A stretch of 60,026 nucleotides of DNA, taken from Acidobacteriota bacterium. Its GTDB lineage: Bacteria; Acidobacteriota; Terriglobia; Bryobacterales; Bryobacteraceae. A program made the translations under genes and the position numbers. The stretch covers positions 1 through 60,026 of the forward strand of contig JAFDVU010000017.1 in the NCBI GenBank assembly GCA_018268835.1. Direction: 5' to 3'. Shown piece after piece: positions 1 to 60,026 of the stretch (the stretch's first letter is position 1; each line of letters begins with the position of its first letter). Under the pieces are notes generated by a model. The model did not search any database. It worked only from the letters and a program-made list of their open reading frames with translations, and was not told the origin of the DNA.

Positions 1-1617
<1,617 letters not shown>

Positions 1618-1625
1618 GAAATTAG

Positions 1626-1705
1626 GGCCGCGGATGAACACGGATAAACACAGATGAAAACTGAGCCTGGCGTTGATCTGTGTTCATCCGTGTTCATCCG
1701 CGGCC
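1626..1705. repeat. Large near-perfect palindrome in the rpoB-rpoC spacer (REP-like)
   Basis: Two 30-base arms (1626-1655 and 1676-1705) are inverted repeats of each other. They match at 29 of 30 positions by hand alignment; the one difference is at base 1646. They are separated by a 20-base loop. Each arm carries a tandem of GGATGAACAC-like units. The transcript would fold into a very stable hairpin between the rpoB stop and the rpoC ribosome binding site. No T-run follows, so it does not look like a simple terminator. The sequence style resembles dispersed palindromic elements that often give short spurious protein predictions, but copy number cannot be judged from one window. Confidence 0.85.
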
Positions 1706-1742
1706 GATTCAGATTTGTTGGGATTAGGAACTGGAGGCAACT

Positions 1743-5957
<4,215 letters not shown>

Positions 5958-5975
5958 CACCGCTTAACCAAGGCA

Positions 5976-6020
5976 AAAGCCGCCGCCGCGCTCCAAGCGT
6001 GGCGGCGGCTTTGCTATTTT
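5976..6020 (+). terminator. Rho-independent terminator candidate after rpoC
   Basis: A 17-base stem (5976-5992 paired with 5996-6012) has one G-U pair and a three-base loop CCA, and is followed by GCTATTTT. It is GC-rich and starts 19 bases after the rpoC stop. It would end the rpoBC transcript here and so separate it from the str genes 51 kb downstream. The T-run is interrupted, so efficiency is uncertain. Confidence 0.75.
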
Positions 6021-6037
6021 AGGAAGAGAGTTATTCC

Positions 6038-6538
6038 ATGGCTGCCGGCACACAGATCCGCGCGAGCGAATACCTGGCCACGAACTACCGGCCGGATCGC
6101 GAGTACCTTGGCGGCGAACTTCTGGAGCGCAACGTGGGTGAATACGATCACGCCCGTCTGCAGACCGAAATTGCATTCTACTTCCGTGCCCGTTTGGCCC
6201 AGTGGGGTCTCCGCGCCGTGGTCGAGCAGCGCGTTCAAGTGGCGCCAGACCGCTTCCGCGTGCCGGACGTCTGCCTGACCGCTGCCGCGCATCCCGAGCA
6301 GATCTTCCGCAAGCCGCCCTTCGCCTGCATCGAGGTGCTCTCCCCCGAAGACCGCCTCTCCGAGATGCAGGAGCGCGTCCAGGACTACCTCGGGTTCGGC
6401 GTGCCCTACGTCTGGATTGTCGATCCCGCGACGCGCAAGGCGTGGCGTTGCACCACGACTGCCATGCAGGAAGTCGCCGAACTGCGCACCGAAAACCCCG
6501 AGACAGTTGTTCCCGTGGCCGAGTTGTTCGAGGACTGA
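6038..6538 (+). CDS. Uma2 family endonuclease-like protein (DUF820)
   Basis: This 166-residue protein is of the Uma2/DUF820 type, a PD-(D/E)XK nuclease fold that is very abundant in cyanobacteria and several soil phyla; its biological role is mostly unknown. The family pattern is seen as VPDVCL (Asp77), then IEVLSPEDR (Glu99), then YLGFGVPYVWIVDP (about 117-130). The usual lysine or arginine-rich helix before the last motif is present as MQERVQDY. A good AGGAAGAG lies 8-15 bases before the ATG. It is a single gene directly after the rpoC terminator, convergent with the next gene, so it probably has its own promoter in or just after the terminator region. Function beyond fold is inference. Confidence 0.85.
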   Translation: MAAGTQIRASEYLATNYRPDREYLGGELLERNVGEYDHARLQTEIAFYFRARLAQWGLRAVVEQRVQVAPDRFRVPDVCLTAAAHPEQIFRKPPFACIEVLSPEDRLSEMQERVQDYLGFGVPYVWIVDPATRKAWRCTTTAMQEVAELRTENPETVVPVAELFED

Positions 6539-6562
6539 GTCGCCGGAGCCGCGACTTACTCC

Positions 6563-7648
6563 TCAACCTTCCTGATTGACTAACTGAATCAGCGCCTGGA
6601 TATACCCGAAGCAGTAGGCGAACGCCTGTGCGTGGCCGGCGTCGCCCTGGATGGTCGGGACGTGGTCCGGCATCAGCATCCCGTCGTACCCAACCTCCTT
6701 ATATACCCGCGCCGCCCGGATGAAATCCACGTCCCCGTTATCCGGGAATGTTTCCTGGAAATCGCCGAATCCGCCCCTGATATTGCGGAAATGCACGTTG
6801 AAAATCCGGCCGCGCGAGCCGAAATACCGGATGACGTCGTAGATCTCCCGGCCCGGCTCTTTCAGCATCTCCGATACCGTGCCCTGACAGAAATTCAATC
6901 CATGATACGGACTGTTGCTCAGCGCCACGAACTTTTTCAGCCCGTCCACGCTGCCCAGGGCGCGGTGTACGCCGCGGTACCCCTGCGGTTCCGGCATTCC
7001 CGGATCGTGCGGGTGGCACGCCATCCGCACCTTGTGCTCCTCCGCCACCGGAATCACCCGCTGGACGAAGTAGCCGATCCGCTCCCACGCCGCGTCCAGG
7101 CTCACCGGACCCGCCTCGGTCGGCTTGTCCCTGTCGGGCGAGTCCGCGTAGCGCCACGTGGAATACATCGCCCCGCCGCGTCCCGGCGTCGGACGGGTCC
7201 GCACCACCCCCAGGATCGACATGTTGTACTTGAGCGTCCGTATCCCGGCCTCCGAAGCGTTGCGGATCATGCGGCAGATGTCGTCAATCTCACGGTCGCG
7301 CTCCGGGCTCTTACCGAGCATGATGTTGGGGTTCTCCGAGCGCGTGATATAGCTGGAACTCAAGGGCAGCGGCAGCGCCTCGAGTTGGATTCCGAACGAT
7401 TCCACGTGCTCGCGCCTGCGCTTCAGCCCATCCACGCTCCAGTTCTCGTCGAGTTTCGCCGAGGGCAGGCGCCCGCAGATTTGACTGACGCCGAAGGCGG
7501 CCATCGTCCGCAGGATGTCATCGCTATCGCCGTGCTGCGTCCCCAGCCGGAGTTTCGACGGCTTCGCCGCCGCCCGCACCCCCTGCGGTTCAACCGTTCC
7601 CGCCGCCGCGAGGGCGGCCGATGCCTGCAAGAATCGCCTGCGATCCAT
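6563..7648 (-). CDS. Tat-exported mannonate dehydratase-like (UxuA family) protein
   Basis: This 361-residue TIM-barrel protein resembles mannonate dehydratase, which converts D-mannonate to 2-keto-3-deoxygluconate. It begins with a twin-arginine signal ([17 protein letters not shown]), so it is probably exported, unlike cytoplasmic UxuA. Family motifs visible are CHPHDP (211-216), NFCQG (252-256), HFRN (286-289), DNGDVDF (303-309) and PDHVPT (327-332), which include the cysteine, histidine and aspartate positions expected for the metal site. Sugar phosphate isomerase-type TIM barrels are the main alternative, but the HFRN and DHVP blocks favour the UxuA family. It is divergent from the following operon and convergent with the Uma2 gene, 24 bases away. 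The substrate is not known. Confidence 0.75.
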
Positions 7649-7778
7649 AGGCTACAGTCTATCCGAAGCGCCGCCACCCGATCAGGGCCGCATCCCCCCT
7701 CTTTTGGGTTAATGGCGAATGAACCGCGAGTCATGCGATCATAGGGAGTACGTGGCGCCAGGCCTGTAGAGAGGTCGT

Positions 7779-8426
7779 TTGAAGAGGTTCTTACTCGTCA
7801 GCAGTTTTCTGGTTCTTTTGCTTCCGGCATTTACTTCCCCGATGGCCGTAGTCGTTTTGAATACGGCGGGCTGGTCTTCGGGACGTTTGCCCGCCGATTG
7901 GATGATCAAGGTCAACCACGGCAGGCCGGAACTCTCCGTGTGCGGCGATGCCGGCAGTTGCCTGCACCTGAAGAGCGTCGCGTCTTCCTTCGGACTCGAA
8001 CACCGTGTCGATGTCGACCCGGCCCAAACCCCGTGGCTCTCGTGGAAGTGGAAAGTGACCCGCCTTCCGGCGGGGGGCGACTTCCGCCGCGCCTCCTCGG
8101 ACGACCAGGCGGCCCAGGTTCTCGTGGCCTTCGAGGACAAGCGCATCCTCACCTACATCTGGGATTCCACCGCGCCCAAGGGCGCCATGCAGAGCGCGAG
8201 CAACATTCCCTTCGTCCACATCTTTGCCGTGGTCTGCCGCTCCGGCGCGACCGAGGCCAACGAGTGGCTGAACGAACTGCACAACGTCGCCGCCGATTAC
8301 GAACGCGCCTACGGCAAGGCCGCCCCGCGGGTGAAGGGGTTGCGCCTCCAGATCAATTCCCAACACACCGGCACCGTCGCTGAGAGCTACTTCGGCGAGG
8401 TCGCCTTCCGCAGCACGCCTCAGTGA
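7779..8426 (+). CDS. DUF3047 family secreted protein
   Basis: This is a 215-residue protein with an N-terminal signal sequence (MKRFLLVSSFLVLLLPAFTS). The pattern WLSWKWKVTRLPAGGD followed by DDQAAQVLVAF and TYIWDSTAP is that of the DUF3047 family, whose function is not known. The start is TTG at 7779, preceded by AGAGAGG four bases upstream. It opens the putative sphingolipid operon: its stop codon overlaps the start of the next gene (TGATG). A periplasmic or envelope role linked to lipid handling would fit, but is only inferred from position. Confidence 0.75.
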   Translation: MKRFLLVSSFLVLLLPAFTSPMAVVVLNTAGWSSGRLPADWMIKVNHGRPELSVCGDAGSCLHLKSVASSFGLEHRVDVDPAQTPWLSWKWKVTRLPAGGDFRRASSDDQAAQVLVAFEDKRILTYIWDSTAPKGAMQSASNIPFVHIFAVVCRSGATEANEWLNELHNVAADYERAYGKAAPRVKGLRLQINSQHTGTVAESYFGEVAFRSTPQ

Positions 8427-9382
8427 TGATCCTGGTAACCGGTGGAACGGGCTTTATCGGGGCCCATCTCCTGGAGCGTCTGGCCGCGATGGGCCAACCG
8501 GTGCGCGCGCTGGTGCGGCGCCGCGCCACGCTTCCCTCCGGCGTCGAACCGGTTCACGGCGACCTGGTCACCGGCGAAGGCATCGCCGAGGCCGTTTGCG
8601 GAGCCGATACCGTGATCCATCTCGCGGGCGTGACCAAGGCGTTGCGCACCGCCGACTACTACGCCGGCAACGCGCAAGCCACCCGCAACCTCGCCCAGGC
8701 CCTTGCCGGACGGCCCGTCCGCTTTGTTCACGTCAGTTCCCTGGCCGCCATCGGACCCTCCCCCGACGGCACGCCGGTGGGCGAGAATGCGATCCCCCAC
8801 CCGCCCGTCACCTACGGTAAATCCAAGCTCGCGGCCGAGCGGGCCGTGCGCGAAATCACCCCCGACGCGGTCATCGTGCGCCCGGCGGTGGTCTACGGAC
8901 CACGCGATACAGACGTCTTCCAGTTGCTCAAGTCCGTCTCGCGCGGCATCGTCGTAGAAATCGCGGGCGGCGAGCGCTTCTTCAGCGCCATCTATGTGAA
9001 GGACCTGGTGGAAGGCGTGCTGGCCGCGGTCCGCTCTCCGCGCGCTCCCGGACGCGACTACTTCCTGGCCCACCCCAAGCCGCTCTCCTGGCGCGACCTC
9101 TCCGGAGCCGCCGCGCGGATCATGCGCCGCGTTCCGCGCGTCCTCGCCATCCCATTCCCGGTTGCCCTGGCGGTGGGCGCGTGCGCCGAAGCCGCGGCGC
9201 GCCTCACCGGCAAGCCCGGGATCATCTCGCGCGAAAAGGTCCGCGAGGCCCGGTTCCCGTTCTGGACCTGCGACCCCGCGCGCGCCACCGCCGAACTAGG
9301 CTTCACCGCGCCAACCGCGATCGAGGCCGGCCTGGCCGAGACCCTCGCCTGGTATAAGGAGGCTGGATGGCTGACGTATTGA
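8426..9382 (+). CDS. Extended SDR (NAD-dependent epimerase/dehydratase), candidate ceramide reductase CerR
   Basis: This is an atypical extended short-chain dehydrogenase of 318 residues. TGGTGFIG at the N-terminus is the NAD(P) Rossmann motif, VIHLAGVTK follows, and TYGKSKLAAE supplies the catalytic Tyr-x-x-x-Lys. VRPAVVYGPRDTD is the family substrate-loop segment. I use the ATG at 8426, which shares a base with the previous stop; a GTG at 8423 would add one residue. In Caulobacter, an enzyme of this family annotated as epimerase reduces the ketone of 3-oxo-ceramide (CerR). Here it is co-located with a PAP2 enzyme, a GNAT-fold acyltransferase and a serine-palmitoyltransferase-like gene, which makes that role the best reading. 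A nucleotide-sugar or steroid-type SDR is the alternative. Confidence 0.8.
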   Translation: MILVTGGTGFIGAHLLERLAAMGQPVRALVRRRATLPSGVEPVHGDLVTGEGIAEAVCGADTVIHLAGVTKALRTADYYAGNAQATRNLAQALAGRPVRFVHVSSLAAIGPSPDGTPVGENAIPHPPVTYGKSKLAAERAVREITPDAVIVRPAVVYGPRDTDVFQLLKSVSRGIVVEIAGGERFFSAIYVKDLVEGVLAAVRSPRAPGRDYFLAHPKPLSWRDLSGAAARIMRRVPRVLAIPFPVALAVGACAEAAARLTGKPGIISREKVREARFPFWTCDPARATAELGFTAPTAIEAGLAETLAWYKEAGWLTY

Positions 9383-10251
9383 CGGCCCGCGCGACGGCCG
9401 CCGACACCCGCTTCTGGGCCGTGGACAAGGTGATCCTGACCTACTTCGCCTTCTCGGTGGCGATGCTGCTCGGCTGGTGGAGCAGGATACCATACGCCCC
9501 GGCGCTGCTCGCCGCCAACCTCGCCGGCGGGGCGCTGATTGTTTTCCAGGCGAAGCGGCCGAATCCGACATCCTGGATCTTCCGGAACTGGTACCCCCTT
9601 CCGTTCGTAGCTTCCTGTTACAAGGAAATGGCGCTATTCATCCCCGCCGTGCGCGCCACGGATGCCGACGGCGCGCTCGCCGGCCTCGATTACCGCATCT
9701 GGGGCGCGAACCCCACAGTTTGGCTCGAGCGCTGGCACCACCCCGCCTTTACCGAATTTCTGCAGGCGGTCTACACCCTGTTCGTGCCCGCGGTGCTTTA
9801 CGTTGCGTGGCTGCTCTGGCGGCAGCGCAAATACCAGGATTTTCAGTACTACGCGTTCCTGATTGCGCTCGGCTTCCTGGTGTCCTACCTCGGCTACCTG
9901 GCTGTGCCGGCGCGCGGCCCCCGCTTCCTGCTCAAAGACCTCCAGCACTTTCCGCTTCAGGGCCTATGGCTCTTTCGAGGCATGCAGCACATGCTGGACA
10001 CGCTCGAATCGGCTCATTACGACTGTTTTCCCAGCGGTCACACGGAACTTACCATCCTGGCGTGGTGGGGCAGCCGAATGGTCTCCGGACGGCTGTTCCG
10101 GGTCTATTTTGCCTACACTCCGTGCATCATTTTTGCTACAGTTTATCTTCGATACCACTATACGGTCGACCTGCTGGGCGGAATCGTCACGGCCGCGTGT
10201 TTGATTTTGGCTTCACCCGGGTTGTACAAAAATCTGTCTCAAGGGGCGTAG
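9367..10251 (+). CDS. Integral membrane PAP2/Aur1-like phosphotransferase, candidate ceramide head-group transferase
   Basis: This 294-residue polytopic membrane protein is of the PAP2 superfamily, closest in style to the Aur1/Ipt1 inositolphosphoceramide-synthase branch. The conserved blocks are PARGPRF (181-187), CFPSGHTE (220-227) and RYHYTVDLLGG (262-272). They give a His225, His264, Asp268 triad of the kind Aur1 and sphingomyelin synthases use to move a phospho-head group. At least five hydrophobic segments are visible (around 22-38, 45-60, 135-150, 162-180 and 247-283). It overlaps the SDR gene by 16 bases, and AAGGAGG lies four bases before the ATG. Context suggests it attaches or removes a phosphate-linked head group on ceramide. 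A simple lipid phosphatase remains possible. Confidence 0.8.
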   Translation: MADVLTARATAADTRFWAVDKVILTYFAFSVAMLLGWWSRIPYAPALLAANLAGGALIVFQAKRPNPTSWIFRNWYPLPFVASCYKEMALFIPAVRATDADGALAGLDYRIWGANPTVWLERWHHPAFTEFLQAVYTLFVPAVLYVAWLLWRQRKYQDFQYYAFLIALGFLVSYLGYLAVPARGPRFLLKDLQHFPLQGLWLFRGMQHMLDTLESAHYDCFPSGHTELTILAWWGSRMVSGRLFRVYFAYTPCIIFATVYLRYHYTVDLLGGIVTAACLILASPGLYKNLSQGA

Positions 10252-10254
10252 CGT

Positions 10255-11370
10255 TTGGCAGGCATTGAGATCACAGCGGTCGACGGTAAGAAGGCGCTAA
10301 ACGAGTTCGTGGAGTTCCCTTTCACGCTCCTGCGCCATGAGGCGAACTGGGTACCGCCGTTACGGATCGCAGTGAAGGAACTCCTCGACCGCCGCAAGCA
10401 CCCTTTCTACGCTGAAGCTGAAGCCGAGTTCTTTCTGGCCCGCCGCGAGGGCCGCGTGGTGGGCCGCATCGCCGCCATCTTCAACCGCGCCCACAACCGC
10501 TTCCACGAAGAGGAGGCCGGTTTCTTTGGCTTCTTCGAATCCGAGAACGATGCTGAAATCGCCCGCGCGCTGCTCGCGCAGGCACGTTCCTGGCTCACCG
10601 CGCGCGGCGTCAAGGTCATCCGCGGCCCCGTCAACCCCTCCACCAACTACGAGTGCGGTCTGCTGGTCGAGGGGTTCGACTCCGACCCCATGGTCATGAT
10701 GACGTGGAATCCGCCGTACTACGCTGCTTTGCTGGAGCAAGCCGGCCTGATCAAAGCCAAGGACCTGCTGGCTTATCTCAGCAACGCCAACACCATCAGC
10801 ACTGAAAAAATCGGGCGGGTTGCCGACAAAGCCCTGTCATCAAACGGTGTGCGGGTACGTCCCATCAACATGAAGGATTTCGAGGCCGATGTCGCGCGTG
10901 TCTGGGAGGTCTACGACGCGGCCTGGGCCCGCAACTGGGGATTTGTCCCCATGAGCCGCGAGGAATTCTTTCAAATGGGCAAGGAAATGAAGATGATCCT
11001 GAAGCCCGACCTCGTCCTGCTCGGCGAAAACGAAGGCAAGGTAATCGGCTTCGCCCTCGCGCTCCCCGACGTCAATCAGGCGCTGAAGCGCGCCCGCGGC
11101 CGGCTGCTCCCCACGGGCATCATTAAAATCCTGTATTATCAACGTTTGATCAAAAATGTACGGGTCCTTGCGCTCGGCGTAGTCGACGAGTACCGAGCCA
11201 GCGGTCTCGCGGCAGGGTTTTACGCGACTTTGGTGCGTAATGCCCGTAAACTGGGCTATGGCGACTGCGAGATGTCCTGGATTCTTGAAGACAACGTGCT
11301 CATGAATCGCTCGCTAGAAGCGATGGGGGCACGGCGCTATAAAACCTATCGAATTTATGAATGGAACTGA
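10255..11370 (+). CDS. GNAT-fold N-acyltransferase, candidate bacterial ceramide synthase (bCerS)
   Basis: This 371-residue protein belongs to the large GNAT-like family often labelled as an N-acetyltransferase or hypothetical. The N-terminal signature FVEFPFTLLRHEANWVPPL, then ARREGRVVGRIAAIFN, GFFGFFE and SDPMVMMTWNPPYY, matches what I recall of Caulobacter bCerS and its relatives. The C-terminal half carries a second GNAT-like block (LALGVVDEYRASGLAAGFY). The start is TTG at 10255 with AAGGGG eight bases upstream, three bases after the previous stop. In the proposed pathway it N-acylates 3-ketosphinganine with a fatty acyl-CoA. Family membership is good; the ceramide-synthase role is inferred mainly from its place beside spt and the SDR. 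Confidence 0.75.
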   Translation: MAGIEITAVDGKKALNEFVEFPFTLLRHEANWVPPLRIAVKELLDRRKHPFYAEAEAEFFLARREGRVVGRIAAIFNRAHNRFHEEEAGFFGFFESENDAEIARALLAQARSWLTARGVKVIRGPVNPSTNYECGLLVEGFDSDPMVMMTWNPPYYAALLEQAGLIKAKDLLAYLSNANTISTEKIGRVADKALSSNGVRVRPINMKDFEADVARVWEVYDAAWARNWGFVPMSREEFFQMGKEMKMILKPDLVLLGENEGKVIGFALALPDVNQALKRARGRLLPTGIIKILYYQRLIKNVRVLALGVVDEYRASGLAAGFYATLVRNARKLGYGDCEMSWILEDNVLMNRSLEAMGARRYKTYRIYEWN

Positions 11371-12614
11371 GGACCATGCGCGTATCGACTAGCGACATCA
11401 CCGGAAGAAAAAAAGCAAGCGGCTCGAACGATATCTTCGAGAAGTGCCGCAATTTCACTCGTCCGAGTGATCTTCAGGCCGCTGGGCTCTACATGTACTT
11501 CGAGGTGTTCGGCGATCGCGAAGGCTGCGGGGCCGGCGAAATCCGCATGGGCAAGCGCAAGGTGCTCATGTTCGGTTCCAACGATTACCTCGACCTCATC
11601 AACCATCCCAAGGTCAAGGAAGCCGCCATCGCCGCACTGAAGAAATACGGCAGCGGCTGCAGCGGATCCCGTCTTCTCAACGGCACCCTCGACCTGCACG
11701 TCCGCCTCGAAGCCGAACTCGCCGAATTCGTCCACAAGGAAGCCGCCATCATCTTCGGCACCGGTTTTCAGGCCAATTACGCGACCCTGAGCGCCCTCAC
11801 CGAGAAGGGCGATGTGCTCATCTGCGATCACAACCTGCACGCCTCGCTGGTTGAAGGCGCGCTACGCTCGCCCGCCCGCACGGTCCGTTTCCGCCACAAC
11901 GACATGGACCACTTCGAGCGCTGCCTGGAAAACTGTCCGCCCGACGAGAAGATCTTCATCATCAGCGAAGGCGTGTTCAGCATGGAAGGCGACATCGCCG
12001 ACCTGCGCGGCATCCTCAAGGTGGCCAAGCCTTACGGCGCGCGCACCTACGTGGATGAAGCGCACGGCATCGGCGTGCTCGGGCCGACCGGCGCCGGCGC
12101 AGCCGAACACCTGGGCGTGCTCGACGAGATCGATATCGTCATGGGCACCTTCTCCAAATCGCTGGCCAGCGTCGGTGGTTTCATCGCTGGTGAGAAGGCG
12201 GTCATCGATTACCTCAAGCACACCGCGCGCCCGTTTGTATTTTCGGCCAGCCTTCCGGCGGCCAGCGTCGCCGCCGTCGCCCAGTCGCTGGCCATCATGC
12301 GGAAGGAGCCCGAGCGCCGCAATCATCTCCTGCAGATCGCCTCGCTGTTGCGCACCGAACTTCGCTCCGCCGGGTTCAACGTGCTCGACGGTGAGACTGC
12401 CATCGTTCCGGTGGTCATCCAGGAAGAGCTCGATCTCTGCCGCCTCTGCAAGGCGCTGCTCGAAGAGGGCATCTACATCAACCCGGTGCTGCGGCCGGCG
12501 GCCGCGCAGAATCTGCTGCGCATCTCCTGTACCGCGGCGCACAACGAAAAGCACGTGGACCGTCTGGTGACGACCCTGGTCCGCGTCGCCAACGACCTCG
12601 GCATCGAACGCTAG
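11361..12614 (+). CDS. spt: Serine palmitoyltransferase-like alpha-oxoamine synthase
   Basis: This is a PLP enzyme of the alpha-oxoamine synthase family, 417 residues. It condenses an amino acid, probably L-serine, with an acyl thioester; for SPT the product is 3-ketosphinganine, the first step of sphingolipid synthesis. Key residues are Lys266 in GTFSKSLAS (PLP Schiff base), Asp232 and His235 in VDEAHGIG, and His160 in DHNLHAS. The LMFGSNDYLDL and GSGCSGSRLLNGT blocks and a 45-residue N-terminal extension favour SPT over BioF or Kbl. It overlaps the upstream GNAT gene by 10 bases; ATG 11376 is an alternative start. No acyl carrier protein or acyl-ACP synthetase gene is adjacent, unlike the Caulobacter cluster as I recall it. 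Confidence 0.82.
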   Translation: MELRTMRVSTSDITGRKKASGSNDIFEKCRNFTRPSDLQAAGLYMYFEVFGDREGCGAGEIRMGKRKVLMFGSNDYLDLINHPKVKEAAIAALKKYGSGCSGSRLLNGTLDLHVRLEAELAEFVHKEAAIIFGTGFQANYATLSALTEKGDVLICDHNLHASLVEGALRSPARTVRFRHNDMDHFERCLENCPPDEKIFIISEGVFSMEGDIADLRGILKVAKPYGARTYVDEAHGIGVLGPTGAGAAEHLGVLDEIDIVMGTFSKSLASVGGFIAGEKAVIDYLKHTARPFVFSASLPAASVAAVAQSLAIMRKEPERRNHLLQIASLLRTELRSAGFNVLDGETAIVPVVIQEELDLCRLCKALLEEGIYINPVLRPAAAQNLLRISCTAAHNEKHVDRLVTTLVRVANDLGIER

Positions 12615-12672
12615 CCAGTCTGGACAATCTGGACGCCGCGACCCGGTCCGGTCCTGCTATGCTCAGGACAAG

Positions 12673-13497
12673 ATGTACCTCAGAAGGGTATTCCGCTGGG
12701 CCGCGGGCGGCGTTGTTTGTCTTGGCGCGGTCTACGCCTTCCAGCGCCCCTTCCGCCAGTTCCACGGCGTTGAGTACTACAGTTTCGAACTGCCCCCGGG
12801 CTGGCAGGAGAAAACCGAGTTCGCCTTCGCCCGGCTGATGTTTCCGCCCGGCCCCCTCAACGGCTACCGCGGGCGCGACGCCGACTGGCACGACGGCATC
12901 TCGCTCTGGACCCAGGACTACCCGCGCGCCGACCGTCACTTCTCCCAGGCCGTCCGCCGCCTCACCCGCGTCCACATTCGCAGCGCCGAGCAACCCGTCA
13001 ACCTCGAAGAGGGCGACGCCTACGACTGGCCGTGGCTCTACGCCGTCCAGGTGGGAGAATGGGGACTCACCGACCGGCAGGGCCAGTTGCTCCGCGAGTA
13101 TTGCCTCCGCGGCGGCTTCTTCATGGCCGACGACCTTCACGGTGACGCCGAATGGTACGAGTTCGAGAGCCGTATCCGCAAGGCGTTCCCCGAATACACC
13201 ATCCGCGAAATCCCCGACGACGACCCCATCTTTCACACGGTCTACGATCTCAACGAGCGCTACCAGGTCCCGGGGCAGGCCCACCTGCGCCTCGGCTACA
13301 AGAACGGCCCCACCGGCAAAGGCGCGCACTGGCGCGCCATCTACGACGACAAGGGCCGCATCCTGGTCGCCATCTCTTACAATTCCGATATCGGTGACGC
13401 GTGGGAGTTCGCCGACGACGCCTGGTACCCGTCGCGATTCTCCGACCTCGCCATGCGGCTCGGCGTCAACTATATCATCTACTCCATGACCCACTAG
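12673..13497 (+). CDS. DUF4159 domain-containing protein
   Basis: This 274-residue protein has an N-terminal membrane anchor or signal (about residues 5-23) and a DUF4159 domain. Typical segments are YPRADRHFSQAVRRLTR (about 84-100), LREYCLRGGFFMADDLHG (about 138-155) and WEFADDAWYPSRFS near the C-terminus. DUF4159 is a glutamine-amidotransferase-like fold with no assigned activity and is often found with MoxR/VWA modules, which are absent here. It follows the sphingolipid operon after 58 bases with no visible terminator, so it may be co-transcribed. Confidence 0.75.
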   Translation: MYLRRVFRWAAGGVVCLGAVYAFQRPFRQFHGVEYYSFELPPGWQEKTEFAFARLMFPPGPLNGYRGRDADWHDGISLWTQDYPRADRHFSQAVRRLTRVHIRSAEQPVNLEEGDAYDWPWLYAVQVGEWGLTDRQGQLLREYCLRGGFFMADDLHGDAEWYEFESRIRKAFPEYTIREIPDDDPIFHTVYDLNERYQVPGQAHLRLGYKNGPTGKGAHWRAIYDDKGRILVAISYNSDIGDAWEFADDAWYPSRFSDLAMRLGVNYIIYSMTH

Positions 13498-13526
13498 GCG
13501 CTAGCGCCGTGAGTTACTCTCTTGCT

Positions 13527-14747
13527 ATGAACCGCCGTTCGTTTCTCAAGGCTTCCGCCGCCGCGCCCCTGCTCGCCGCTCCCGCCGCCGGCGCCCCCGT
13601 CACGCCCCCCGCCTCTGACGAGTGGGTGAAGCCCGTCTTCAACCTGCACGCCAAGATCTCCACGCCCGTCAAAATCGCCTCGATCGAACTGCTCCGCTCC
13701 GGCAAACAGTTCTTCCTCCGCACGCGCTCCACGGACGGCGCCGAGGGCTTCATCCTCACCAAGGACATGGAGGACTTCGTCCCCATCCTGCAGCACCGCG
13801 TGATTCCGCATTACATCAACAAGGACGCGCGCGACCTCGAAAGCCTGGTGGACCAGGTCTACATCGCCAACTACAAACTCTCCGGCCAGGCGTTCTGGTG
13901 CCCCGTCGCGTACGTGGAGCAGAGCCTCTTCGATTTACTGGGCAAGACGGTGCACAAGAGCGCCAGCGAACTCATGGGCGGACCGCTGCGCAAGGAGATC
14001 CCCGTCTATCTCTCCGGCTCCGGACGGGACACCACCGCCGAAGAAGAGGTCGGGGTCTACGAGCGCGGAGTCGAAGAGACCGGCGCCAAGGCGGTGAAGT
14101 TCAAAATCGGCGGGCGCATGAGCGGCAACAAGGATAGCTACCCGGGCCGCACCGACAGGATTTTCGAACTCGCCGCCAAGAGCCTCGCCGGCAAAGTCAC
14201 CCTCATGGCGGACGCCAACGGCAGTTACTCCGCCGCCAAGGCCATCGAAGTCGGCAAGCGCCTGGAAGAGATGAACTACCTCTGGTTCGAAGAGCCCTGC
14301 CCGTGGGAAGAAAAGGGCGAAATGCAGAAGGCCAAGCAGGCGCTGAAAATCAAAATCGCCTTCGGCGAACAGGACTCCAGCCTCTGGATGTTCCACTGGC
14401 TCATCGAAAACAAGATCATCGACGTGGTGCAGCCCGACCTGAATTACAACGGCGGTTTCACACGCGCCGCGCGCGTCGCGCGCATGGCCCGCAACGCCGG
14501 CAGCCTGTGGATCTGCCCCCACAACACGCAGACCGGCGCGGCCAGCGTGAACATTCTGCACTTCGCCGCCACCACGCCCAACATCGGCCCCTGGATGGAA
14601 TACGTCCACCGCAGCGAGCCGAAACCGGAGTCGTGGTACACGCCGAACTTCCGCATCCGCAACGGAGCCATTCCTTTGCCCACGGGTCCCGGCCTGGGCC
14701 TCGAGTTCGACCCCGAGTTCGTGAAGAAGGCAGCCAAAGTGGTGTGA
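13527..14747 (+). CDS. Tat-exported enolase-superfamily enzyme (mandelate racemase subgroup)
   Basis: This 406-residue enzyme has a twin-arginine-type leader (MNRRSFLKASAAAPLLAAPA) and a complete mandelate-racemase-type active site. Lys191-Phe-Lys193 is the KxK base, Asp229, Glu255 and Glu281 are the magnesium ligands, and Asp304 with His332 forms the second-base dyad (PHNTQTG). Such enzymes abstract an alpha-proton from a sugar acid and usually dehydrate or epimerise it. The ATG at 13527 is chosen because it begins the signal; the frame is open further upstream but there overlaps the DUF4159 gene. The neighbouring exported Gfo/Idh protein and the UxuA-like protein suggest sugar-acid metabolism outside the cytoplasm. 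The exact substrate cannot be read from the sequence. Confidence 0.85.
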   Translation: MNRRSFLKASAAAPLLAAPAAGAPVTPPASDEWVKPVFNLHAKISTPVKIASIELLRSGKQFFLRTRSTDGAEGFILTKDMEDFVPILQHRVIPHYINKDARDLESLVDQVYIANYKLSGQAFWCPVAYVEQSLFDLLGKTVHKSASELMGGPLRKEIPVYLSGSGRDTTAEEEVGVYERGVEETGAKAVKFKIGGRMSGNKDSYPGRTDRIFELAAKSLAGKVTLMADANGSYSAAKAIEVGKRLEEMNYLWFEEPCPWEEKGEMQKAKQALKIKIAFGEQDSSLWMFHWLIENKIIDVVQPDLNYNGGFTRAARVARMARNAGSLWICPHNTQTGAASVNILHFAATTPNIGPWMEYVHRSEPKPESWYTPNFRIRNGAIPLPTGPGLGLEFDPEFVKKAAKVV

Positions 14748-14791
14748 GGCGCGCGTTCTCCCGGCCCGCGGTTTTTTGATAGCATCGCTCC

Positions 14792-15961
14792 ATGCTTCAC
14801 CGGCGCGACCTCCTCAGAGCCTCCGCGGCCCTCACCGCCGCCTCCTACAGCCGCATCCTCGGAGCCAACGACCGCATCCGCCTCGCCGGCCTCGGCGTCG
14901 GCGGACGCGCCACCTACCTGCTGACCCTCGCCTCCAAGGCCGAGAACACCGAAATCGCCGCGGTCTGCGACGTCTCCGAGCCGCGCCGCCTCGCCGCCAG
15001 GGAGAAGTTCGCGCCCGCCGGCAAGGATTACCTCGACTACCGCGAAGTCCTGCAACGCAGCGATATCGATGCCGTCGTCATCGGCGCGCCCGACCACTGG
15101 CACGTGCCCATGACGATCGACGCGGTGCAGGCCGGCAAAGACGTTTACGTCGAAAAGCCGATCTCGCACACCATCGCCGAAGGCGAGCGCGTCGAGAAGG
15201 CGGTGCTTGCCTCCAGGCAGGTCGTGCAGGTCGGCTACCAGCAGCGCAGTTGGCCCCACTTCATCCAGGCCCGCGAAATCATCGCCTCGGGCAAACTCGG
15301 GCAGGTCACGCTGGTCCTCACCTCGTGGTATCAGGACTACGTCATCAACATGCAGAGCGCGCCCGCGATCGACGCGTCCAAAATCGACTGGAAGCGCTTC
15401 CTCGGTTCCGCGCCAGACCAGACCTTCGATGCTCTCCGCTACACCCGCTGGCGCTGGTTCTGGGATTTCGGCGGCGGCCATCTCACTGACCTCTTCTCCC
15501 ACTACGGCGACGTCGTCCAGTGGTGCCTCGGCCAATCCGCGCCGCTTACCGCGCAGGCCGCCGGCACCCGCTACGCCATTCCGCAATTCGAGTGCCCGGA
15601 CACCATCAACGCCGCCTGGAATTATCCTGGTTTCACTATGGTCTACAACGGCGCGCTCAACGGGTCTCTCGACGGCGGCAACATCATCTTCCGCGGTCAC
15701 CTTGCCACCATGAAGCTCAACCGCGACGGCTTCGGGGTGTACCCGGAGGGCAAAGTCCGCCGCGAACTCACCACGTGGCCGCAGCCCGAACTCTCCGCCG
15801 CCTCGGCGGCCGACGGCACCATCGTCCACATGCAGAACTTCCTCGACTGCGTGCGCTCCCGCAAAGCGCCGAACGCCGGAATCCAGACCTCGGTTGCCAT
15901 CGCCCGCGCCGCGCACCTGGCCAACACCGCGTATCGGGCCGCCACCATCTGGAAAGCGTAA
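14792..15961 (+). CDS. Exported Gfo/Idh/MocA family oxidoreductase
   Basis: This is a 389-residue NAD(P)-dependent sugar oxidoreductase family protein. A Tat-like leader (MLHRRDLLRASAALTAAS) is followed by a Rossmann domain (LAGLGVGGRATYL), the family motif VEKPIS with the catalytic-region Lys-Pro, and a C-terminal alpha/beta domain ending IARAAHLANTAYRAATIW. Exported members are common in acidobacteria and planctomycetes and may carry tightly bound NAD. It follows the enolase-superfamily gene after 44 bases and is probably in the same transcript. A degenerate copy of its last 22 codons and the adjoining spacer lies 4.2 kb downstream (20149-20245). Confidence 0.87.
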   Translation: MLHRRDLLRASAALTAASYSRILGANDRIRLAGLGVGGRATYLLTLASKAENTEIAAVCDVSEPRRLAAREKFAPAGKDYLDYREVLQRSDIDAVVIGAPDHWHVPMTIDAVQAGKDVYVEKPISHTIAEGERVEKAVLASRQVVQVGYQQRSWPHFIQAREIIASGKLGQVTLVLTSWYQDYVINMQSAPAIDASKIDWKRFLGSAPDQTFDALRYTRWRWFWDFGGGHLTDLFSHYGDVVQWCLGQSAPLTAQAAGTRYAIPQFECPDTINAAWNYPGFTMVYNGALNGSLDGGNIIFRGHLATMKLNRDGFGVYPEGKVRRELTTWPQPELSAASAADGTIVHMQNFLDCVRSRKAPNAGIQTSVAIARAAHLANTAYRAATIWKA

Positions 15962-16077
15962 TCGTTGGTACCACCCCCGGCGCTCTGGTACCGCCGCCCG
16001 CACTCCTGTCGGTGCATCTCCTTGCACTCACGCGGCGCTTCCATTAGCATTGACCTGTTACAACGAAAGAGGACACG

Positions 16078-17556
16078 ATGCAGAAACTCGTCACCCTCGC
16101 CTTCCTTGCCGCATCACTGCTTCCTGCGCAGAGCAACAACCCCAACCAGCCCACCTGGTGGGCCAAATATCAGACCCTGCTTAATGGCGCCGATAAGAAA
16201 GCAGGCACAACATCCGCGCTCGCCGCCGGCGCCAATGCCGACGCCTCCAACGAGTGCGGTCCGCAGAGCGAGACCTACCTTACGATTAATCCCTCCGCCC
16301 CCTCCAATCTCGCCGCCGGATCCAACGAAATCTACCGCCTTTCCATGCGCGGCTACTACTCCTCCGACGCCGGCAGCACCTGGGGTGCCGTCGATCTACC
16401 CCTCCCGCCCGCTATCGGCAAGAACGGCATCCGGTTCGGCTCCGACCCCTCCCTCGCCTTCGACACCCGCGGCAACGTTTACTATTCCTATATCGTCGTC
16501 TTCTTCAGCAACGGCAACGGCATCAACGGCACCGAAATGGCCGTCGCCAAATCCACCGACGGCGGTCGGACCTACCCCACCGCCACCTACTTCTCTTTCT
16601 CCGGCGGCAGTGACCATTTCAACGATAAGCCCATGATCGCCACCGACACCAATCCCGCCAGCCCCTTCCGCGACCGCATCTACGTCGCCTGGGACGCGGC
16701 CAGCGGCGGCTCCGCCGGCGGCGGCATCCGCGTGGCATCTTCCTCCGACGGCGGCGCCACTTTCAGCATCACCCGCGCCGACGATCCCTCCGGTCCCGGC
16801 CGCGCCATCGGCGCCGTCCCCTTCACCGGACCCAACGGCGAACTCTACGTCGCCTGGAACGACTACGCCGCCAACACCATTGCCTTCAACCGCTCCTTCG
16901 ACGGTGGCGCCACCTGGGACCGGCAGCGCGTCGTCGCCCCCAAGCACATCCCCTTCGATATCGCCATCCCCGCCGAGAGCTACCGCGGCGCCTTGGTCTA
17001 CCCAAGCTGCGCCGCCGACCGCTCCACCGGCCCCCACCGCGGCCGCCTCTACTGCTCCTGGATGGACGTCAACTCAGCCGGCAACACCGACATCCTCGTC
17101 GCCTACTCCGACGACCATGGCCAGTCCTGGTCGACCCCACTCCCCGCCACCGACCAGCTCTTCCAACCCGTCGATCGCTTCAATCACTGGCTTGCCGCCG
17201 ACCCCGTGACCGGCGACGTCAACGTGTCTTTCTACGACACCCGCAACGACACCACCGGCTCGCGCTATATGACCGACATCTACTTCAGCCAGTCCACCAA
17301 CGGCGCCATGTCCTGGTCGCTGCCCAACATCCGCGTCAGCAGCGTCAGTTCCAACGAGCACGATTGCGGCGGCGTCTTCCCGTGCGCCGGCATCGACTAC
17401 GGCAACCAGCAGGGCGATTACGCCGGACTCGCCTCCTACGGCGGCGTCTCCCATCCCGTTTGGACCGACAGCCGCCGCCAACTCACCCCCTCCACCGGCT
17501 GCCGCAATAACCTCACCATGGAAGAGGTCTTCACCTCCACCGTGAGCCGTAAGTGA
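16078..17556 (+). CDS. Secreted sialidase-like BNR/Asp-box beta-propeller protein
   Basis: This 492-residue protein has a signal peptide (MQKLVTLAFLAASLLPAQS) and six Asp-box-like repeats at about residues 95 (SSDAGSTWG), 160 (STDGGRTY), 223 (SSDGGATFS), 274 (SFDGGATWD), 344 (SDDHGQSWS) and 406 (STNGAMSWS). This spacing fits a six-bladed sialidase-type propeller. The classic sialidase arginine triad and Tyr/Glu pair cannot be assigned with confidence, so it may be a non-catalytic or different glycan-active propeller. Codon use is notably C-rich. It stands between the Gfo/Idh gene and the ADOP permease, with 116 and 74 bases of spacer. Confidence 0.75.
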   Translation: MQKLVTLAFLAASLLPAQSNNPNQPTWWAKYQTLLNGADKKAGTTSALAAGANADASNECGPQSETYLTINPSAPSNLAAGSNEIYRLSMRGYYSSDAGSTWGAVDLPLPPAIGKNGIRFGSDPSLAFDTRGNVYYSYIVVFFSNGNGINGTEMAVAKSTDGGRTYPTATYFSFSGGSDHFNDKPMIATDTNPASPFRDRIYVAWDAASGGSAGGGIRVASSSDGGATFSITRADDPSGPGRAIGAVPFTGPNGELYVAWNDYAANTIAFNRSFDGGATWDRQRVVAPKHIPFDIAIPAESYRGALVYPSCAADRSTGPHRGRLYCSWMDVNSAGNTDILVAYSDDHGQSWSTPLPATDQLFQPVDRFNHWLAADPVTGDVNVSFYDTRNDTTGSRYMTDIYFSQSTNGAMSWSLPNIRVSSVSSNEHDCGGVFPCAGIDYGNQQGDYAGLASYGGVSHPVWTDSRRQLTPSTGCRNNLTMEEVFTSTVSRK

Positions 17557-17630
17557 AGCTCGTCTCCCAAAACCCCGCCACGATGAGAATTCCCGGGGAA
17601 CAGATCTCCGCAATCTGCGTCTAACCCTGA

Positions 17631-20093
17631 GTGGAAACGCTCCTTCAGGACCTCAAGCAGTCGCTGCGCGCCTTCGGCAAGAGCCCCGGATTCACCCTCG
17701 CCGCGGTGGCAGCCCTCACCCTCGGGATCGGAGCCAACACCGCCATCTTCTCGGTGGTCAACAGCGTCCTGCTCAAGCCCGCCCCGTTTCCCGACCCGGA
17801 CCGCATCGTCTTCTTCATGAACACTTCGCCGGAGGGCTCCGGCCGCGGCGCGTCTCCCGCCAAGTTCCAGCACTGGCGCGAACAGACCGACGTGGTCGAG
17901 GACGTCTCCGCGTTTCGTACCGGCGTCGTCAATCTCACCGGAATCGGTTTCCCGGAGCAACTTCGCTCAGCCCAGGTCAGCGCCGACTTCTTCCGTCTGT
18001 TCGGCGCGACACCGTTGCGCGGACGCACCTTCTCCCCCGAAGAGGACCTCCCCGGCGGCGACAAGGTCGTGCTTCTCAGCTACGCCTTCTGGAACCGCCG
18101 CTTTGCCGCCGACCCCGCGATCGTCGGCAAGAGCATTCAGATCGGCGGCGCGCCCTACCAGGTGATCGGCATCGTGAATCGCGATTTCGATTTCCGCGAC
18201 TTCGGGCCGGCCACCGATGTCTTCGTCCCCTTCCAACTCGATCCTCGGCCCACCGACCAAGGCCACTACTTCCAGGCCGCCGGACGCCTCAAGCCCGGGG
18301 TCACCCTCGAGCAGGCCCGCGCCCGCATCAAGCTCTCGGCCGAGGATTACCGCCGCAAATACCCGCAGGTGCTTGGCCCCAAGGACGGCTTCAGCGTCGA
18401 TCCGCTCCGCGAAGCCATGGTCTCCAACGTGCGCTCGTCGCTTCTGGTGCTCGCCGGCGCCGTCAGTCTCGTCCTGCTGATCGCCTGCGCCAACGTGGCC
18501 AACCTCCTGCTCGCCCGCGCCGTCGGCCGCCGCCGCGAGATCGCCATCCGCGCCGCCATCGGCGCCGGCCGCGGGCGTATAGTCCGCCAGTTGCTCACTG
18601 AGAGTGTGCTGCTCTCGCTGATGGGAGCCGCCGCCGGAGGCGCGCTCGGCATCGCCGGCATCCGCGCGCTGCTCGCGGTCAACACCGCCAACCTGCCGCG
18701 GGTCGGCGTCGAGGGCTCCCTCGTCGGCGTCGATTGGCGGGTGCTGCTCTTCACCATCTGCATCGCCTGCGTCACCGGTATCCTCTTTGGACTCATCCCC
18801 GCCCTACAGAGTTCGCGGCCCGATCTTGCCAGCACCCTCAAGGAGAGCGGCGGGCGCGGCGGCACCGGCTTCCGCCATAACAAGGCCCGCACCATCCTGG
18901 TCATCTCCGAAGTCGCTCTCGCCGCTGTACTGTTGATCGGCTCGGCCCTGCTGATTCGCACGTCGCTCGCCCTCGGCGCCGTCCAGCCCGGCTTCGATCC
19001 CACCGGCGTCCTCACCATGCGGATGTCCCTTCAGGGGCCGCAGTTCGCCAAATCCGCCGCCGTTGATCTGTTGCTGCGTGACGGCCTCGAGCGCATCCGC
19101 GTGGTCCCCGGCGTGATCAGCGCATCCGCTACGTGCTGCGTACCGCTCGAAGGCGGCTACGGACTGCCCTTCATCATCATGGGCCGCCCCCTAACCGACC
19201 GGCCCTTCCACGGAGGCGGCGGATGGCAGACCGTTTCCCCCGGCTATTTCGACGTCTTCAAAATCCAGGTCCTTCGTGGCCGCGTCTTCACGGACCGCGA
19301 CGTCGCCGGCACGGAACCCGTGGTGGTCATCAACCAGGCCATGGCAAAACGCTACTGGCCGAAAGCAGACCCGCTCAACGAAAAGATCTGGATCGGCAAA
19401 GGTGTCATGCCGCAACTCGCCGCCGAGCAACCGCGGCGGATTATCGGCATCGTCGGCGACGTCCGCGGCGACGGACTCGATAGCGATCCCGACCCCGCCA
19501 TGTACATCGTGCAGGCGCAGGTCCCCGACGCCATCAACGAACTCAACACCCGACTCACGCCGATGCGCTGGGTCGTCCGCACCCGCGGTAACCCGTACCT
19601 GCTGAGCGCGGCCATTCAGCAGCAGATCCGCGAAGTCACCGGACTCCCCGTCACCGACGTCCGCACGATGGACGAAATCATTTCCCGCTCTACTTCGCGC
19701 CAGCGCTTCAACATGCTGCTGATGACGATTTTCGGCGGTACCGCCCTCTTTCTGGCCGCCATCGGGATTTACGGTCTAATGGCCTACTCAGTGCAGCAGC
19801 GTACCCAGGAGATCGGTATCCGGCTCGCTCTCGGCGCCGGGCAGGACAGCGTCCGCACCATGGTGGTCTGGCAGGGCATGCGACTTGCGCTCCTGGGTGT
19901 CGTCGCCGGAGTCGCCGCCGCCCTCGCGCTTACCCGCCTGCTCAGCGCGTTCCTGTTCGGAGTGAGGGAACGCGACCCGGCGGTCTTCGTCGCTGTCGCG
20001 GCCGCGCTCACCGTGGTGTCGCTCCTCGCGGTCTGGCTCCCCGCTCGCCGCGCCACACGCATCGACCCCGTGATCGCACTTCGCTGCGAATAA
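17631..20093 (+). CDS. ADOP-type ABC transporter permease (duplicated MacB/FtsX)
   Basis: This 820-residue permease is of the acidobacterial duplicated orphan permease type. Each half has a MacB periplasmic core domain and an FtsX-like membrane domain. The first TM helix carries the hallmark LTLGIGANTAIFSVVN. The first FtsX unit is at about residues 273-410 (including NVANLLLARAVGRRREIAIR) and the second at about 690-815 (including QQRTQEIGIRLALGAGQD). No ATP-binding subunit gene is near, as is usual for this group. The start is GTG at 17631 with no strong ribosome binding site. The substrate is not known; MacB-type proteins act as mechanotransmission export systems rather than simple channels. 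Confidence 0.88.
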   Translation: METLLQDLKQSLRAFGKSPGFTLAAVAALTLGIGANTAIFSVVNSVLLKPAPFPDPDRIVFFMNTSPEGSGRGASPAKFQHWREQTDVVEDVSAFRTGVVNLTGIGFPEQLRSAQVSADFFRLFGATPLRGRTFSPEEDLPGGDKVVLLSYAFWNRRFAADPAIVGKSIQIGGAPYQVIGIVNRDFDFRDFGPATDVFVPFQLDPRPTDQGHYFQAAGRLKPGVTLEQARARIKLSAEDYRRKYPQVLGPKDGFSVDPLREAMVSNVRSSLLVLAGAVSLVLLIACANVANLLLARAVGRRREIAIRAAIGAGRGRIVRQLLTESVLLSLMGAAAGGALGIAGIRALLAVNTANLPRVGVEGSLVGVDWRVLLFTICIACVTGILFGLIPALQSSRPDLASTLKESGGRGGTGFRHNKARTILVISEVALAAVLLIGSALLIRTSLALGAVQPGFDPTGVLTMRMSLQGPQFAKSAAVDLLLRDGLERIRVVPGVISASATCCVPLEGGYGLPFIIMGRPLTDRPFHGGGGWQTVSPGYFDVFKIQVLRGRVFTDRDVAGTEPVVVINQAMAKRYWPKADPLNEKIWIGKGVMPQLAAEQPRRIIGIVGDVRGDGLDSDPDPAMYIVQAQVPDAINELNTRLTPMRWVVRTRGNPYLLSAAIQQQIREVTGLPVTDVRTMDEIISRSTSRQRFNMLLMTIFGGTALFLAAIGIYGLMAYSVQQRTQEIGIRLALGAGQDSVRTMVVWQGMRLALLGVVAGVAAALALTRLLSAFLFGVRERDPAVFVAVAAALTVVSLLAVWLPARRATRIDPVIALRCE

Positions 20094-20148
20094 CCTTGGC
20101 ACCGTCTGTCATACGCAAGCGCCACGGCACTCCGCGGCAGTGCCCGAT

Positions 20149-20245
20149 CGGTAGTGCTTGCCCATCGCCCGCGCCGCGCACTTGGCCAACACCGCGCATC
20201 GGGCTGCCGCCACCTGGAAAGCGTAGGCGAGCCTGGTACCACCCT
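20149..20245 (+). pseudogene. Decayed duplicate of a Gfo/Idh 3' end
   Basis: Bases 20166-20225 match 15901-15960, the 3' end of the upstream Gfo/Idh gene, at 55 of 60 positions by hand count. The reading frame PIARAAHLANTAHRAAATWKA plus stop is preserved there. Similarity continues into the spacer (TGGTACCACCC and GGCGC in both). Upstream of 20161 the frame is broken by a TAG at 20152-20154 and a small insertion, so this is a remnant, not a gene. It sits between the ADOP permease and the convergent sulfatase. A small inverted repeat (20126-20144) lies just before it. Confidence 0.8.
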
Positions 20246-20312
20246 GGCGCGTGTCATCTTGAATAGGTAGAGTAAGGCCGGTTAAACCTTTTTTGGCATG
20301 GCTCGCAGCGGC

Positions 20313-21884
20313 CTACCGGTAATCCGCGTACCAGTTGCGCGACGCCCACTTCGGACGATACGCCGCCACCGGCAGATCGTCCTGCGTGCGGATGGTCCAC
20401 CGCAGAAGGTCGGCCATCAACCGGTGCTGAATTTCCAGGCTCTCTTTCCTGCCGTAGAGATTCCTGAGTTCGTAGGGGTCGCGGGCAATATTGTATAGCT
20501 CGCCGTTACCCATCATGTCGAACGTCAGCTTCCAGTCGTCGCGGCGAACCATCTTCAGCGAACCGCTCTGGGTCACCGGATTCAGCTCGTCGTAAGTCGG
20601 AATTGTGTCGGGAGCCACGCGGCCGCGGCCCCAGTTATCGGGAATGTTGTCGTTCGGGCCATAGTCCATGCCTCCGAAGCCCACCTCGGAATAGATGGTC
20701 TCGAACTCCGCCCGCGGATACGGCTTCCCCTGCAGCATGGGCCACAAGCTGCGGCCCTGCGCCCCCGGCGGGAGCTCCGCCCCGATGGCTTCACACAGCG
20801 TCGGCAGGACATCGGCGGTCGAAACGAACGCGTCCGGCTTCGCCGGCCGGATGTTCCAGCCGGACCACACCATCGGGATGCGAGTCAGCACTTCCGGCAG
20901 CCCCGCGCCCTTACGCTCCAGGCCGTAATCGCAGAAGTAGTCGCCATGGTCGGCCAGGTAGAGGACGATCGTGTTCTGCGCTTTGCCGCTCGCCTCGAGT
21001 TGCCGGATCACGCGCGCCACCTGGTCGTCGATCAGCCGCAGCATCCCCAGATAGTTCGCGCGCGTGCGCCGCCAGCGGTCGCGGTAGCCGGGGTAAGTCC
21101 TCTCTTCGAGGCCCTGCAGCCACTGCCACTTGAAGCCCTTCGTCCGGAACGCCTCCGGGCCCGCGCCGCGCGCCGGAATCGCATCCGCCGGGAACATGTC
21201 GAAGTACGGCTTCGACACCTGATAGGGGTTGTGCGGCTCGGCGAAACTCATCCAGAGCGCGAACGGCCTGTCGCCCGCCTCCTTGATGAAGTCGATGGAG
21301 TTCGATGCGATGCGGTACGGGAACTGAACTTCCGCCGGAAAGGGCGTGGCCGCTTCCGCGGTGCCGTGATTGAGGTGGCCCATCCAGCGGTTGAACTCCG
21401 CGTACTCGCGCGGGGAGCCGTCGGGCGCCCAGCCATCCAGGTGGCTGTACGGCCGCCACACGTCGACGTTCTCCGGCTTCAGGTAAGTATGGTTCTTACC
21501 GATGAGGGCGGTGTGATAGCCGTTGGCGCGGGTCAACTGAAACAGGTCGGACCGGAACACCGCCGCGTTCGGCGCGCTGTTCTGGCGGACGCGGTGGGCG
21601 TGGGGCCAGCGTCCGGTCAGCATGCTGATACGCGCCGGCACGCACAGTGGCGCCGTGGTATAGGCCCGGTTGAACGAGACGCCGTGCGCGGCGAGTCCGT
21701 CCAGCGTGGGCATGGTGTCGAGCGGGAATCCGCCCGCCCGAGTCAGGCCGGCTCGATGCTGGTCGGCCATGACGATGAGGATGTTGGGCTGCGCCCCGGT
21801 TTGCCGTGGGGCTTGCGAGCGGGCGGCGGAGGCGGCCGCGCCGGCGGAAAAGAGTTTCAGTATGTCCCGTCGTTTCGGTGTCAT
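20313..21884 (-). CDS. Exported arylsulfatase-family sulfatase
   Basis: This 523-residue type I sulfatase has a Tat-like N-terminus (MTPKRRDILKLFSAGAAASAA). The signature is LCVPARISMLTGR, with Cys81 as the residue that would be converted to formylglycine, plus Pro83 and Arg85. Asp41 in MADQHR is a predicted calcium ligand, and YLADHGDYF supplies the second metal-site aspartate and histidine. C-terminal WKLTFDMMGNGELYNIARDPYELRN is the usual sulfatase tail. It removes sulfate esters from a sulfated glycan or aryl substrate that cannot be specified. No formylglycine-generating enzyme is encoded in the window. It is the last gene of the minus-strand glycan locus, 74 bases after the SGNH gene. 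Confidence 0.9.
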   Translation of the reverse strand: MTPKRRDILKLFSAGAAASAARSQAPRQTGAQPNILIVMADQHRAGLTRAGGFPLDTMPTLDGLAAHGVSFNRAYTTAPLCVPARISMLTGRWPHAHRVRQNSAPNAAVFRSDLFQLTRANGYHTALIGKNHTYLKPENVDVWRPYSHLDGWAPDGSPREYAEFNRWMGHLNHGTAEAATPFPAEVQFPYRIASNSIDFIKEAGDRPFALWMSFAEPHNPYQVSKPYFDMFPADAIPARGAGPEAFRTKGFKWQWLQGLEERTYPGYRDRWRRTRANYLGMLRLIDDQVARVIRQLEASGKAQNTIVLYLADHGDYFCDYGLERKGAGLPEVLTRIPMVWSGWNIRPAKPDAFVSTADVLPTLCEAIGAELPPGAQGRSLWPMLQGKPYPRAEFETIYSEVGFGGMDYGPNDNIPDNWGRGRVAPDTIPTYDELNPVTQSGSLKMVRRDDWKLTFDMMGNGELYNIARDPYELRNLYGRKESLEIQHRLMADLLRWTIRTQDDLPVAAYRPKWASRNWYADYR

Positions 21885-21958
21885 GTTCGTCAGGCTCTAT
21901 CAGTTTATTCGCCGCGCGGAGGGTTTGCTGGCCGGGGACACCGTGCGCCGGCGGTTCC

Positions 21959-23206
21959 CTAACGGCGGTGCCCGTTCATCACGGTGCGCAGCGCACTGGC
22001 CACCGGTTCGCTGACATGGCCTCTGCCCTTGTCCGGATGACTGTCGGGGAAGATCAGCGGATCGGTCTCGGCCATATCGTCGAGGGACGCCGGAGGAATG
22101 CCTGCCGCCAGGGTGCGATTCATGGTTTTGATGAACTCGTTGGCGATGATGGCGTAGCCGGTGTTGGTCGGATGGACGCCGTCCATTGAGAACAGGCCGC
22201 CCATAAAGCCGGTTGTCAGCAACTGGCCGTCCACTTCCTTGCCGTGTGCGGCCAGGTCGTTGATCAGCGAGTAAATATCGACCAGGACCGCGCCGTTGGC
22301 CTTCGCCTCGTTGGCGATGACGGCGTTATACGCAATCACCGCGGCACGAATCTGCGCGAGCCGGGCGGCGCGGATCACGATCGGGCCCTGCGGACCGGAG
22401 TCCGGGAGTGCCGTGAGCGAACTTCCCATGGCCTGAATGGCCGGAAATGCATAGGGGGTGACCATGTCGCCCGGCTGCAACCCGAGTGCGGCTGCCACCA
22501 CGGGAAGAGGCAGCTTGAGAATGGCGGCCAACTTCGCCGCGGAGGTTAGATAGGGCACCATCGTCACATCGGGAATGTTGGCGATCACCAGGTTTTTGGC
22601 GGCGTGAGCCATGGTAGTGGCCGCCACGTGATACAGCGCGCCGAAGGTCGCTATATCGGTCGGATCGGCGCCGAATAAGATCGAGAAAAGTGCATCGTTG
22701 TTCCCCACCCAGAGAATTGCCGTGGTCGGCTTCAGGGCCGAGGCTTCTTCCAACTCGGTCGGACCGGGATTCGATGAACAGTTGGGGTTGAGAATCTCTG
22801 CTGCCATCACTTCAATCGGATCTGCCGGGTCCGGTGTGCATGATGGACGAAGCCCAACCAGTGCCGCCACCGTGAATCCGGGCACCGCAACATCCAGGGT
22901 CTGCTGCGTATTCAGGCGTGCGACGGGCGCCAATCCGGTCACGACGGCATAGCCCGCAATCGCGATTTGCGGGTATCCAGGAGCCGGCAGCAGAGGCAGT
23001 TTCAGCGAGACGCGGGCCTGCGTCGCTATCACGTTTGCGTAGCCATGAACCTGGCCGGATTCGATAAGCTGCGAATTCTGGTAACCGGCGCTTAAGGAGT
23101 CGCCAGCCACCACAAACCTCGAAAAGTCGGCCTTCTTTTGGCCACAGAGCGCCGGATTGACGAGGATCCCCAGAAGAATCAGAGTCGAACCGTAATTATG
23201 CCGCAT
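21959..23206 (-). CDS. Secreted SGNH/GDSL-type hydrolase
   Basis: This 415-residue esterase or lipase family protein has a signal peptide. Block I is VAGDSLSAGY with nucleophile Ser37, block III is WVGNND (the oxyanion-hole Asn), and block V is MDGVHPTNTGY with the catalytic Asp and His. A cysteine-containing insert (PSCTPDPADP and LNPNCSSNPG) between blocks I and III is longer than in minimal SGNH enzymes. It may deacylate a glycan or lipid. It lies between GH92 and sulfatase genes on the same strand, which suggests removal of acyl decorations from a polysaccharide, but that is inference. Confidence 0.85.
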   Translation of the reverse strand: MRHNYGSTLILLGILVNPALCGQKKADFSRFVVAGDSLSAGYQNSQLIESGQVHGYANVIATQARVSLKLPLLPAPGYPQIAIAGYAVVTGLAPVARLNTQQTLDVAVPGFTVAALVGLRPSCTPDPADPIEVMAAEILNPNCSSNPGPTELEEASALKPTTAILWVGNNDALFSILFGADPTDIATFGALYHVAATTMAHAAKNLVIANIPDVTMVPYLTSAAKLAAILKLPLPVVAAALGLQPGDMVTPYAFPAIQAMGSSLTALPDSGPQGPIVIRAARLAQIRAAVIAYNAVIANEAKANGAVLVDIYSLINDLAAHGKEVDGQLLTTGFMGGLFSMDGVHPTNTGYAIIANEFIKTMNRTLAAGIPPASLDDMAETDPLIFPDSHPDKGRGHVSEPVASALRTVMNGHRR

Positions 23207-23351
23207 GGTGGAGTCCGTTCACAAACAAGAGTTGACTTCCGGTTACAAAGTGCACTTACCACGAGTAAGATCATACCCCAGGTCCAAGTCCGTGCCCGCG
23301 AATATCGAGCGGTGCGTGCCGCTGCAACGTGGACACATCCATGCAGGGGGT

Positions 23352-25574
23352 TCAATTCGCAGGAATGGCGGCGGGCCGCCAGTCGCTTCCCCAACGCGAC
23401 GGAGCCGGTCCCATTCTGAACTTCAGTGTGGCGCCGGACTGGATCTGCTCCCAGGTAATGAGGGGTTCGTTCAGGGGTTTTCCGTCGAGCGTGGCGGACT
23501 GAATGTAGAGGTTCCTGGGTGAGACATCCTCGGCGATGACGCGGAAGGTCTTCCCGCTTTGCAGCCTGATGCTCATCGCGCTGTACATGGGACTGCCGAT
23601 CATGTACTCGCCGCCGGCCGGGTTAACCGGGTAGAAGCCCATCGCCGTAAACAGCAGCCAGGCGGACATCTGGCCGCAATCGTCGTCGCCATCGAGGCCC
23701 CCCGCGTCGTAGCCGTACTCGGCGGCGGCGATCTCGCGCACCTTGGCCTGGGTTTTCCACGGCTGCCCGGCGAAGTCATACAGGTACCCGTAGTGGTGGC
23801 TGGGTTCGTTGTTGTGCACGTTGTGTCCACCGCTGAAATGCGCGTCGAGCTTGGCGGCGTACGCTTCTCTGCCGCCCATGAGTTGGATCAGTCCCGCCTG
23901 ATCGTGCAGGGGCGACCAGGTGTAGACCCAGGCATCGCCTTCGGTCCAACCCGCGGCCGAACGATTTCCCGGCGTATCGCGCGGGCCGCCCAGGGGCGCC
24001 CACCGGCCATCGGACGTTTTACCGTTCATGAGCCCGAGGGCGGGATTGAACAGATTGCGATCGTTCAGGGAACGGCGGAGGAAGAACCGGTAATCGTCTT
24101 CGCGGCCCAGGGCTTTCGCGATCTGCGCCACGCACCAGTCGTCGTAGCTGTCCTCCAGGGTGCGGGAGGAGGCTTCATCGATCTTATCGGTGGGGATGTA
24201 ACCGAGCTGTTTGTAGTAAGTCAGTCCGGCCCGGGCTTCATAGGGCGTTCCTTCTTCTCGGTCCAGCCAGCGCCGCGAAGTGTCTCCGACCGGCGGAGTC
24301 ATGGCGTCCTTGTAGACGGCCTTCCAGGCAAGTTCGCGATCGAAGCCGCGGAAGCCTTTGCGGATCGCCTCGGCGACCAGCGAATCGGCGTGGGTGCCGA
24401 TCATGATGTTGGTGTACGACGGGTTCGGCCATTTCGGCATCCATCCGCCTTCCTGGAAGTTCTGGAGCAGCGCCGTGATCATGCCGTCGATGCGCTCCGG
24501 GGCAAACAGGGTGAGCAGGCTGTTTTCAGCGCGGAACGTGTCCCAGATGGAATATGCCGTGTAACTTTCGCCGGTGTGTATCCGATCGTCGAAGGCACTG
24601 TAGTATCGGCCGTATTCGGAAAACACCCGCGGGTAGAGCAGCGCGTGATACAGCGCGGTATAGAGGCGGGTCTTTTCGCGATCTGTGGCGCCCTCCACTT
24701 CGAGCCGGTCCAGTTTTTCCGCCCAGGCGGAATGCAGTTTGGCGCGCACAGCGTCGAAATTCCAGTCCGGGATCTCGCGCAGCAGATTCGCGCGGGCCTG
24801 TTCGATGCTCAGGAACGATGTGCCGACGCGGACTTCCACCACCTCGCCGGGGCGGAATTCGGCAAACGCTCCCCGGCTTGCGGACGCGTCTTTATTCTCC
24901 AAACCGTACGTCCCGGTGTTCCGCGGAGCCTGCCGGAACTGGACCACGAAGTAGCCCTTGAAGTTCGGCAGCTTATACGGCCCCAGGTGCGCATCCATGC
25001 GGTGAGGGTTATAGCCGGTGATCTCGCCCGCCTTTCGATCCACCGCGGCGAAGCCCGGGACGCCCGGCCGCGAGCTTTCGACGAGCACGCGCGCGACGCC
25101 CGCGCCGGGAAACCGGAAGCGGAAGAACGCGCAACGCTCCGTGGCCGTCATCTCGGCGCGGATGCGCGCGCCTTCGGCGGTGCGGAGGGACACGGCGTAG
25201 TAATCCGGGCTCGCGGTTTCGTCGGAGTGTGAGAACGCCATCCGGCGCGCCTCCGGCGTGGTCTGAAGTCCGCCGGTCTGCGGCATCAGAGTGACATACC
25301 CGTAGTCACCCATCCAGATGGCCGGCTGATGGGTGCCGATGAAGCCGGTAATGGCCGGGTCGTCGTACTCATAGGACGTGACGCTGATCTTGTTCTGCCG
25401 CGTCTGGGGCGTCCAGTTCGTCATGGCGAACGGAGGGGAGACAAACGGCATGGTCCCACCGTAGCCGATGCTGCTTCTCCGCGTTCCGATCAGCGGATTC
25501 ACGTACGTCAGCGGATCCCGGCCGGCGGGGAAAAGCGCTGAGACAAAAAGGAGACAGAGCAAAAGTCGAGGCAT
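23352..25574 (-). CDS. GH92 family alpha-mannosidase
   Basis: This 740-residue secreted glycoside hydrolase belongs to family 92, which are calcium-dependent exo-alpha-mannosidases, mostly alpha-1,2. A signal peptide (MPRLLLCLLFVSALFPAG) is followed by the family N-terminal block YVNPLIGT and SYEYDDPAITGFIGTHQP. The catalytic-acid region is TEGDAWVYTW with Glu545. The base and metal-site region is DGDDDCGQMSAWLLF (Asp630-Asp632), followed by GFYPVNPAGGEYMIGSP. Length is normal for the family. It is in a minus-strand run with a Gfo/Idh gene, a DUF1080 gene, an SGNH hydrolase and a sulfatase. Likely substrates are mannan or high-mannose N-glycans. Confidence 0.92.
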   Translation of the reverse strand: MPRLLLCLLFVSALFPAGRDPLTYVNPLIGTRRSSIGYGGTMPFVSPPFAMTNWTPQTRQNKISVTSYEYDDPAITGFIGTHQPAIWMGDYGYVTLMPQTGGLQTTPEARRMAFSHSDETASPDYYAVSLRTAEGARIRAEMTATERCAFFRFRFPGAGVARVLVESSRPGVPGFAAVDRKAGEITGYNPHRMDAHLGPYKLPNFKGYFVVQFRQAPRNTGTYGLENKDASASRGAFAEFRPGEVVEVRVGTSFLSIEQARANLLREIPDWNFDAVRAKLHSAWAEKLDRLEVEGATDREKTRLYTALYHALLYPRVFSEYGRYYSAFDDRIHTGESYTAYSIWDTFRAENSLLTLFAPERIDGMITALLQNFQEGGWMPKWPNPSYTNIMIGTHADSLVAEAIRKGFRGFDRELAWKAVYKDAMTPPVGDTSRRWLDREEGTPYEARAGLTYYKQLGYIPTDKIDEASSRTLEDSYDDWCVAQIAKALGREDDYRFFLRRSLNDRNLFNPALGLMNGKTSDGRWAPLGGPRDTPGNRSAAGWTEGDAWVYTWSPLHDQAGLIQLMGGREAYAAKLDAHFSGGHNVHNNEPSHHYGYLYDFAGQPWKTQAKVREIAAAEYGYDAGGLDGDDDCGQMSAWLLFTAMGFYPVNPAGGEYMIGSPMYSAMSIRLQSGKTFRVIAEDVSPRNLYIQSATLDGKPLNEPLITWEQIQSGATLKFRMGPAPSRWGSDWRPAAIPAN

Positions 25575-25632
25575 GGATGACCCACAGGTATTTTAGCGGC
25601 TCGCCGAAGCCAACCCGGCCGTGCGCTCCGGC

Positions 25633-26319
25633 CTACTTGAGCACCCGGATCTTGATATTGCGGAACCACACTTCGCTGTGGTGATTCTGTAGCGAGATGG
25701 GGCTGTCCTTCGGCGCGATGCCCGGATAGTGCTTCTGCACCTCGGGCGCGTCCAGGCGGAACTCCACGATCCTCGTGCCATTCAGCCAGTGCTCCACGCG
25801 TGCGCCGTCCACCACCAGCCGGGAATGGTTGAAGGCATCGACCTTCGCCGGCACCTTCGGCTCCGGCGCGAAGATCGAGTAGAGCGCCCCGGCCACCCGC
25901 GATGGCGACGACGCCGCGTCCGGGTTCGCATCGTCGGCAAGCTGATACTCCAGGCCGCGCGCCCGCGCCTGCCGCCCCTGTTTGTTATTCCACTCGTCCA
26001 CTTTCTGGATGAGGTACTTTACGCCCGAGTTTCCCTTGGCGTGCATCATCCAGTCCCACTCCAGTTCAAAGGAGCGGAATGTCTCCACCGTGCGGATGTC
26101 CTGAAATCCGTTGTCGCGCGGGATCGCCTTCAGGCACTCGTTCTCGATGGTCCAGCAGTTCGCCGGAAACGGCTTCCCCGTGATCTCGACCCACCCGTTC
26201 GTCGTTTTCCCGTCGAAGAGCAGGCGCCACCCGTGCGCCTGCTCTTCCGGTGTCAGCCGGTTTACATCCCCCGCGGCGCACACCATCGCCGCAATCAGCC
26301 CCACATACAGAACTCGCAT
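25633..26319 (-). CDS. DUF1080 protein (3-keto-disaccharide hydrolase family)
   Basis: This 228-residue secreted protein has a jelly-roll DUF1080 domain (3-keto-disaccharide hydrolase family). A short signal (MRVLYVGLIAAMVCAAG) is followed by WRLLFDGKTTNGW, FELEWDWMMHAKGNSGVKY, GLEYQLADD, VVDGARVEHWLNGTRI and the closing SEVWFRNIKIR, all typical of the family. Members cleave glycosides already oxidised at C3. The neighbouring Gfo/Idh gene, 24 bases upstream, could supply that oxidation. Probably periplasmic. Confidence 0.88.
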   Translation of the reverse strand: MRVLYVGLIAAMVCAAGDVNRLTPEEQAHGWRLLFDGKTTNGWVEITGKPFPANCWTIENECLKAIPRDNGFQDIRTVETFRSFELEWDWMMHAKGNSGVKYLIQKVDEWNNKQGRQARARGLEYQLADDANPDAASSPSRVAGALYSIFAPEPKVPAKVDAFNHSRLVVDGARVEHWLNGTRIVEFRLDAPEVQKHYPGIAPKDSPISLQNHHSEVWFRNIKIRVLK

Positions 26320-26343
26320 TGTCCCTCTTGTGTCAACCGCGCG

Positions 26344-27483
26344 TCAGATCTCGCCGAACTCCTTCTTCCACACGGCTTCGCCCGACCGGTACATCGCCGT
26401 CCGCCCCAGGATCGCAAACAGCGTGCTGATGGCCGACCGTTCCGCCACGTTCTCCACCTTTCCGGTTTCGATGCGCGTCAGGAACGCCTCGATGCCGTCG
26501 TAGGTGATGTCGCGCGGCGAATTGATGGTCTCCGCGTTGCCCAGACCCTTGTGATGGATCATGCGCGCCCGCGAGGTTTCGATCGTCCCCTTGGTCCCGG
26601 TGAACTCCTCGCCGATGTGGTTGAAGCCCCGCGGCGTGAGTTGGTTGGCCTCGTAGTTCACGTGCATGCCGTTGGGGAACTCCATCGTCAGGTTCAGGTG
26701 ATCGCTGATGTCCATCGTGGTTCGCACCTTGCGCCCGCACATCCCCAGCACCCGCACCGGACGCGCGTTGAGGAACCAGTGCAGCACGTCGAAGTTATGG
26801 CAATCCTGCTCCACGATGATGTCGCCGGAGTATTCGCGGTAGCAGAACCAGTTGCGCAGTTTCTCGGTCTTCGGATCGTCGTACTGCTTGCGCGTGAACG
26901 GGTCGTTGGCGATCCAGAAGCCGCGCGCGGCCGCCAATTCGCCGATCTGCCCTTCCTGAACGCGCTTATAGGCCTCCAGGTAGACCGGGCCGTAGCGCTG
27001 CTGAAAGCCAAACGCGACATCCTTCTTCGGGTCGACCTTCTTCGATGCGGCGATCACACGCTTCACGCCCGGCAGGTCGACGCCCGCGGGCTTCTCGCAG
27101 TAGACATGCTTCTTCGCCTGAATCGCCGCTTCCAGCATCCGCGGATGCTCGAACGGCGGAGTCGCGATGAGCACCGCGTCCACATCGCTCGCCAGCAGTT
27201 TTTCGAATTCCTTGTACGTGTTCGGGTTCTGCAGCTTGAGCACCTGCGTGGCGTTCTCGATGCGGTCCGGGAACAGGTCGCACAGCGCCGTCACCTGCGC
27301 GCGCTTGTCGCCGTGGAAAATCGTGGCGTCGTAGGTGCCGCGTCCGCCGCACCCGATCATCCCGACCGTGATCTTCGAATTGGCCTGGTAGCCGCGCACC
27401 GTCTGGGGCGCAAGAATCGTGAAGGTGGTGGCTGCGGCCGCGCCGCCCCTCCGGATCAAGTCGCGACGAGAGATAGAATTCAA
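26344..27483 (-). CDS. Exported Gfo/Idh/MocA family oxidoreductase
   Basis: This 379-residue oxidoreductase has a twin-arginine leader (SRRDLIRRGGAAAAT). The Rossmann motif is GMIGCGGRGTYD and the family motif is YCEKPAGVDLPGV. YREYSGDIIVEQDCHNFDVLHWF is the conserved C-terminal-domain substrate segment. The start is TTG at 27483 with GGAGG nine bases upstream, and a TATAAT on this strand at 27505-27510. Directly followed by a DUF1080 gene, it is a good candidate for C3 oxidation of a sugar or glycoside before cleavage. It shares little sequence with the other Gfo/Idh protein at 14.8 kb beyond the family motifs. Confidence 0.87.
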   Translation of the reverse strand: MNSISRRDLIRRGGAAAATTFTILAPQTVRGYQANSKITVGMIGCGGRGTYDATIFHGDKRAQVTALCDLFPDRIENATQVLKLQNPNTYKEFEKLLASDVDAVLIATPPFEHPRMLEAAIQAKKHVYCEKPAGVDLPGVKRVIAASKKVDPKKDVAFGFQQRYGPVYLEAYKRVQEGQIGELAAARGFWIANDPFTRKQYDDPKTEKLRNWFCYREYSGDIIVEQDCHNFDVLHWFLNARPVRVLGMCGRKVRTTMDISDHLNLTMEFPNGMHVNYEANQLTPRGFNHIGEEFTGTKGTIETSRARMIHHKGLGNAETINSPRDITYDGIEAFLTRIETGKVENVAERSAISTLFAILGRTAMYRSGEAVWKKEFGEI

Positions 27484-27504
27484 GGGTTGAGACCTCCAGA
27501 TCGG

Positions 27505-27510
27505 ATTATA
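27505..27510 (-). promoter_or_regulatory. TATAAT -10 candidate for the minus-strand Gfo/Idh operon
   Basis: The minus strand reads TATAAT here, 21 bases before the TTG start of the Gfo/Idh gene and just before its GGAGG. Only 32 bases separate this gene from the divergent S46 peptidase, so the -35 region would lie inside the peptidase gene. The peptidase ATG at 27516 has no ribosome binding site in this gap. Confidence 0.45.
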
Positions 27511-27515
27511 TAGTT

Positions 27516-29579
27516 ATGCACGTCCCCGTGGCGCGCGTCGCGCCTCTGTTGTTCGCACTCGTCCTTGCCCGCGCCGACGAAGGCAAGTGGACCCCCCGGC
27601 AGATCCTTCAGTTCGAACCCGCCACTCTGCGCCAGATGGGCCTGCGACTTCCGCTCTCCCGCCTGTGGGATCCGGCGCGCGGCACCGGGTTGCTCGCCGC
27701 CACGCTCTCTACCGGCGGCTGCTCCGGAGGGTTCGTCACCGCGACCGGGCTCTTCCTCACAAACCACCACTGCCTGTTCGGCATCATCCAGGAACACAGC
27801 CGTCCGGGGCGCGACCTGATCACCGATGGATTCCTGGCCCGCACCCCCGATGAGGAACTGCGCGGCAAGTCCGCGCGCATCACCGTGCCGCACCGCTTTA
27901 CCGATGTCACCGGCGACATCGCCGCCGCCGCCTCCGCGGCGCGCAACGATCTCGGCCGCGAACGCGCCATCCAGGTCCGCGAGAAGCAGTTGATCGCCGC
28001 CTGCGAACAGACCCCCGGGATGCGCTGCCAGGTGGCCGCGTTCGATGGCGGGCTCGAGTACGTGCTGATCGAGTCCATCGAACTCACCGACATCCGGCTG
28101 GTCTACGCGCCGCCGCGCGCCATCGGCGAATTCGGCGGCGAGCCCGACAATTTCCGCTGGCCGCGCCACACCGGCGATTTCGCCATGGGCCGCGCCTACA
28201 AGGACGGCAAACCCTACCGCCCCGAGTTCTTCTTCCCGATTTCCCGCGCCGGCGTCGCGCCCGGCGATTTCGTCATGGTGCTCGGCTACCCCGGCCGCAC
28301 CATGCGCTCCATGACCGCCGGTGAAATGGCCAATGAGCGCGACTTCCGCTTCACCTTGCGGGAATCGCTCTACGGCGAATGGATCCGCCTGCTTGAAGAG
28401 ACCACCACGAGCAGCCCGGAGGGCGCCATCCGGGTCGCCGCCGTCCTCAAGACCCTGAATAACAGCCACACCAACGCGATGGGTCAACTCGCCGGACTCG
28501 CCCGCGGCCGCATCATCGAAAAGCAGCAGGCGTCGGACGCCGCCGTCGTCGCGTGGGCGCGAGGCAAGAACCAGTGGAACGACGCGCTACGCGCGAAGAG
28601 CGAACTCGACCGCCTCGCCGGGGAGCGGCGCTCCGTGGCCACCAGGGACTTCCTCTTCCAGGCAATGCGCCCCGGCCCCATCGCGCTACGCCACGCGACC
28701 ACGCTGGTGCGCCTTGCCGCCGAGCGCGCGAAGTCCGATGCCGATCGCGACAGCGAGTACCAGGCGCGCCAGTGGCCCGGACTGCGGAATACCCTGGAGC
28801 GCGAGCAGACCAGCTTCTACCGTCCCGCCGACCAGGCCCTTTTCGCCGCGTGGCTAGCCCGCGCCCGCGCGCTTGCCCCCAGCGAGCGCATCTCCGCCGT
28901 GGACGCCTACACCGGGGATGCCGCCGCGCTCTACACCGGCACCAGGGTCACCGATCTCGCCGAACGCATGAAGATGTTCGACGAGACGCCCGAACAACTG
29001 CACGCGCGCCACGACCCGCTGCTCGAATTCGCCTTCGCGCTCGACCGCGACCTGCGCGCCTGGCAGGCCGAAACCAGCGCCTACGACGGCGCCGTCGCGA
29101 GCCTGCGCCCCCTGTGGCGCCGCGTCGTAATCGCGCACGCGGGCAAGCCCGTCGCGCCCGATGCCAACTCCACCCTGCGCGTCAGTCTCGCCCACGTCAA
29201 GGGCTACGTGCCGCGCGACGGCGTCCAGTACCTGCCGTTTACCACTCTCGCCGGCATGATCGAGAAGAACACCGGCGCCGATCCCTTCGCCGTCCCGCCC
29301 ATGATCCTGGAAGCCGCGCGCCGCGTGGATGCCAGGGCGGTGACGCTCGATTTTCTCTCCGACGCCGACACAACCGGCGGCAATTCGGGCAGTCCGGTGG
29401 TCAACGGCAGGGGCGAACTGGTCGGACTCAACTTCGACCGGGTGTGGGAGAACGTGGCCAACGACTTCGGCTACAACCCGGAAATCGCCCGTAACATCAG
29501 CGTGGACATCCGCTTCTTCCTGTGGCTGCTGCGCGATGTGCAGCACGCCGACACGCTGCTGAAGGAACTCGGCCAGTAG
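27516..29579 (+). CDS. S46 family dipeptidyl-peptidase (DPP11-like specificity residue)
   Basis: This is a 687-residue exopeptidase of family S46 (DPP7/DPP11), which removes dipeptides from the N-terminus of oligopeptides in the periplasm. A signal peptide is followed by GGFVTATGLFLTNHHC with the catalytic His at 84 or 85, WPRHTGDFAMGRAY with the conserved Asp, and TGGNSGSPVVN with catalytic Ser624. Eighteen residues after that serine, GLNFDR places Arg642 where DPP11 has the arginine that selects Asp or Glu at P1, while DPP7 has glycine (from memory of the Porphyromonas enzymes). The gene is divergent from the Gfo/Idh gene and followed closely by a convergent cupin gene. Confidence 0.9.
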   Translation: MHVPVARVAPLLFALVLARADEGKWTPRQILQFEPATLRQMGLRLPLSRLWDPARGTGLLAATLSTGGCSGGFVTATGLFLTNHHCLFGIIQEHSRPGRDLITDGFLARTPDEELRGKSARITVPHRFTDVTGDIAAAASAARNDLGRERAIQVREKQLIAACEQTPGMRCQVAAFDGGLEYVLIESIELTDIRLVYAPPRAIGEFGGEPDNFRWPRHTGDFAMGRAYKDGKPYRPEFFFPISRAGVAPGDFVMVLGYPGRTMRSMTAGEMANERDFRFTLRESLYGEWIRLLEETTTSSPEGAIRVAAVLKTLNNSHTNAMGQLAGLARGRIIEKQQASDAAVVAWARGKNQWNDALRAKSELDRLAGERRSVATRDFLFQAMRPGPIALRHATTLVRLAAERAKSDADRDSEYQARQWPGLRNTLEREQTSFYRPADQALFAAWLARARALAPSERISAVDAYTGDAAALYTGTRVTDLAERMKMFDETPEQLHARHDPLLEFAFALDRDLRAWQAETSAYDGAVASLRPLWRRVVIAHAGKPVAPDANSTLRVSLAHVKGYVPRDGVQYLPFTTLAGMIEKNTGADPFAVPPMILEAARRVDARAVTLDFLSDADTTGGNSGSPVVNGRGELVGLNFDRVWENVANDFGYNPEIARNISVDIRFFLWLLRDVQHADTLLKELGQ

Positions 29580-29586
29580 CGACGCT

Positions 29587-29997
29587 TCACCGCGCAGGCT
29601 GCTTGGCCTCGATATAGATCATTTCCGCCGCGGCTCCGTTGTTGGTGATGCGGTGGCGCTTGGCTTCCATCCATCGGGTCCGCCCGGCGCCGAGCGTGAT
29701 CTCGAAGGTGTAGCCGACCGGGTTGGTTACGGTCAGCCGGCACGCGGTGACGCAGACCAGCACGCCGTTGCGCGCGTCGTGCATGGGCAGCGATTCGCCC
29801 GGACCCAGGGTGATGCGCAGGACTCGCACGCGCTCGTTCTCTTCCTCCACCCGCACGTGGCTCGTGTCCAGCTTGGCCAGGTCGCGGATGGGACTGTCGT
29901 GCGCGATCAGGTCGGGCGGGAAGGTCGGGACACGGGGCCGATTCTGCGCCCCGGCAGCCAGGCAGAGTGCGAAGACGATCCAGGCGCGGCACGGCAT
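29587..29997 (-). CDS. Small secreted cupin-like protein
   Basis: This 136-residue protein has a signal peptide (MPCRAWIVFALCLAAGAQ) and a single cupin-like domain. RVLRITLGPGESLPMHDAR resembles cupin motif 1, though with one histidine rather than the usual HxH, and MEAKRHRITNNGAAAEMIYIEAK resembles motif 2. Metal binding is therefore uncertain. It is convergent with the S46 gene (7 bases apart) and divergent from the DUF1549 gene. Function unknown. Confidence 0.6.
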   Translation of the reverse strand: MPCRAWIVFALCLAAGAQNRPRVPTFPPDLIAHDSPIRDLAKLDTSHVRVEEENERVRVLRITLGPGESLPMHDARNGVLVCVTACRLTVTNPVGYTFEITLGAGRTRWMEAKRHRITNNGAAAEMIYIEAKQPAR

Positions 29998-30020
29998 AGA
30001 CGATTCCCGACAATAGTTTA

Positions 30021-30040
30021 CGACTTTTTCCCAAAAGTCG
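30021..30040. repeat. 8-bp inverted repeat in a divergent promoter region
   Basis: CGACTTTT and AAAAGTCG are perfect inverted repeats around the four-base loop TCCC. They lie in the 71-base gap between the divergent cupin and DUF1549 genes. They could be a regulator-binding site or a leader hairpin of the DUF1549 gene; the sequence alone does not decide. Confidence 0.5.
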
Positions 30041-30068
30041 GGTTAAAAGAAGAAGTACGGGCCTGATT

Positions 30069-31619
30069 ATGTGGAAACTGCTGTTCTCCTGGGTGCTGCT
30101 GGCCGCCACGGCGACGGCCGCGGGCAGCCCATCGGTGTTCGAGACCCCCGGCGCGCCCGCGCCCCGCAACCACATCGACGAACTGGTCTTCTCCCACCTG
30201 AAGCAACTTGGCATCCAGCCGGCGGGCCTCTCCTCCGACGCGGTCTTCCTGCGCCGCGTCTACTTGGACACCACCGGCACCCTGCCCACCGCCGGCGAAG
30301 CCTCCGAATTCCTCGCCGACGCCTCCGCGGACAAGCGCGCGGTCCTCATCGACCGGCTCTTGGAGCGTCCGGAATTCGCCGATTACCAGGCCATGCGCTG
30401 GAGCGACCTGTTGCGCGTCAAGGCCGAGTTTCCCATCAACCTCTGGCCCAACGCCGCCCAGGCATACTACCACTGGCTGCGCAACGCCATCCGCGAAAAC
30501 CTGCCCTACGACGAGTTCGCGCGCCATCTGCTCACCGACAGCGGCAGCAACTTCCGACAGCCGCCGGTGAACTTCCACCGCGCGATGCAGAACCGCCAAC
30601 CGCAAGCCATCGCGCAGGCGGTGGCGCTGGCGTTCATGGGCGCGCGCGCCGATAAATGGCCGAAGCAGCGGCTGGCCGATATGGCGCAGTTCTTCTCGCG
30701 CGTCCAATACAAGGCGACCGGCGAGTGGAAAGAGGAGATCGTGCAACTCGCGCCGGCGACCACTCCCCTGGCCGCGACGTTGCCCGACGGCACGGCGGCG
30801 CGCATCGCGCCCGAAGCTGATCCGCGCGAGGCGTTCGCCGCGTGGCTGATCGAGCCCAAGAACCCGTGGTTCGCCCGCGCCGAAGCCAACCGCGTGTGGG
30901 CGTGGCTGCTCGGCCGCGGCATCGTGGAAGAGCCGGACGATATCCGCGACGATAACCCGCCGGAGAATCCCGAACTGCTGGCGTATCTCTCGCAGGAACT
31001 TTCCGGAGCGAAGTTCGATGTGCGCCGGCTCTATCGCCTGATCCTCAATTCGAGCACCTACCAGCTTTCGCCGGTGCCGCGCGATTCGAATCCCGATGCG
31101 GCCGCGCACTTCGCCTGTTACCCGCTGCGCCGCCTCGATGCCGAGGTGCTGATCGACGCGCTCAACCAGATCACCGGGACAGGCGAAAACTACTCCAGCG
31201 CCATTCCCGAGCCCTACACCTGGATGCCGGACGACCAGCGCGCCATTGCGCTGCCCGACGGCAGCATCACCAGCAGTTTCCTGGAGCTGTTCGGCCGCCC
31301 GGCGCGCGATACCGGGCTCGAAGCCGAGCGTAACAACCGCATCAGCGACGACCAGCGCCTGCACATGCTCAACTCCAGCCACGTGCTGAACAAGATCGGG
31401 CAGGGACCGGCCATGCAGGCGCTCATCCGCGCCAACGCCCGCAATCCGCGGGAACTGGTCAACCAGTTGTACCTGACGATTCTTTCGCGCTATCCGAGCC
31501 CCGAGGAGTTGCGCACCGTGACGGAACACTCGCGTACCGCCACTGCCAAGGGAGCCGCCGCCGCGGTGGACCTGGCCTGGGCTTTGATCAACAGCACGGA
31601 GTTTCTCTACCGGCACTGA
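30069..31619 (+). CDS. DUF1549/DUF1553 domain-containing protein
   Basis: This 516-residue secreted protein has a signal peptide (MWKLLFSWVLLAATATAAG), a DUF1549 domain (HIDELVFSHLKQLGI and RRVYLDTTGTLPT, to about residue 230) and a DUF1553 domain (AWLIEPKNPWFARAEANRVWAWLLGRGIVE to the end, with LYRLILNSSTYQLS). Larger relatives in planctomycetes carry a cytochrome-c-like domain or a concanavalin-like insert; this one lacks them. No enzyme activity is established. It begins a DUF1549-DUF1501-PPC cassette and is separated from the next gene by 17 bases, so the three are probably one operon. Confidence 0.85.
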   Translation: MWKLLFSWVLLAATATAAGSPSVFETPGAPAPRNHIDELVFSHLKQLGIQPAGLSSDAVFLRRVYLDTTGTLPTAGEASEFLADASADKRAVLIDRLLERPEFADYQAMRWSDLLRVKAEFPINLWPNAAQAYYHWLRNAIRENLPYDEFARHLLTDSGSNFRQPPVNFHRAMQNRQPQAIAQAVALAFMGARADKWPKQRLADMAQFFSRVQYKATGEWKEEIVQLAPATTPLAATLPDGTAARIAPEADPREAFAAWLIEPKNPWFARAEANRVWAWLLGRGIVEEPDDIRDDNPPENPELLAYLSQELSGAKFDVRRLYRLILNSSTYQLSPVPRDSNPDAAAHFACYPLRRLDAEVLIDALNQITGTGENYSSAIPEPYTWMPDDQRAIALPDGSITSSFLELFGRPARDTGLEAERNNRISDDQRLHMLNSSHVLNKIGQGPAMQALIRANARNPRELVNQLYLTILSRYPSPEELRTVTEHSRTATAKGAAAAVDLAWALINSTEFLYRH

Positions 31620-31636
31620 GCCGGAAGGAGCCGATC

Positions 31637-32980
31637 GTGAGCGAGAACGGAAAGTTCGATTTTCGGATGCTGCCCCTCACGCGCCGCGACGCGTTGCGGG
31701 GAGCCATGTTCGTTTCCGCGGGCCTGATGCTCGGCGGCAAACTGCCGGCCGTGGCCGCGCCCGCCGCGGGCAAGGCGAAGAGCGTGATCCAGATCTGGAT
31801 GTGGGGCGGACCGGCGCACCTGGATACCTTCGATCCGAAACCCGAGGCGGGCAGCGATTACTGCGGGCCGCTGGATAAGCCAATCGAGACCAACGTCAGC
31901 GGCATCCGCATCTGCGAGTTGCTGCCGCTGCTGGCCAAACAGGCCGACAAATATTCGCTGATCCGCAGCATGACCCACGGGGTCTACGCGCACGAGACCG
32001 CGTCCTACACGGTGCAGACCGGGCGCAACTCCGGCGGGCGCGACGTCTACCCGAGCGCGGGCGCCGTGGTGAGCCTCTTCAAAGGATACGGCGCCGGGTA
32101 CAAGGGCTTGATCCCGCCCTACATCGTACTTACCGAACCGCAGGGCCGTTTCTCCGAAGCCGGCTTCCTCGAGTCGAAATACAAGCCCTTCGCCACCGGC
32201 GGCGATCCGGCGCAGGCGAAGTTCGCGGTGGAAGGCGTGGTGGCCCCGGGCGTCACCGAGCAGCGGCAGAAGGAGCGGCGCGCGTACCTGCGCCAGATGG
32301 ACACGCTGGGCCGCATCCTCGCCGGCGACAAGTCGGTCAAGGCGTTCAACGATACCGAAGAGCAGGCCTACGAGCTGATCCTCGGCGACGCGGGCAAGGT
32401 TTTCGATCTCTCGCAGGAAAAGGACGACGTGCGCGACCGCTACGGGCGCACCACGTTCGGGCAATCCTGCCTGGTGGCGCGTCGGCTGGTGGAGCGCGGC
32501 GTGCCCTACATCACCATCAACTACCGCGGCGATTGGGACACCCACAAGCAGAACTTCCAGACCATGCGCCGCCGCCTGCCGGAGATGGACAAGGGCATGT
32601 CGTCGCTGATCCAGGACCTCTCCGACCGCGGGCTGCTTTCGAGCACGATCGTGTGGTGGAACGGCGAGTTCGGGCGCAGTCCGAAGGTGATGTGGGAAGC
32701 GCCGTGGAACGGCGGGCGCAACCATTGGGGCGCGGTCTTCAGCGCGCTGGTGGCGGGCGGCGGATTCAAGGGCGGGCACGTGGTGGGCGCCAGCGACGAG
32801 CGCGGCGAAGAGGTGAAGGACCGCCCTGTGTACCCGGCCGACCTGTTGGCCAGCATGTACGAACTGCTCGGGATCGATACCGAAGCCAGGTTGCCGCATC
32901 CTACCGGGCTCGACACGCGCGTCATCCCGTTGGCGGGCGAAGGCGTCAAAATGGCCGGCCGGTTGAAGGAGATTCTGTGA
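31637..32980 (+). CDS. DUF1501 domain-containing exported protein
   Basis: This 447-residue protein is of the DUF1501 family, which is distantly related to sulfatases and alkaline phosphatases. It has a Tat-type leader (LTRRDALRGAMFVSAGLML), the block IQIWMWGGPAHLDTFDPK, then NHWGAVFSALVAGGGFKGGHVVG and a C-terminal YELLGIDTEARL. Start is GTG at 31637 with AAGGAG six bases before. It is paired with a DUF1549/1553 gene upstream, as is usual for this family, and overlaps the next gene start (GTGA). The molecular function of the pair is not established. Confidence 0.87.
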   Translation: MSENGKFDFRMLPLTRRDALRGAMFVSAGLMLGGKLPAVAAPAAGKAKSVIQIWMWGGPAHLDTFDPKPEAGSDYCGPLDKPIETNVSGIRICELLPLLAKQADKYSLIRSMTHGVYAHETASYTVQTGRNSGGRDVYPSAGAVVSLFKGYGAGYKGLIPPYIVLTEPQGRFSEAGFLESKYKPFATGGDPAQAKFAVEGVVAPGVTEQRQKERRAYLRQMDTLGRILAGDKSVKAFNDTEEQAYELILGDAGKVFDLSQEKDDVRDRYGRTTFGQSCLVARRLVERGVPYITINYRGDWDTHKQNFQTMRRRLPEMDKGMSSLIQDLSDRGLLSSTIVWWNGEFGRSPKVMWEAPWNGGRNHWGAVFSALVAGGGFKGGHVVGASDERGEEVKDRPVYPADLLASMYELLGIDTEARLPHPTGLDTRVIPLAGEGVKMAGRLKEIL

Positions 32981-35196
32981 GACCGGCGCTGCTTCCGCTG
33001 GTGGCGGCGCTGGCCGCGTCCGCGCAGCCGCCCGTACCGCACGCCGGCTACGTGTATCCCGCCGGCGGGCGGCAGGGCGAGACGCTGGAGATCACGCTGG
33101 GCGGACAGAACCTGATCAATGCGAACAATGCCTACATCACGGGCGACGGTGTAACCGTCTCGGTGGTGGAGTACCGCCGGCCGATGACCTTCAACGAAGC
33201 CAACACGCTGCGCGACGAAATGCAGGCGCTCAACAAGAAGCGCACCGAGAAGCCCGGTTCGCTCACCCCGGAGGAGCGCGCGCGCCTGGAGGAGATCCGG
33301 CAGAAGCTGCTCCGCTTCATCCCGCGCCCGCAGAATCCTTCGATTGCCGAAAACGTCGCGCTGCGCGTGGAGATCGCGTCCAACGCCGCGCCGGGCGCGC
33401 GCGAATTGCGGGTAGCCACGCCCGCCGGCACGACCAATCCGGTGGTCTTCATCGTGGGCACGTTGCCGGAGGCGGTGCGTCCGGCGGCGGAGCCGTGGTC
33501 GGCGCCGGGACTGGTGGTGCGCCCGGCGGCGCAGCGCGCGCTCAAGCTCAGCACCTCACCCACTCCGCCGGTGGATCTCACGCTGCCGGTGGTGGCCAAC
33601 GGCCAGATCATGCCCGGCGCCGTGGATCGCTACCGTTTCCAGGCGGCGAAGGGGCAGCACATCGTGATCCAGGCGGCGGTGCGCCAATTGGTCCCGTACA
33701 TCTCCGACGCCGTTCCAGGCTGGTTTCAGGCTGCGCTCACGCTGCGCGATCCCTCCGGCCGCGAAATCGCGCAGGCGGACCACTACCGCTTCCATCCGGA
33801 CCCGGTGATCGAGTGCGACATCCCCGCCGGCGGAACGTACACGGTGGAGATCCACGATTCGATCTACCGCGGGCGCGAGGACTTCGTTTACCGGCTGACC
33901 GTGGGAGAGGTGCCGTTCCTCACCAGCATCTATCCGCTGGGTACGCGCGGCGGCGCGAAGGGCGCGGTCCAGGTGCGCGGGTGGAACCTGCCGGTCACGA
34001 AGCTGAATCCGGTCACGAAGGGCAAGAGCGGCATCGAACTGCTGAGCGTTTCGGGGTCGAACGCGCTGCCGTTCGCGGTGGACGATTTGCCGGAGGCGAC
34101 GGAAAAGGAGGGCAACAATCAGCGGCAGTCGGCGCAGAAGGTTAAGCTGCCGGTGATCGTCAACGGGCGCATCGACCGGGCCGGCGATACGGATTGGTTC
34201 CGCTTCGACGGGCGGGCGAACGAGGAGATCGTGGCCGACGTGATGGCGCGGAGGCTGGATTCGCCGATGGATTCGGTGTTGCGGGTGTTCGATAAGGCCG
34301 GCAAACAACTCGCAATCAACGACGATTTCGACGATTCGGGCAGCCCGCTACAGACCCACCACGCGGATTCGCACATCAACTACAAGCTGCCCGCCAACGG
34401 CACTTACTACGTGGAGATTGCCGATGCCCAGCATCAGGGCGGGCCGGAATACGGCTACCGGCTGCGCATCAGTCATCCGCGTCCGGACTACGAACTGCGG
34501 GTGACGCCGGCGAGCCTGACCGCGCGCAGCGGCGGCTCGGTGCCGGTTACGGTGTATGCGATCCGCCGCGACGGGTTCGCGGGCGAGATCGCGCTCAAGT
34601 TGAAGGACGCGCCGGCTGGGTTCGGGATTGCCGGCGGGATCATCCCGGCGGGACAGAACAGCGTGCGCGTGACGCTCGCGGCGCCGGTGGGGCGGCTGGA
34701 GAGTCCGCACCGCGTGGCCATCGAAGGCCGGGCCACGGTGCAGGGCAGGGAAGTGCGGCGCACCGCGGAGGCGGCCGAGGACATGATGCAGGCGTTCTAC
34801 TACCACCACCTGGTGCCGGCGGGCGACCTGCTGGTGCGGGTGCTCGGTCCGCAGCCTCCGGTGCCGTGGAAACCGTTCCCGGAGAAAACGGCGGTGCGGC
34901 TGGCCGTGGGCGGGGAGACGCAGATTCAGGTGCCGGTGCCGGCGCGCCGCATGATCGAGCAGGTCCAGTTCAGCCTGAACGATCCTCCGGAGGGGATCAC
35001 TGTGGAGAAGGTGGTGCCCGGGCGCGACGGGGTCGCGGTCACGCTGCGCGCGGACGCCAAGGTGAAGCCGGGGTTGAAAGGGAACCTGATCCTGGAAGCT
35101 TACGTGGAGCGCCAGGTGAACGCCAAGCAGGTCCAGCGGAGGAAGCAGCCGCTGGGCACGCTGCCGGCGGTCCCGTTCGAGGTCGTGGCCAGGTAG
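32977..35196 (+). CDS. Secreted protein with PPC (bacterial pre-peptidase C-terminal) domains
   Basis: The start is the GTG at 32977, which overlaps the previous stop; the frame is open for another 148 codons upstream, but that part is only a shadow of the DUF1501 gene. The 739-residue product has a signal peptide (MRPALLPLVAALAASAQ), an Ig/IPT-like N-terminal segment (GGRQGETLEITLGGQNL), and two PPC beta-sandwich domains. The second PPC domain is clear: GRIDRAGDTDWFRFDGRA, AINDDFDDSG, NGTYYVEIADAQH. It is a likely cell-surface or secreted binding protein that works with the DUF1549 and DUF1501 partners. No protease domain is present. Confidence 0.82.
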   Translation: MRPALLPLVAALAASAQPPVPHAGYVYPAGGRQGETLEITLGGQNLINANNAYITGDGVTVSVVEYRRPMTFNEANTLRDEMQALNKKRTEKPGSLTPEERARLEEIRQKLLRFIPRPQNPSIAENVALRVEIASNAAPGARELRVATPAGTTNPVVFIVGTLPEAVRPAAEPWSAPGLVVRPAAQRALKLSTSPTPPVDLTLPVVANGQIMPGAVDRYRFQAAKGQHIVIQAAVRQLVPYISDAVPGWFQAALTLRDPSGREIAQADHYRFHPDPVIECDIPAGGTYTVEIHDSIYRGREDFVYRLTVGEVPFLTSIYPLGTRGGAKGAVQVRGWNLPVTKLNPVTKGKSGIELLSVSGSNALPFAVDDLPEATEKEGNNQRQSAQKVKLPVIVNGRIDRAGDTDWFRFDGRANEEIVADVMARRLDSPMDSVLRVFDKAGKQLAINDDFDDSGSPLQTHHADSHINYKLPANGTYYVEIADAQHQGGPEYGYRLRISHPRPDYELRVTPASLTARSGGSVPVTVYAIRRDGFAGEIALKLKDAPAGFGIAGGIIPAGQNSVRVTLAAPVGRLESPHRVAIEGRATVQGREVRRTAEAAEDMMQAFYYHHLVPAGDLLVRVLGPQPPVPWKPFPEKTAVRLAVGGETQIQVPVPARRMIEQVQFSLNDPPEGITVEKVVPGRDGVAVTLRADAKVKPGLKGNLILEAYVERQVNAKQVQRRKQPLGTLPAVPFEVVAR

Positions 35197-36657
35197 CTAC
35201 GGGTAAGGGAAGTATGCGGGCTCGATGGCCGCGCGCGTCCCGCCGGCTTCGAAGATGCGTTCGGCAAGCCGCTGGCGGAGGTGGTCGGAGACGGCCTGGT
35301 ACTGCACGTTGCCAGCCAGGTTGACGTGCTGGTAGGGGTCGGCGTGGAGGTCGTAGAGCATGTGCTCCACGTAGCGGTCGCTGCCGGGGATGGGCTTCCA
35401 TGCCTGGGTTTTCGGGACGGCGGCGGCCAGCGTGTACTGCGGCGTTCGCACACCCCGGAAGGTCATGAACTCGTTCATTTCGAAGTAGGCCTCGTTGCGC
35501 CATCCCTCGGTCTTGCGGTCGAGCAGGGGCAGGAAGCTGTGTCCCTGCATGGTTCCGGGGATGGGCAGGCCGGCGGCGGCGAGCAGTGAGGGAGCCAGAT
35601 CCACCTGGCTGACCAGTTCGGGGATCTGGATCGAGCGGTTGAATCCCGGCCCTTCGATCACCAGCGGGATGTGGATGGAGCTCTCGTGCGGGCTGCGCTT
35701 GTACTCGCTGTTGCGGGTCTTGAAGTGGCAGGCGTGATCGCTCACGAACATCACGATGGTGTTGCGGTCGAGACCGGTTTCGGCGAGGGTCTCGCGAATG
35801 GTTCCGACGGTCTCGTCCATCTTCGCGACGCACGCGAAGTAGTCCGATAGCTGACTGGGCCAGGATCCGGGAAGGGGCCGTAGGTCCTGCGGGATGAAGG
35901 GATTCTTGTACCGCCCGGCGTACTCCTTGGGCGGAATGAAAGCGTCCTTGTCGTTCTGGTGGTGAACCTCCAGGTAAGACAGGGTCAGGAAGAACGGCGA
36001 CTTGGCCGAGCGCAGGAAGCGCTGGGCCAGCGAGGTCATGAAATCGCTGCGGTAGACGCCGGAGAAGTGGAGCGGCTTGCCGTCGTTGTCGTAAAGGTCA
36101 CCCTCGTAGGGTTGAGAAGTGAATTCCAGGACGTTGGATGCCTGCCACAGGTCGAGAAAGCCACCGCGATTCTCGGGGCGCACGGGTCCGTTGGCGCCGC
36201 GTTCGGCCGGGTTGCCGGCGTTGCCCGCCAGGTGCCACTTTCCGATGTAGTTGGCTGAATAGCCCGCTTGCCGGAGCGACGAAGCCAGCGTGGTCGCGTC
36301 GGGTTTCAGGCCGATACCATTGCGCCAGACGCCGTGCCGGCTGGAGTATTGACCGGTGAAGATGCTGCCGCGCGCGGGAGCACACACCGATTGGCTCGAG
36401 ATGGCGTTCCGGAACAGGACGCCGCGATTGGCCATGGCGTCGATGTTCGGAGTCAGGTTCATGGGATTGAGCCCCATGGCTCCGACGCAATCCCAACGGA
36501 ACTGGTCGGAGATGATCATGACGATATTCGGCCGCGCGGCAGCGGACTGCGCGGCGGCGTCCGGCGCGCCGGCGGCGAGGGGCGCGAGCGCGGCGGAGGC
36601 GGACTGGAGCAAGGACCTGCGGGAAACACCGTGGCGCGGGTTGGAGGAATGGTTCAT
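35197..36657 (-). CDS. Exported sulfatase (second copy, different subgroup)
   Basis: This 486-residue type I sulfatase has a Tat leader (SRRSLLQSASAALAPLAAG). The signature is VCAPARGSIFTGQ, with formylglycine precursor Cys92, Pro94 and Arg96. Asp51 in ISDQFRWD and the later MFVSDHACHF supply metal-site residues. C-terminal HMLYDLHADPYQHVNLAG is the family tail. It is convergent with the PPC gene with no spacer (their stop codons abut) and follows the TonB-receptor gene on the same strand after 34 bases, so the sulfated substrate may be imported by that receptor. The substrate is not specified by the sequence. Confidence 0.9.
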   Translation of the reverse strand: MNHSSNPRHGVSRRSLLQSASAALAPLAAGAPDAAAQSAAARPNIVMIISDQFRWDCVGAMGLNPMNLTPNIDAMANRGVLFRNAISSQSVCAPARGSIFTGQYSSRHGVWRNGIGLKPDATTLASSLRQAGYSANYIGKWHLAGNAGNPAERGANGPVRPENRGGFLDLWQASNVLEFTSQPYEGDLYDNDGKPLHFSGVYRSDFMTSLAQRFLRSAKSPFFLTLSYLEVHHQNDKDAFIPPKEYAGRYKNPFIPQDLRPLPGSWPSQLSDYFACVAKMDETVGTIRETLAETGLDRNTIVMFVSDHACHFKTRNSEYKRSPHESSIHIPLVIEGPGFNRSIQIPELVSQVDLAPSLLAAAGLPIPGTMQGHSFLPLLDRKTEGWRNEAYFEMNEFMTFRGVRTPQYTLAAAVPKTQAWKPIPGSDRYVEHMLYDLHADPYQHVNLAGNVQYQAVSDHLRQRLAERIFEAGGTRAAIEPAYFPYP

Positions 36658-36691
36658 AGTGATGGTCTCTTCGAGTCGGCGGTGTGCGGGA

Positions 36692-39600
36692 TCAGAACAG
36701 GAATTTCAAGCCGAGTTGCATTTCGCGCATGGAGTTGGAGAGGCTGGTGATGCTGCCTCCCTGGGCGATGTCCACGCGGCTGTTCGGCTGGCCGAATTGC
36801 GGGTGATTCAGGAAGTTGAACGATTCGGCGCGAAATTGTAGTTCGCTCCCCTCTTTGAGACTGCTGAGGGAGAAGCGTTTGAAGAGGCTGAAATCCACGT
36901 TGGTGGCTCCGGGAGCGAACAGAATGTTGCGTCCGGCGTTGCCGTATAAATATTGCGCCGGGCTGACGAACGCGCTCTTATCGAACCAGTTCTGGATGCT
37001 TCGCTGGCCGGAGGGAAGGTTGCCGTCGGCGAGACGGTTGGGGCGGGCGGCGCCGGTATTGGCGCTGCTGACTCCCAACGACGGCGTGAAGGGCTGCCCG
37101 GTGTGGGCGGTAAGAATCGCGTTAGCCTGCCATCCGCCGGCGACGGCGTTCAACGCACGGTTGTGGATATCGAAATGGCGTCCGTGGCCGAACGGGAGGT
37201 CATACAGCGCGCTCGCCACGAAGCGGTGGCGCATGTCGCCCGCGCTGAGCGAGTATTCCCAGTTCACGTTGTCCACGTTGCGCAGCGAGAGATCGCCGAT
37301 CAACTGCTCCCCTCCGTTATCGAGAGACCGGCTGTAGGTGTATGACGCCAGCAGGGAGAATCCGCTGGAGTAGCGGCGTTCGGCCCGCAGCTCGAGTGCG
37401 TTGTAGCGCGAGACTCCCATGGGCAACTGGGCGTTGATGTTGTTGAAGCCCGGGTAGGGGCGGCGCGAAGCGACCGATCCGGGACCGGCGTAGGGCTGGT
37501 TGAGGTTGTAGCCGAGCGGCATGCCGGTGGCACGCGTACCCACGTAGTTGCCTTCGAGCACGTATTGTCCGAGTTGTTTCTGCGCGCCGAAGCTCCAGTG
37601 ATAGACCTTTCCGTTCTGCATGTCGGGCGAGAAGGCGACCAGGTTCACGGAATTGAAGTTCAGGGCGGTGACCGAATTGGCGGGGAAGCCGCTGGAGAGG
37701 AAAAGGGCGGGCGTAATGTTGTCGGTGGGGTAGGAATTGCTGATGGCGTAGGGAGGGTTGGCCGGCAGGCGTCCGGAAGCGCCGATGAAGGGGTCGTCGG
37801 CAAAGAACATACCGGCGCCGCCGCGGATCACCAAAGACGGTGTCGCCTGGTAGGCGAAGCCGAGGCGGGGAGCGAAGTTATGCCAGGCGATTTGCATGAG
37901 GGAGCGGCTGTCGAGTCCGGCAGGTACGTTCTCCACGTAGGCTGCGGGGACGCCGGCGGGCACGTTGTTGTTGGCAAAGGCGAGCTTGCCGTCGGCGGGA
38001 AAGAAGTTCGCCTGCTGGTCGTGGCGTTCGACGGGCTGGGTCCAGAGCTCCCAGCGCAGTCCGGCGTTGATGGTGAGTTTGGGCGAGAGCTTCCAGTCGT
38101 CCTGGACAAAGGCGCCGCTGTACTTGTAGCGGATATCGCCCGCGAGGAAGTTGCTGATGCCGCTGCTGGAGGGAATGCCCAGCATGAAATCGGCCATGCC
38201 GGAACCGGTCTTGGAGCGATTCTGCGGATCCTGCGAGAAGGCTCCATTGAAGCTGTAGGTTCCACGCGCGCTCGAGGAAATCGAAAACCAACTGCGGACA
38301 TTTCGGAAAGTGCCGCCGAATTTGAGATTGTGGTTGCCGAGCACGAGCGAGATGTGGTCTTCGAAGGTGAGGGCCTCGGAGATCTTGCTGTTGGGCAGGA
38401 AGGTTGCTTCGCCGATTGTGGTGAAGCCGGAGATGGACATGCTGGGCAGGCCGGCCACGCCGGGCTGGGCGGGAATGCCTCCGAGGCCGTACTGGTTGTC
38501 GATGTAATCGTTGACGAAGGGCTGGAGAGCGTCCTGGATGCGGTTGTAGCCGGCGCGGAATTCATTCACCATGCGGGCGCTGAAGGTGTGGGTTTCGCCG
38601 AGCGCGGCGCCATTGCCGACGGTCGATTTGATGGACTGTTGAAACGTGGTGCTGCCGACGAGCGGTGGAGCGAACGGTCCGGGGTGATTGTAGTCGTTGG
38701 TGAAGTAGCTGTAGCGCGCAAAAAAGTTGTCGCTTTGGGAGAGTTGCAGGTCGTGGCGGAAGTCGAAGCGGTTGGTCGTCTGCGCCTGCACCGGGCTGGT
38801 GACGTAGTTATTAAAGGATGCGCCGGTGGTCGCGGCCGGGACCAGGGCAAGGAGCTTGGCGGCGGCCGGATCGAAGCGTGCGGCCGGGAGCCGGTTGGCG
38901 GGAAACGCCGTGCGGGAATAAACGCCGCCGCCGAGGCTGACAGTGGAGGAAGGATCGAACAGGGCGGGTTGGCCGGCGAAGTCCCCGGTGCGCATGGCGG
39001 CGGTGGGGACCGTGGTGACGTAGGTGATGCCGTCGCGTTCGAGGGTTTGTTCCCAGCTACCGAATAGGAAAGCCTTGTTCTTCACGATGGGTCCGCCCAG
39101 GGTCCCGCCGAACTGGTTGCGCCGCAGCTCCGGCTTGGCCGCGGTGGGGCTGGCGAAGTAGTTGCGGGCGTCGAAGAGATCGTTGCGGACGAATTCGAAC
39201 GCATCTCCGTGCAACCGATTCGTGCCGCCCTTGATGCTCGCGTTGACCACCGCGCCGGCCGAGTATCCGTACTCGGCCGAGTAATTGTTCGTCTCGACCT
39301 TGAATTCCTGGACCGCGTCCACCGACGGCTGCACCACCACCGGGGAACTGTTCTGCTGATCGACCACTTTGGAGTTGTTGTCCACGCCATCGAGCAGGAA
39401 GTTGTTGAGCTGTGCCCGAACGCCGTTGGCGATGAAGGAGCCGCCGGCCACATTGCGGTCGCCCGGTTTGGCTTCCAGGACTCCGGTGGACAGCTTGGCG
39501 AGTTGCAGATAGTTGCGTCCGTTCAAGGGGAGATCGGAAACGGCGCGGGTTTCGATCAACTGGCCGACGCTCGCAGTGGAACTCTCCAGCATGGGTGCGG

Positions 39601-39970
39601 ATGCCGTGACCTCCACACTCTCAGTGGTGCTGCCAACCTTCAGGCTGAAGTCGATTCGGGCCACCTGGCTGATCACGAGGTTGATGTTGGTGCGGGTCAC
39701 GGTGCCGAAGCCCTGGCGGCTGACCGCGATCCGGTAGGGCCCGCCGGGCGGGAGGTTGGAGAAGTCGTAGTTACCGCTCTCGTTGGACTGTGCCTCCCAA
39801 TGGAGACCGGTACTGGTATTGACAAGCCGGATGTCGGCGCCGGGCACGACGGCTCCGGACGAGTCGGTCAGGAGTCCGGTGATTTCGGCGGTGGGTTGCT
39901 GTGCCAGCGCCGCGGTGACGAGACTGCCGGCGAACAACAAGGAAAACACGATCGGAGACATTCTGCACAT
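36692..39970 (-). CDS. TonB-dependent-receptor-like outer membrane protein with carboxypeptidase-regulatory-like domain
   Basis: This 1092-residue outer membrane protein is of the large acidobacterial OmpA-related/TonB receptor-like group. It has a signal peptide (MSPIVFSLLFAGSLVTAALAQ), a CarboxypepD_reg-like beta-sandwich (TAEITGLLTDSSGAVVPGADI), a plug-like region (RAVSDLPLNGRNYLQLAKL, DGVDNNSKVVDQQNSSP) and a long beta-barrel ending in MQLGLKFLF with terminal Phe. I use the ATG at 39970 because GAGAGG lies seven bases upstream; an upstream ATG at 40018 lacks such a site. Probable role is uptake of a large organic ligand. It is divergent from a ToxR-like regulator. Confidence 0.88.
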   Translation of the reverse strand: MCRMSPIVFSLLFAGSLVTAALAQQPTAEITGLLTDSSGAVVPGADIRLVNTSTGLHWEAQSNESGNYDFSNLPPGGPYRIAVSRQGFGTVTRTNINLVISQVARIDFSLKVGSTTESVEVTASAPMLESSTASVGQLIETRAVSDLPLNGRNYLQLAKLSTGVLEAKPGDRNVAGGSFIANGVRAQLNNFLLDGVDNNSKVVDQQNSSPVVVQPSVDAVQEFKVETNNYSAEYGYSAGAVVNASIKGGTNRLHGDAFEFVRNDLFDARNYFASPTAAKPELRRNQFGGTLGGPIVKNKAFLFGSWEQTLERDGITYVTTVPTAAMRTGDFAGQPALFDPSSTVSLGGGVYSRTAFPANRLPAARFDPAAAKLLALVPAATTGASFNNYVTSPVQAQTTNRFDFRHDLQLSQSDNFFARYSYFTNDYNHPGPFAPPLVGSTTFQQSIKSTVGNGAALGETHTFSARMVNEFRAGYNRIQDALQPFVNDYIDNQYGLGGIPAQPGVAGLPSMSISGFTTIGEATFLPNSKISEALTFEDHISLVLGNHNLKFGGTFRNVRSWFSISSSARGTYSFNGAFSQDPQNRSKTGSGMADFMLGIPSSSGISNFLAGDIRYKYSGAFVQDDWKLSPKLTINAGLRWELWTQPVERHDQQANFFPADGKLAFANNNVPAGVPAAYVENVPAGLDSRSLMQIAWHNFAPRLGFAYQATPSLVIRGGAGMFFADDPFIGASGRLPANPPYAISNSYPTDNITPALFLSSGFPANSVTALNFNSVNLVAFSPDMQNGKVYHWSFGAQKQLGQYVLEGNYVGTRATGMPLGYNLNQPYAGPGSVASRRPYPGFNNINAQLPMGVSRYNALELRAERRYSSGFSLLASYTYSRSLDNGGEQLIGDLSLRNVDNVNWEYSLSAGDMRHRFVASALYDLPFGHGRHFDIHNRALNAVAGGWQANAILTAHTGQPFTPSLGVSSANTGAARPNRLADGNLPSGQRSIQNWFDKSAFVSPAQYLYGNAGRNILFAPGATNVDFSLFKRFSLSSLKEGSELQFRAESFNFLNHPQFGQPNSRVDIAQGGSITSLSNSMREMQLGLKFLF

Positions 39971-40050
39971 GGGTAGCCCTCTCAGCGACGGAGGTCGAAG
40001 ACTTACATGGCAATTCATACGCCCAGTTCCCGGGGATGTCCAGAAAACTG

Positions 40051-40080
40051 GTCTAAAACTGTATAAAACGGTATAAAATG
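40051..40080. promoter_or_regulatory. Three helically phased decamer repeats, candidate operator
   Basis: Three tandem ten-base units begin at 40051, 40061 and 40071, each of form GT(C/A)TAAAA plus two variable bases. A weaker unit (CAGAAAACTG) precedes them at 40041. A period of one helical turn is what OmpR/PhoB-type winged-helix proteins recognise, and the gene immediately to the right encodes such a domain. The site lies in the 124-base gap between the divergent TonB-receptor and regulator genes. Confidence 0.6.
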
Positions 40081-40094
40081 CTTCGAAGTTGCTG

Positions 40095-42200
40095 ATGGCA
40101 GGACACGTTTACCGCTCGGGCCCGTTCGTATTGGACGCCACGTCCAGGACGTTACATCGCGACGGTGAACTACTGCCCGCTACCCCGAAAGTCTTCGAGG
40201 CTCTGCTTCTGCTGCTCGAACGCGGCAATCGGGCCGTGACCCGCGAAGAACTTGCGTCCAGGCTCTGGCCCGGGCAGATGGCAACGGAAGCGAACCTGAA
40301 CCAGCACGTTTCCATGCTGCGCCGTCTGCTGAGCAACGGGCACGAGGGCGAGCGCTGCCTGGTGACCCTGCCCGGACGGGGCTACCAGTGGGTGCTGCCG
40401 GTGGAGGTCGAGCGGGAGGAGCGCGCAACGTTCGTACCGGCTCCGGTTTCCACGGCGCCTTCGTCCCGGTACCGGTGGATCTGGCTGACTGCGGGCCTGG
40501 GGGCACTGGCGATCGGCTCCGCCGCGCTTGCATTCCACCCTTGGAAATCGCCGGAACGGACCGGGCGAGTGGCGACCGTGGAAAAACTCGCGCTCACCCG
40601 GCTGCCCGGAAGCGCATATCAGCCGGCTCTGTCCCGGGACGGTTCGAAGGTGGCGTTCGTGTGGGATCAGGAGGGCCGGCACGAGCCGGGTGTTTTCGTC
40701 AAAGGTCCCGAAGACGACGAACCGCGCCCGGTCAGCAGGGGCGAATTCGAACACAGCAGCCCGGCGTGGTCGCCCGGCGGCCGCGAATTGGCCTACCTGC
40801 GGTATGAGACCAGCGCGATCCGGGTGGTGGTCCATCCGGAACGGGGTGGGGAGTCACACGCCATCGCGGCTCTGTATCAAAGCCGGTACGGTCTGGACTG
40901 CCGTCATCTGGATTGGTCGCCGGACGGAACGACCCTGGCGGTAGACGACAAGCTCGATCCGACGGAATCTTTCGGCATCTTCCTGATCGATGTCCGCTCC
41001 GGGATCAGGACCCGGCTGACCCAGCCAAGCGAGATCATCGGCGATGTGGATCCGCGCTTTTCGCCCGACGGCTCGCGGGTCTCGTTCGTCCGAATGACCG
41101 ACCGTTTCAAGATGGAATTGGTGACTGTGGATCTCAAGGACCGCCAACTGAGGTGGTGGACCCATGACGGACAGACGATCAGCGGCCACGACTGGTCGCC
41201 GGACGGGAGCCAGATCTATTTCGCCTCGAATCGTACTGGGGAATTTCGCGTGTGGCGAGTGGGGCTAAACGGTGCGGCGGCCGTGCCCACGGGTATCTCC
41301 AGCGCCAACCCGGTCCAGTTGTCGGCATCCCGCTCGGGCTCGAAACTGGTCTACTCCGACGTGCTGGACGATTTGAATATCTGGAGACTGGATCTGACGC
41401 GAAACGGCAAGGATGGCGACGGCTGGTCGAGGGTCGTGTCTTCGACGGCGGAAGACTCGCTGCCGCAAGTCAGCCCGGACGGCAGTCGCTTGTGTTACCG
41501 CTCCGACCGGTCCGACGACGGGCAACTTTGGGTGAGCGACATCGATGGCGGGCATGCCAGTCAGATCACGCGTGAACCGCTCCGGCCCGTCGCCGGAAGA
41601 TGGTCGCCGGACAGCCGCAGCCTGGTCTTCAACGACGCTGCCGACCGCCGGATGTACCGAGTGGACCGCGATGGAGGGCCGGCGCGGTTGCTCGGCGGCA
41701 CAGGTGCGCATCCCATGTTCAGCGCCGACGGCCGGGCCATTTATTTCAATGACCGGGGCATCCAACAGATGGACTCGGATGGAGGCCATGTCCGGCCCTT
41801 GCTCGAATTCGGTGCGGTTCATCAGAAGCTGCTTTCTCCGGATGGGCGTTACCTCTACTTCACGGGCGAGCGCACCGGCACGGTGATCTGGCGGTATGAA
41901 CTTGCGGGCGGGAAGGTCACGGAGGTTCTGAACGATCTGCTTTCGGGTTACTGGGGAGCGTGGGTGGCAGGCCGTAGGGGGATTTATTATTTGGGCGCCG
42001 ACAGGGAGCATCCCGGGGGCGCGGCGATTTACCTGTTGCCCGAGGGTAGCGGAACGGCGGTACGGAAGGCGCGCTTCCCGGGACCGCTCCCGCCCATCGG
42101 CACGACGATGTGGTCGCTCACGCCGGATGAGCGCTACCTGTATTGCGTCAGGGTGGACCGCTCGCACAGCGACCTGAGCCTGGTCGAGGGGCTTCGGTGA
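40095..42200 (+). CDS. ToxR-like one-component regulator: winged helix, TM segment, TolB-like WD40 propeller
   Basis: This 701-residue protein has an N-terminal OmpR/PhoB-type DNA-binding winged helix (about residues 5-103; EANLNQHVSMLRRLLSN is the recognition-helix region and LVTLPGRGYQW the wing). One TM helix follows (about 125-150, WIWLTAGLGALAIGSAAL). The remainder is a PD40/TolB-like beta-propeller (repeats of the form FSPDGSRVSFVR, WSPDGSQIYFASNR, VSPDGSRLCYRSDR) predicted to be periplasmic. There is no receiver domain, so it is a one-component membrane regulator of the CadC/ToxR plan. ATG 40095 is preferred over a TTG six bases upstream. Likely targets are itself and the divergent receptor gene. 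Confidence 0.87.
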   Translation: MAGHVYRSGPFVLDATSRTLHRDGELLPATPKVFEALLLLLERGNRAVTREELASRLWPGQMATEANLNQHVSMLRRLLSNGHEGERCLVTLPGRGYQWVLPVEVEREERATFVPAPVSTAPSSRYRWIWLTAGLGALAIGSAALAFHPWKSPERTGRVATVEKLALTRLPGSAYQPALSRDGSKVAFVWDQEGRHEPGVFVKGPEDDEPRPVSRGEFEHSSPAWSPGGRELAYLRYETSAIRVVVHPERGGESHAIAALYQSRYGLDCRHLDWSPDGTTLAVDDKLDPTESFGIFLIDVRSGIRTRLTQPSEIIGDVDPRFSPDGSRVSFVRMTDRFKMELVTVDLKDRQLRWWTHDGQTISGHDWSPDGSQIYFASNRTGEFRVWRVGLNGAAAVPTGISSANPVQLSASRSGSKLVYSDVLDDLNIWRLDLTRNGKDGDGWSRVVSSTAEDSLPQVSPDGSRLCYRSDRSDDGQLWVSDIDGGHASQITREPLRPVAGRWSPDSRSLVFNDAADRRMYRVDRDGGPARLLGGTGAHPMFSADGRAIYFNDRGIQQMDSDGGHVRPLLEFGAVHQKLLSPDGRYLYFTGERTGTVIWRYELAGGKVTEVLNDLLSGYWGAWVAGRRGIYYLGADREHPGGAAIYLLPEGSGTAVRKARFPGPLPPIGTTMWSLTPDERYLYCVRVDRSHSDLSLVEGLR

Positions 42201-42256
42201 GGGCGCGAGTGCCAACCGGCATGAATTCGTGTATCATCGGGCGATAAGGTACATAT

Positions 42257-42277
42257 CACCCCTTTGTGTCCGGGGTG
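42257..42277 (+). repeat. Leader hairpin before the TPR gene
   Basis: CACCCC (42257-42262) and GGGGTG (42272-42277) form a six-base stem with a nine-base loop in the 100-base gap before the TPR protein gene. There is no T-run. It may be a leader structure; a weak site only. Confidence 0.3.
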
Positions 42278-42300
42278 GCTGGTGCTCTGAGAAGTACCAA

Positions 42301-45300
42301 ATGAGCCGGTCGCTTTCCGTGGTTCTTCTTTTGCCATGGCTCGCCCCCGTCGCGCTGGCGCAGTCACTGTTGGTACCCGGGACGGCGGGTTCCACACCCG
42401 AGGTGCGCTTCGAAACGCCGTCCGGGAGCAGGCCCGGGGAAGTTCAACCCGCCGTGCTCGAGCCTGGGGTTACGGTGCTGATCGACTCCCCGGCGCTGGA
42501 TTCGAAAGGCCTCACTAATTCGTTGAGTAAGTTGCTGACCGCGGGAAGTAAGGGCGGTCTGCAATTGGTGGCGCTGATGCCATCCGGCGAAACCCGTAGA
42601 GCGCATGCCGCGACGCGGGTTCAGTTGACTGCCGCGGTCAGAAGCATGGCGGCGGCAGCCGGACCGGACGCCACGCCGGCGGTGTTCGATGCCTTTTTGC
42701 AGGGGCTGCGCACGCTCTCCTCGGAGTCCTGGAAACAGGTCATCTACCTGGGCGCGGAACCCGCGGCTGCGCCGCAGGCGCGCGACTATGCTTACGCGCT
42801 GCTGCTGCGCGCGATCGGCGCGGGTCACATCCTTCTGTTTCACGCTGACCCGATGAGCGCGGAAGTTCCGGCATGGGCCGAAACGTTGCGCGCCGCCGGG
42901 GGCGGCATCTCGGTGGAGGGGCCGGACCAACTGGCGGTTCCGGCGGATGCCGCGTGGTTCGAAGCCAGGCTGCCTGAGTGGGGACCGCGCGACGGTTTCC
43001 GCGTGCTGCCCCTGAAAATGCAGGTGGGAGGTGCTGAAACGCGCAGTGTGCCGTGGATCTACGGCGCTCCCGGCGCGAGCCTACCCGGCGTGCCGGCGTA
43101 TGCGGACTTCCTGGCACGGCGCGCCGCGGCGGCGAAGAGCGCGGGCGGCGCGAATGAAGTCGCGGCACTGCTGGCGATCAACCCAAGCGATCTCGACACC
43201 CTCAAACTGGCCGCTGACGCAGCGGATCGCGCGCACGATACGGCCGCCATCATCCGCTACGGTAACCGGCTGGTGGAGCTGGACCCGGGAAACGGGGCCA
43301 ACTGGGCGCGGCTGGGGCTCGCCTACTGGAAATCGAGGGACGGGGAGAACGCCGAGCGGTGTCTGCTACGCGCGCGGAAGGAGAGCGCCGATCCGCCGCA
43401 GTCGGCTGCCATTCTGGGAGATATCCGCGCGGCGAAGCGGGATTTCGCGAGCGCGGCGCAGGACTACCGGGAGGCAGTGACGCGCGAAGTGGATCGCGTG
43501 GAGTTGTGGCTCAAACTCGCCGATGCCGAACAGAGACGGGGCCGTAAGACGGAGATGGCGCAGGCTTTGGAAGAGGCGCTCAAACGCCAACCCGACCTGT
43601 GGCCGCGACGCACGCTCATCATGGACTCTTACCTGGAAGCCGGCGACACCGCCGCCGCAAAACGGCACCTGGCCTCGGGGATGCCGCTGCTGCCCGCCGA
43701 TGCGCCGCTGGTGATCCGGTTCGCCGGTTACGCGGAGCGGCTGGAAATGCCTGCGGACGCCGCGACGCTGTGGGTGCGCGCGATAGAGGTGGAACCGGCG
43801 AATGAACTGGCGCACTATTCGCTGGCGCGCCTGTACGCGGCCTCGCGGAATTGGGACAAGGCGCTGGCGGCGGCGGAGCGCGGGGTGGAAGCGGCGCCTC
43901 AATCGGCCCGCATCGCCGGCGTGCAGGCCGATGCGCTGGTGACGCTGGGCCGCATCGAGGATGCCCGCCGGGCGTTGAAGTCCACGTTTCCGCGGATGAA
44001 GGACGCGGAATTGTTGCGGCGCGCGGCGGACCTGGAAGACCGTTATGGAGATGACGCGCCCACGTATTACCGGGCGCTGGTGGAGGCGCTGGGCAGCGGC
44101 GGCAACTCCGGCGACGGCTGGCGCGCGGCGGCCGAACGCGGCCTGCGGGTGTCGATCCGGGAGAGCGATGCGGCAACCTGCCGGTGGTTCGCGCAACTGC
44201 TGAAGACCAGCGGCTGCGCGGCGGATGTGCCTGCGGCGGATGAGGCAACCATCGTGCTGCCCGGTGGATACCGCGCGGCGCTGTTCATGGCCCACGGCCC
44301 GGAGGAGAGTTCAGCCGATGCCTTTCTGGCGGACTACAGCCGTACGCTGAATGTCAACGCGCCGGGGCGGAGGAAGGGCGCGGCGGTGGATGCGTACCGC
44401 AACCGGCAGACGGAATATTTCCACCTGCTGGCCGATTTGGAGGCCATGGGCAAGCGAGCCGCGGGAAAGACCACGGTGCGGCTCTCGCTGGAGAACAAGG
44501 CTACTTCGAAGCTCACGGAGCGGGTATTGGCGATGCTCGGGTGGCGGGTGCGGCGCGAGTCGGGCAAGGCGGTGGTGGAGCCCGCGGTCAAGGGCAAGCG
44601 GGCCCGGCATCAGGACCTGGCGTCGGCGCTGGCCATCGACCTGGTGGCGATGCAGGAGCAAGTGCAGAGCGGCGGCGAGTTCGTGCTGGAGATCGACGAT
44701 GAGCCGGTGGAGATCTTCCCGCCGGAGAAGACGTGGCAGGAGCAGTTCTACAAGGGCGAACACTACCCGGGCGGCTTTGCGGAGGCGCTGGTTCACAGGC
44801 CGGCCATGGCGGAACTGTACGCCGCGCTGTCCAACATGGAGCGGACGTCGGCCGCCCTGCTGGTGCAGTCGGTGGGGATCAAGCCGCTGGCGGAGAAGTA
44901 CGCCACGCTGCTCGGGCTGTATTCGTCATGCCTGGAAATTTCGGCGGGACGGGTGGAAGTGCCGGGGGGAAGCGCCGCCGCCGCGGTGTGGGCGTCGCTG
45001 GTGCGGGCGCAGCCGACCGATCCGCGGCGATTCCTGCGCGAGTTGCTGGATAAAGACGATGGGCGGCTGCTGCGCTTTTATTTCCTGCTCTCGCAGCTCG
45101 ACATGCGAAGGCAGCGCTTCTTCACGGCCAGCGCAAAACGCACGGCGGCATTTTACGAGGTGTTCCGCGATTCGGCTCAGGTGGAACAGAAGACCTCGCG
45201 GCAGATGGGATCGAGTTCGATCGAAGATCTGTTCCGGGAACTGCCGATCGATGCCGAAGGCCACCTGGAGTTTCCGGGTGCGCCGGAGGTGTGGATGGTG

Positions 45301-47223
45301 GCGAAGGGCAAATCGGGTTCGGTCGCGAGCACGGGGCGGCGTCTGCGCAAGCTATCGCGGGTCACGACTCCCGAGGTGGAAGACGAGATCCTGCTCCGGC
45401 TGATCCGCAACGAGTACAAAGACGACCGCATCCGTTTCGGCGCGTGGCAGAATCTGCTGGCGGTGATGAGAGTGGACGCGCACCACCGCGAGGGGCTGGA
45501 CGAGGAATCGGCGTTGATGCTGGCCGAGAAATTCTCTTCGGCCGCGAGCCTGTACGGTTACTTTGCGCGGCTGAGCGGGCTGGAGGCGAAACAGTATCGG
45601 GAGATCTTCACATTCGTGGAGAAGATGCGCGGGCTCGAATGGAAGCAGGCGAACGTGGCCGCAGGGCTGTTTCATTCGGTGTTGTACCTGCTGACCGCGG
45701 CGGAGAACGGGCGCCGGCTGGAACCGGCCCGGGCGGCATCGCTCGCGGGCGATTTTGTTTCCGCGATGAACCAGGCACAGACCAACGGCGATCGGGCGCG
45801 GGCCGCGCTGGACGGGCTGGCGGCGTATCTGAAGGCGGTGGGCGCGGACGCGAGCGCGCCCTCGCTGCGCGAGATCCTGGTGACGGTGCCGGCCGACAGC
45901 AGCTTCACCTTCGGAGACGCCACGTACCATCCGGGCGAAGACCTGCGGCGGAGTTACGATCGCATCCTGCAGGTGCAGAACGTTCCGCGGCTGGACGAGT
46001 TGCTGCGGCTCCACGGGGCGCTGTTGGCACTCGCGTCCGGCAAAGGGGATGCGCGCGCGGCCGCGGCGGCGGTGATCGGAGCCTGCAAGGGCATGGGCGA
46101 CGTCGAGGTCCCGCGCGGGTTGAAGCTGCGCGCGGCGCAAGCCTCCCTGCTGGCCTCCAGCCAGCCGGCGCGGTTCGCCGCTCTCAACCTCCGGTTGCAG
46201 AAGGAAGCCGCGCGCAAGAAACTCCCCGCGGACATCGGCAAGGCGGCCGCCGAGTACTGGGAGGCATTGTCGTTCCGCACGGTGGTTGCGCTGGCGGGGC
46301 AGGTTTACGCGGCCAACTTGCGTGCCGACGACCTGCTGGTGAGCGAGGACGCGCTGTTTTTGCGCAAGCACGAGTTCGTGGAAGTAACGCCGGGGCGGTT
46401 GGATTATTTCCCCGGAGGCCGCCTGCAGGTTTCGAGCGAGGGCGCGGGCAGCATGGCGATGGGCGGCTTCGACGGGGTCGCGGCGATCGCCGGGGGAGTT
46501 GGCGCGGGGAGCCTGCGCAACCTGGATGCGAACTCGAACGCCGTCGCCGCGGCACTGCTCGGCAGTGTCCGCACCACCAACTGGGCGCTGCTTTCGACGC
46601 GGACCCTGCGCGCCGTCGCGGTACGGATTCACGCGGCGGAGGACTGGCTGGTAAACAGCGCGGACGACGCGGCCCTGTACAACGCGGTGGCGGTCTCCAC
46701 TTACGGGCTGCTATCCCTGAACCGGCGCGCCCGCCTGCTGGCCGGGCTGAAGCATCACGACTGGGACTCCGTTTGGGGCACGCTGAGTCTCTCCGACCGG
46801 TATTTTCTGGCGGCGCGGATGCGCGAGGCGGCGCCTCACACCGGGAAGGCCACGCCCGCGATTGGCGAGTACGTGGCCGGGGCGGAGATGGCGGAGGGCG
46901 CGGAAGCGCTAGGTCCGGCGCTGCCGACGTTGAGGCGGTACCCGGTTCCGGCGCTGAGCGAGTTGCCTCCTTACGAGGACACCGTGGCGGACCCTTTCCC
47001 CGAGTACCTGGCCGAGCGAGTGGCCGAATTCAAGCTGTATCTGGGGTTCCTGTTCGCCTGCCAGGGTATTGAGGCGCAGGGGATGCCGGCGCTGGCGGAG
47101 AGCGCGGCGCGGAGCGTACTTGGCGATGTGCAGATGAGCGATTTCCGGGATTGGGCGTCGGTGATGGATGCCTACGCGGGTTTCGACGGGAGTCGTCTGC
47201 GGGAAGCGGTGGGAACCAAATGA
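42301..47223 (+). CDS. Very large secreted TPR-repeat protein
   Basis: This 1640-residue protein has a signal peptide (MSRSLSVVLLLPWLAPVALAQ). The ATG at 42301 is chosen for that and a GAGAAG eight bases upstream; the frame is open another 24 codons upstream without signal-like character. Residues about 40-260 resemble a von Willebrand-like or Rossmann-like region (SWKQVIYLGAEPAA). Residues about 315-590 are tetratricopeptide repeats, for example NWARLGLAYWKSRDGENAE and ELAHYSLARLYAASRNWDK. The remaining thousand residues are alpha-helical with no family I recognise. Its stop overlaps the start of the VWFA gene (ATGA), so the two are translationally coupled and may form one extracytoplasmic complex. 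Confidence 0.75.
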   Translation: MSRSLSVVLLLPWLAPVALAQSLLVPGTAGSTPEVRFETPSGSRPGEVQPAVLEPGVTVLIDSPALDSKGLTNSLSKLLTAGSKGGLQLVALMPSGETRRAHAATRVQLTAAVRSMAAAAGPDATPAVFDAFLQGLRTLSSESWKQVIYLGAEPAAAPQARDYAYALLLRAIGAGHILLFHADPMSAEVPAWAETLRAAGGGISVEGPDQLAVPADAAWFEARLPEWGPRDGFRVLPLKMQVGGAETRSVPWIYGAPGASLPGVPAYADFLARRAAAAKSAGGANEVAALLAINPSDLDTLKLAADAADRAHDTAAIIRYGNRLVELDPGNGANWARLGLAYWKSRDGENAERCLLRARKESADPPQSAAILGDIRAAKRDFASAAQDYREAVTREVDRVELWLKLADAEQRRGRKTEMAQALEEALKRQPDLWPRRTLIMDSYLEAGDTAAAKRHLASGMPLLPADAPLVIRFAGYAERLEMPADAATLWVRAIEVEPANELAHYSLARLYAASRNWDKALAAAERGVEAAPQSARIAGVQADALVTLGRIEDARRALKSTFPRMKDAELLRRAADLEDRYGDDAPTYYRALVEALGSGGNSGDGWRAAAERGLRVSIRESDAATCRWFAQLLKTSGCAADVPAADEATIVLPGGYRAALFMAHGPEESSADAFLADYSRTLNVNAPGRRKGAAVDAYRNRQTEYFHLLADLEAMGKRAAGKTTVRLSLENKATSKLTERVLAMLGWRVRRESGKAVVEPAVKGKRARHQDLASALAIDLVAMQEQVQSGGEFVLEIDDEPVEIFPPEKTWQEQFYKGEHYPGGFAEALVHRPAMAELYAALSNMERTSAALLVQSVGIKPLAEKYATLLGLYSSCLEISAGRVEVPGGSAAAAVWASLVRAQPTDPRRFLRELLDKDDGRLLRFYFLLSQLDMRRQRFFTASAKRTAAFYEVFRDSAQVEQKTSRQMGSSSIEDLFRELPIDAEGHLEFPGAPEVWMVAKGKSGSVASTGRRLRKLSRVTTPEVEDEILLRLIRNEYKDDRIRFGAWQNLLAVMRVDAHHREGLDEESALMLAEKFSSAASLYGYFARLSGLEAKQYREIFTFVEKMRGLEWKQANVAAGLFHSVLYLLTAAENGRRLEPARAASLAGDFVSAMNQAQTNGDRARAALDGLAAYLKAVGADASAPSLREILVTVPADSSFTFGDATYHPGEDLRRSYDRILQVQNVPRLDELLRLHGALLALASGKGDARAAAAAVIGACKGMGDVEVPRGLKLRAAQASLLASSQPARFAALNLRLQKEAARKKLPADIGKAAAEYWEALSFRTVVALAGQVYAANLRADDLLVSEDALFLRKHEFVEVTPGRLDYFPGGRLQVSSEGAGSMAMGGFDGVAAIAGGVGAGSLRNLDANSNAVAAALLGSVRTTNWALLSTRTLRAVAVRIHAAEDWLVNSADDAALYNAVAVSTYGLLSLNRRARLLAGLKHHDWDSVWGTLSLSDRYFLAARMREAAPHTGKATPAIGEYVAGAEMAEGAEALGPALPTLRRYPVPALSELPPYEDTVADPFPEYLAERVAEFKLYLGFLFACQGIEAQGMPALAESAARSVLGDVQMSDFRDWASVMDAYAGFDGSRLREAVGTK

Positions 47224-48083
47224 TCCGGGCGAGCGTAATTGCGCTGCTGGCGGCGGCGATGGCAGCGGGACAACCGCAGGTGCCGACATTCCGCGTGGAG
47301 ACGCGGGTGGTACAGGCGTTCGCGAGCGTATTCGACCGGCGGGGCAATCCGATTCCCAACCTTTCGCGCGAGCGGTTCCGCGTGCTGGATGCGGGACGGG
47401 AGGCGAAGCTGCTGGATTTCGAAGGCGTGAACGATCCGCTGTCGTGCGCGCTGCTGTTGGACGTCACCGGGAGCATGCAGGACGTGCTGCCGGCGCTCAA
47501 GGCGTCGGTGATGCGATTCATCGACGACATGCCGGAGGGTGGGTCGGTCGCGGTGTACACCTTCAATACCAATCTGCGGGAGAAGCAGGGCTTCACGACG
47601 GACTGCAAGGCGGCCAAGCAGGCGGTGATGCGGGCGACCTCGGGTGGGGCCACGGCTCTGTTCGACTCGGTGTCGAAGGTGTCGCACGACCTGGAGCAGC
47701 GCAAGGGCAAGAAGGCGCTGGTGGTGTTCACGGACGGGGACGACAACGCGAGCGCGCTTTCCGCGGAGTCCGCGTCGCGGCGGGCGCGCCGGGATGGCGT
47801 GCCGCTGTATGTGATCGCGCAAGGGCAGGCGTTGAAGCAGGCCAGGCTGATCAAGGTGCTGGAGGAACTGGCGGCGGACACGGGTGGAATTCCGTTCCGG
47901 CTGTACAAGCCGGAAAAGATGGACGAGATTTTCGCCGAGATCAGCCGGAATCTGCAGCACACCTACATGCTGGCGTGGAAACTGCCGGAGGATGCGGGGT
48001 CGGTGTGGCGCCCGATACGGATATCGGTGGAGGGAGCCGAGGGGGCGGTGATCCGGACGCGGCAGGGGTACTGGCCGGATTAG
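47220..48083 (+). CDS. Secreted VWFA-domain protein of the acidobacterial type
   Basis: This 287-residue protein has a short signal (MIRASVIALLAAAMAAG) and one von Willebrand A domain. The metal-ion-dependent adhesion site is DVTGSM with Asp81, Thr83 and Ser85 (a DxTxS variant). VVFTDGDDNASAL provides the later aspartate. The N-terminal FRVETRVVQAFASVFDRRGNP and RFRVLDAGREAKL are the typical lead-in of the VWFA-related Acidobacterial family. The start ATG shares bases with the TPR stop. A ligand-binding or complex-assembly role with the TPR partner is likely, but unproven. Confidence 0.87.
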   Translation: MIRASVIALLAAAMAAGQPQVPTFRVETRVVQAFASVFDRRGNPIPNLSRERFRVLDAGREAKLLDFEGVNDPLSCALLLDVTGSMQDVLPALKASVMRFIDDMPEGGSVAVYTFNTNLREKQGFTTDCKAAKQAVMRATSGGATALFDSVSKVSHDLEQRKGKKALVVFTDGDDNASALSAESASRRARRDGVPLYVIAQGQALKQARLIKVLEELAADTGGIPFRLYKPEKMDEIFAEISRNLQHTYMLAWKLPEDAGSVWRPIRISVEGAEGAVIRTRQGYWPD

Positions 48084-48212
48084 CGGGATCCGATCGGGTC
48101 CCGGCGTCTGCGGCGGCCACGGGGCTGGACGCCGTCATCGGTGTGCCGGCCCGGATCTTCGGCATCGAAAAGCAGCTACGGTCATGGAACGACAAACCTG
48201 TACCGGACGCTA

Positions 48213-48225
48213 GCGATATAATCGC
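48213..48225 (+). promoter_or_regulatory. TATAAT -10 box embedded in an inverted repeat
   Basis: GCGAT and ATCGC (48213-48217 and 48221-48225) flank ATA, and the consensus TATAAT at 48217-48222 lies across them. The start of the nucleotidyltransferase gene is at 48240, with CAGGG shortly before it. No good -35 is visible at 17 bases. The 156-base spacer upstream of it holds nothing else recognisable. Confidence 0.5.
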
Positions 48226-48239
48226 CAAAACAGGGTGGC

Positions 48240-49196
48240 ATGGCAAAAGTACCGCAGCAGGGGACCGTGGCTCCCGTCCAGGATCGCTTCAACACCGCGC
48301 TCGCCGCGCTGGTCGAAGACGTGAAGCGCGACCGCTCCATCCTCGCCGCGCTTCTGTGTGGCAGCCTTTCGCACGATGCGGTCTGGTCCAAGTCCGATAT
48401 CGACCTCGTGCTGGTGACGATCGACGACAAAAAGGCGGATCGCAACGGCATTTCCCTTTATGCCGACGGCATCAATGTCCATGCCAACCTCATGACGCGG
48501 GCCGAGTTTCGCAAGGCCGCGGAAGGTTCACTGCGCAACTCGTTCATCCATTCGCTGCTGGCCAAAGGACGCCTCCTCTACACCCACGACGAGACCATCG
48601 CCGCGCTCTGCCGGGGCTTGACGGCACTGGGTGAACGCGACACCCAACTACAGCTTCTGACCGCGGCGAGTCACGCCCTCCCCTGCTTATACAAAGCACG
48701 GAAGTGGATGATCACACGCGGCGATCTCGACTACACCGCGCTGTGGATTCTCTACGCCGCCAACGCGCTGGCCAGGATCGAAGTGCTCCGGGCCGGACTG
48801 CTGGCGGACCGCGAAGTGCTGCCGCAGGCCCTGAAACTGAATCCGCCGGTCTTCAAGGTCGTCTACTCGGACCTTCTGAAGTCCGGGGTCACCAGGCCGC
48901 GAATCGAAGCCGCGCTCTCTGCCATCGAAGAGTACCTGAGCCAGCGCGCACCGGCCCTGTTCGCGCCGGTTTTCGAGCACCTGACCGAGGTAGGCGAAGC
49001 TCGTTCGGCCACTGAGATCGAGGATCATTTTCGCCGCAATTTCGGTATAGAAGGAGTGACCCTTGCCTGTGAATACCTCTCCGATCAAGGGCTGATCGGG
49101 AAAGCGCCGCTCCCCGTCCGGCTGACCAAACGGAGCAACGTAACCGTAAACGAACTGGCTTTCTTCCTTGGAGCGAAGGTGGCCGATGCCTGGTAG
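48240..49196 (+). CDS. Nucleotidyltransferase-fold protein
   Basis: This 318-residue protein has an N-terminal nucleotidyltransferase (pol beta-like) domain. [22 protein letters not shown] holds the GS motif and the paired aspartates (DID) that bind metal, and a third acidic residue may lie in GINVHANLM. The C-terminal part (about 120-318) is helical, with a possible winged-helix segment at the end ([25 protein letters not shown]). Substrate could be an antibiotic, a tRNA or a protein; nothing here decides. It overlaps the uvrA start by 11 bases, so both are likely in one transcript driven from the TATAAT at 48217. Confidence 0.72.
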
Positions 49197-52092
49197 CGCG
49201 AGCCGTGCTTCTGCCCGGCCTGCGGCCCGCACCACGATTGCGGTGCAGGGCGCCCGCGTGCACAACCTGAAGAACGTCTCGCTGGAACTCCCCCGGGACC
49301 GCCTGATCGTGGTCACCGGTCTCTCGGGCTCCGGTAAATCGAGCCTGGCGTTCGACACCGTCTACGCCGAGGGACAGCGCCGATACATGGAATCCCTCTC
49401 CACGTACGCCAAGCGTTTTGTTGCGCAGGTGGCCAAGCCCGATGTGGATTTCGTTTACGGTCTCTCGCCCGTCATTTCCATCGAGCAGAAGACAACCGGC
49501 AGTAATCCGCGATCTACAGTCGGCACGATGACCGACATCGCGAGCTACCTCAACCTCCTCTTTGCCACCATCGCCGAACCGCACTGCCCTCGGACCGGCG
49601 AGCACGTCCCCAGCCGGACGCCGAACCAGATTCTCGAGGCGATCCTCGCACTCCCGGAAGGCGCGGAGGTCGAGTTCCGCGCACCGGTCTTCAAGGTGTA
49701 CGGCGAGGAACTGGACTTCGTCTTTACCGAGGTCCGAAAAAAGGGTTGCCGCCTGATGGTGATCGACGGCCAACGCGTCGATCTCTCGGAAGAGCTTTCC
49801 CTCGAAGCGGCGGACGTGACCGACATGGACGCCGTGGTCGATCGGGTGATGGTCGGTCCCAGACACGAAAAGGCCATCAAGGCCGCGATTGCGGCGACCC
49901 TGCTCGTCGGCGACCGTCTGATGCGGATTCAGGTTGTGAAGGGAGCCTCGAAACGCGACGTGGAGGGCTTCTACAAAGGACTCTGTAGCCCCACTCACCA
50001 TTTCGTGTATGGCGGCATCGAGCCCGAGTACTTCATGTTCAACAATCCGGAGAGCGCCTGCTGCACCTGCGGCGGACTGGGCGTCCACAAGATCACCCAT
50101 CCGGAGTTGCTGGTTCCCGACCCGGCACGCAGCATTCGCGGCGGCTGCTTTGTCAAGGAAGCGTACCGGTACAATCCGGACACCTGGGATGGGCGCATCA
50201 TGTACACCCTCTCCACGGTGCTGAAATTCTCCCTGGACGCGCCCTGGGAAAAACTGCCGGAGACCGTGCGCCACTCGATCCTCTTCGGTCTGGAGGGCCG
50301 GAAACTGCGCACTACCGCGCCGCCCGAATCGAAAGTGAAGCGCGAAGACTGGGACAGGCACGAGGTCGGCTTCGGAGGAATCGCGCGCCGGATCGAACGG
50401 CAGTACCGGCGTTATCGCCAGCGGGGCGAAGCGAACTCCGGCATGGAAGAGTGGCTCGATCGCGTGATGGTCGAGCGGACGTGCCCCGATTGCGGCGGCG
50501 CGCGCCTGCGCTCCACACGCCTGTTGTTCACCATCGCGGGAAAGAGCATCCACGAGGTGGGTGCGCTCAATTTCGATGAGCTGTACTCGTTTCTCGACCG
50601 CCTGAAGCCGGGCGGGCGCGGAGCGCAGGCGGGGCGGCAAGTCATCTACGACATCCGCCGGCGCGTGGAATTGCTGCTGGGCATCGGCCTCGATTACCTG
50701 AACCTCAACCGGCGCTCGGGCACCCTATCCGGCGGTGAATCACAGCGCATCCGCCTCTCCACGCAAATCGGATCGGGCCTTATGGGCATGCTCTACGTGT
50801 TGGACGAACCCAGCATTGGTTTGCACCCCAAGGACAACGCCAAGATGATCGCCACTCTCGAAAGCCTGCGCGACATAGGCAACACGGTCATCGTAGTGGA
50901 GCACGACGAGGACACGATTCGGGCAGCCGACCACATCGTGGAGATGGGGCCCGGGCCCGGTGTTCACGGCGGCTCCGTGGTGGCGCAAGGCACGCTCGCC
51001 GACATCCTGAAATGCAAGGCCTCGCCAACCGGGCAGTACCTCTCCGGAAGGAGAAGGATCGAAACGCCGTCGCGGCGCCGCAGAGGAGGGGGCAGGGTCC
51101 TGACCGTCCGCGGCGCCCGGGAGAATAATCTGAAGTCCATCGATGTCGAGTTTCCGCTGGGAAGGATGATCGCCGTGACGGGTGCGTCCGGCTCCGGCAA
51201 GAGCTCGCTAATCAACGAGGTACTCTTCAAGGCGCTGTGGAAGCGGCTCGTGGACACCCGCACGCTGCCCGGCAATCACGAAGCGATTGAGGGAGCCGAG
51301 GATGTCCACAAGGTCGTGAACATCGATCAATCGCCTATCGGCCGGAACAGCCGCTCGAATCCGGCGACCTACATCGGTTTCTACGATACGATTCGCGAAC
51401 TTTTCGCCGGTGCACCGGTTTCGGTCGAGCGCGGGTACACGCCGGGCCGGTTCAGCTTCAACGTGAAAGGCGGCCGTTGCGAGGAGTGCCAGGGCGAGGG
51501 CGTCATCACCACGCAACTCTACTTCATGCCCGATGTCGAAGTGACGTGCGCGGTCTGCAAAGGCGCCCGCTTCAGCGCCGAGACGCTGGAAGTGACGGTA
51601 CGCGGCAAGACAATTACCGATGTCCTCAACATGCCGGTGGAGGAAGGAGCCGCTTTCTTCGCGTCCGAGCCCGCGATCAGTAAGAAGATCGCGGTGCTGA
51701 ACGACCTCGGGCTCGGCTATCTCACGCTGGGCCAATCCGCAACCACACTCTCCGGCGGCGAGGCGCAGCGCATCAAGATCGCGGCTGAACTCTCGAAGCT
51801 ACAGAAATCCCGGCACACGCTGTACATTCTCGATGAGCCCACGACCGGCCTGCACCTGGCCGATGTCGAGCGACTGCTGGAGTGTCTTGCACGGCTGGTG
51901 GATGCCGGCCACACCGTGATCGTGATCGAGCATCACCTCGATGTCATCAAGGCAGCCGACTATGTGATCGATCTCGGGCCGGAGGGGGGCCACGCGGGCG
52001 GCGAAATCGTAGTCACCGGCACCCCGGAGGAAGTGGCCGCCTGCAAAACCTCCCACACCGGCAGGTACCTGCGCGCGCGCTTGCGGGCATGA
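49186..52092 (+). CDS. uvrA: UvrA-family excinuclease ATPase, possibly a paralogue
   Basis: This 968-residue UvrA-family protein has two ABC modules. UvrA is the damage-sensing ATPase of nucleotide excision repair and works with UvrB. Walker A motifs are GLSGSGKS (about 45-52) and GASGSGKS in the second half; signatures are [12 protein letters not shown] and [12 protein letters not shown]; Walker B motifs are [11 protein letters not shown] and [11 protein letters not shown]. The C-terminal zinc finger (CEECQGEG then CAVCKGAR) is intact. The first zinc module is unusual: the first Cys-x-x-Cys is replaced by CSPTHH, while the second (CCTC) remains. ATG 49186 follows AAGGTGG; a TTG at 49168 is the alternative. 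The [17 protein letters not shown] segment recalls UvrA paralogues, so it may not be the main copy. Confidence 0.88.
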
Positions 52093-52106
52093 TCGTCCCC
52101 GCACGG

Positions 52107-52112
52107 TATAAT
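52107..52112 (+). promoter_or_regulatory. TATAAT -10 candidate before the small zinc-ribbon gene
   Basis: A perfect TATAAT lies 15 bases after the uvrA stop. A transcription start about seven bases downstream would fall almost at an in-frame GTG (52123), which would allow a leaderless 51-residue form of the small protein. A -35-like TTGCGG is present at 52081 but with a long 20-base spacer. Confidence 0.45.
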
Positions 52113-52176
52113 CGACCTATCTGTGGACCAGCCGCAACCGGAGCCGCCCGCAACGCGGAAAAATGAGGACGAGCCG

Positions 52177-52278
52177 ATGCTGTACTGTCCGGTATGTTCC
52201 ACCCGCCTGACGGAGCGCAAATGCAAGTTGCTTTGCGAAACGTGCGGGTACTATCTGAGCTGCGCCGATTACTACTAA
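52177..52278 (+). CDS. 33-residue zinc-ribbon protein
   Basis: This is a very short gene encoding 33 residues: an N-terminal CPVC, then CKLLCETCGYY and the tail SCADYY. The two CxxC pairs plus further cysteines would form a small zinc ribbon. The ATG at 52177 has GAGGA eight bases upstream. A GTG at 52123 in the same frame would add 18 proline- and charge-rich residues. It ends three bases before the DinB-family start, which suggests co-translation. I recall short proteins of the CxxC...CGYYxSCxDYY type near other acidobacterial genes, with no assigned function. A binding or regulatory role is possible. Confidence 0.65.
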   Translation: MLYCPVCSTRLTERKCKLLCETCGYYLSCADYY

Positions 52279-52281
52279 GCC

Positions 52282-52767
52282 ATGTCTGACATTGCCTCTC
52301 TTCTCGAACGATTTCGCCGCGGACCGGAGTTGCTGGCCGTGGTCCTCACCGGCGTGTACGGCGAAGAGGAAGATTTCGTCACCGCGCCCGGCAAATGGAG
52401 CGTGCGGCAGATCATCGCGCATCTGGCCGATACCGAACTGGTGATGGGGGTCCGGATTCGCCTCGTGGCCGCGCAGGAGAATCCGCCGCTGACGCCGTTC
52501 GATCAGGACGCCTGGGCGCGCAATCTGGATTACGCCAGGCGCAAACCCAAACACAGCCTGGAAACGCTGCGGCGGCTGCGCGCGGAGAACTACGAACTGA
52601 TCAAGGACCTGCCGGCGGAGGCGTTCGAACGGCAGGGGATGCACGCCGAGCGCGGTCCGCTGACGCTTCAAAAGATCGTGGAGACCTGCGCCAACCACGT
52701 GGAGAGCCACGCGCGCCAGATGCAGGAAATCCGCGAACAGTACAAGGCGGCTAAAGGGAAGAAGTAG
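52282..52767 (+). CDS. DinB/YfiT-family four-helix metal-binding protein
   Basis: This 161-residue four-helix-bundle protein is of the DinB superfamily. The metal-binding histidines are in IIAHLADTE (about residue 46) and ANHVESHARQM (two, about 137-141), the usual triad. WSVRQIIAHL and the C-terminal helix match the family. Members include thiol-dependent transferases and dehalogenases; this is not DNA polymerase IV. It comes three bases after the zinc-ribbon gene and 24 bases before an aminotransferase gene. Confidence 0.87.
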   Translation: MSDIASLLERFRRGPELLAVVLTGVYGEEEDFVTAPGKWSVRQIIAHLADTELVMGVRIRLVAAQENPPLTPFDQDAWARNLDYARRKPKHSLETLRRLRAENYELIKDLPAEAFERQGMHAERGPLTLQKIVETCANHVESHARQMQEIREQYKAAKGKK

Positions 52768-52791
52768 GGCAGCGGCGTTACACTGGTCCTG

Positions 52792-53913
52792 ATGCCGCAA
52801 AGCTATCCTCCTATCCAGGCGCCCGCGCGCCTTCTCTTCGGACCCGGACCGAGTATGGTCGCCCCGCGGGTCTACCAGGCCATGACGCAGCCGCTGGTAG
52901 GCCACCTGGATCCTTTCTTCTTCCAGACCGCCGAGGAGGTCCGCACGCTGCTCGGGTACGTGTTCTCCACCGCGAACACGTTCAATATGGCGGTCTCCGG
53001 CACCGGCACGTCGGGCATGGAGGCGGCGATCGCCAACTTCGTCGAGCCGGGCACGAAGGTCGCGCTGCTGACCAACGGGTTCTTCGCGGACCGCATCGGC
53101 GAGATGGCGCGGCGGCACGGCGGCACGGTGGTCCGCCTGGCCCGGGACTGGGGCACGCCCTACGATTACGACGAGGTCCGCGAGTTCATCAGGCGGGAAC
53201 GGCCGCAGGTGGTCGGGTTCGTGCAGGCCGAGACCTCGACCGGAATGTTCAACCAGGCGAAACCGATCTGCGACGCGGCCGGGGAAGTGGACGCGCTGGT
53301 GATCGCCGATTGCGTTACCTCGCTGGGCGGCATGCCGGTGCTGGTGGATGAGAACGGCATCGACATTGCCTACAGTTGCTCGCAGAAGGGGCTGGGATGT
53401 CCTCCGGGATTGGCGCCGATCACCGTGGGAGCGCGCGCTCTCGAGCGGCGCAAGCAGCGCAAGACGCCGGTGGATTGCTTCTACGTGGATCTGGAACTGC
53501 TCGACGCGTACTACACGGGCAGGAAGTATCACCACACGGCGTCGGCGACCATGCTGTACGCGTTGCGCGAGGGCCTGGCGATTGTCGCCGAAGAGGGGCT
53601 GGAGGCGCGCTGGGAGCGGCACCGGAAGAACCATGAGGCGTTCGTGGCCGGCGTCGAGGCGCTGGGGATGAAGATGCTGGTGCCGGAAGGGCACCGGCTG
53701 TGGACGCTGAACACGCCGTGCCTGCCGGCGGGCGTGGACGACGCCAGGGTGCGCGGGTACCTGCTGGAGAAGTACAGCATGGAGACGGCGGGCGGTTTCG
53801 GTCCCCTGGCGGGCAAGATCCTGCGCATCGGCACCATGGGCTACAGTTCGACCGCGGAGAATGTGGCGCTGATTCTGGAAGCGCTCAAGGACGCGCTCGC
53901 GAAGGCGAGTTAG
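52792..53913 (+). CDS. Class V aminotransferase, alanine-glyoxylate aminotransferase-like
   Basis: This is a 373-residue PLP-dependent aminotransferase of class V. SGTGTSGMEAAI binds the PLP phosphate, Asp173 in VIADCVTSLGG pairs with the pyridine nitrogen, and Lys199 in CSQKGLGCPPG forms the Schiff base. The N-terminal LLFGPGPSMV and the late KILRIGTMGYSS are typical of alanine-glyoxylate or serine-glyoxylate aminotransferases. Probable reaction: transfer of an amino group from alanine or serine to glyoxylate. It is followed six bases later by a beta-lactamase gene, apparently in one operon with the DinB gene. Confidence 0.9.
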   Translation: MPQSYPPIQAPARLLFGPGPSMVAPRVYQAMTQPLVGHLDPFFFQTAEEVRTLLGYVFSTANTFNMAVSGTGTSGMEAAIANFVEPGTKVALLTNGFFADRIGEMARRHGGTVVRLARDWGTPYDYDEVREFIRRERPQVVGFVQAETSTGMFNQAKPICDAAGEVDALVIADCVTSLGGMPVLVDENGIDIAYSCSQKGLGCPPGLAPITVGARALERRKQRKTPVDCFYVDLELLDAYYTGRKYHHTASATMLYALREGLAIVAEEGLEARWERHRKNHEAFVAGVEALGMKMLVPEGHRLWTLNTPCLPAGVDDARVRGYLLEKYSMETAGGFGPLAGKILRIGTMGYSSTAENVALILEALKDALAKAS

Positions 53914-53919
53914 GCGGCG

Positions 53920-54783
53920 ATGGTTCCGGTGCTGGTGCTGCTCGCCGCGTCGGGCGCAGCGGGGCTTGGCGAGCGCATGGCCGCGGTCGCCGGGCAGACG
54001 CCGGGCCGGATCGGCGCGGCGGTTCTGCTGATCGAGACCGGCGAGCACGCCGCGTGGCACGGACGCGGCCGCTTCCCGATGCAGAGCGTCTACAAGTTTC
54101 CGATCGCGATGGCCGTGCTGCGCGATGTGGATCGCGGCAAGCTCGCGCTCGACCAACCGGTGCGGATCGATGCCGCCGAGATGGTGCCTTCAACGCTACA
54201 CAGTCCGATTCGCGACAGCCATCCGGGCGGTACGGCGATGACGCTCGCCGAGGTGCTGCGTTACGCCGTCACGGAGAGCGACGGCACGGCGAGCGATGTG
54301 CTGCTGCGGCTGGTGGGTGGTCCGGCGCGCGTGACCGCGTATCTGGAGGAACTGGGTGTGCGCGGGGTGCGGGTGGTGACCACCGAGCGCGAGATGTCGC
54401 TCAGCGAGCCCGTGCAGTACCGCAACTGGGCGCAGCCGGAGGAAGTGGTGGCGCTGCTGCGGCTCTTCTGGCAGGGGCGCGGGTTGAGCGCGGCGAGCCG
54501 AGCGCGGCTGCTTGAGTGGATGACGGTCACGGGCACGGGCCCAAAGCGCATCCGCGGGCTGCTGCCGCAGGGCGCGCCGGTGGCGCACAAGACCGGCACA
54601 TCGAACACGTCACACGGGCTGACGCCCGCGACCAACGATGTGGGAATCGTCACGCTGCCGGACGGGCGGCACCTGGCGATAGCGGTATTCGTGGCGGATT
54701 CGCCGGCCGGCACTGAGGCGCGCGAAGCGGCGATCGCCCGGATCGCGCGGGCGGCGTGGGACTGGGCGCTGGAGCAGCGGTAG
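53920..54783 (+). CDS. Class A beta-lactamase (A2-like)
   Basis: This 287-residue serine beta-lactamase-fold protein has a short signal (MVPVLVLLAASGAAG). SVYK gives nucleophile Ser56 and Lys59, SDG (120-122) replaces the usual SDN, and HKTGTS gives Lys224. The TEREMS plus VQYRNW segment (155-170) is the omega-loop style of subclass A2 (PER/CfxA relatives), with Glu156 or Glu158 as the general base. It hydrolyses beta-lactams or is a related peptidoglycan-active enzyme. The Asn-to-Gly change in SDN may alter the range. It is a chromosomal gene in an operon-like row with the aminotransferase. Confidence 0.88.
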   Translation: MVPVLVLLAASGAAGLGERMAAVAGQTPGRIGAAVLLIETGEHAAWHGRGRFPMQSVYKFPIAMAVLRDVDRGKLALDQPVRIDAAEMVPSTLHSPIRDSHPGGTAMTLAEVLRYAVTESDGTASDVLLRLVGGPARVTAYLEELGVRGVRVVTTEREMSLSEPVQYRNWAQPEEVVALLRLFWQGRGLSAASRARLLEWMTVTGTGPKRIRGLLPQGAPVAHKTGTSNTSHGLTPATNDVGIVTLPDGRHLAIAVFVADSPAGTEAREAAIARIARAAWDWALEQR

Positions 54784-54818
54784 CGACGCCGGCCGAGGCA
54801 ATGGACGGAGTAGACCCT

Positions 54819-55763
54819 TCAGGCTTCGACCAGGTGTTCGGGACGTCCATCGAAGAAGGCGCGGATGTTTTCGACCGCCATGGCGAGCCCGGCTGCGAGG
54901 GCCTCTGGCGTGATGCCGGCGCAGTGCGGGCTCACGACCACGTTGGGAGCCTCGAGGATGGCGGCGCGCGCGGGTAGGGGCTCGGTGGTGAAGACGTCGA
55001 GTCCGGCCCCGGCGAGGCGCCCGGCGCGGAGCGCGTTAGTGAGCGCGTCTTCGTCGATTAAGGTGCCGCGGGCGGTGTTAATCAGGATAGCCGTGGGTTT
55101 GAGGCGGGCGAGCGCCGCGGCGTCGAGGAAGTGACGGGTTTCGGGTGAGACGCGCAAGTGGAGACTGACGATGTCGGCTTCCGCATAGAGTCGATCGAGC
55201 GGGACGAACGCGACGCCCGGGTGGCGCTCCGGGTGCGGAGTCCAAACCAGGACGCGCATCCCGATGCCGCGGGCGAGTCCCGCGAACGCGCTGCCGATGG
55301 CGCCGTACCCGATGATCCCGCAGGTGCGGCCGGCGAGTTGGATGAAGCGTCCGCGCGGCCACCCTCCAGCGCGCGTCGCCGCGTCCATCTCGGGAATGCG
55401 GCGGGCGACGGCGAACGCCAGCGCGAGCGCGTGTTCCGCGATCGATGGCGCGCTGACCCCAGGGGTGTTGGCCACCGCGACGTGGTGGCGCGCCGCGGCG
55501 GCGAGATCCACATGGTCCGTGCCGGTACCCCAGATACTGAGCAGGCGCAAGCCGGGGCACCCGGCGAAGACGCGGTCAGTGAAGCGGGTGGAAGAGCGGA
55601 TGTTGAGCACCGCCGCAGCCGCGCCGATGCGGGCGATCAGGGTATCCTCGTCCCCGGGGAGCGTGTCGTGGTACGCGAACTCGGCCGAGGCGCGCAGCGT
55701 TTCGAAGGCTGCCGAGGCGGCCAGCACAGCCGGAGCGTCATCGGGGATGGAAACCAGCAGCAT
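54819..55763 (-). CDS. D-isomer-specific 2-hydroxyacid dehydrogenase
   Basis: This 314-residue NAD-dependent dehydrogenase is of the D-3-phosphoglycerate dehydrogenase type, without the C-terminal ACT domain. GIIGYGAIGSAF is the NAD site; catalytic Arg, Glu and His are in INTARGTLI, FTTEPLP and VSPHCAGIT. The N-terminal substrate domain and LLSIWGTGTDHVDL are clear. I use the ATG at 55763; a TTG at 55787 would add eight residues. The C-terminus (FDGRPEHLVEA) is near the usual length. It is convergent with the beta-lactamase gene and divergent from the metallo-beta-lactamase gene. Substrate is a 2-keto acid or the reverse; glycerate/hydroxypyruvate would pair with the neighbouring aminotransferase. 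Confidence 0.88.
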   Translation of the reverse strand: MLLVSIPDDAPAVLAASAAFETLRASAEFAYHDTLPGDEDTLIARIGAAAAVLNIRSSTRFTDRVFAGCPGLRLLSIWGTGTDHVDLAAAARHHVAVANTPGVSAPSIAEHALALAFAVARRIPEMDAATRAGGWPRGRFIQLAGRTCGIIGYGAIGSAFAGLARGIGMRVLVWTPHPERHPGVAFVPLDRLYAEADIVSLHLRVSPETRHFLDAAALARLKPTAILINTARGTLIDEDALTNALRAGRLAGAGLDVFTTEPLPARAAILEAPNVVVSPHCAGITPEALAAGLAMAVENIRAFFDGRPEHLVEA

Positions 55764-55807
55764 GGCGGCTTTCTCATGCTGCCACAAATTGGGCGATCCT
55801 ATTTAAC

Positions 55808-56677
55808 ATGCGGAAAACTCGGACGAGGGTGGTGGTGTGGGCGTGCGTGGTGGCGGCGATGGCGAGCGCGGCGGGGCGGGAGGACCGGCCGGAGTGGAAG
55901 CGGCCGTTCCCGGCGCACCGCATCGTGGGCAATGTGTACTACGTCGGGGGATGCGACCTGGCGTCCTTTCTGATCGTGACGCCCAAGGGGGACGCGCTGA
56001 TCAATACGGGGCTGGCCGGCAGCGCAGAGATGATCCGGCGCAGCATGGCGGAACTGGGGTTCGACCTACGCGACGTAAAGTGGTTGCTGACCACGCAGGC
56101 GCACTACGACCACGTCGAGGCGATGGCGGAGGTCAAGCGGATGACCGGGGCACAGATGTGGGCCACGGCGCCCGACGCAACCCTGCTCGAGGACGGCGGG
56201 AAGAGCGATTTTCACTTCGGGCCGGCGTTCAACTATCCGCCGGTGAAGGTGGACCGCCGGTTGAACGACGGGGAAGTGCTCGACCTCGGCGGGGTGAAGG
56301 TGACCGTGCACCTGCATCCGGGGCATACCCGAGGGAGCGCGTCCTACTCTCTGGTGGCGCGGGACGGCGGGAAGGACTACCGGGTGCTGATTGCGAACAT
56401 CGCGACCATCAATCCGGGGGTGAAGTTGCTGAATAACGCCAAGTATCCGCGGATTGCGGAGGACTACGCGCTGACGTTCGAGCGGCAGAAGAAGCTGGAG
56501 TGCGACGTGTTCCTCGCCTCCCATGCCTCGCAGTACGGGCTGCACGAGAAGTTCCGGCCGGGAATGGCGTACGACCCGGAGCGGTTTGTGGACCCGGTGG
56601 GATACCGGCGAGCGGTGGCGGAGGCGGAGGCGGCGTACCGGAAGCAGCTTTCCGAGGAGCGGGCGGAGGGTAAATAA
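55808..56677 (+). CDS. Subclass B3 metallo-beta-lactamase-fold protein (GOB-like)
   Basis: This 289-residue secreted MBL-fold protein of the B3 branch has a signal or anchor at residues 7-22. The metal motif is TQAHYDHVEAM: Gln97 stands where most B3 enzymes have the first histidine, followed by His99, Asp101 and His102. GOB enzymes have the same Gln replacement. His173 in HPGHTRGS and His239 in LASHASQYG complete the site. It probably hydrolyses beta-lactams, though close relatives act on other substrates. It is the last gene before the ribosomal protein operon, with 288 bases between. Confidence 0.85.
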   Translation: MRKTRTRVVVWACVVAAMASAAGREDRPEWKRPFPAHRIVGNVYYVGGCDLASFLIVTPKGDALINTGLAGSAEMIRRSMAELGFDLRDVKWLLTTQAHYDHVEAMAEVKRMTGAQMWATAPDATLLEDGGKSDFHFGPAFNYPPVKVDRRLNDGEVLDLGGVKVTVHLHPGHTRGSASYSLVARDGGKDYRVLIANIATINPGVKLLNNAKYPRIAEDYALTFERQKKLECDVFLASHASQYGLHEKFRPGMAYDPERFVDPVGYRRAVAEAEAAYRKQLSEERAEGK

Positions 56678-56965
56678 GGCGAAAACCGCCGCCCGGCCAC
56701 CGGATTGCAGGCGGAAACAGAACCTCCCACTTGCACCTCACACCACACTTGGGTTAGTATGGAGTGGTTCGCGAGAAGGAGACTGCCCGTGTGCTACCAC
56801 CCGTCTGTATGGCGGGTCCGTCCGCGGCAAGGCCCCGAGGCTGGTTCGGTCACCCCGTTTCCGGCATGGGCCTGTCTAAATTGAGGTAATCCTCGCTAGT
56901 CGACCTTGGTAGTGGGTGCGTTTTGCCCACCCTATTTTTGGAAAATCTTCGCGAAGAGGAAATTC
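56678..56965 (+). promoter_or_regulatory. Leader and promoter region of the rpsL operon
   Basis: The 288-base gap before rpsL holds no gene I can support. A weak promoter candidate is TTGCAC (56731-56736) with TAGTAT (56755-56760) at 18 bases. A T-rich segment follows the hairpin at 56912-56930. The ribosome binding site GAAGAGGA is at 56953-56960, five bases before the GTG start of rpsL. Confidence 0.4.
56912..56938 (+). terminator. Attenuator-like hairpin in the rpsL leader
   Basis: GTGGGT (56912-56917) pairs with GCCCAC (56925-56930, one G-U pair) and is followed by CCTATTTTTG. This is a stem plus T-run placed about 36 bases before rpsL. It may act as an attenuator or as the end of an upstream transcript. 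The stem is short. Confidence 0.45.
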
Positions 56966-57340
56966 GTGCCGACGTTTAATCAACTAGTGCGTTTAGGGCG
57001 GAAACCGCCACGTTGGAAGACTTCGAGCCCCGCGCTCGACAGTTGCCCGCAGAAGCGCGGAGTCTGTACCCGCGTGTACACCTCGACCCCGAAGAAGCCG
57101 AACTCGGCGCTGCGTAAAGTGGCGCGCGTGCGACTGACCAACGGGACCGAAGTAACCACGTACATTCCGGGTGTGGGACACAACCTGCAGGAGCACTCGA
57201 TCGTGCTGATCCGCGGGGGCCGTGTGAAGGATCTGCCGGGCGTGCGCTATCACGTGGTGCGCGGCGCGCTGGATACTGCCGGCGTCGCCAATCGCAAGCA
57301 GGGACGTTCCAAGTACGGGGCCAAGAGGCCGAAGTCGTAA
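56966..57340 (+). CDS. rpsL: 30S ribosomal protein S12
   Basis: This 124-residue S12 sits at the decoding centre of the 30S subunit. Conserved segments are [29 protein letters not shown] (the Lys at the streptomycin site is present, the sensitive-type residue), [15 protein letters not shown], and [14 protein letters not shown] with the Asp whose methylthiolation is known in other bacteria. The GTG at 56966 is chosen over upstream codons because of GAAGAGGA five bases before and the standard PTFNQL start. It is followed nine bases later by rpsG. Confidence 0.98.
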
Positions 57341-57349
57341 AGGTATCGT

Positions 57350-57820
57350 ATGCCACGCAGAAGAAGAGCCGTTGTTCGTGAAGTATCGCCGGATCCGGTT
57401 TACAACTCCACTCTGGTCGAGAAGTTCGTGAACTCGATGATGTGGGAGGGCAAGAAGAACACCGCCCAGAGCATCTTCTACGATGCCATGAACAAGATCC
57501 AGGAGCGAAGCCAGGACGATCCGCTGAAGATCTTCAAAAAGGCCGTGGAAAACGCCAAGCCGCTGCTCGAAGTGAAGACGCGGCGCGTGGGCGGCGCCAA
57601 CTACCAGGTGCCGATCGAGGTGCCGCAGACCCGCCGCACCTCGCTGGCGATGCGCTGGATCATCACCAACGCGCGCGGCCGTGCCGAGAAGGGCATGGCG
57701 GATAAACTCGCGAACGAATTGAACGATGCCGCCAATTTGCGCGGCGGCGCCATTAAGAAACGAGACGACGTCCACCGCATGGCGGAGGCTAACAAGGCCT
57801 TTGCTCATTACCGGTGGTAA
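57350..57820 (+). CDS. rpsG: 30S ribosomal protein S7
   Basis: This 156-residue S7 is the primary assembly protein of the 30S head. The start [12 protein letters not shown] and blocks [30 protein letters not shown] and RWIITNAR are standard, and it ends KAFAHYRW. The usual length and order in the str operon leave no doubt. In other bacteria S7 also represses translation of this operon; no such site can be asserted here. Confidence 0.98.
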
Positions 57821-57856
57821 CGGGAAACGAGCAAGAGGGGAGCCACACTTTACTGC

Positions 57857-59947
57857 ATGCCTAGAACGATCCCGCTTGAGAGGATGAGAAACATCGGCAT
57901 CGCCGCCCATATCGATGCCGGTAAGACCACCACAACTGAGCGGATTTTGTACTACACCGGCCGGTCCCACAAGATCGGCGAAGTCCATGAGGGCACCGCC
58001 ACCATGGACTGGATGGAACAGGAACAGGAGCGCGGCATCACGATCACGTCGGCCGCGACGACCTGCTCCTGGCGCGACATGCAAATCAACATCATCGATA
58101 CGCCCGGGCACGTGGACTTCACCGCCGAAGTCGAGCGTTCGCTGCGCGTACTCGATGGCGCGGTGGCGGTGTTCGATGCCGTCGCCGGTGTGCAGCCCCA
58201 ATCGGAAACGGTGTGGCGGCAGGCCGATAAGTACCACGTTCCGCGTATCTGCTTCATCAACAAGATGGACCGCGTGGGCGCGGATTATTACCGCGCCGTG
58301 GATACCATCGTGGACCGCCTGAAGGCGCGCCCGGTGCCGATTCAGATTCCGGTCGGCGCGGAAGATCAGTTCAAGGGTGTCGTGGACCTCGTGGAAATGA
58401 AGGCGGTGATCTGGCGCGACGAAACGCTGGGCGCCAAGTTCGACGTGGTCGAGATCCCCGAGGACCTCAAGGAAAAAGCGCAGTCCTACCGCGAGCAGAT
58501 GATCGAGGCGGTCAGCGAATTCGACGACGCTCTGTTCGAAAAGTTCGTTCACGGCGAAGCGCTCACCAACGATGAGATTCGCGCCGGGATCCGCAAGGCG
58601 ACCATCGCCATGAAGATCTTCCCGGTGATCTGCGGGTCGGCGTTCAAGAACAAGGGCGTGCAGACCATGATGGACGCGGTGGTGGATTACCTTCCCTCGC
58701 CGCTCGACGTGCCGCCGGTACAGGGCACCCACCCCGACCATCCCGATCAGGAATTGGAGCGCAAGGCGAGCGACGACGAGCCTTTCTCCGCGCTGGTCTT
58801 CAAGATCATGACCGACCCGTACTCGGGCCAGTTGGCGTTCTTCCGGGTGTACTCCGGCAGGATGAGCGCCGGCGAGAGCGTGTACAACGTGGCCAAAGGC
58901 CGCCGGGAGCGCGTCGGACGCCTGATGCGCATGCACGCCAACAAGCGCGAGGACATCCAGGAAATCCTGGCGGGCGACATCTGCGCGGCGGTGGGGCTGA
59001 AGACGGTCTCCACCGGCGATACGATCTGCGCCGAAGACTTCCCGATCACGCTCGAGAAGATCGACTTCCCGACGCCGGTGATTCAGTTGGCGGTCGAACC
59101 CAAGACCAAGGCCGATCAGGAAAAGATGGGGATGGCGATCGCGAAACTGGCGCAGGAAGATCCCACGTTCCGGGTCAACACCGATCCGGAAACCGGGCAG
59201 ACGATTCTATCCGGCATGGGTGAACTGCACCTGGAGATCATCGTCGACCGCATGATGCGCGAGTTCAGCGTGGCCGCCAACGTGGGCAAGCCGCAGGTGG
59301 CGTATCGCGAGACCATCCGCAACGTGGCCGAGTTCGATTACACGCACAAGAAGCAGACCGGCGGCAGCGGCCAGTACGCGCGCTGCAAGCTGCGCGTCGA
59401 GCCGAACCCGGGCAAGGGCTACGAATTCGTCAACGAGATCCGCGGCGGCAACATTCCCAAGGAATTCATCCCGGCGGTGGAGAAGGGCGTGGTGGAAGCG
59501 CTCGAAGGCGGCATCCTGGCGGGCTACCCGATGGTGGACGTCAAGGTGGCGGTGTTCGACGGCGCCTACCACGAAGTGGACTCCTCGGAAATGGCCTTCA
59601 AGATCTGCTCCTCGATCTGCGTGAAGGAAGCGTGCCGCAAGGGCAAGAGCGTGCTGCTTGAGCCGGTCATGGCGGTGGAAGTCGTGGTTCCCGACGAGTA
59701 CATGGGCAGCGTCAACGGCGACCTGATTTCACGCCGCGGCCAACTCGAAGGTACCGAGATCCAGGGTTCCACTCACATGATCCGGGCCAGCGTGCCGCTC
59801 AGCGATATGTTCGGTTACGCCACGGAACTGCGTTCCCGTACGCAGGGCCGCGGCAGCTTCACCATGCACTTCTCGCGGTACGAGGAAGTGCCCAAGACGA
59901 TTTCGGAAGAGATCGTCGCCAGGGTTCAGGGAAAAGTGACGAAGTAG
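57857..59947 (+). CDS. fusA: Translation elongation factor G
   Basis: This 696-residue GTPase drives ribosomal translocation. G1 is AHIDAGKT (17-24), switch regions include RGITITSA, G3 is DTPGHVDF, and G4 is NKMD. Domains II to V follow, including [13 protein letters not shown] in domain III and [16 protein letters not shown] near the C-terminus. AGAGGGGAG lies upstream with a rather long 14-base spacing to the ATG. The sequence is the classical translocation form. It is third in the str operon and followed by tuf 24 bases later. Confidence 0.98.
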
Positions 59948-59971
59948 GAATTCGAAGGAGATTGACGGCAG

Positions 59972-60026
59972 ATGGCAAAGGAAAAATTCGACCGCAGCAA
60001 GCCGCACGTAAATATCGGGACGATCG
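59972..60026 (+). CDS. tuf: Elongation factor Tu, first 18 codons (3' part outside window)
   Basis: Only the N-terminus MAKEKFDRSKPHVNIGTI is inside the window, and it is diagnostic for EF-Tu. GAAGGAG lies 11 bases before the ATG. It follows fusA after 24 bases in the usual str-operon order. The rest of the gene is beyond the right edge. Confidence 0.95.
   Translation, partial: MAKEKFDRSKPHVNIGTI

Follow-up and report, generated by a model that had tools for sequence, protein, structure and literature searches.

The window analysed here is a stretch of 60,026 nucleotides from an acidobacterial genome assembly of 7.46 Mb in 367 contigs. At positions 7779-12614 it contains five consecutive genes on the + strand. 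The first (7779..8426, with a TTG start) specifies a DUF3047 protein of 215 aa (PF11249, 108.2 bits, cut-off 27) and is followed by that for an extended SDR resembling CerR (8423..9382; PF01370, 110 bits), which bears the nucleotide motif GGTGFIG and a YGKSK motif. Next come the genes for a PAP2_3 membrane enzyme resembling the fungal enzyme Aur1, a candidate ceramide head-group transferase (9367..10251; PF14378, 60 bits), a GNAT-type N-acyltransferase of the YghO/bCerS family (10255..11370; PF00583, 27 bits), and a PLP enzyme resembling serine palmitoyltransferase (SPT; 11361..12614; Aminotran_1_2, PF00155, 208 bits). Each of the five proteins exceeded its Pfam cut-off, and the positions and families given by a first-pass annotation of this DNA were confirmed. 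The tight packing it had described, with the DUF3047 gene coupled in front, was also borne out: the DUF3047 stop and the SDR start overlap by 1-4 bases (depending on whether ATG or GTG is the start), the SDR and PAP2 genes overlap by 16 bases, with AAGGAGG preceding the PAP2 ATG, and 3 bases separate the PAP2 and GNAT genes. The 10-base overlap it had reported between the GNAT and SPT genes holds if the first SPT ATG (11361) is used; with an alternative ATG at 11376, preceded by GAGG, the two genes would instead stand 5 bases apart.

A scan of positions 7500-13600 returned no promoter-like sites and 12 terminator-like sites (4.7 in shuffled sequences), one of them at 12693, inside a DUF4159 gene. 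This gene (12673) was considered as a sixth operon member and rejected, since it found no match at E 1e-6 in the 51 acidobacterial PAP2 loci described below; the conserved set thus ends at the SPT gene. Upstream of the operon lies rpoC, separated from it by a Uma2 gene and a UxuA-like one (window positions 1743-8426). At locus L016 the operon is likewise preceded by the end of rpoC and by two matches to Uma2, and the rpoC neighbourhood in both places points to an inherited chromosomal position.

Among the NCBIfam models listed, the Bacteroidota-type SPT NF047600 (SerpalmtaseCFB) matched the PLP enzyme best (449.8 bits); the BioF model gave 374 bits (cut-off 426). The scores fell below every NCBIfam SPT cut-off (450/640, 358/500 and 284/670 bits), which counts against the SPT reading, and since the cut-off of 640 for NF047600 was not reached the enzyme is not assigned to the SerpalmtaseCFB equivalog. 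In a 45-row maximum-likelihood tree it was placed in a 29-row clade (100/98) together with both characterised SPT lineages, the clade including S. multivorum, S. wittichii, Sphingomonas and Parabacteroides. The genome's second enzyme of this family (C133) fell on the Kbl side (90/89), and HemA and E. coli BioF formed long branches. Clustering with BioF or Kbl had been named in advance by the first-pass annotation as an outcome that would speak against it; the enzyme clustered with SPT instead, and on this tree a Kbl, BioF or HemA identity was rejected.

Its residues N74, S103, H160, D232, H235, K266 and R387 correspond to N52, S81, H138, D210, H213, K244 and the substrate Arg of S. multivorum SPT (D210 and H213 being what we take to be the residue numbers of that enzyme), and the PLP lysine K266 stands within GTFSKS. 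Active-site residues of the S. multivorum enzyme are described in passages of PMC10196870 and PMC9304779. N52, Y54, S81, H138, S185, T241, S243 and K244 are all conserved in the window's enzyme; two active-site neighbours are changed, Ala79 to Ser101 and Met271 to Val293. An identity as SulA, a cysteate acyltransferase, was rejected: Ala296 is found where SulA has Lys281, the column being inferred via S. multivorum A274.

With E. coli YghO the GNAT protein shares 34% identity, and with a Roseomonas mucosa protein 39%, over 98-99% of the length; across proteins from Roseomonas, Sphingomonas, Rubrobacter, Streptomyces, Nonomuraea and Aureispira, identity was 34-45% over 97-99% of the length (all by tblastn). 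PDB searches with its sequence and with a GNAT profile yielded no informative relative. The Rubrobacter and Streptomyces records show the order SPT-GNAT-SDR, the Aureispira record has SDR, SPT and GNAT near one another, the E. coli record reads spt-ACP-SDR-acyl-AMP ligase-yghO, and the P. veronii record has an order like that of E. coli, with several genes unnamed. The Sphingomonas record contains an NAD(P)H-binding protein, an ACP and an SPT, with the GNAT 6 kb further on; in the Roseomonas record LptF/LptG genes stand between the GNAT and an SPT with an ACP ~10 kb away, and no SDR is annotated there. The Nonomuraea record is unannotated. Passages of PMC9386255 pair yghO with Caulobacter CC_1154, and ECD_02852 with CC_1164, as counterparts; membership of the bCerS and CerR families was assessed through the homologues named there, and not through the Caulobacter sequences themselves. 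Judged by sequence, the GNAT protein belongs to the YghO/CC_1154 (bCerS/aca) family: with its full-length homology to YghO and its linkage to SPT, it does not group with an unrelated family, an outcome the first-pass annotation had listed among those that would tell against it. Two observations concern the relatives themselves. Of 5426 complete genomes of E. coli, 4022 carry at least 80% of the length of that species' set spt-ACP-SDR-fatty acyl-AMP ligase-yghO (L034:3525-9122), and the Roseomonas bCerS-family protein (L033:15968-17125) is annotated as a dATP pyrophosphohydrolase, which is probably a misannotation.

When a profile made from ten SDRs of SPT loci outside the window's family was run on the whole genome, the window's SDR scored 340 bits and the next of the 21 matches 172. 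It is thus the genome's best match to SPT-linked SDRs, and the grouping with an unrelated family that would have weakened the earlier proposal was not seen. No NCBIfam model of fitting name was found for it, the best being HpnA (127 of 368 bits). Caulobacter CerR is described as periplasmic in a passage of PMC11087976, whereas no export signal or signal peptide was visible by eye in the window's SDR; the order of steps may therefore differ.

The PAP2 enzyme carries the triad H225, H264 and D268. Its predicted structure (pLDDT 92.9) matched AUR1 over 256 residues, N-terminal helices included, and phosphatases over ~160-180; AUR1 was also ranked first by the PAP2 sequence profile. The predicted structure thus shows the whole-chain fold and H-H-D triad of Aur1, and the suggestion of a head-group enzyme made in the first-pass annotation appears, on this modelling, strengthened. 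The DUF3047 protein has an N-terminus that looks like a signal peptide by eye and a predicted beta-jelly-roll fold (pLDDT 88.4); no function for DUF3047 was found in the open-licence literature.

Relatives of the PAP2 enzyme were collected with two exact peptide patterns, taking one genome per species, which gave 217 relatives; the best 80 loci were analysed, and 51 of these, with a PAP2 identity of at least 46% (L050-L099 and L101), made up the acidobacterial group. Among these 51 of the best 80, DUF3047-SDR-PAP2-GNAT-SPT occurs in the same order in 37, and PAP2 is followed by GNAT in all. The other 14 lack one to three members of the set, five of them (L052, L063, L065, L071 and L093) ending at a contig edge on the side of the missing gene. 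Median junctions over the 51 loci, taken from tblastn ends, were -1, -13, +12 and -10 bases. Gene order and packing in these loci exceed what is expected by chance. Only the PAP2-GNAT pair was found in four loci (L092, with the GNAT in two pieces, L093, L095 and L098); for two of them (G036/L095 and G023/L098) no SPT-clade enzyme was found, which counts against the operon reading. Of 61 relatives, 18 have the GNAT: every one of the nine members of the genus, the window's genome among them, and a patchy selection of the family. The 18 include a distant 27% match in G029 and two fragments in G025. The named GNAT homologues listed are labelled Bryobacteraceae, Candidatus Acidoferrum and Verrucomicrobiae, and all are MAGs; from these labels the window's genome is likely to be of Bryobacteraceae type, within Acidobacteriota. 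In one genome (G003) the operon region occurs twice, on separate contigs (L065/L018 and L051/L019), and one copy starts inside the SDR gene, at a contig end.

Linkage beyond the family was surveyed in 197 acidobacterial genomes, scoring at most 12, 10 and 9 candidates per genome. A PAP2 of at least 160 bits was present in 12 genomes from 7 families, the window's own genome among them. All 12 had a GNAT of at least 400 bits, compared with 32 of the 185 others (P = 4e-9, a nominal Fisher value given that the genomes are related and the thresholds were set after the scores had been seen), and 8 of the 12 had an SPT of at least 320 bits, compared with 37 of 185 (P = 0.001, likewise nominal). The absence of such an SPT from the other four strong-PAP2 genomes counts against the operon reading, as does the weaker link seen with PAP2 at 100 bits (GNAT in 17/31, SPT in 13/31). 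Twenty stretches of acidobacterial genomes, picked for their hits, were then read. SPT-SDR-PAP2 was found in L171, L172, L173 and L181, SDR-PAP2 in L174, and SPT-GNAT-SDR-PAP2 in L177 and L179, where the PAP2 match was weak (52 and 43 bits); in L176 the PAP2 gene was near the GNAT gene on the opposite strand, and the other 12 stretches showed no such PAP2 pairing. Among 29 more distant PAP2 loci, PAP2 adjoined GNAT-SPT-SDR on the opposite strand in L106 (labelled Deltaproteobacteria) and L108 (labelled Nitrospirae), and none of the four partners was present in the stretch examined for the other 27. Checking 22 of these 29 genomes as a whole revealed a bCerS-family GNAT in 20 and an SPT of at least 470 bits in 19, counts that stand without a baseline for those phyla. 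As a separate observation, a divergent alpha-oxoamine synthase adjoins a bCerS-family GNAT in L166 (4395-6673), L167 (3981-6390) and L168 (1750-4139), in three acidobacterial genomes of one genus (G242, G272 and G280); its frames are 505-529 aa, carry a GTLSKSFA motif and fall outside the SPT clade, and it is a possible alternative condensing enzyme.

On these sequence grounds the ceramide pathway proposed in the first-pass annotation is supported. The results are best explained if 7779-12614 is a conserved gene set, probably one operon, that would make ceramide by the SPT/bCerS/CerR route and then probably add a phosphate-linked head group with an Aur1-type enzyme, a reading in which we place high confidence. 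The SPT would condense serine with an acyl thioester to yield 3-ketosphinganine, the GNAT protein would N-acylate the long-chain base, and the SDR would reduce the 3-keto group before or after acylation. The PAP2 enzyme, its His-His-Asp triad probably facing the periplasm, would then take a phospho-head group off a glycerophospholipid and attach it to ceramide, with phosphatidylinositol the favoured donor and phosphatidylethanolamine a possible one. The weakest step, a guess, is that DUF3047, with its jelly-roll fold, may be exported and act on the product or on its carriage in the envelope. Activity of the pathway, the head group and the order of steps are what we infer from these genes.

The same operon might make ceramide with the PAP2 enzyme serving as an ordinary lipid-phosphate phosphatase, for example in recycling phosphosphingoid, PGP or undecaprenyl pyrophosphate, the product being free ceramide or ceramide glycosylated elsewhere. 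This seems unlikely, since the match to AUR1 takes in the N-terminal helices and is longer than that to phosphatases, AUR1 leads the sequence profile, and the PAP2 gene is co-inherited with that of bCerS. Alternatively, the alpha-oxoamine synthase, GNAT and SDR might make a different sphingolipid-like amino lipid, such as 1-deoxyceramide (from alanine) or some other N-acyl amino alcohol. The two changed active-site neighbours and the unreached NCBIfam SPT cut-offs agree with this, and 1-deoxyceramides figure among the Black Sea sphingolipids in a passage of PMC11334938. Against it stand the eight S. multivorum residues that are kept, the missing Lys at the inferred SulA-specific position and the consideration that a head-group transferase would presumably need the C1 hydroxyl, which 1-deoxyceramide lacks; we regard it as quite improbable.

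Compatible with a ceramide operon ending in head-group transfer is a variant in which the head group is ethanolamine or glycerol, the PAP2 enzyme being a CPE or ceramide-phosphoglycerol synthase of Aur1 fold. The genome has PssA (above cut-off) beside Psd, so phosphatidylethanolamine is probably available. It also encodes an inositol-phosphate synthase domain (110 bits) and a PIP-synthase-like gene, below cut-off with NF045883 (137/170 bits), the BT_1523 model (134/350) and the archaetidylinositol phosphate synthase model (157/180); because of these two and the Aur1-like fold, phosphatidylinositol is favoured as the donor. The fold, together with the precedent of BT_1522 (passages of PMC9246714 and PMC8791184), favours inositol phosphoceramide as the product. 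Co-inheritance of the inositol-phosphate synthase with the operon was looked for and not found: 53 of the 61 relatives have the synthase above cut-off, whether or not they carry the operon, and none was found in G011, which does carry it. The inositol link therefore does not discriminate, and the ethanolamine or glycerol variant gains enough from this to be a serious, if minority, possibility. A PAP2 match on a Bacteroidota plasmid (H62, 24.7%) was set aside as a candidate relative of BT_1522, no inositol gene being recognised by eye among its ORFs.

Sphingolipids are membrane lipids long thought to be rare in bacteria. The title of a 2024 article by Halamka et al. in Front Geochem reportedly announces ceramides in Solibacter usitatus, which belongs to this acidobacterial group; none of the 80 best PAP2 loci comes from a record titled S. 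usitatus. In a soil lipidomics study, passages of which (PMC9969633) ask whether the phylum makes sphingolipids, ceramides correlate with an acidobacterial sequence type, and the present operon provides genes with which to follow up that question. It adds a predicted head-group step, which Bacteroides encodes away from its SPT gene, and it brings forward an Aur1-like family in bacteria other than Bacteroides, with a reaction that is directly testable. Tentatively, and as a joint proposal that we hold to be possible more than probable, Acidobacteria would make phosphosphingolipids from a single operon with an Aur1-type synthase as the fixed partner of bCerS, the PAP2 family would mark a head-group route common to Calditrichota, Ignavibacteria, Nitrospirae and others, and DUF3047 would be the first protein of an exported, carbohydrate-binding-like kind to be devoted to a bacterial sphingolipid. 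If such a route is indeed common to several phyla, IPC synthesis of the Aur1 type would be widespread among bacteria.

Clusters of SPT, bCerS and CerR and a bacterial Aur1 homologue in Bacteroides are already published, and Spt-like proteins are reported from many phyla in a passage of PMC11334938. A backbone operon with an Aur1-type member was not found in the open-licence literature, and publications outside it may describe part of this. The dihydroceramide cluster of Caulobacter crescentus and E. coli BL21 (spt, acpR, aasR, cerR/epi and bcerS/aca, the last being yghO) unites an SPT, a CerR-like SDR and a bCerS-family GNAT, as here; however, its order differs and it includes acpR and aasR, which the window's operon does not. 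The Rhodobacteria genes in passages of PMC9386255 are likewise unlike this operon, which has no gene for a specialised ACP or an acyl-ACP synthetase, a difference that counts against the reading. Candidate phospho-head-group genes of Caulobacter given in a passage of PMC11324152 are CC_1161-1158, CC_1153 and CC_1152, which are further genes of the same region. Rubrobacter radiotolerans and Streptomyces sp. NBC_01001 resemble the window in having the three backbone genes in one SPT-GNAT-SDR cassette, but the two stretches read showed no PAP2 or DUF3047 match. The inositol phosphoceramide locus BT_1522-1526 of Bacteroides thetaiotaomicron offers the likeness of an Aur1-type enzyme needed for the phospho-head group of dihydroceramide. 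There, BT_1522 is clustered with inositol-lipid genes and the SPT gene (BT_0870) lies elsewhere, whereas in the window the Aur1-like gene is part of the backbone operon, and the genome has its inositol-type genes in other places.
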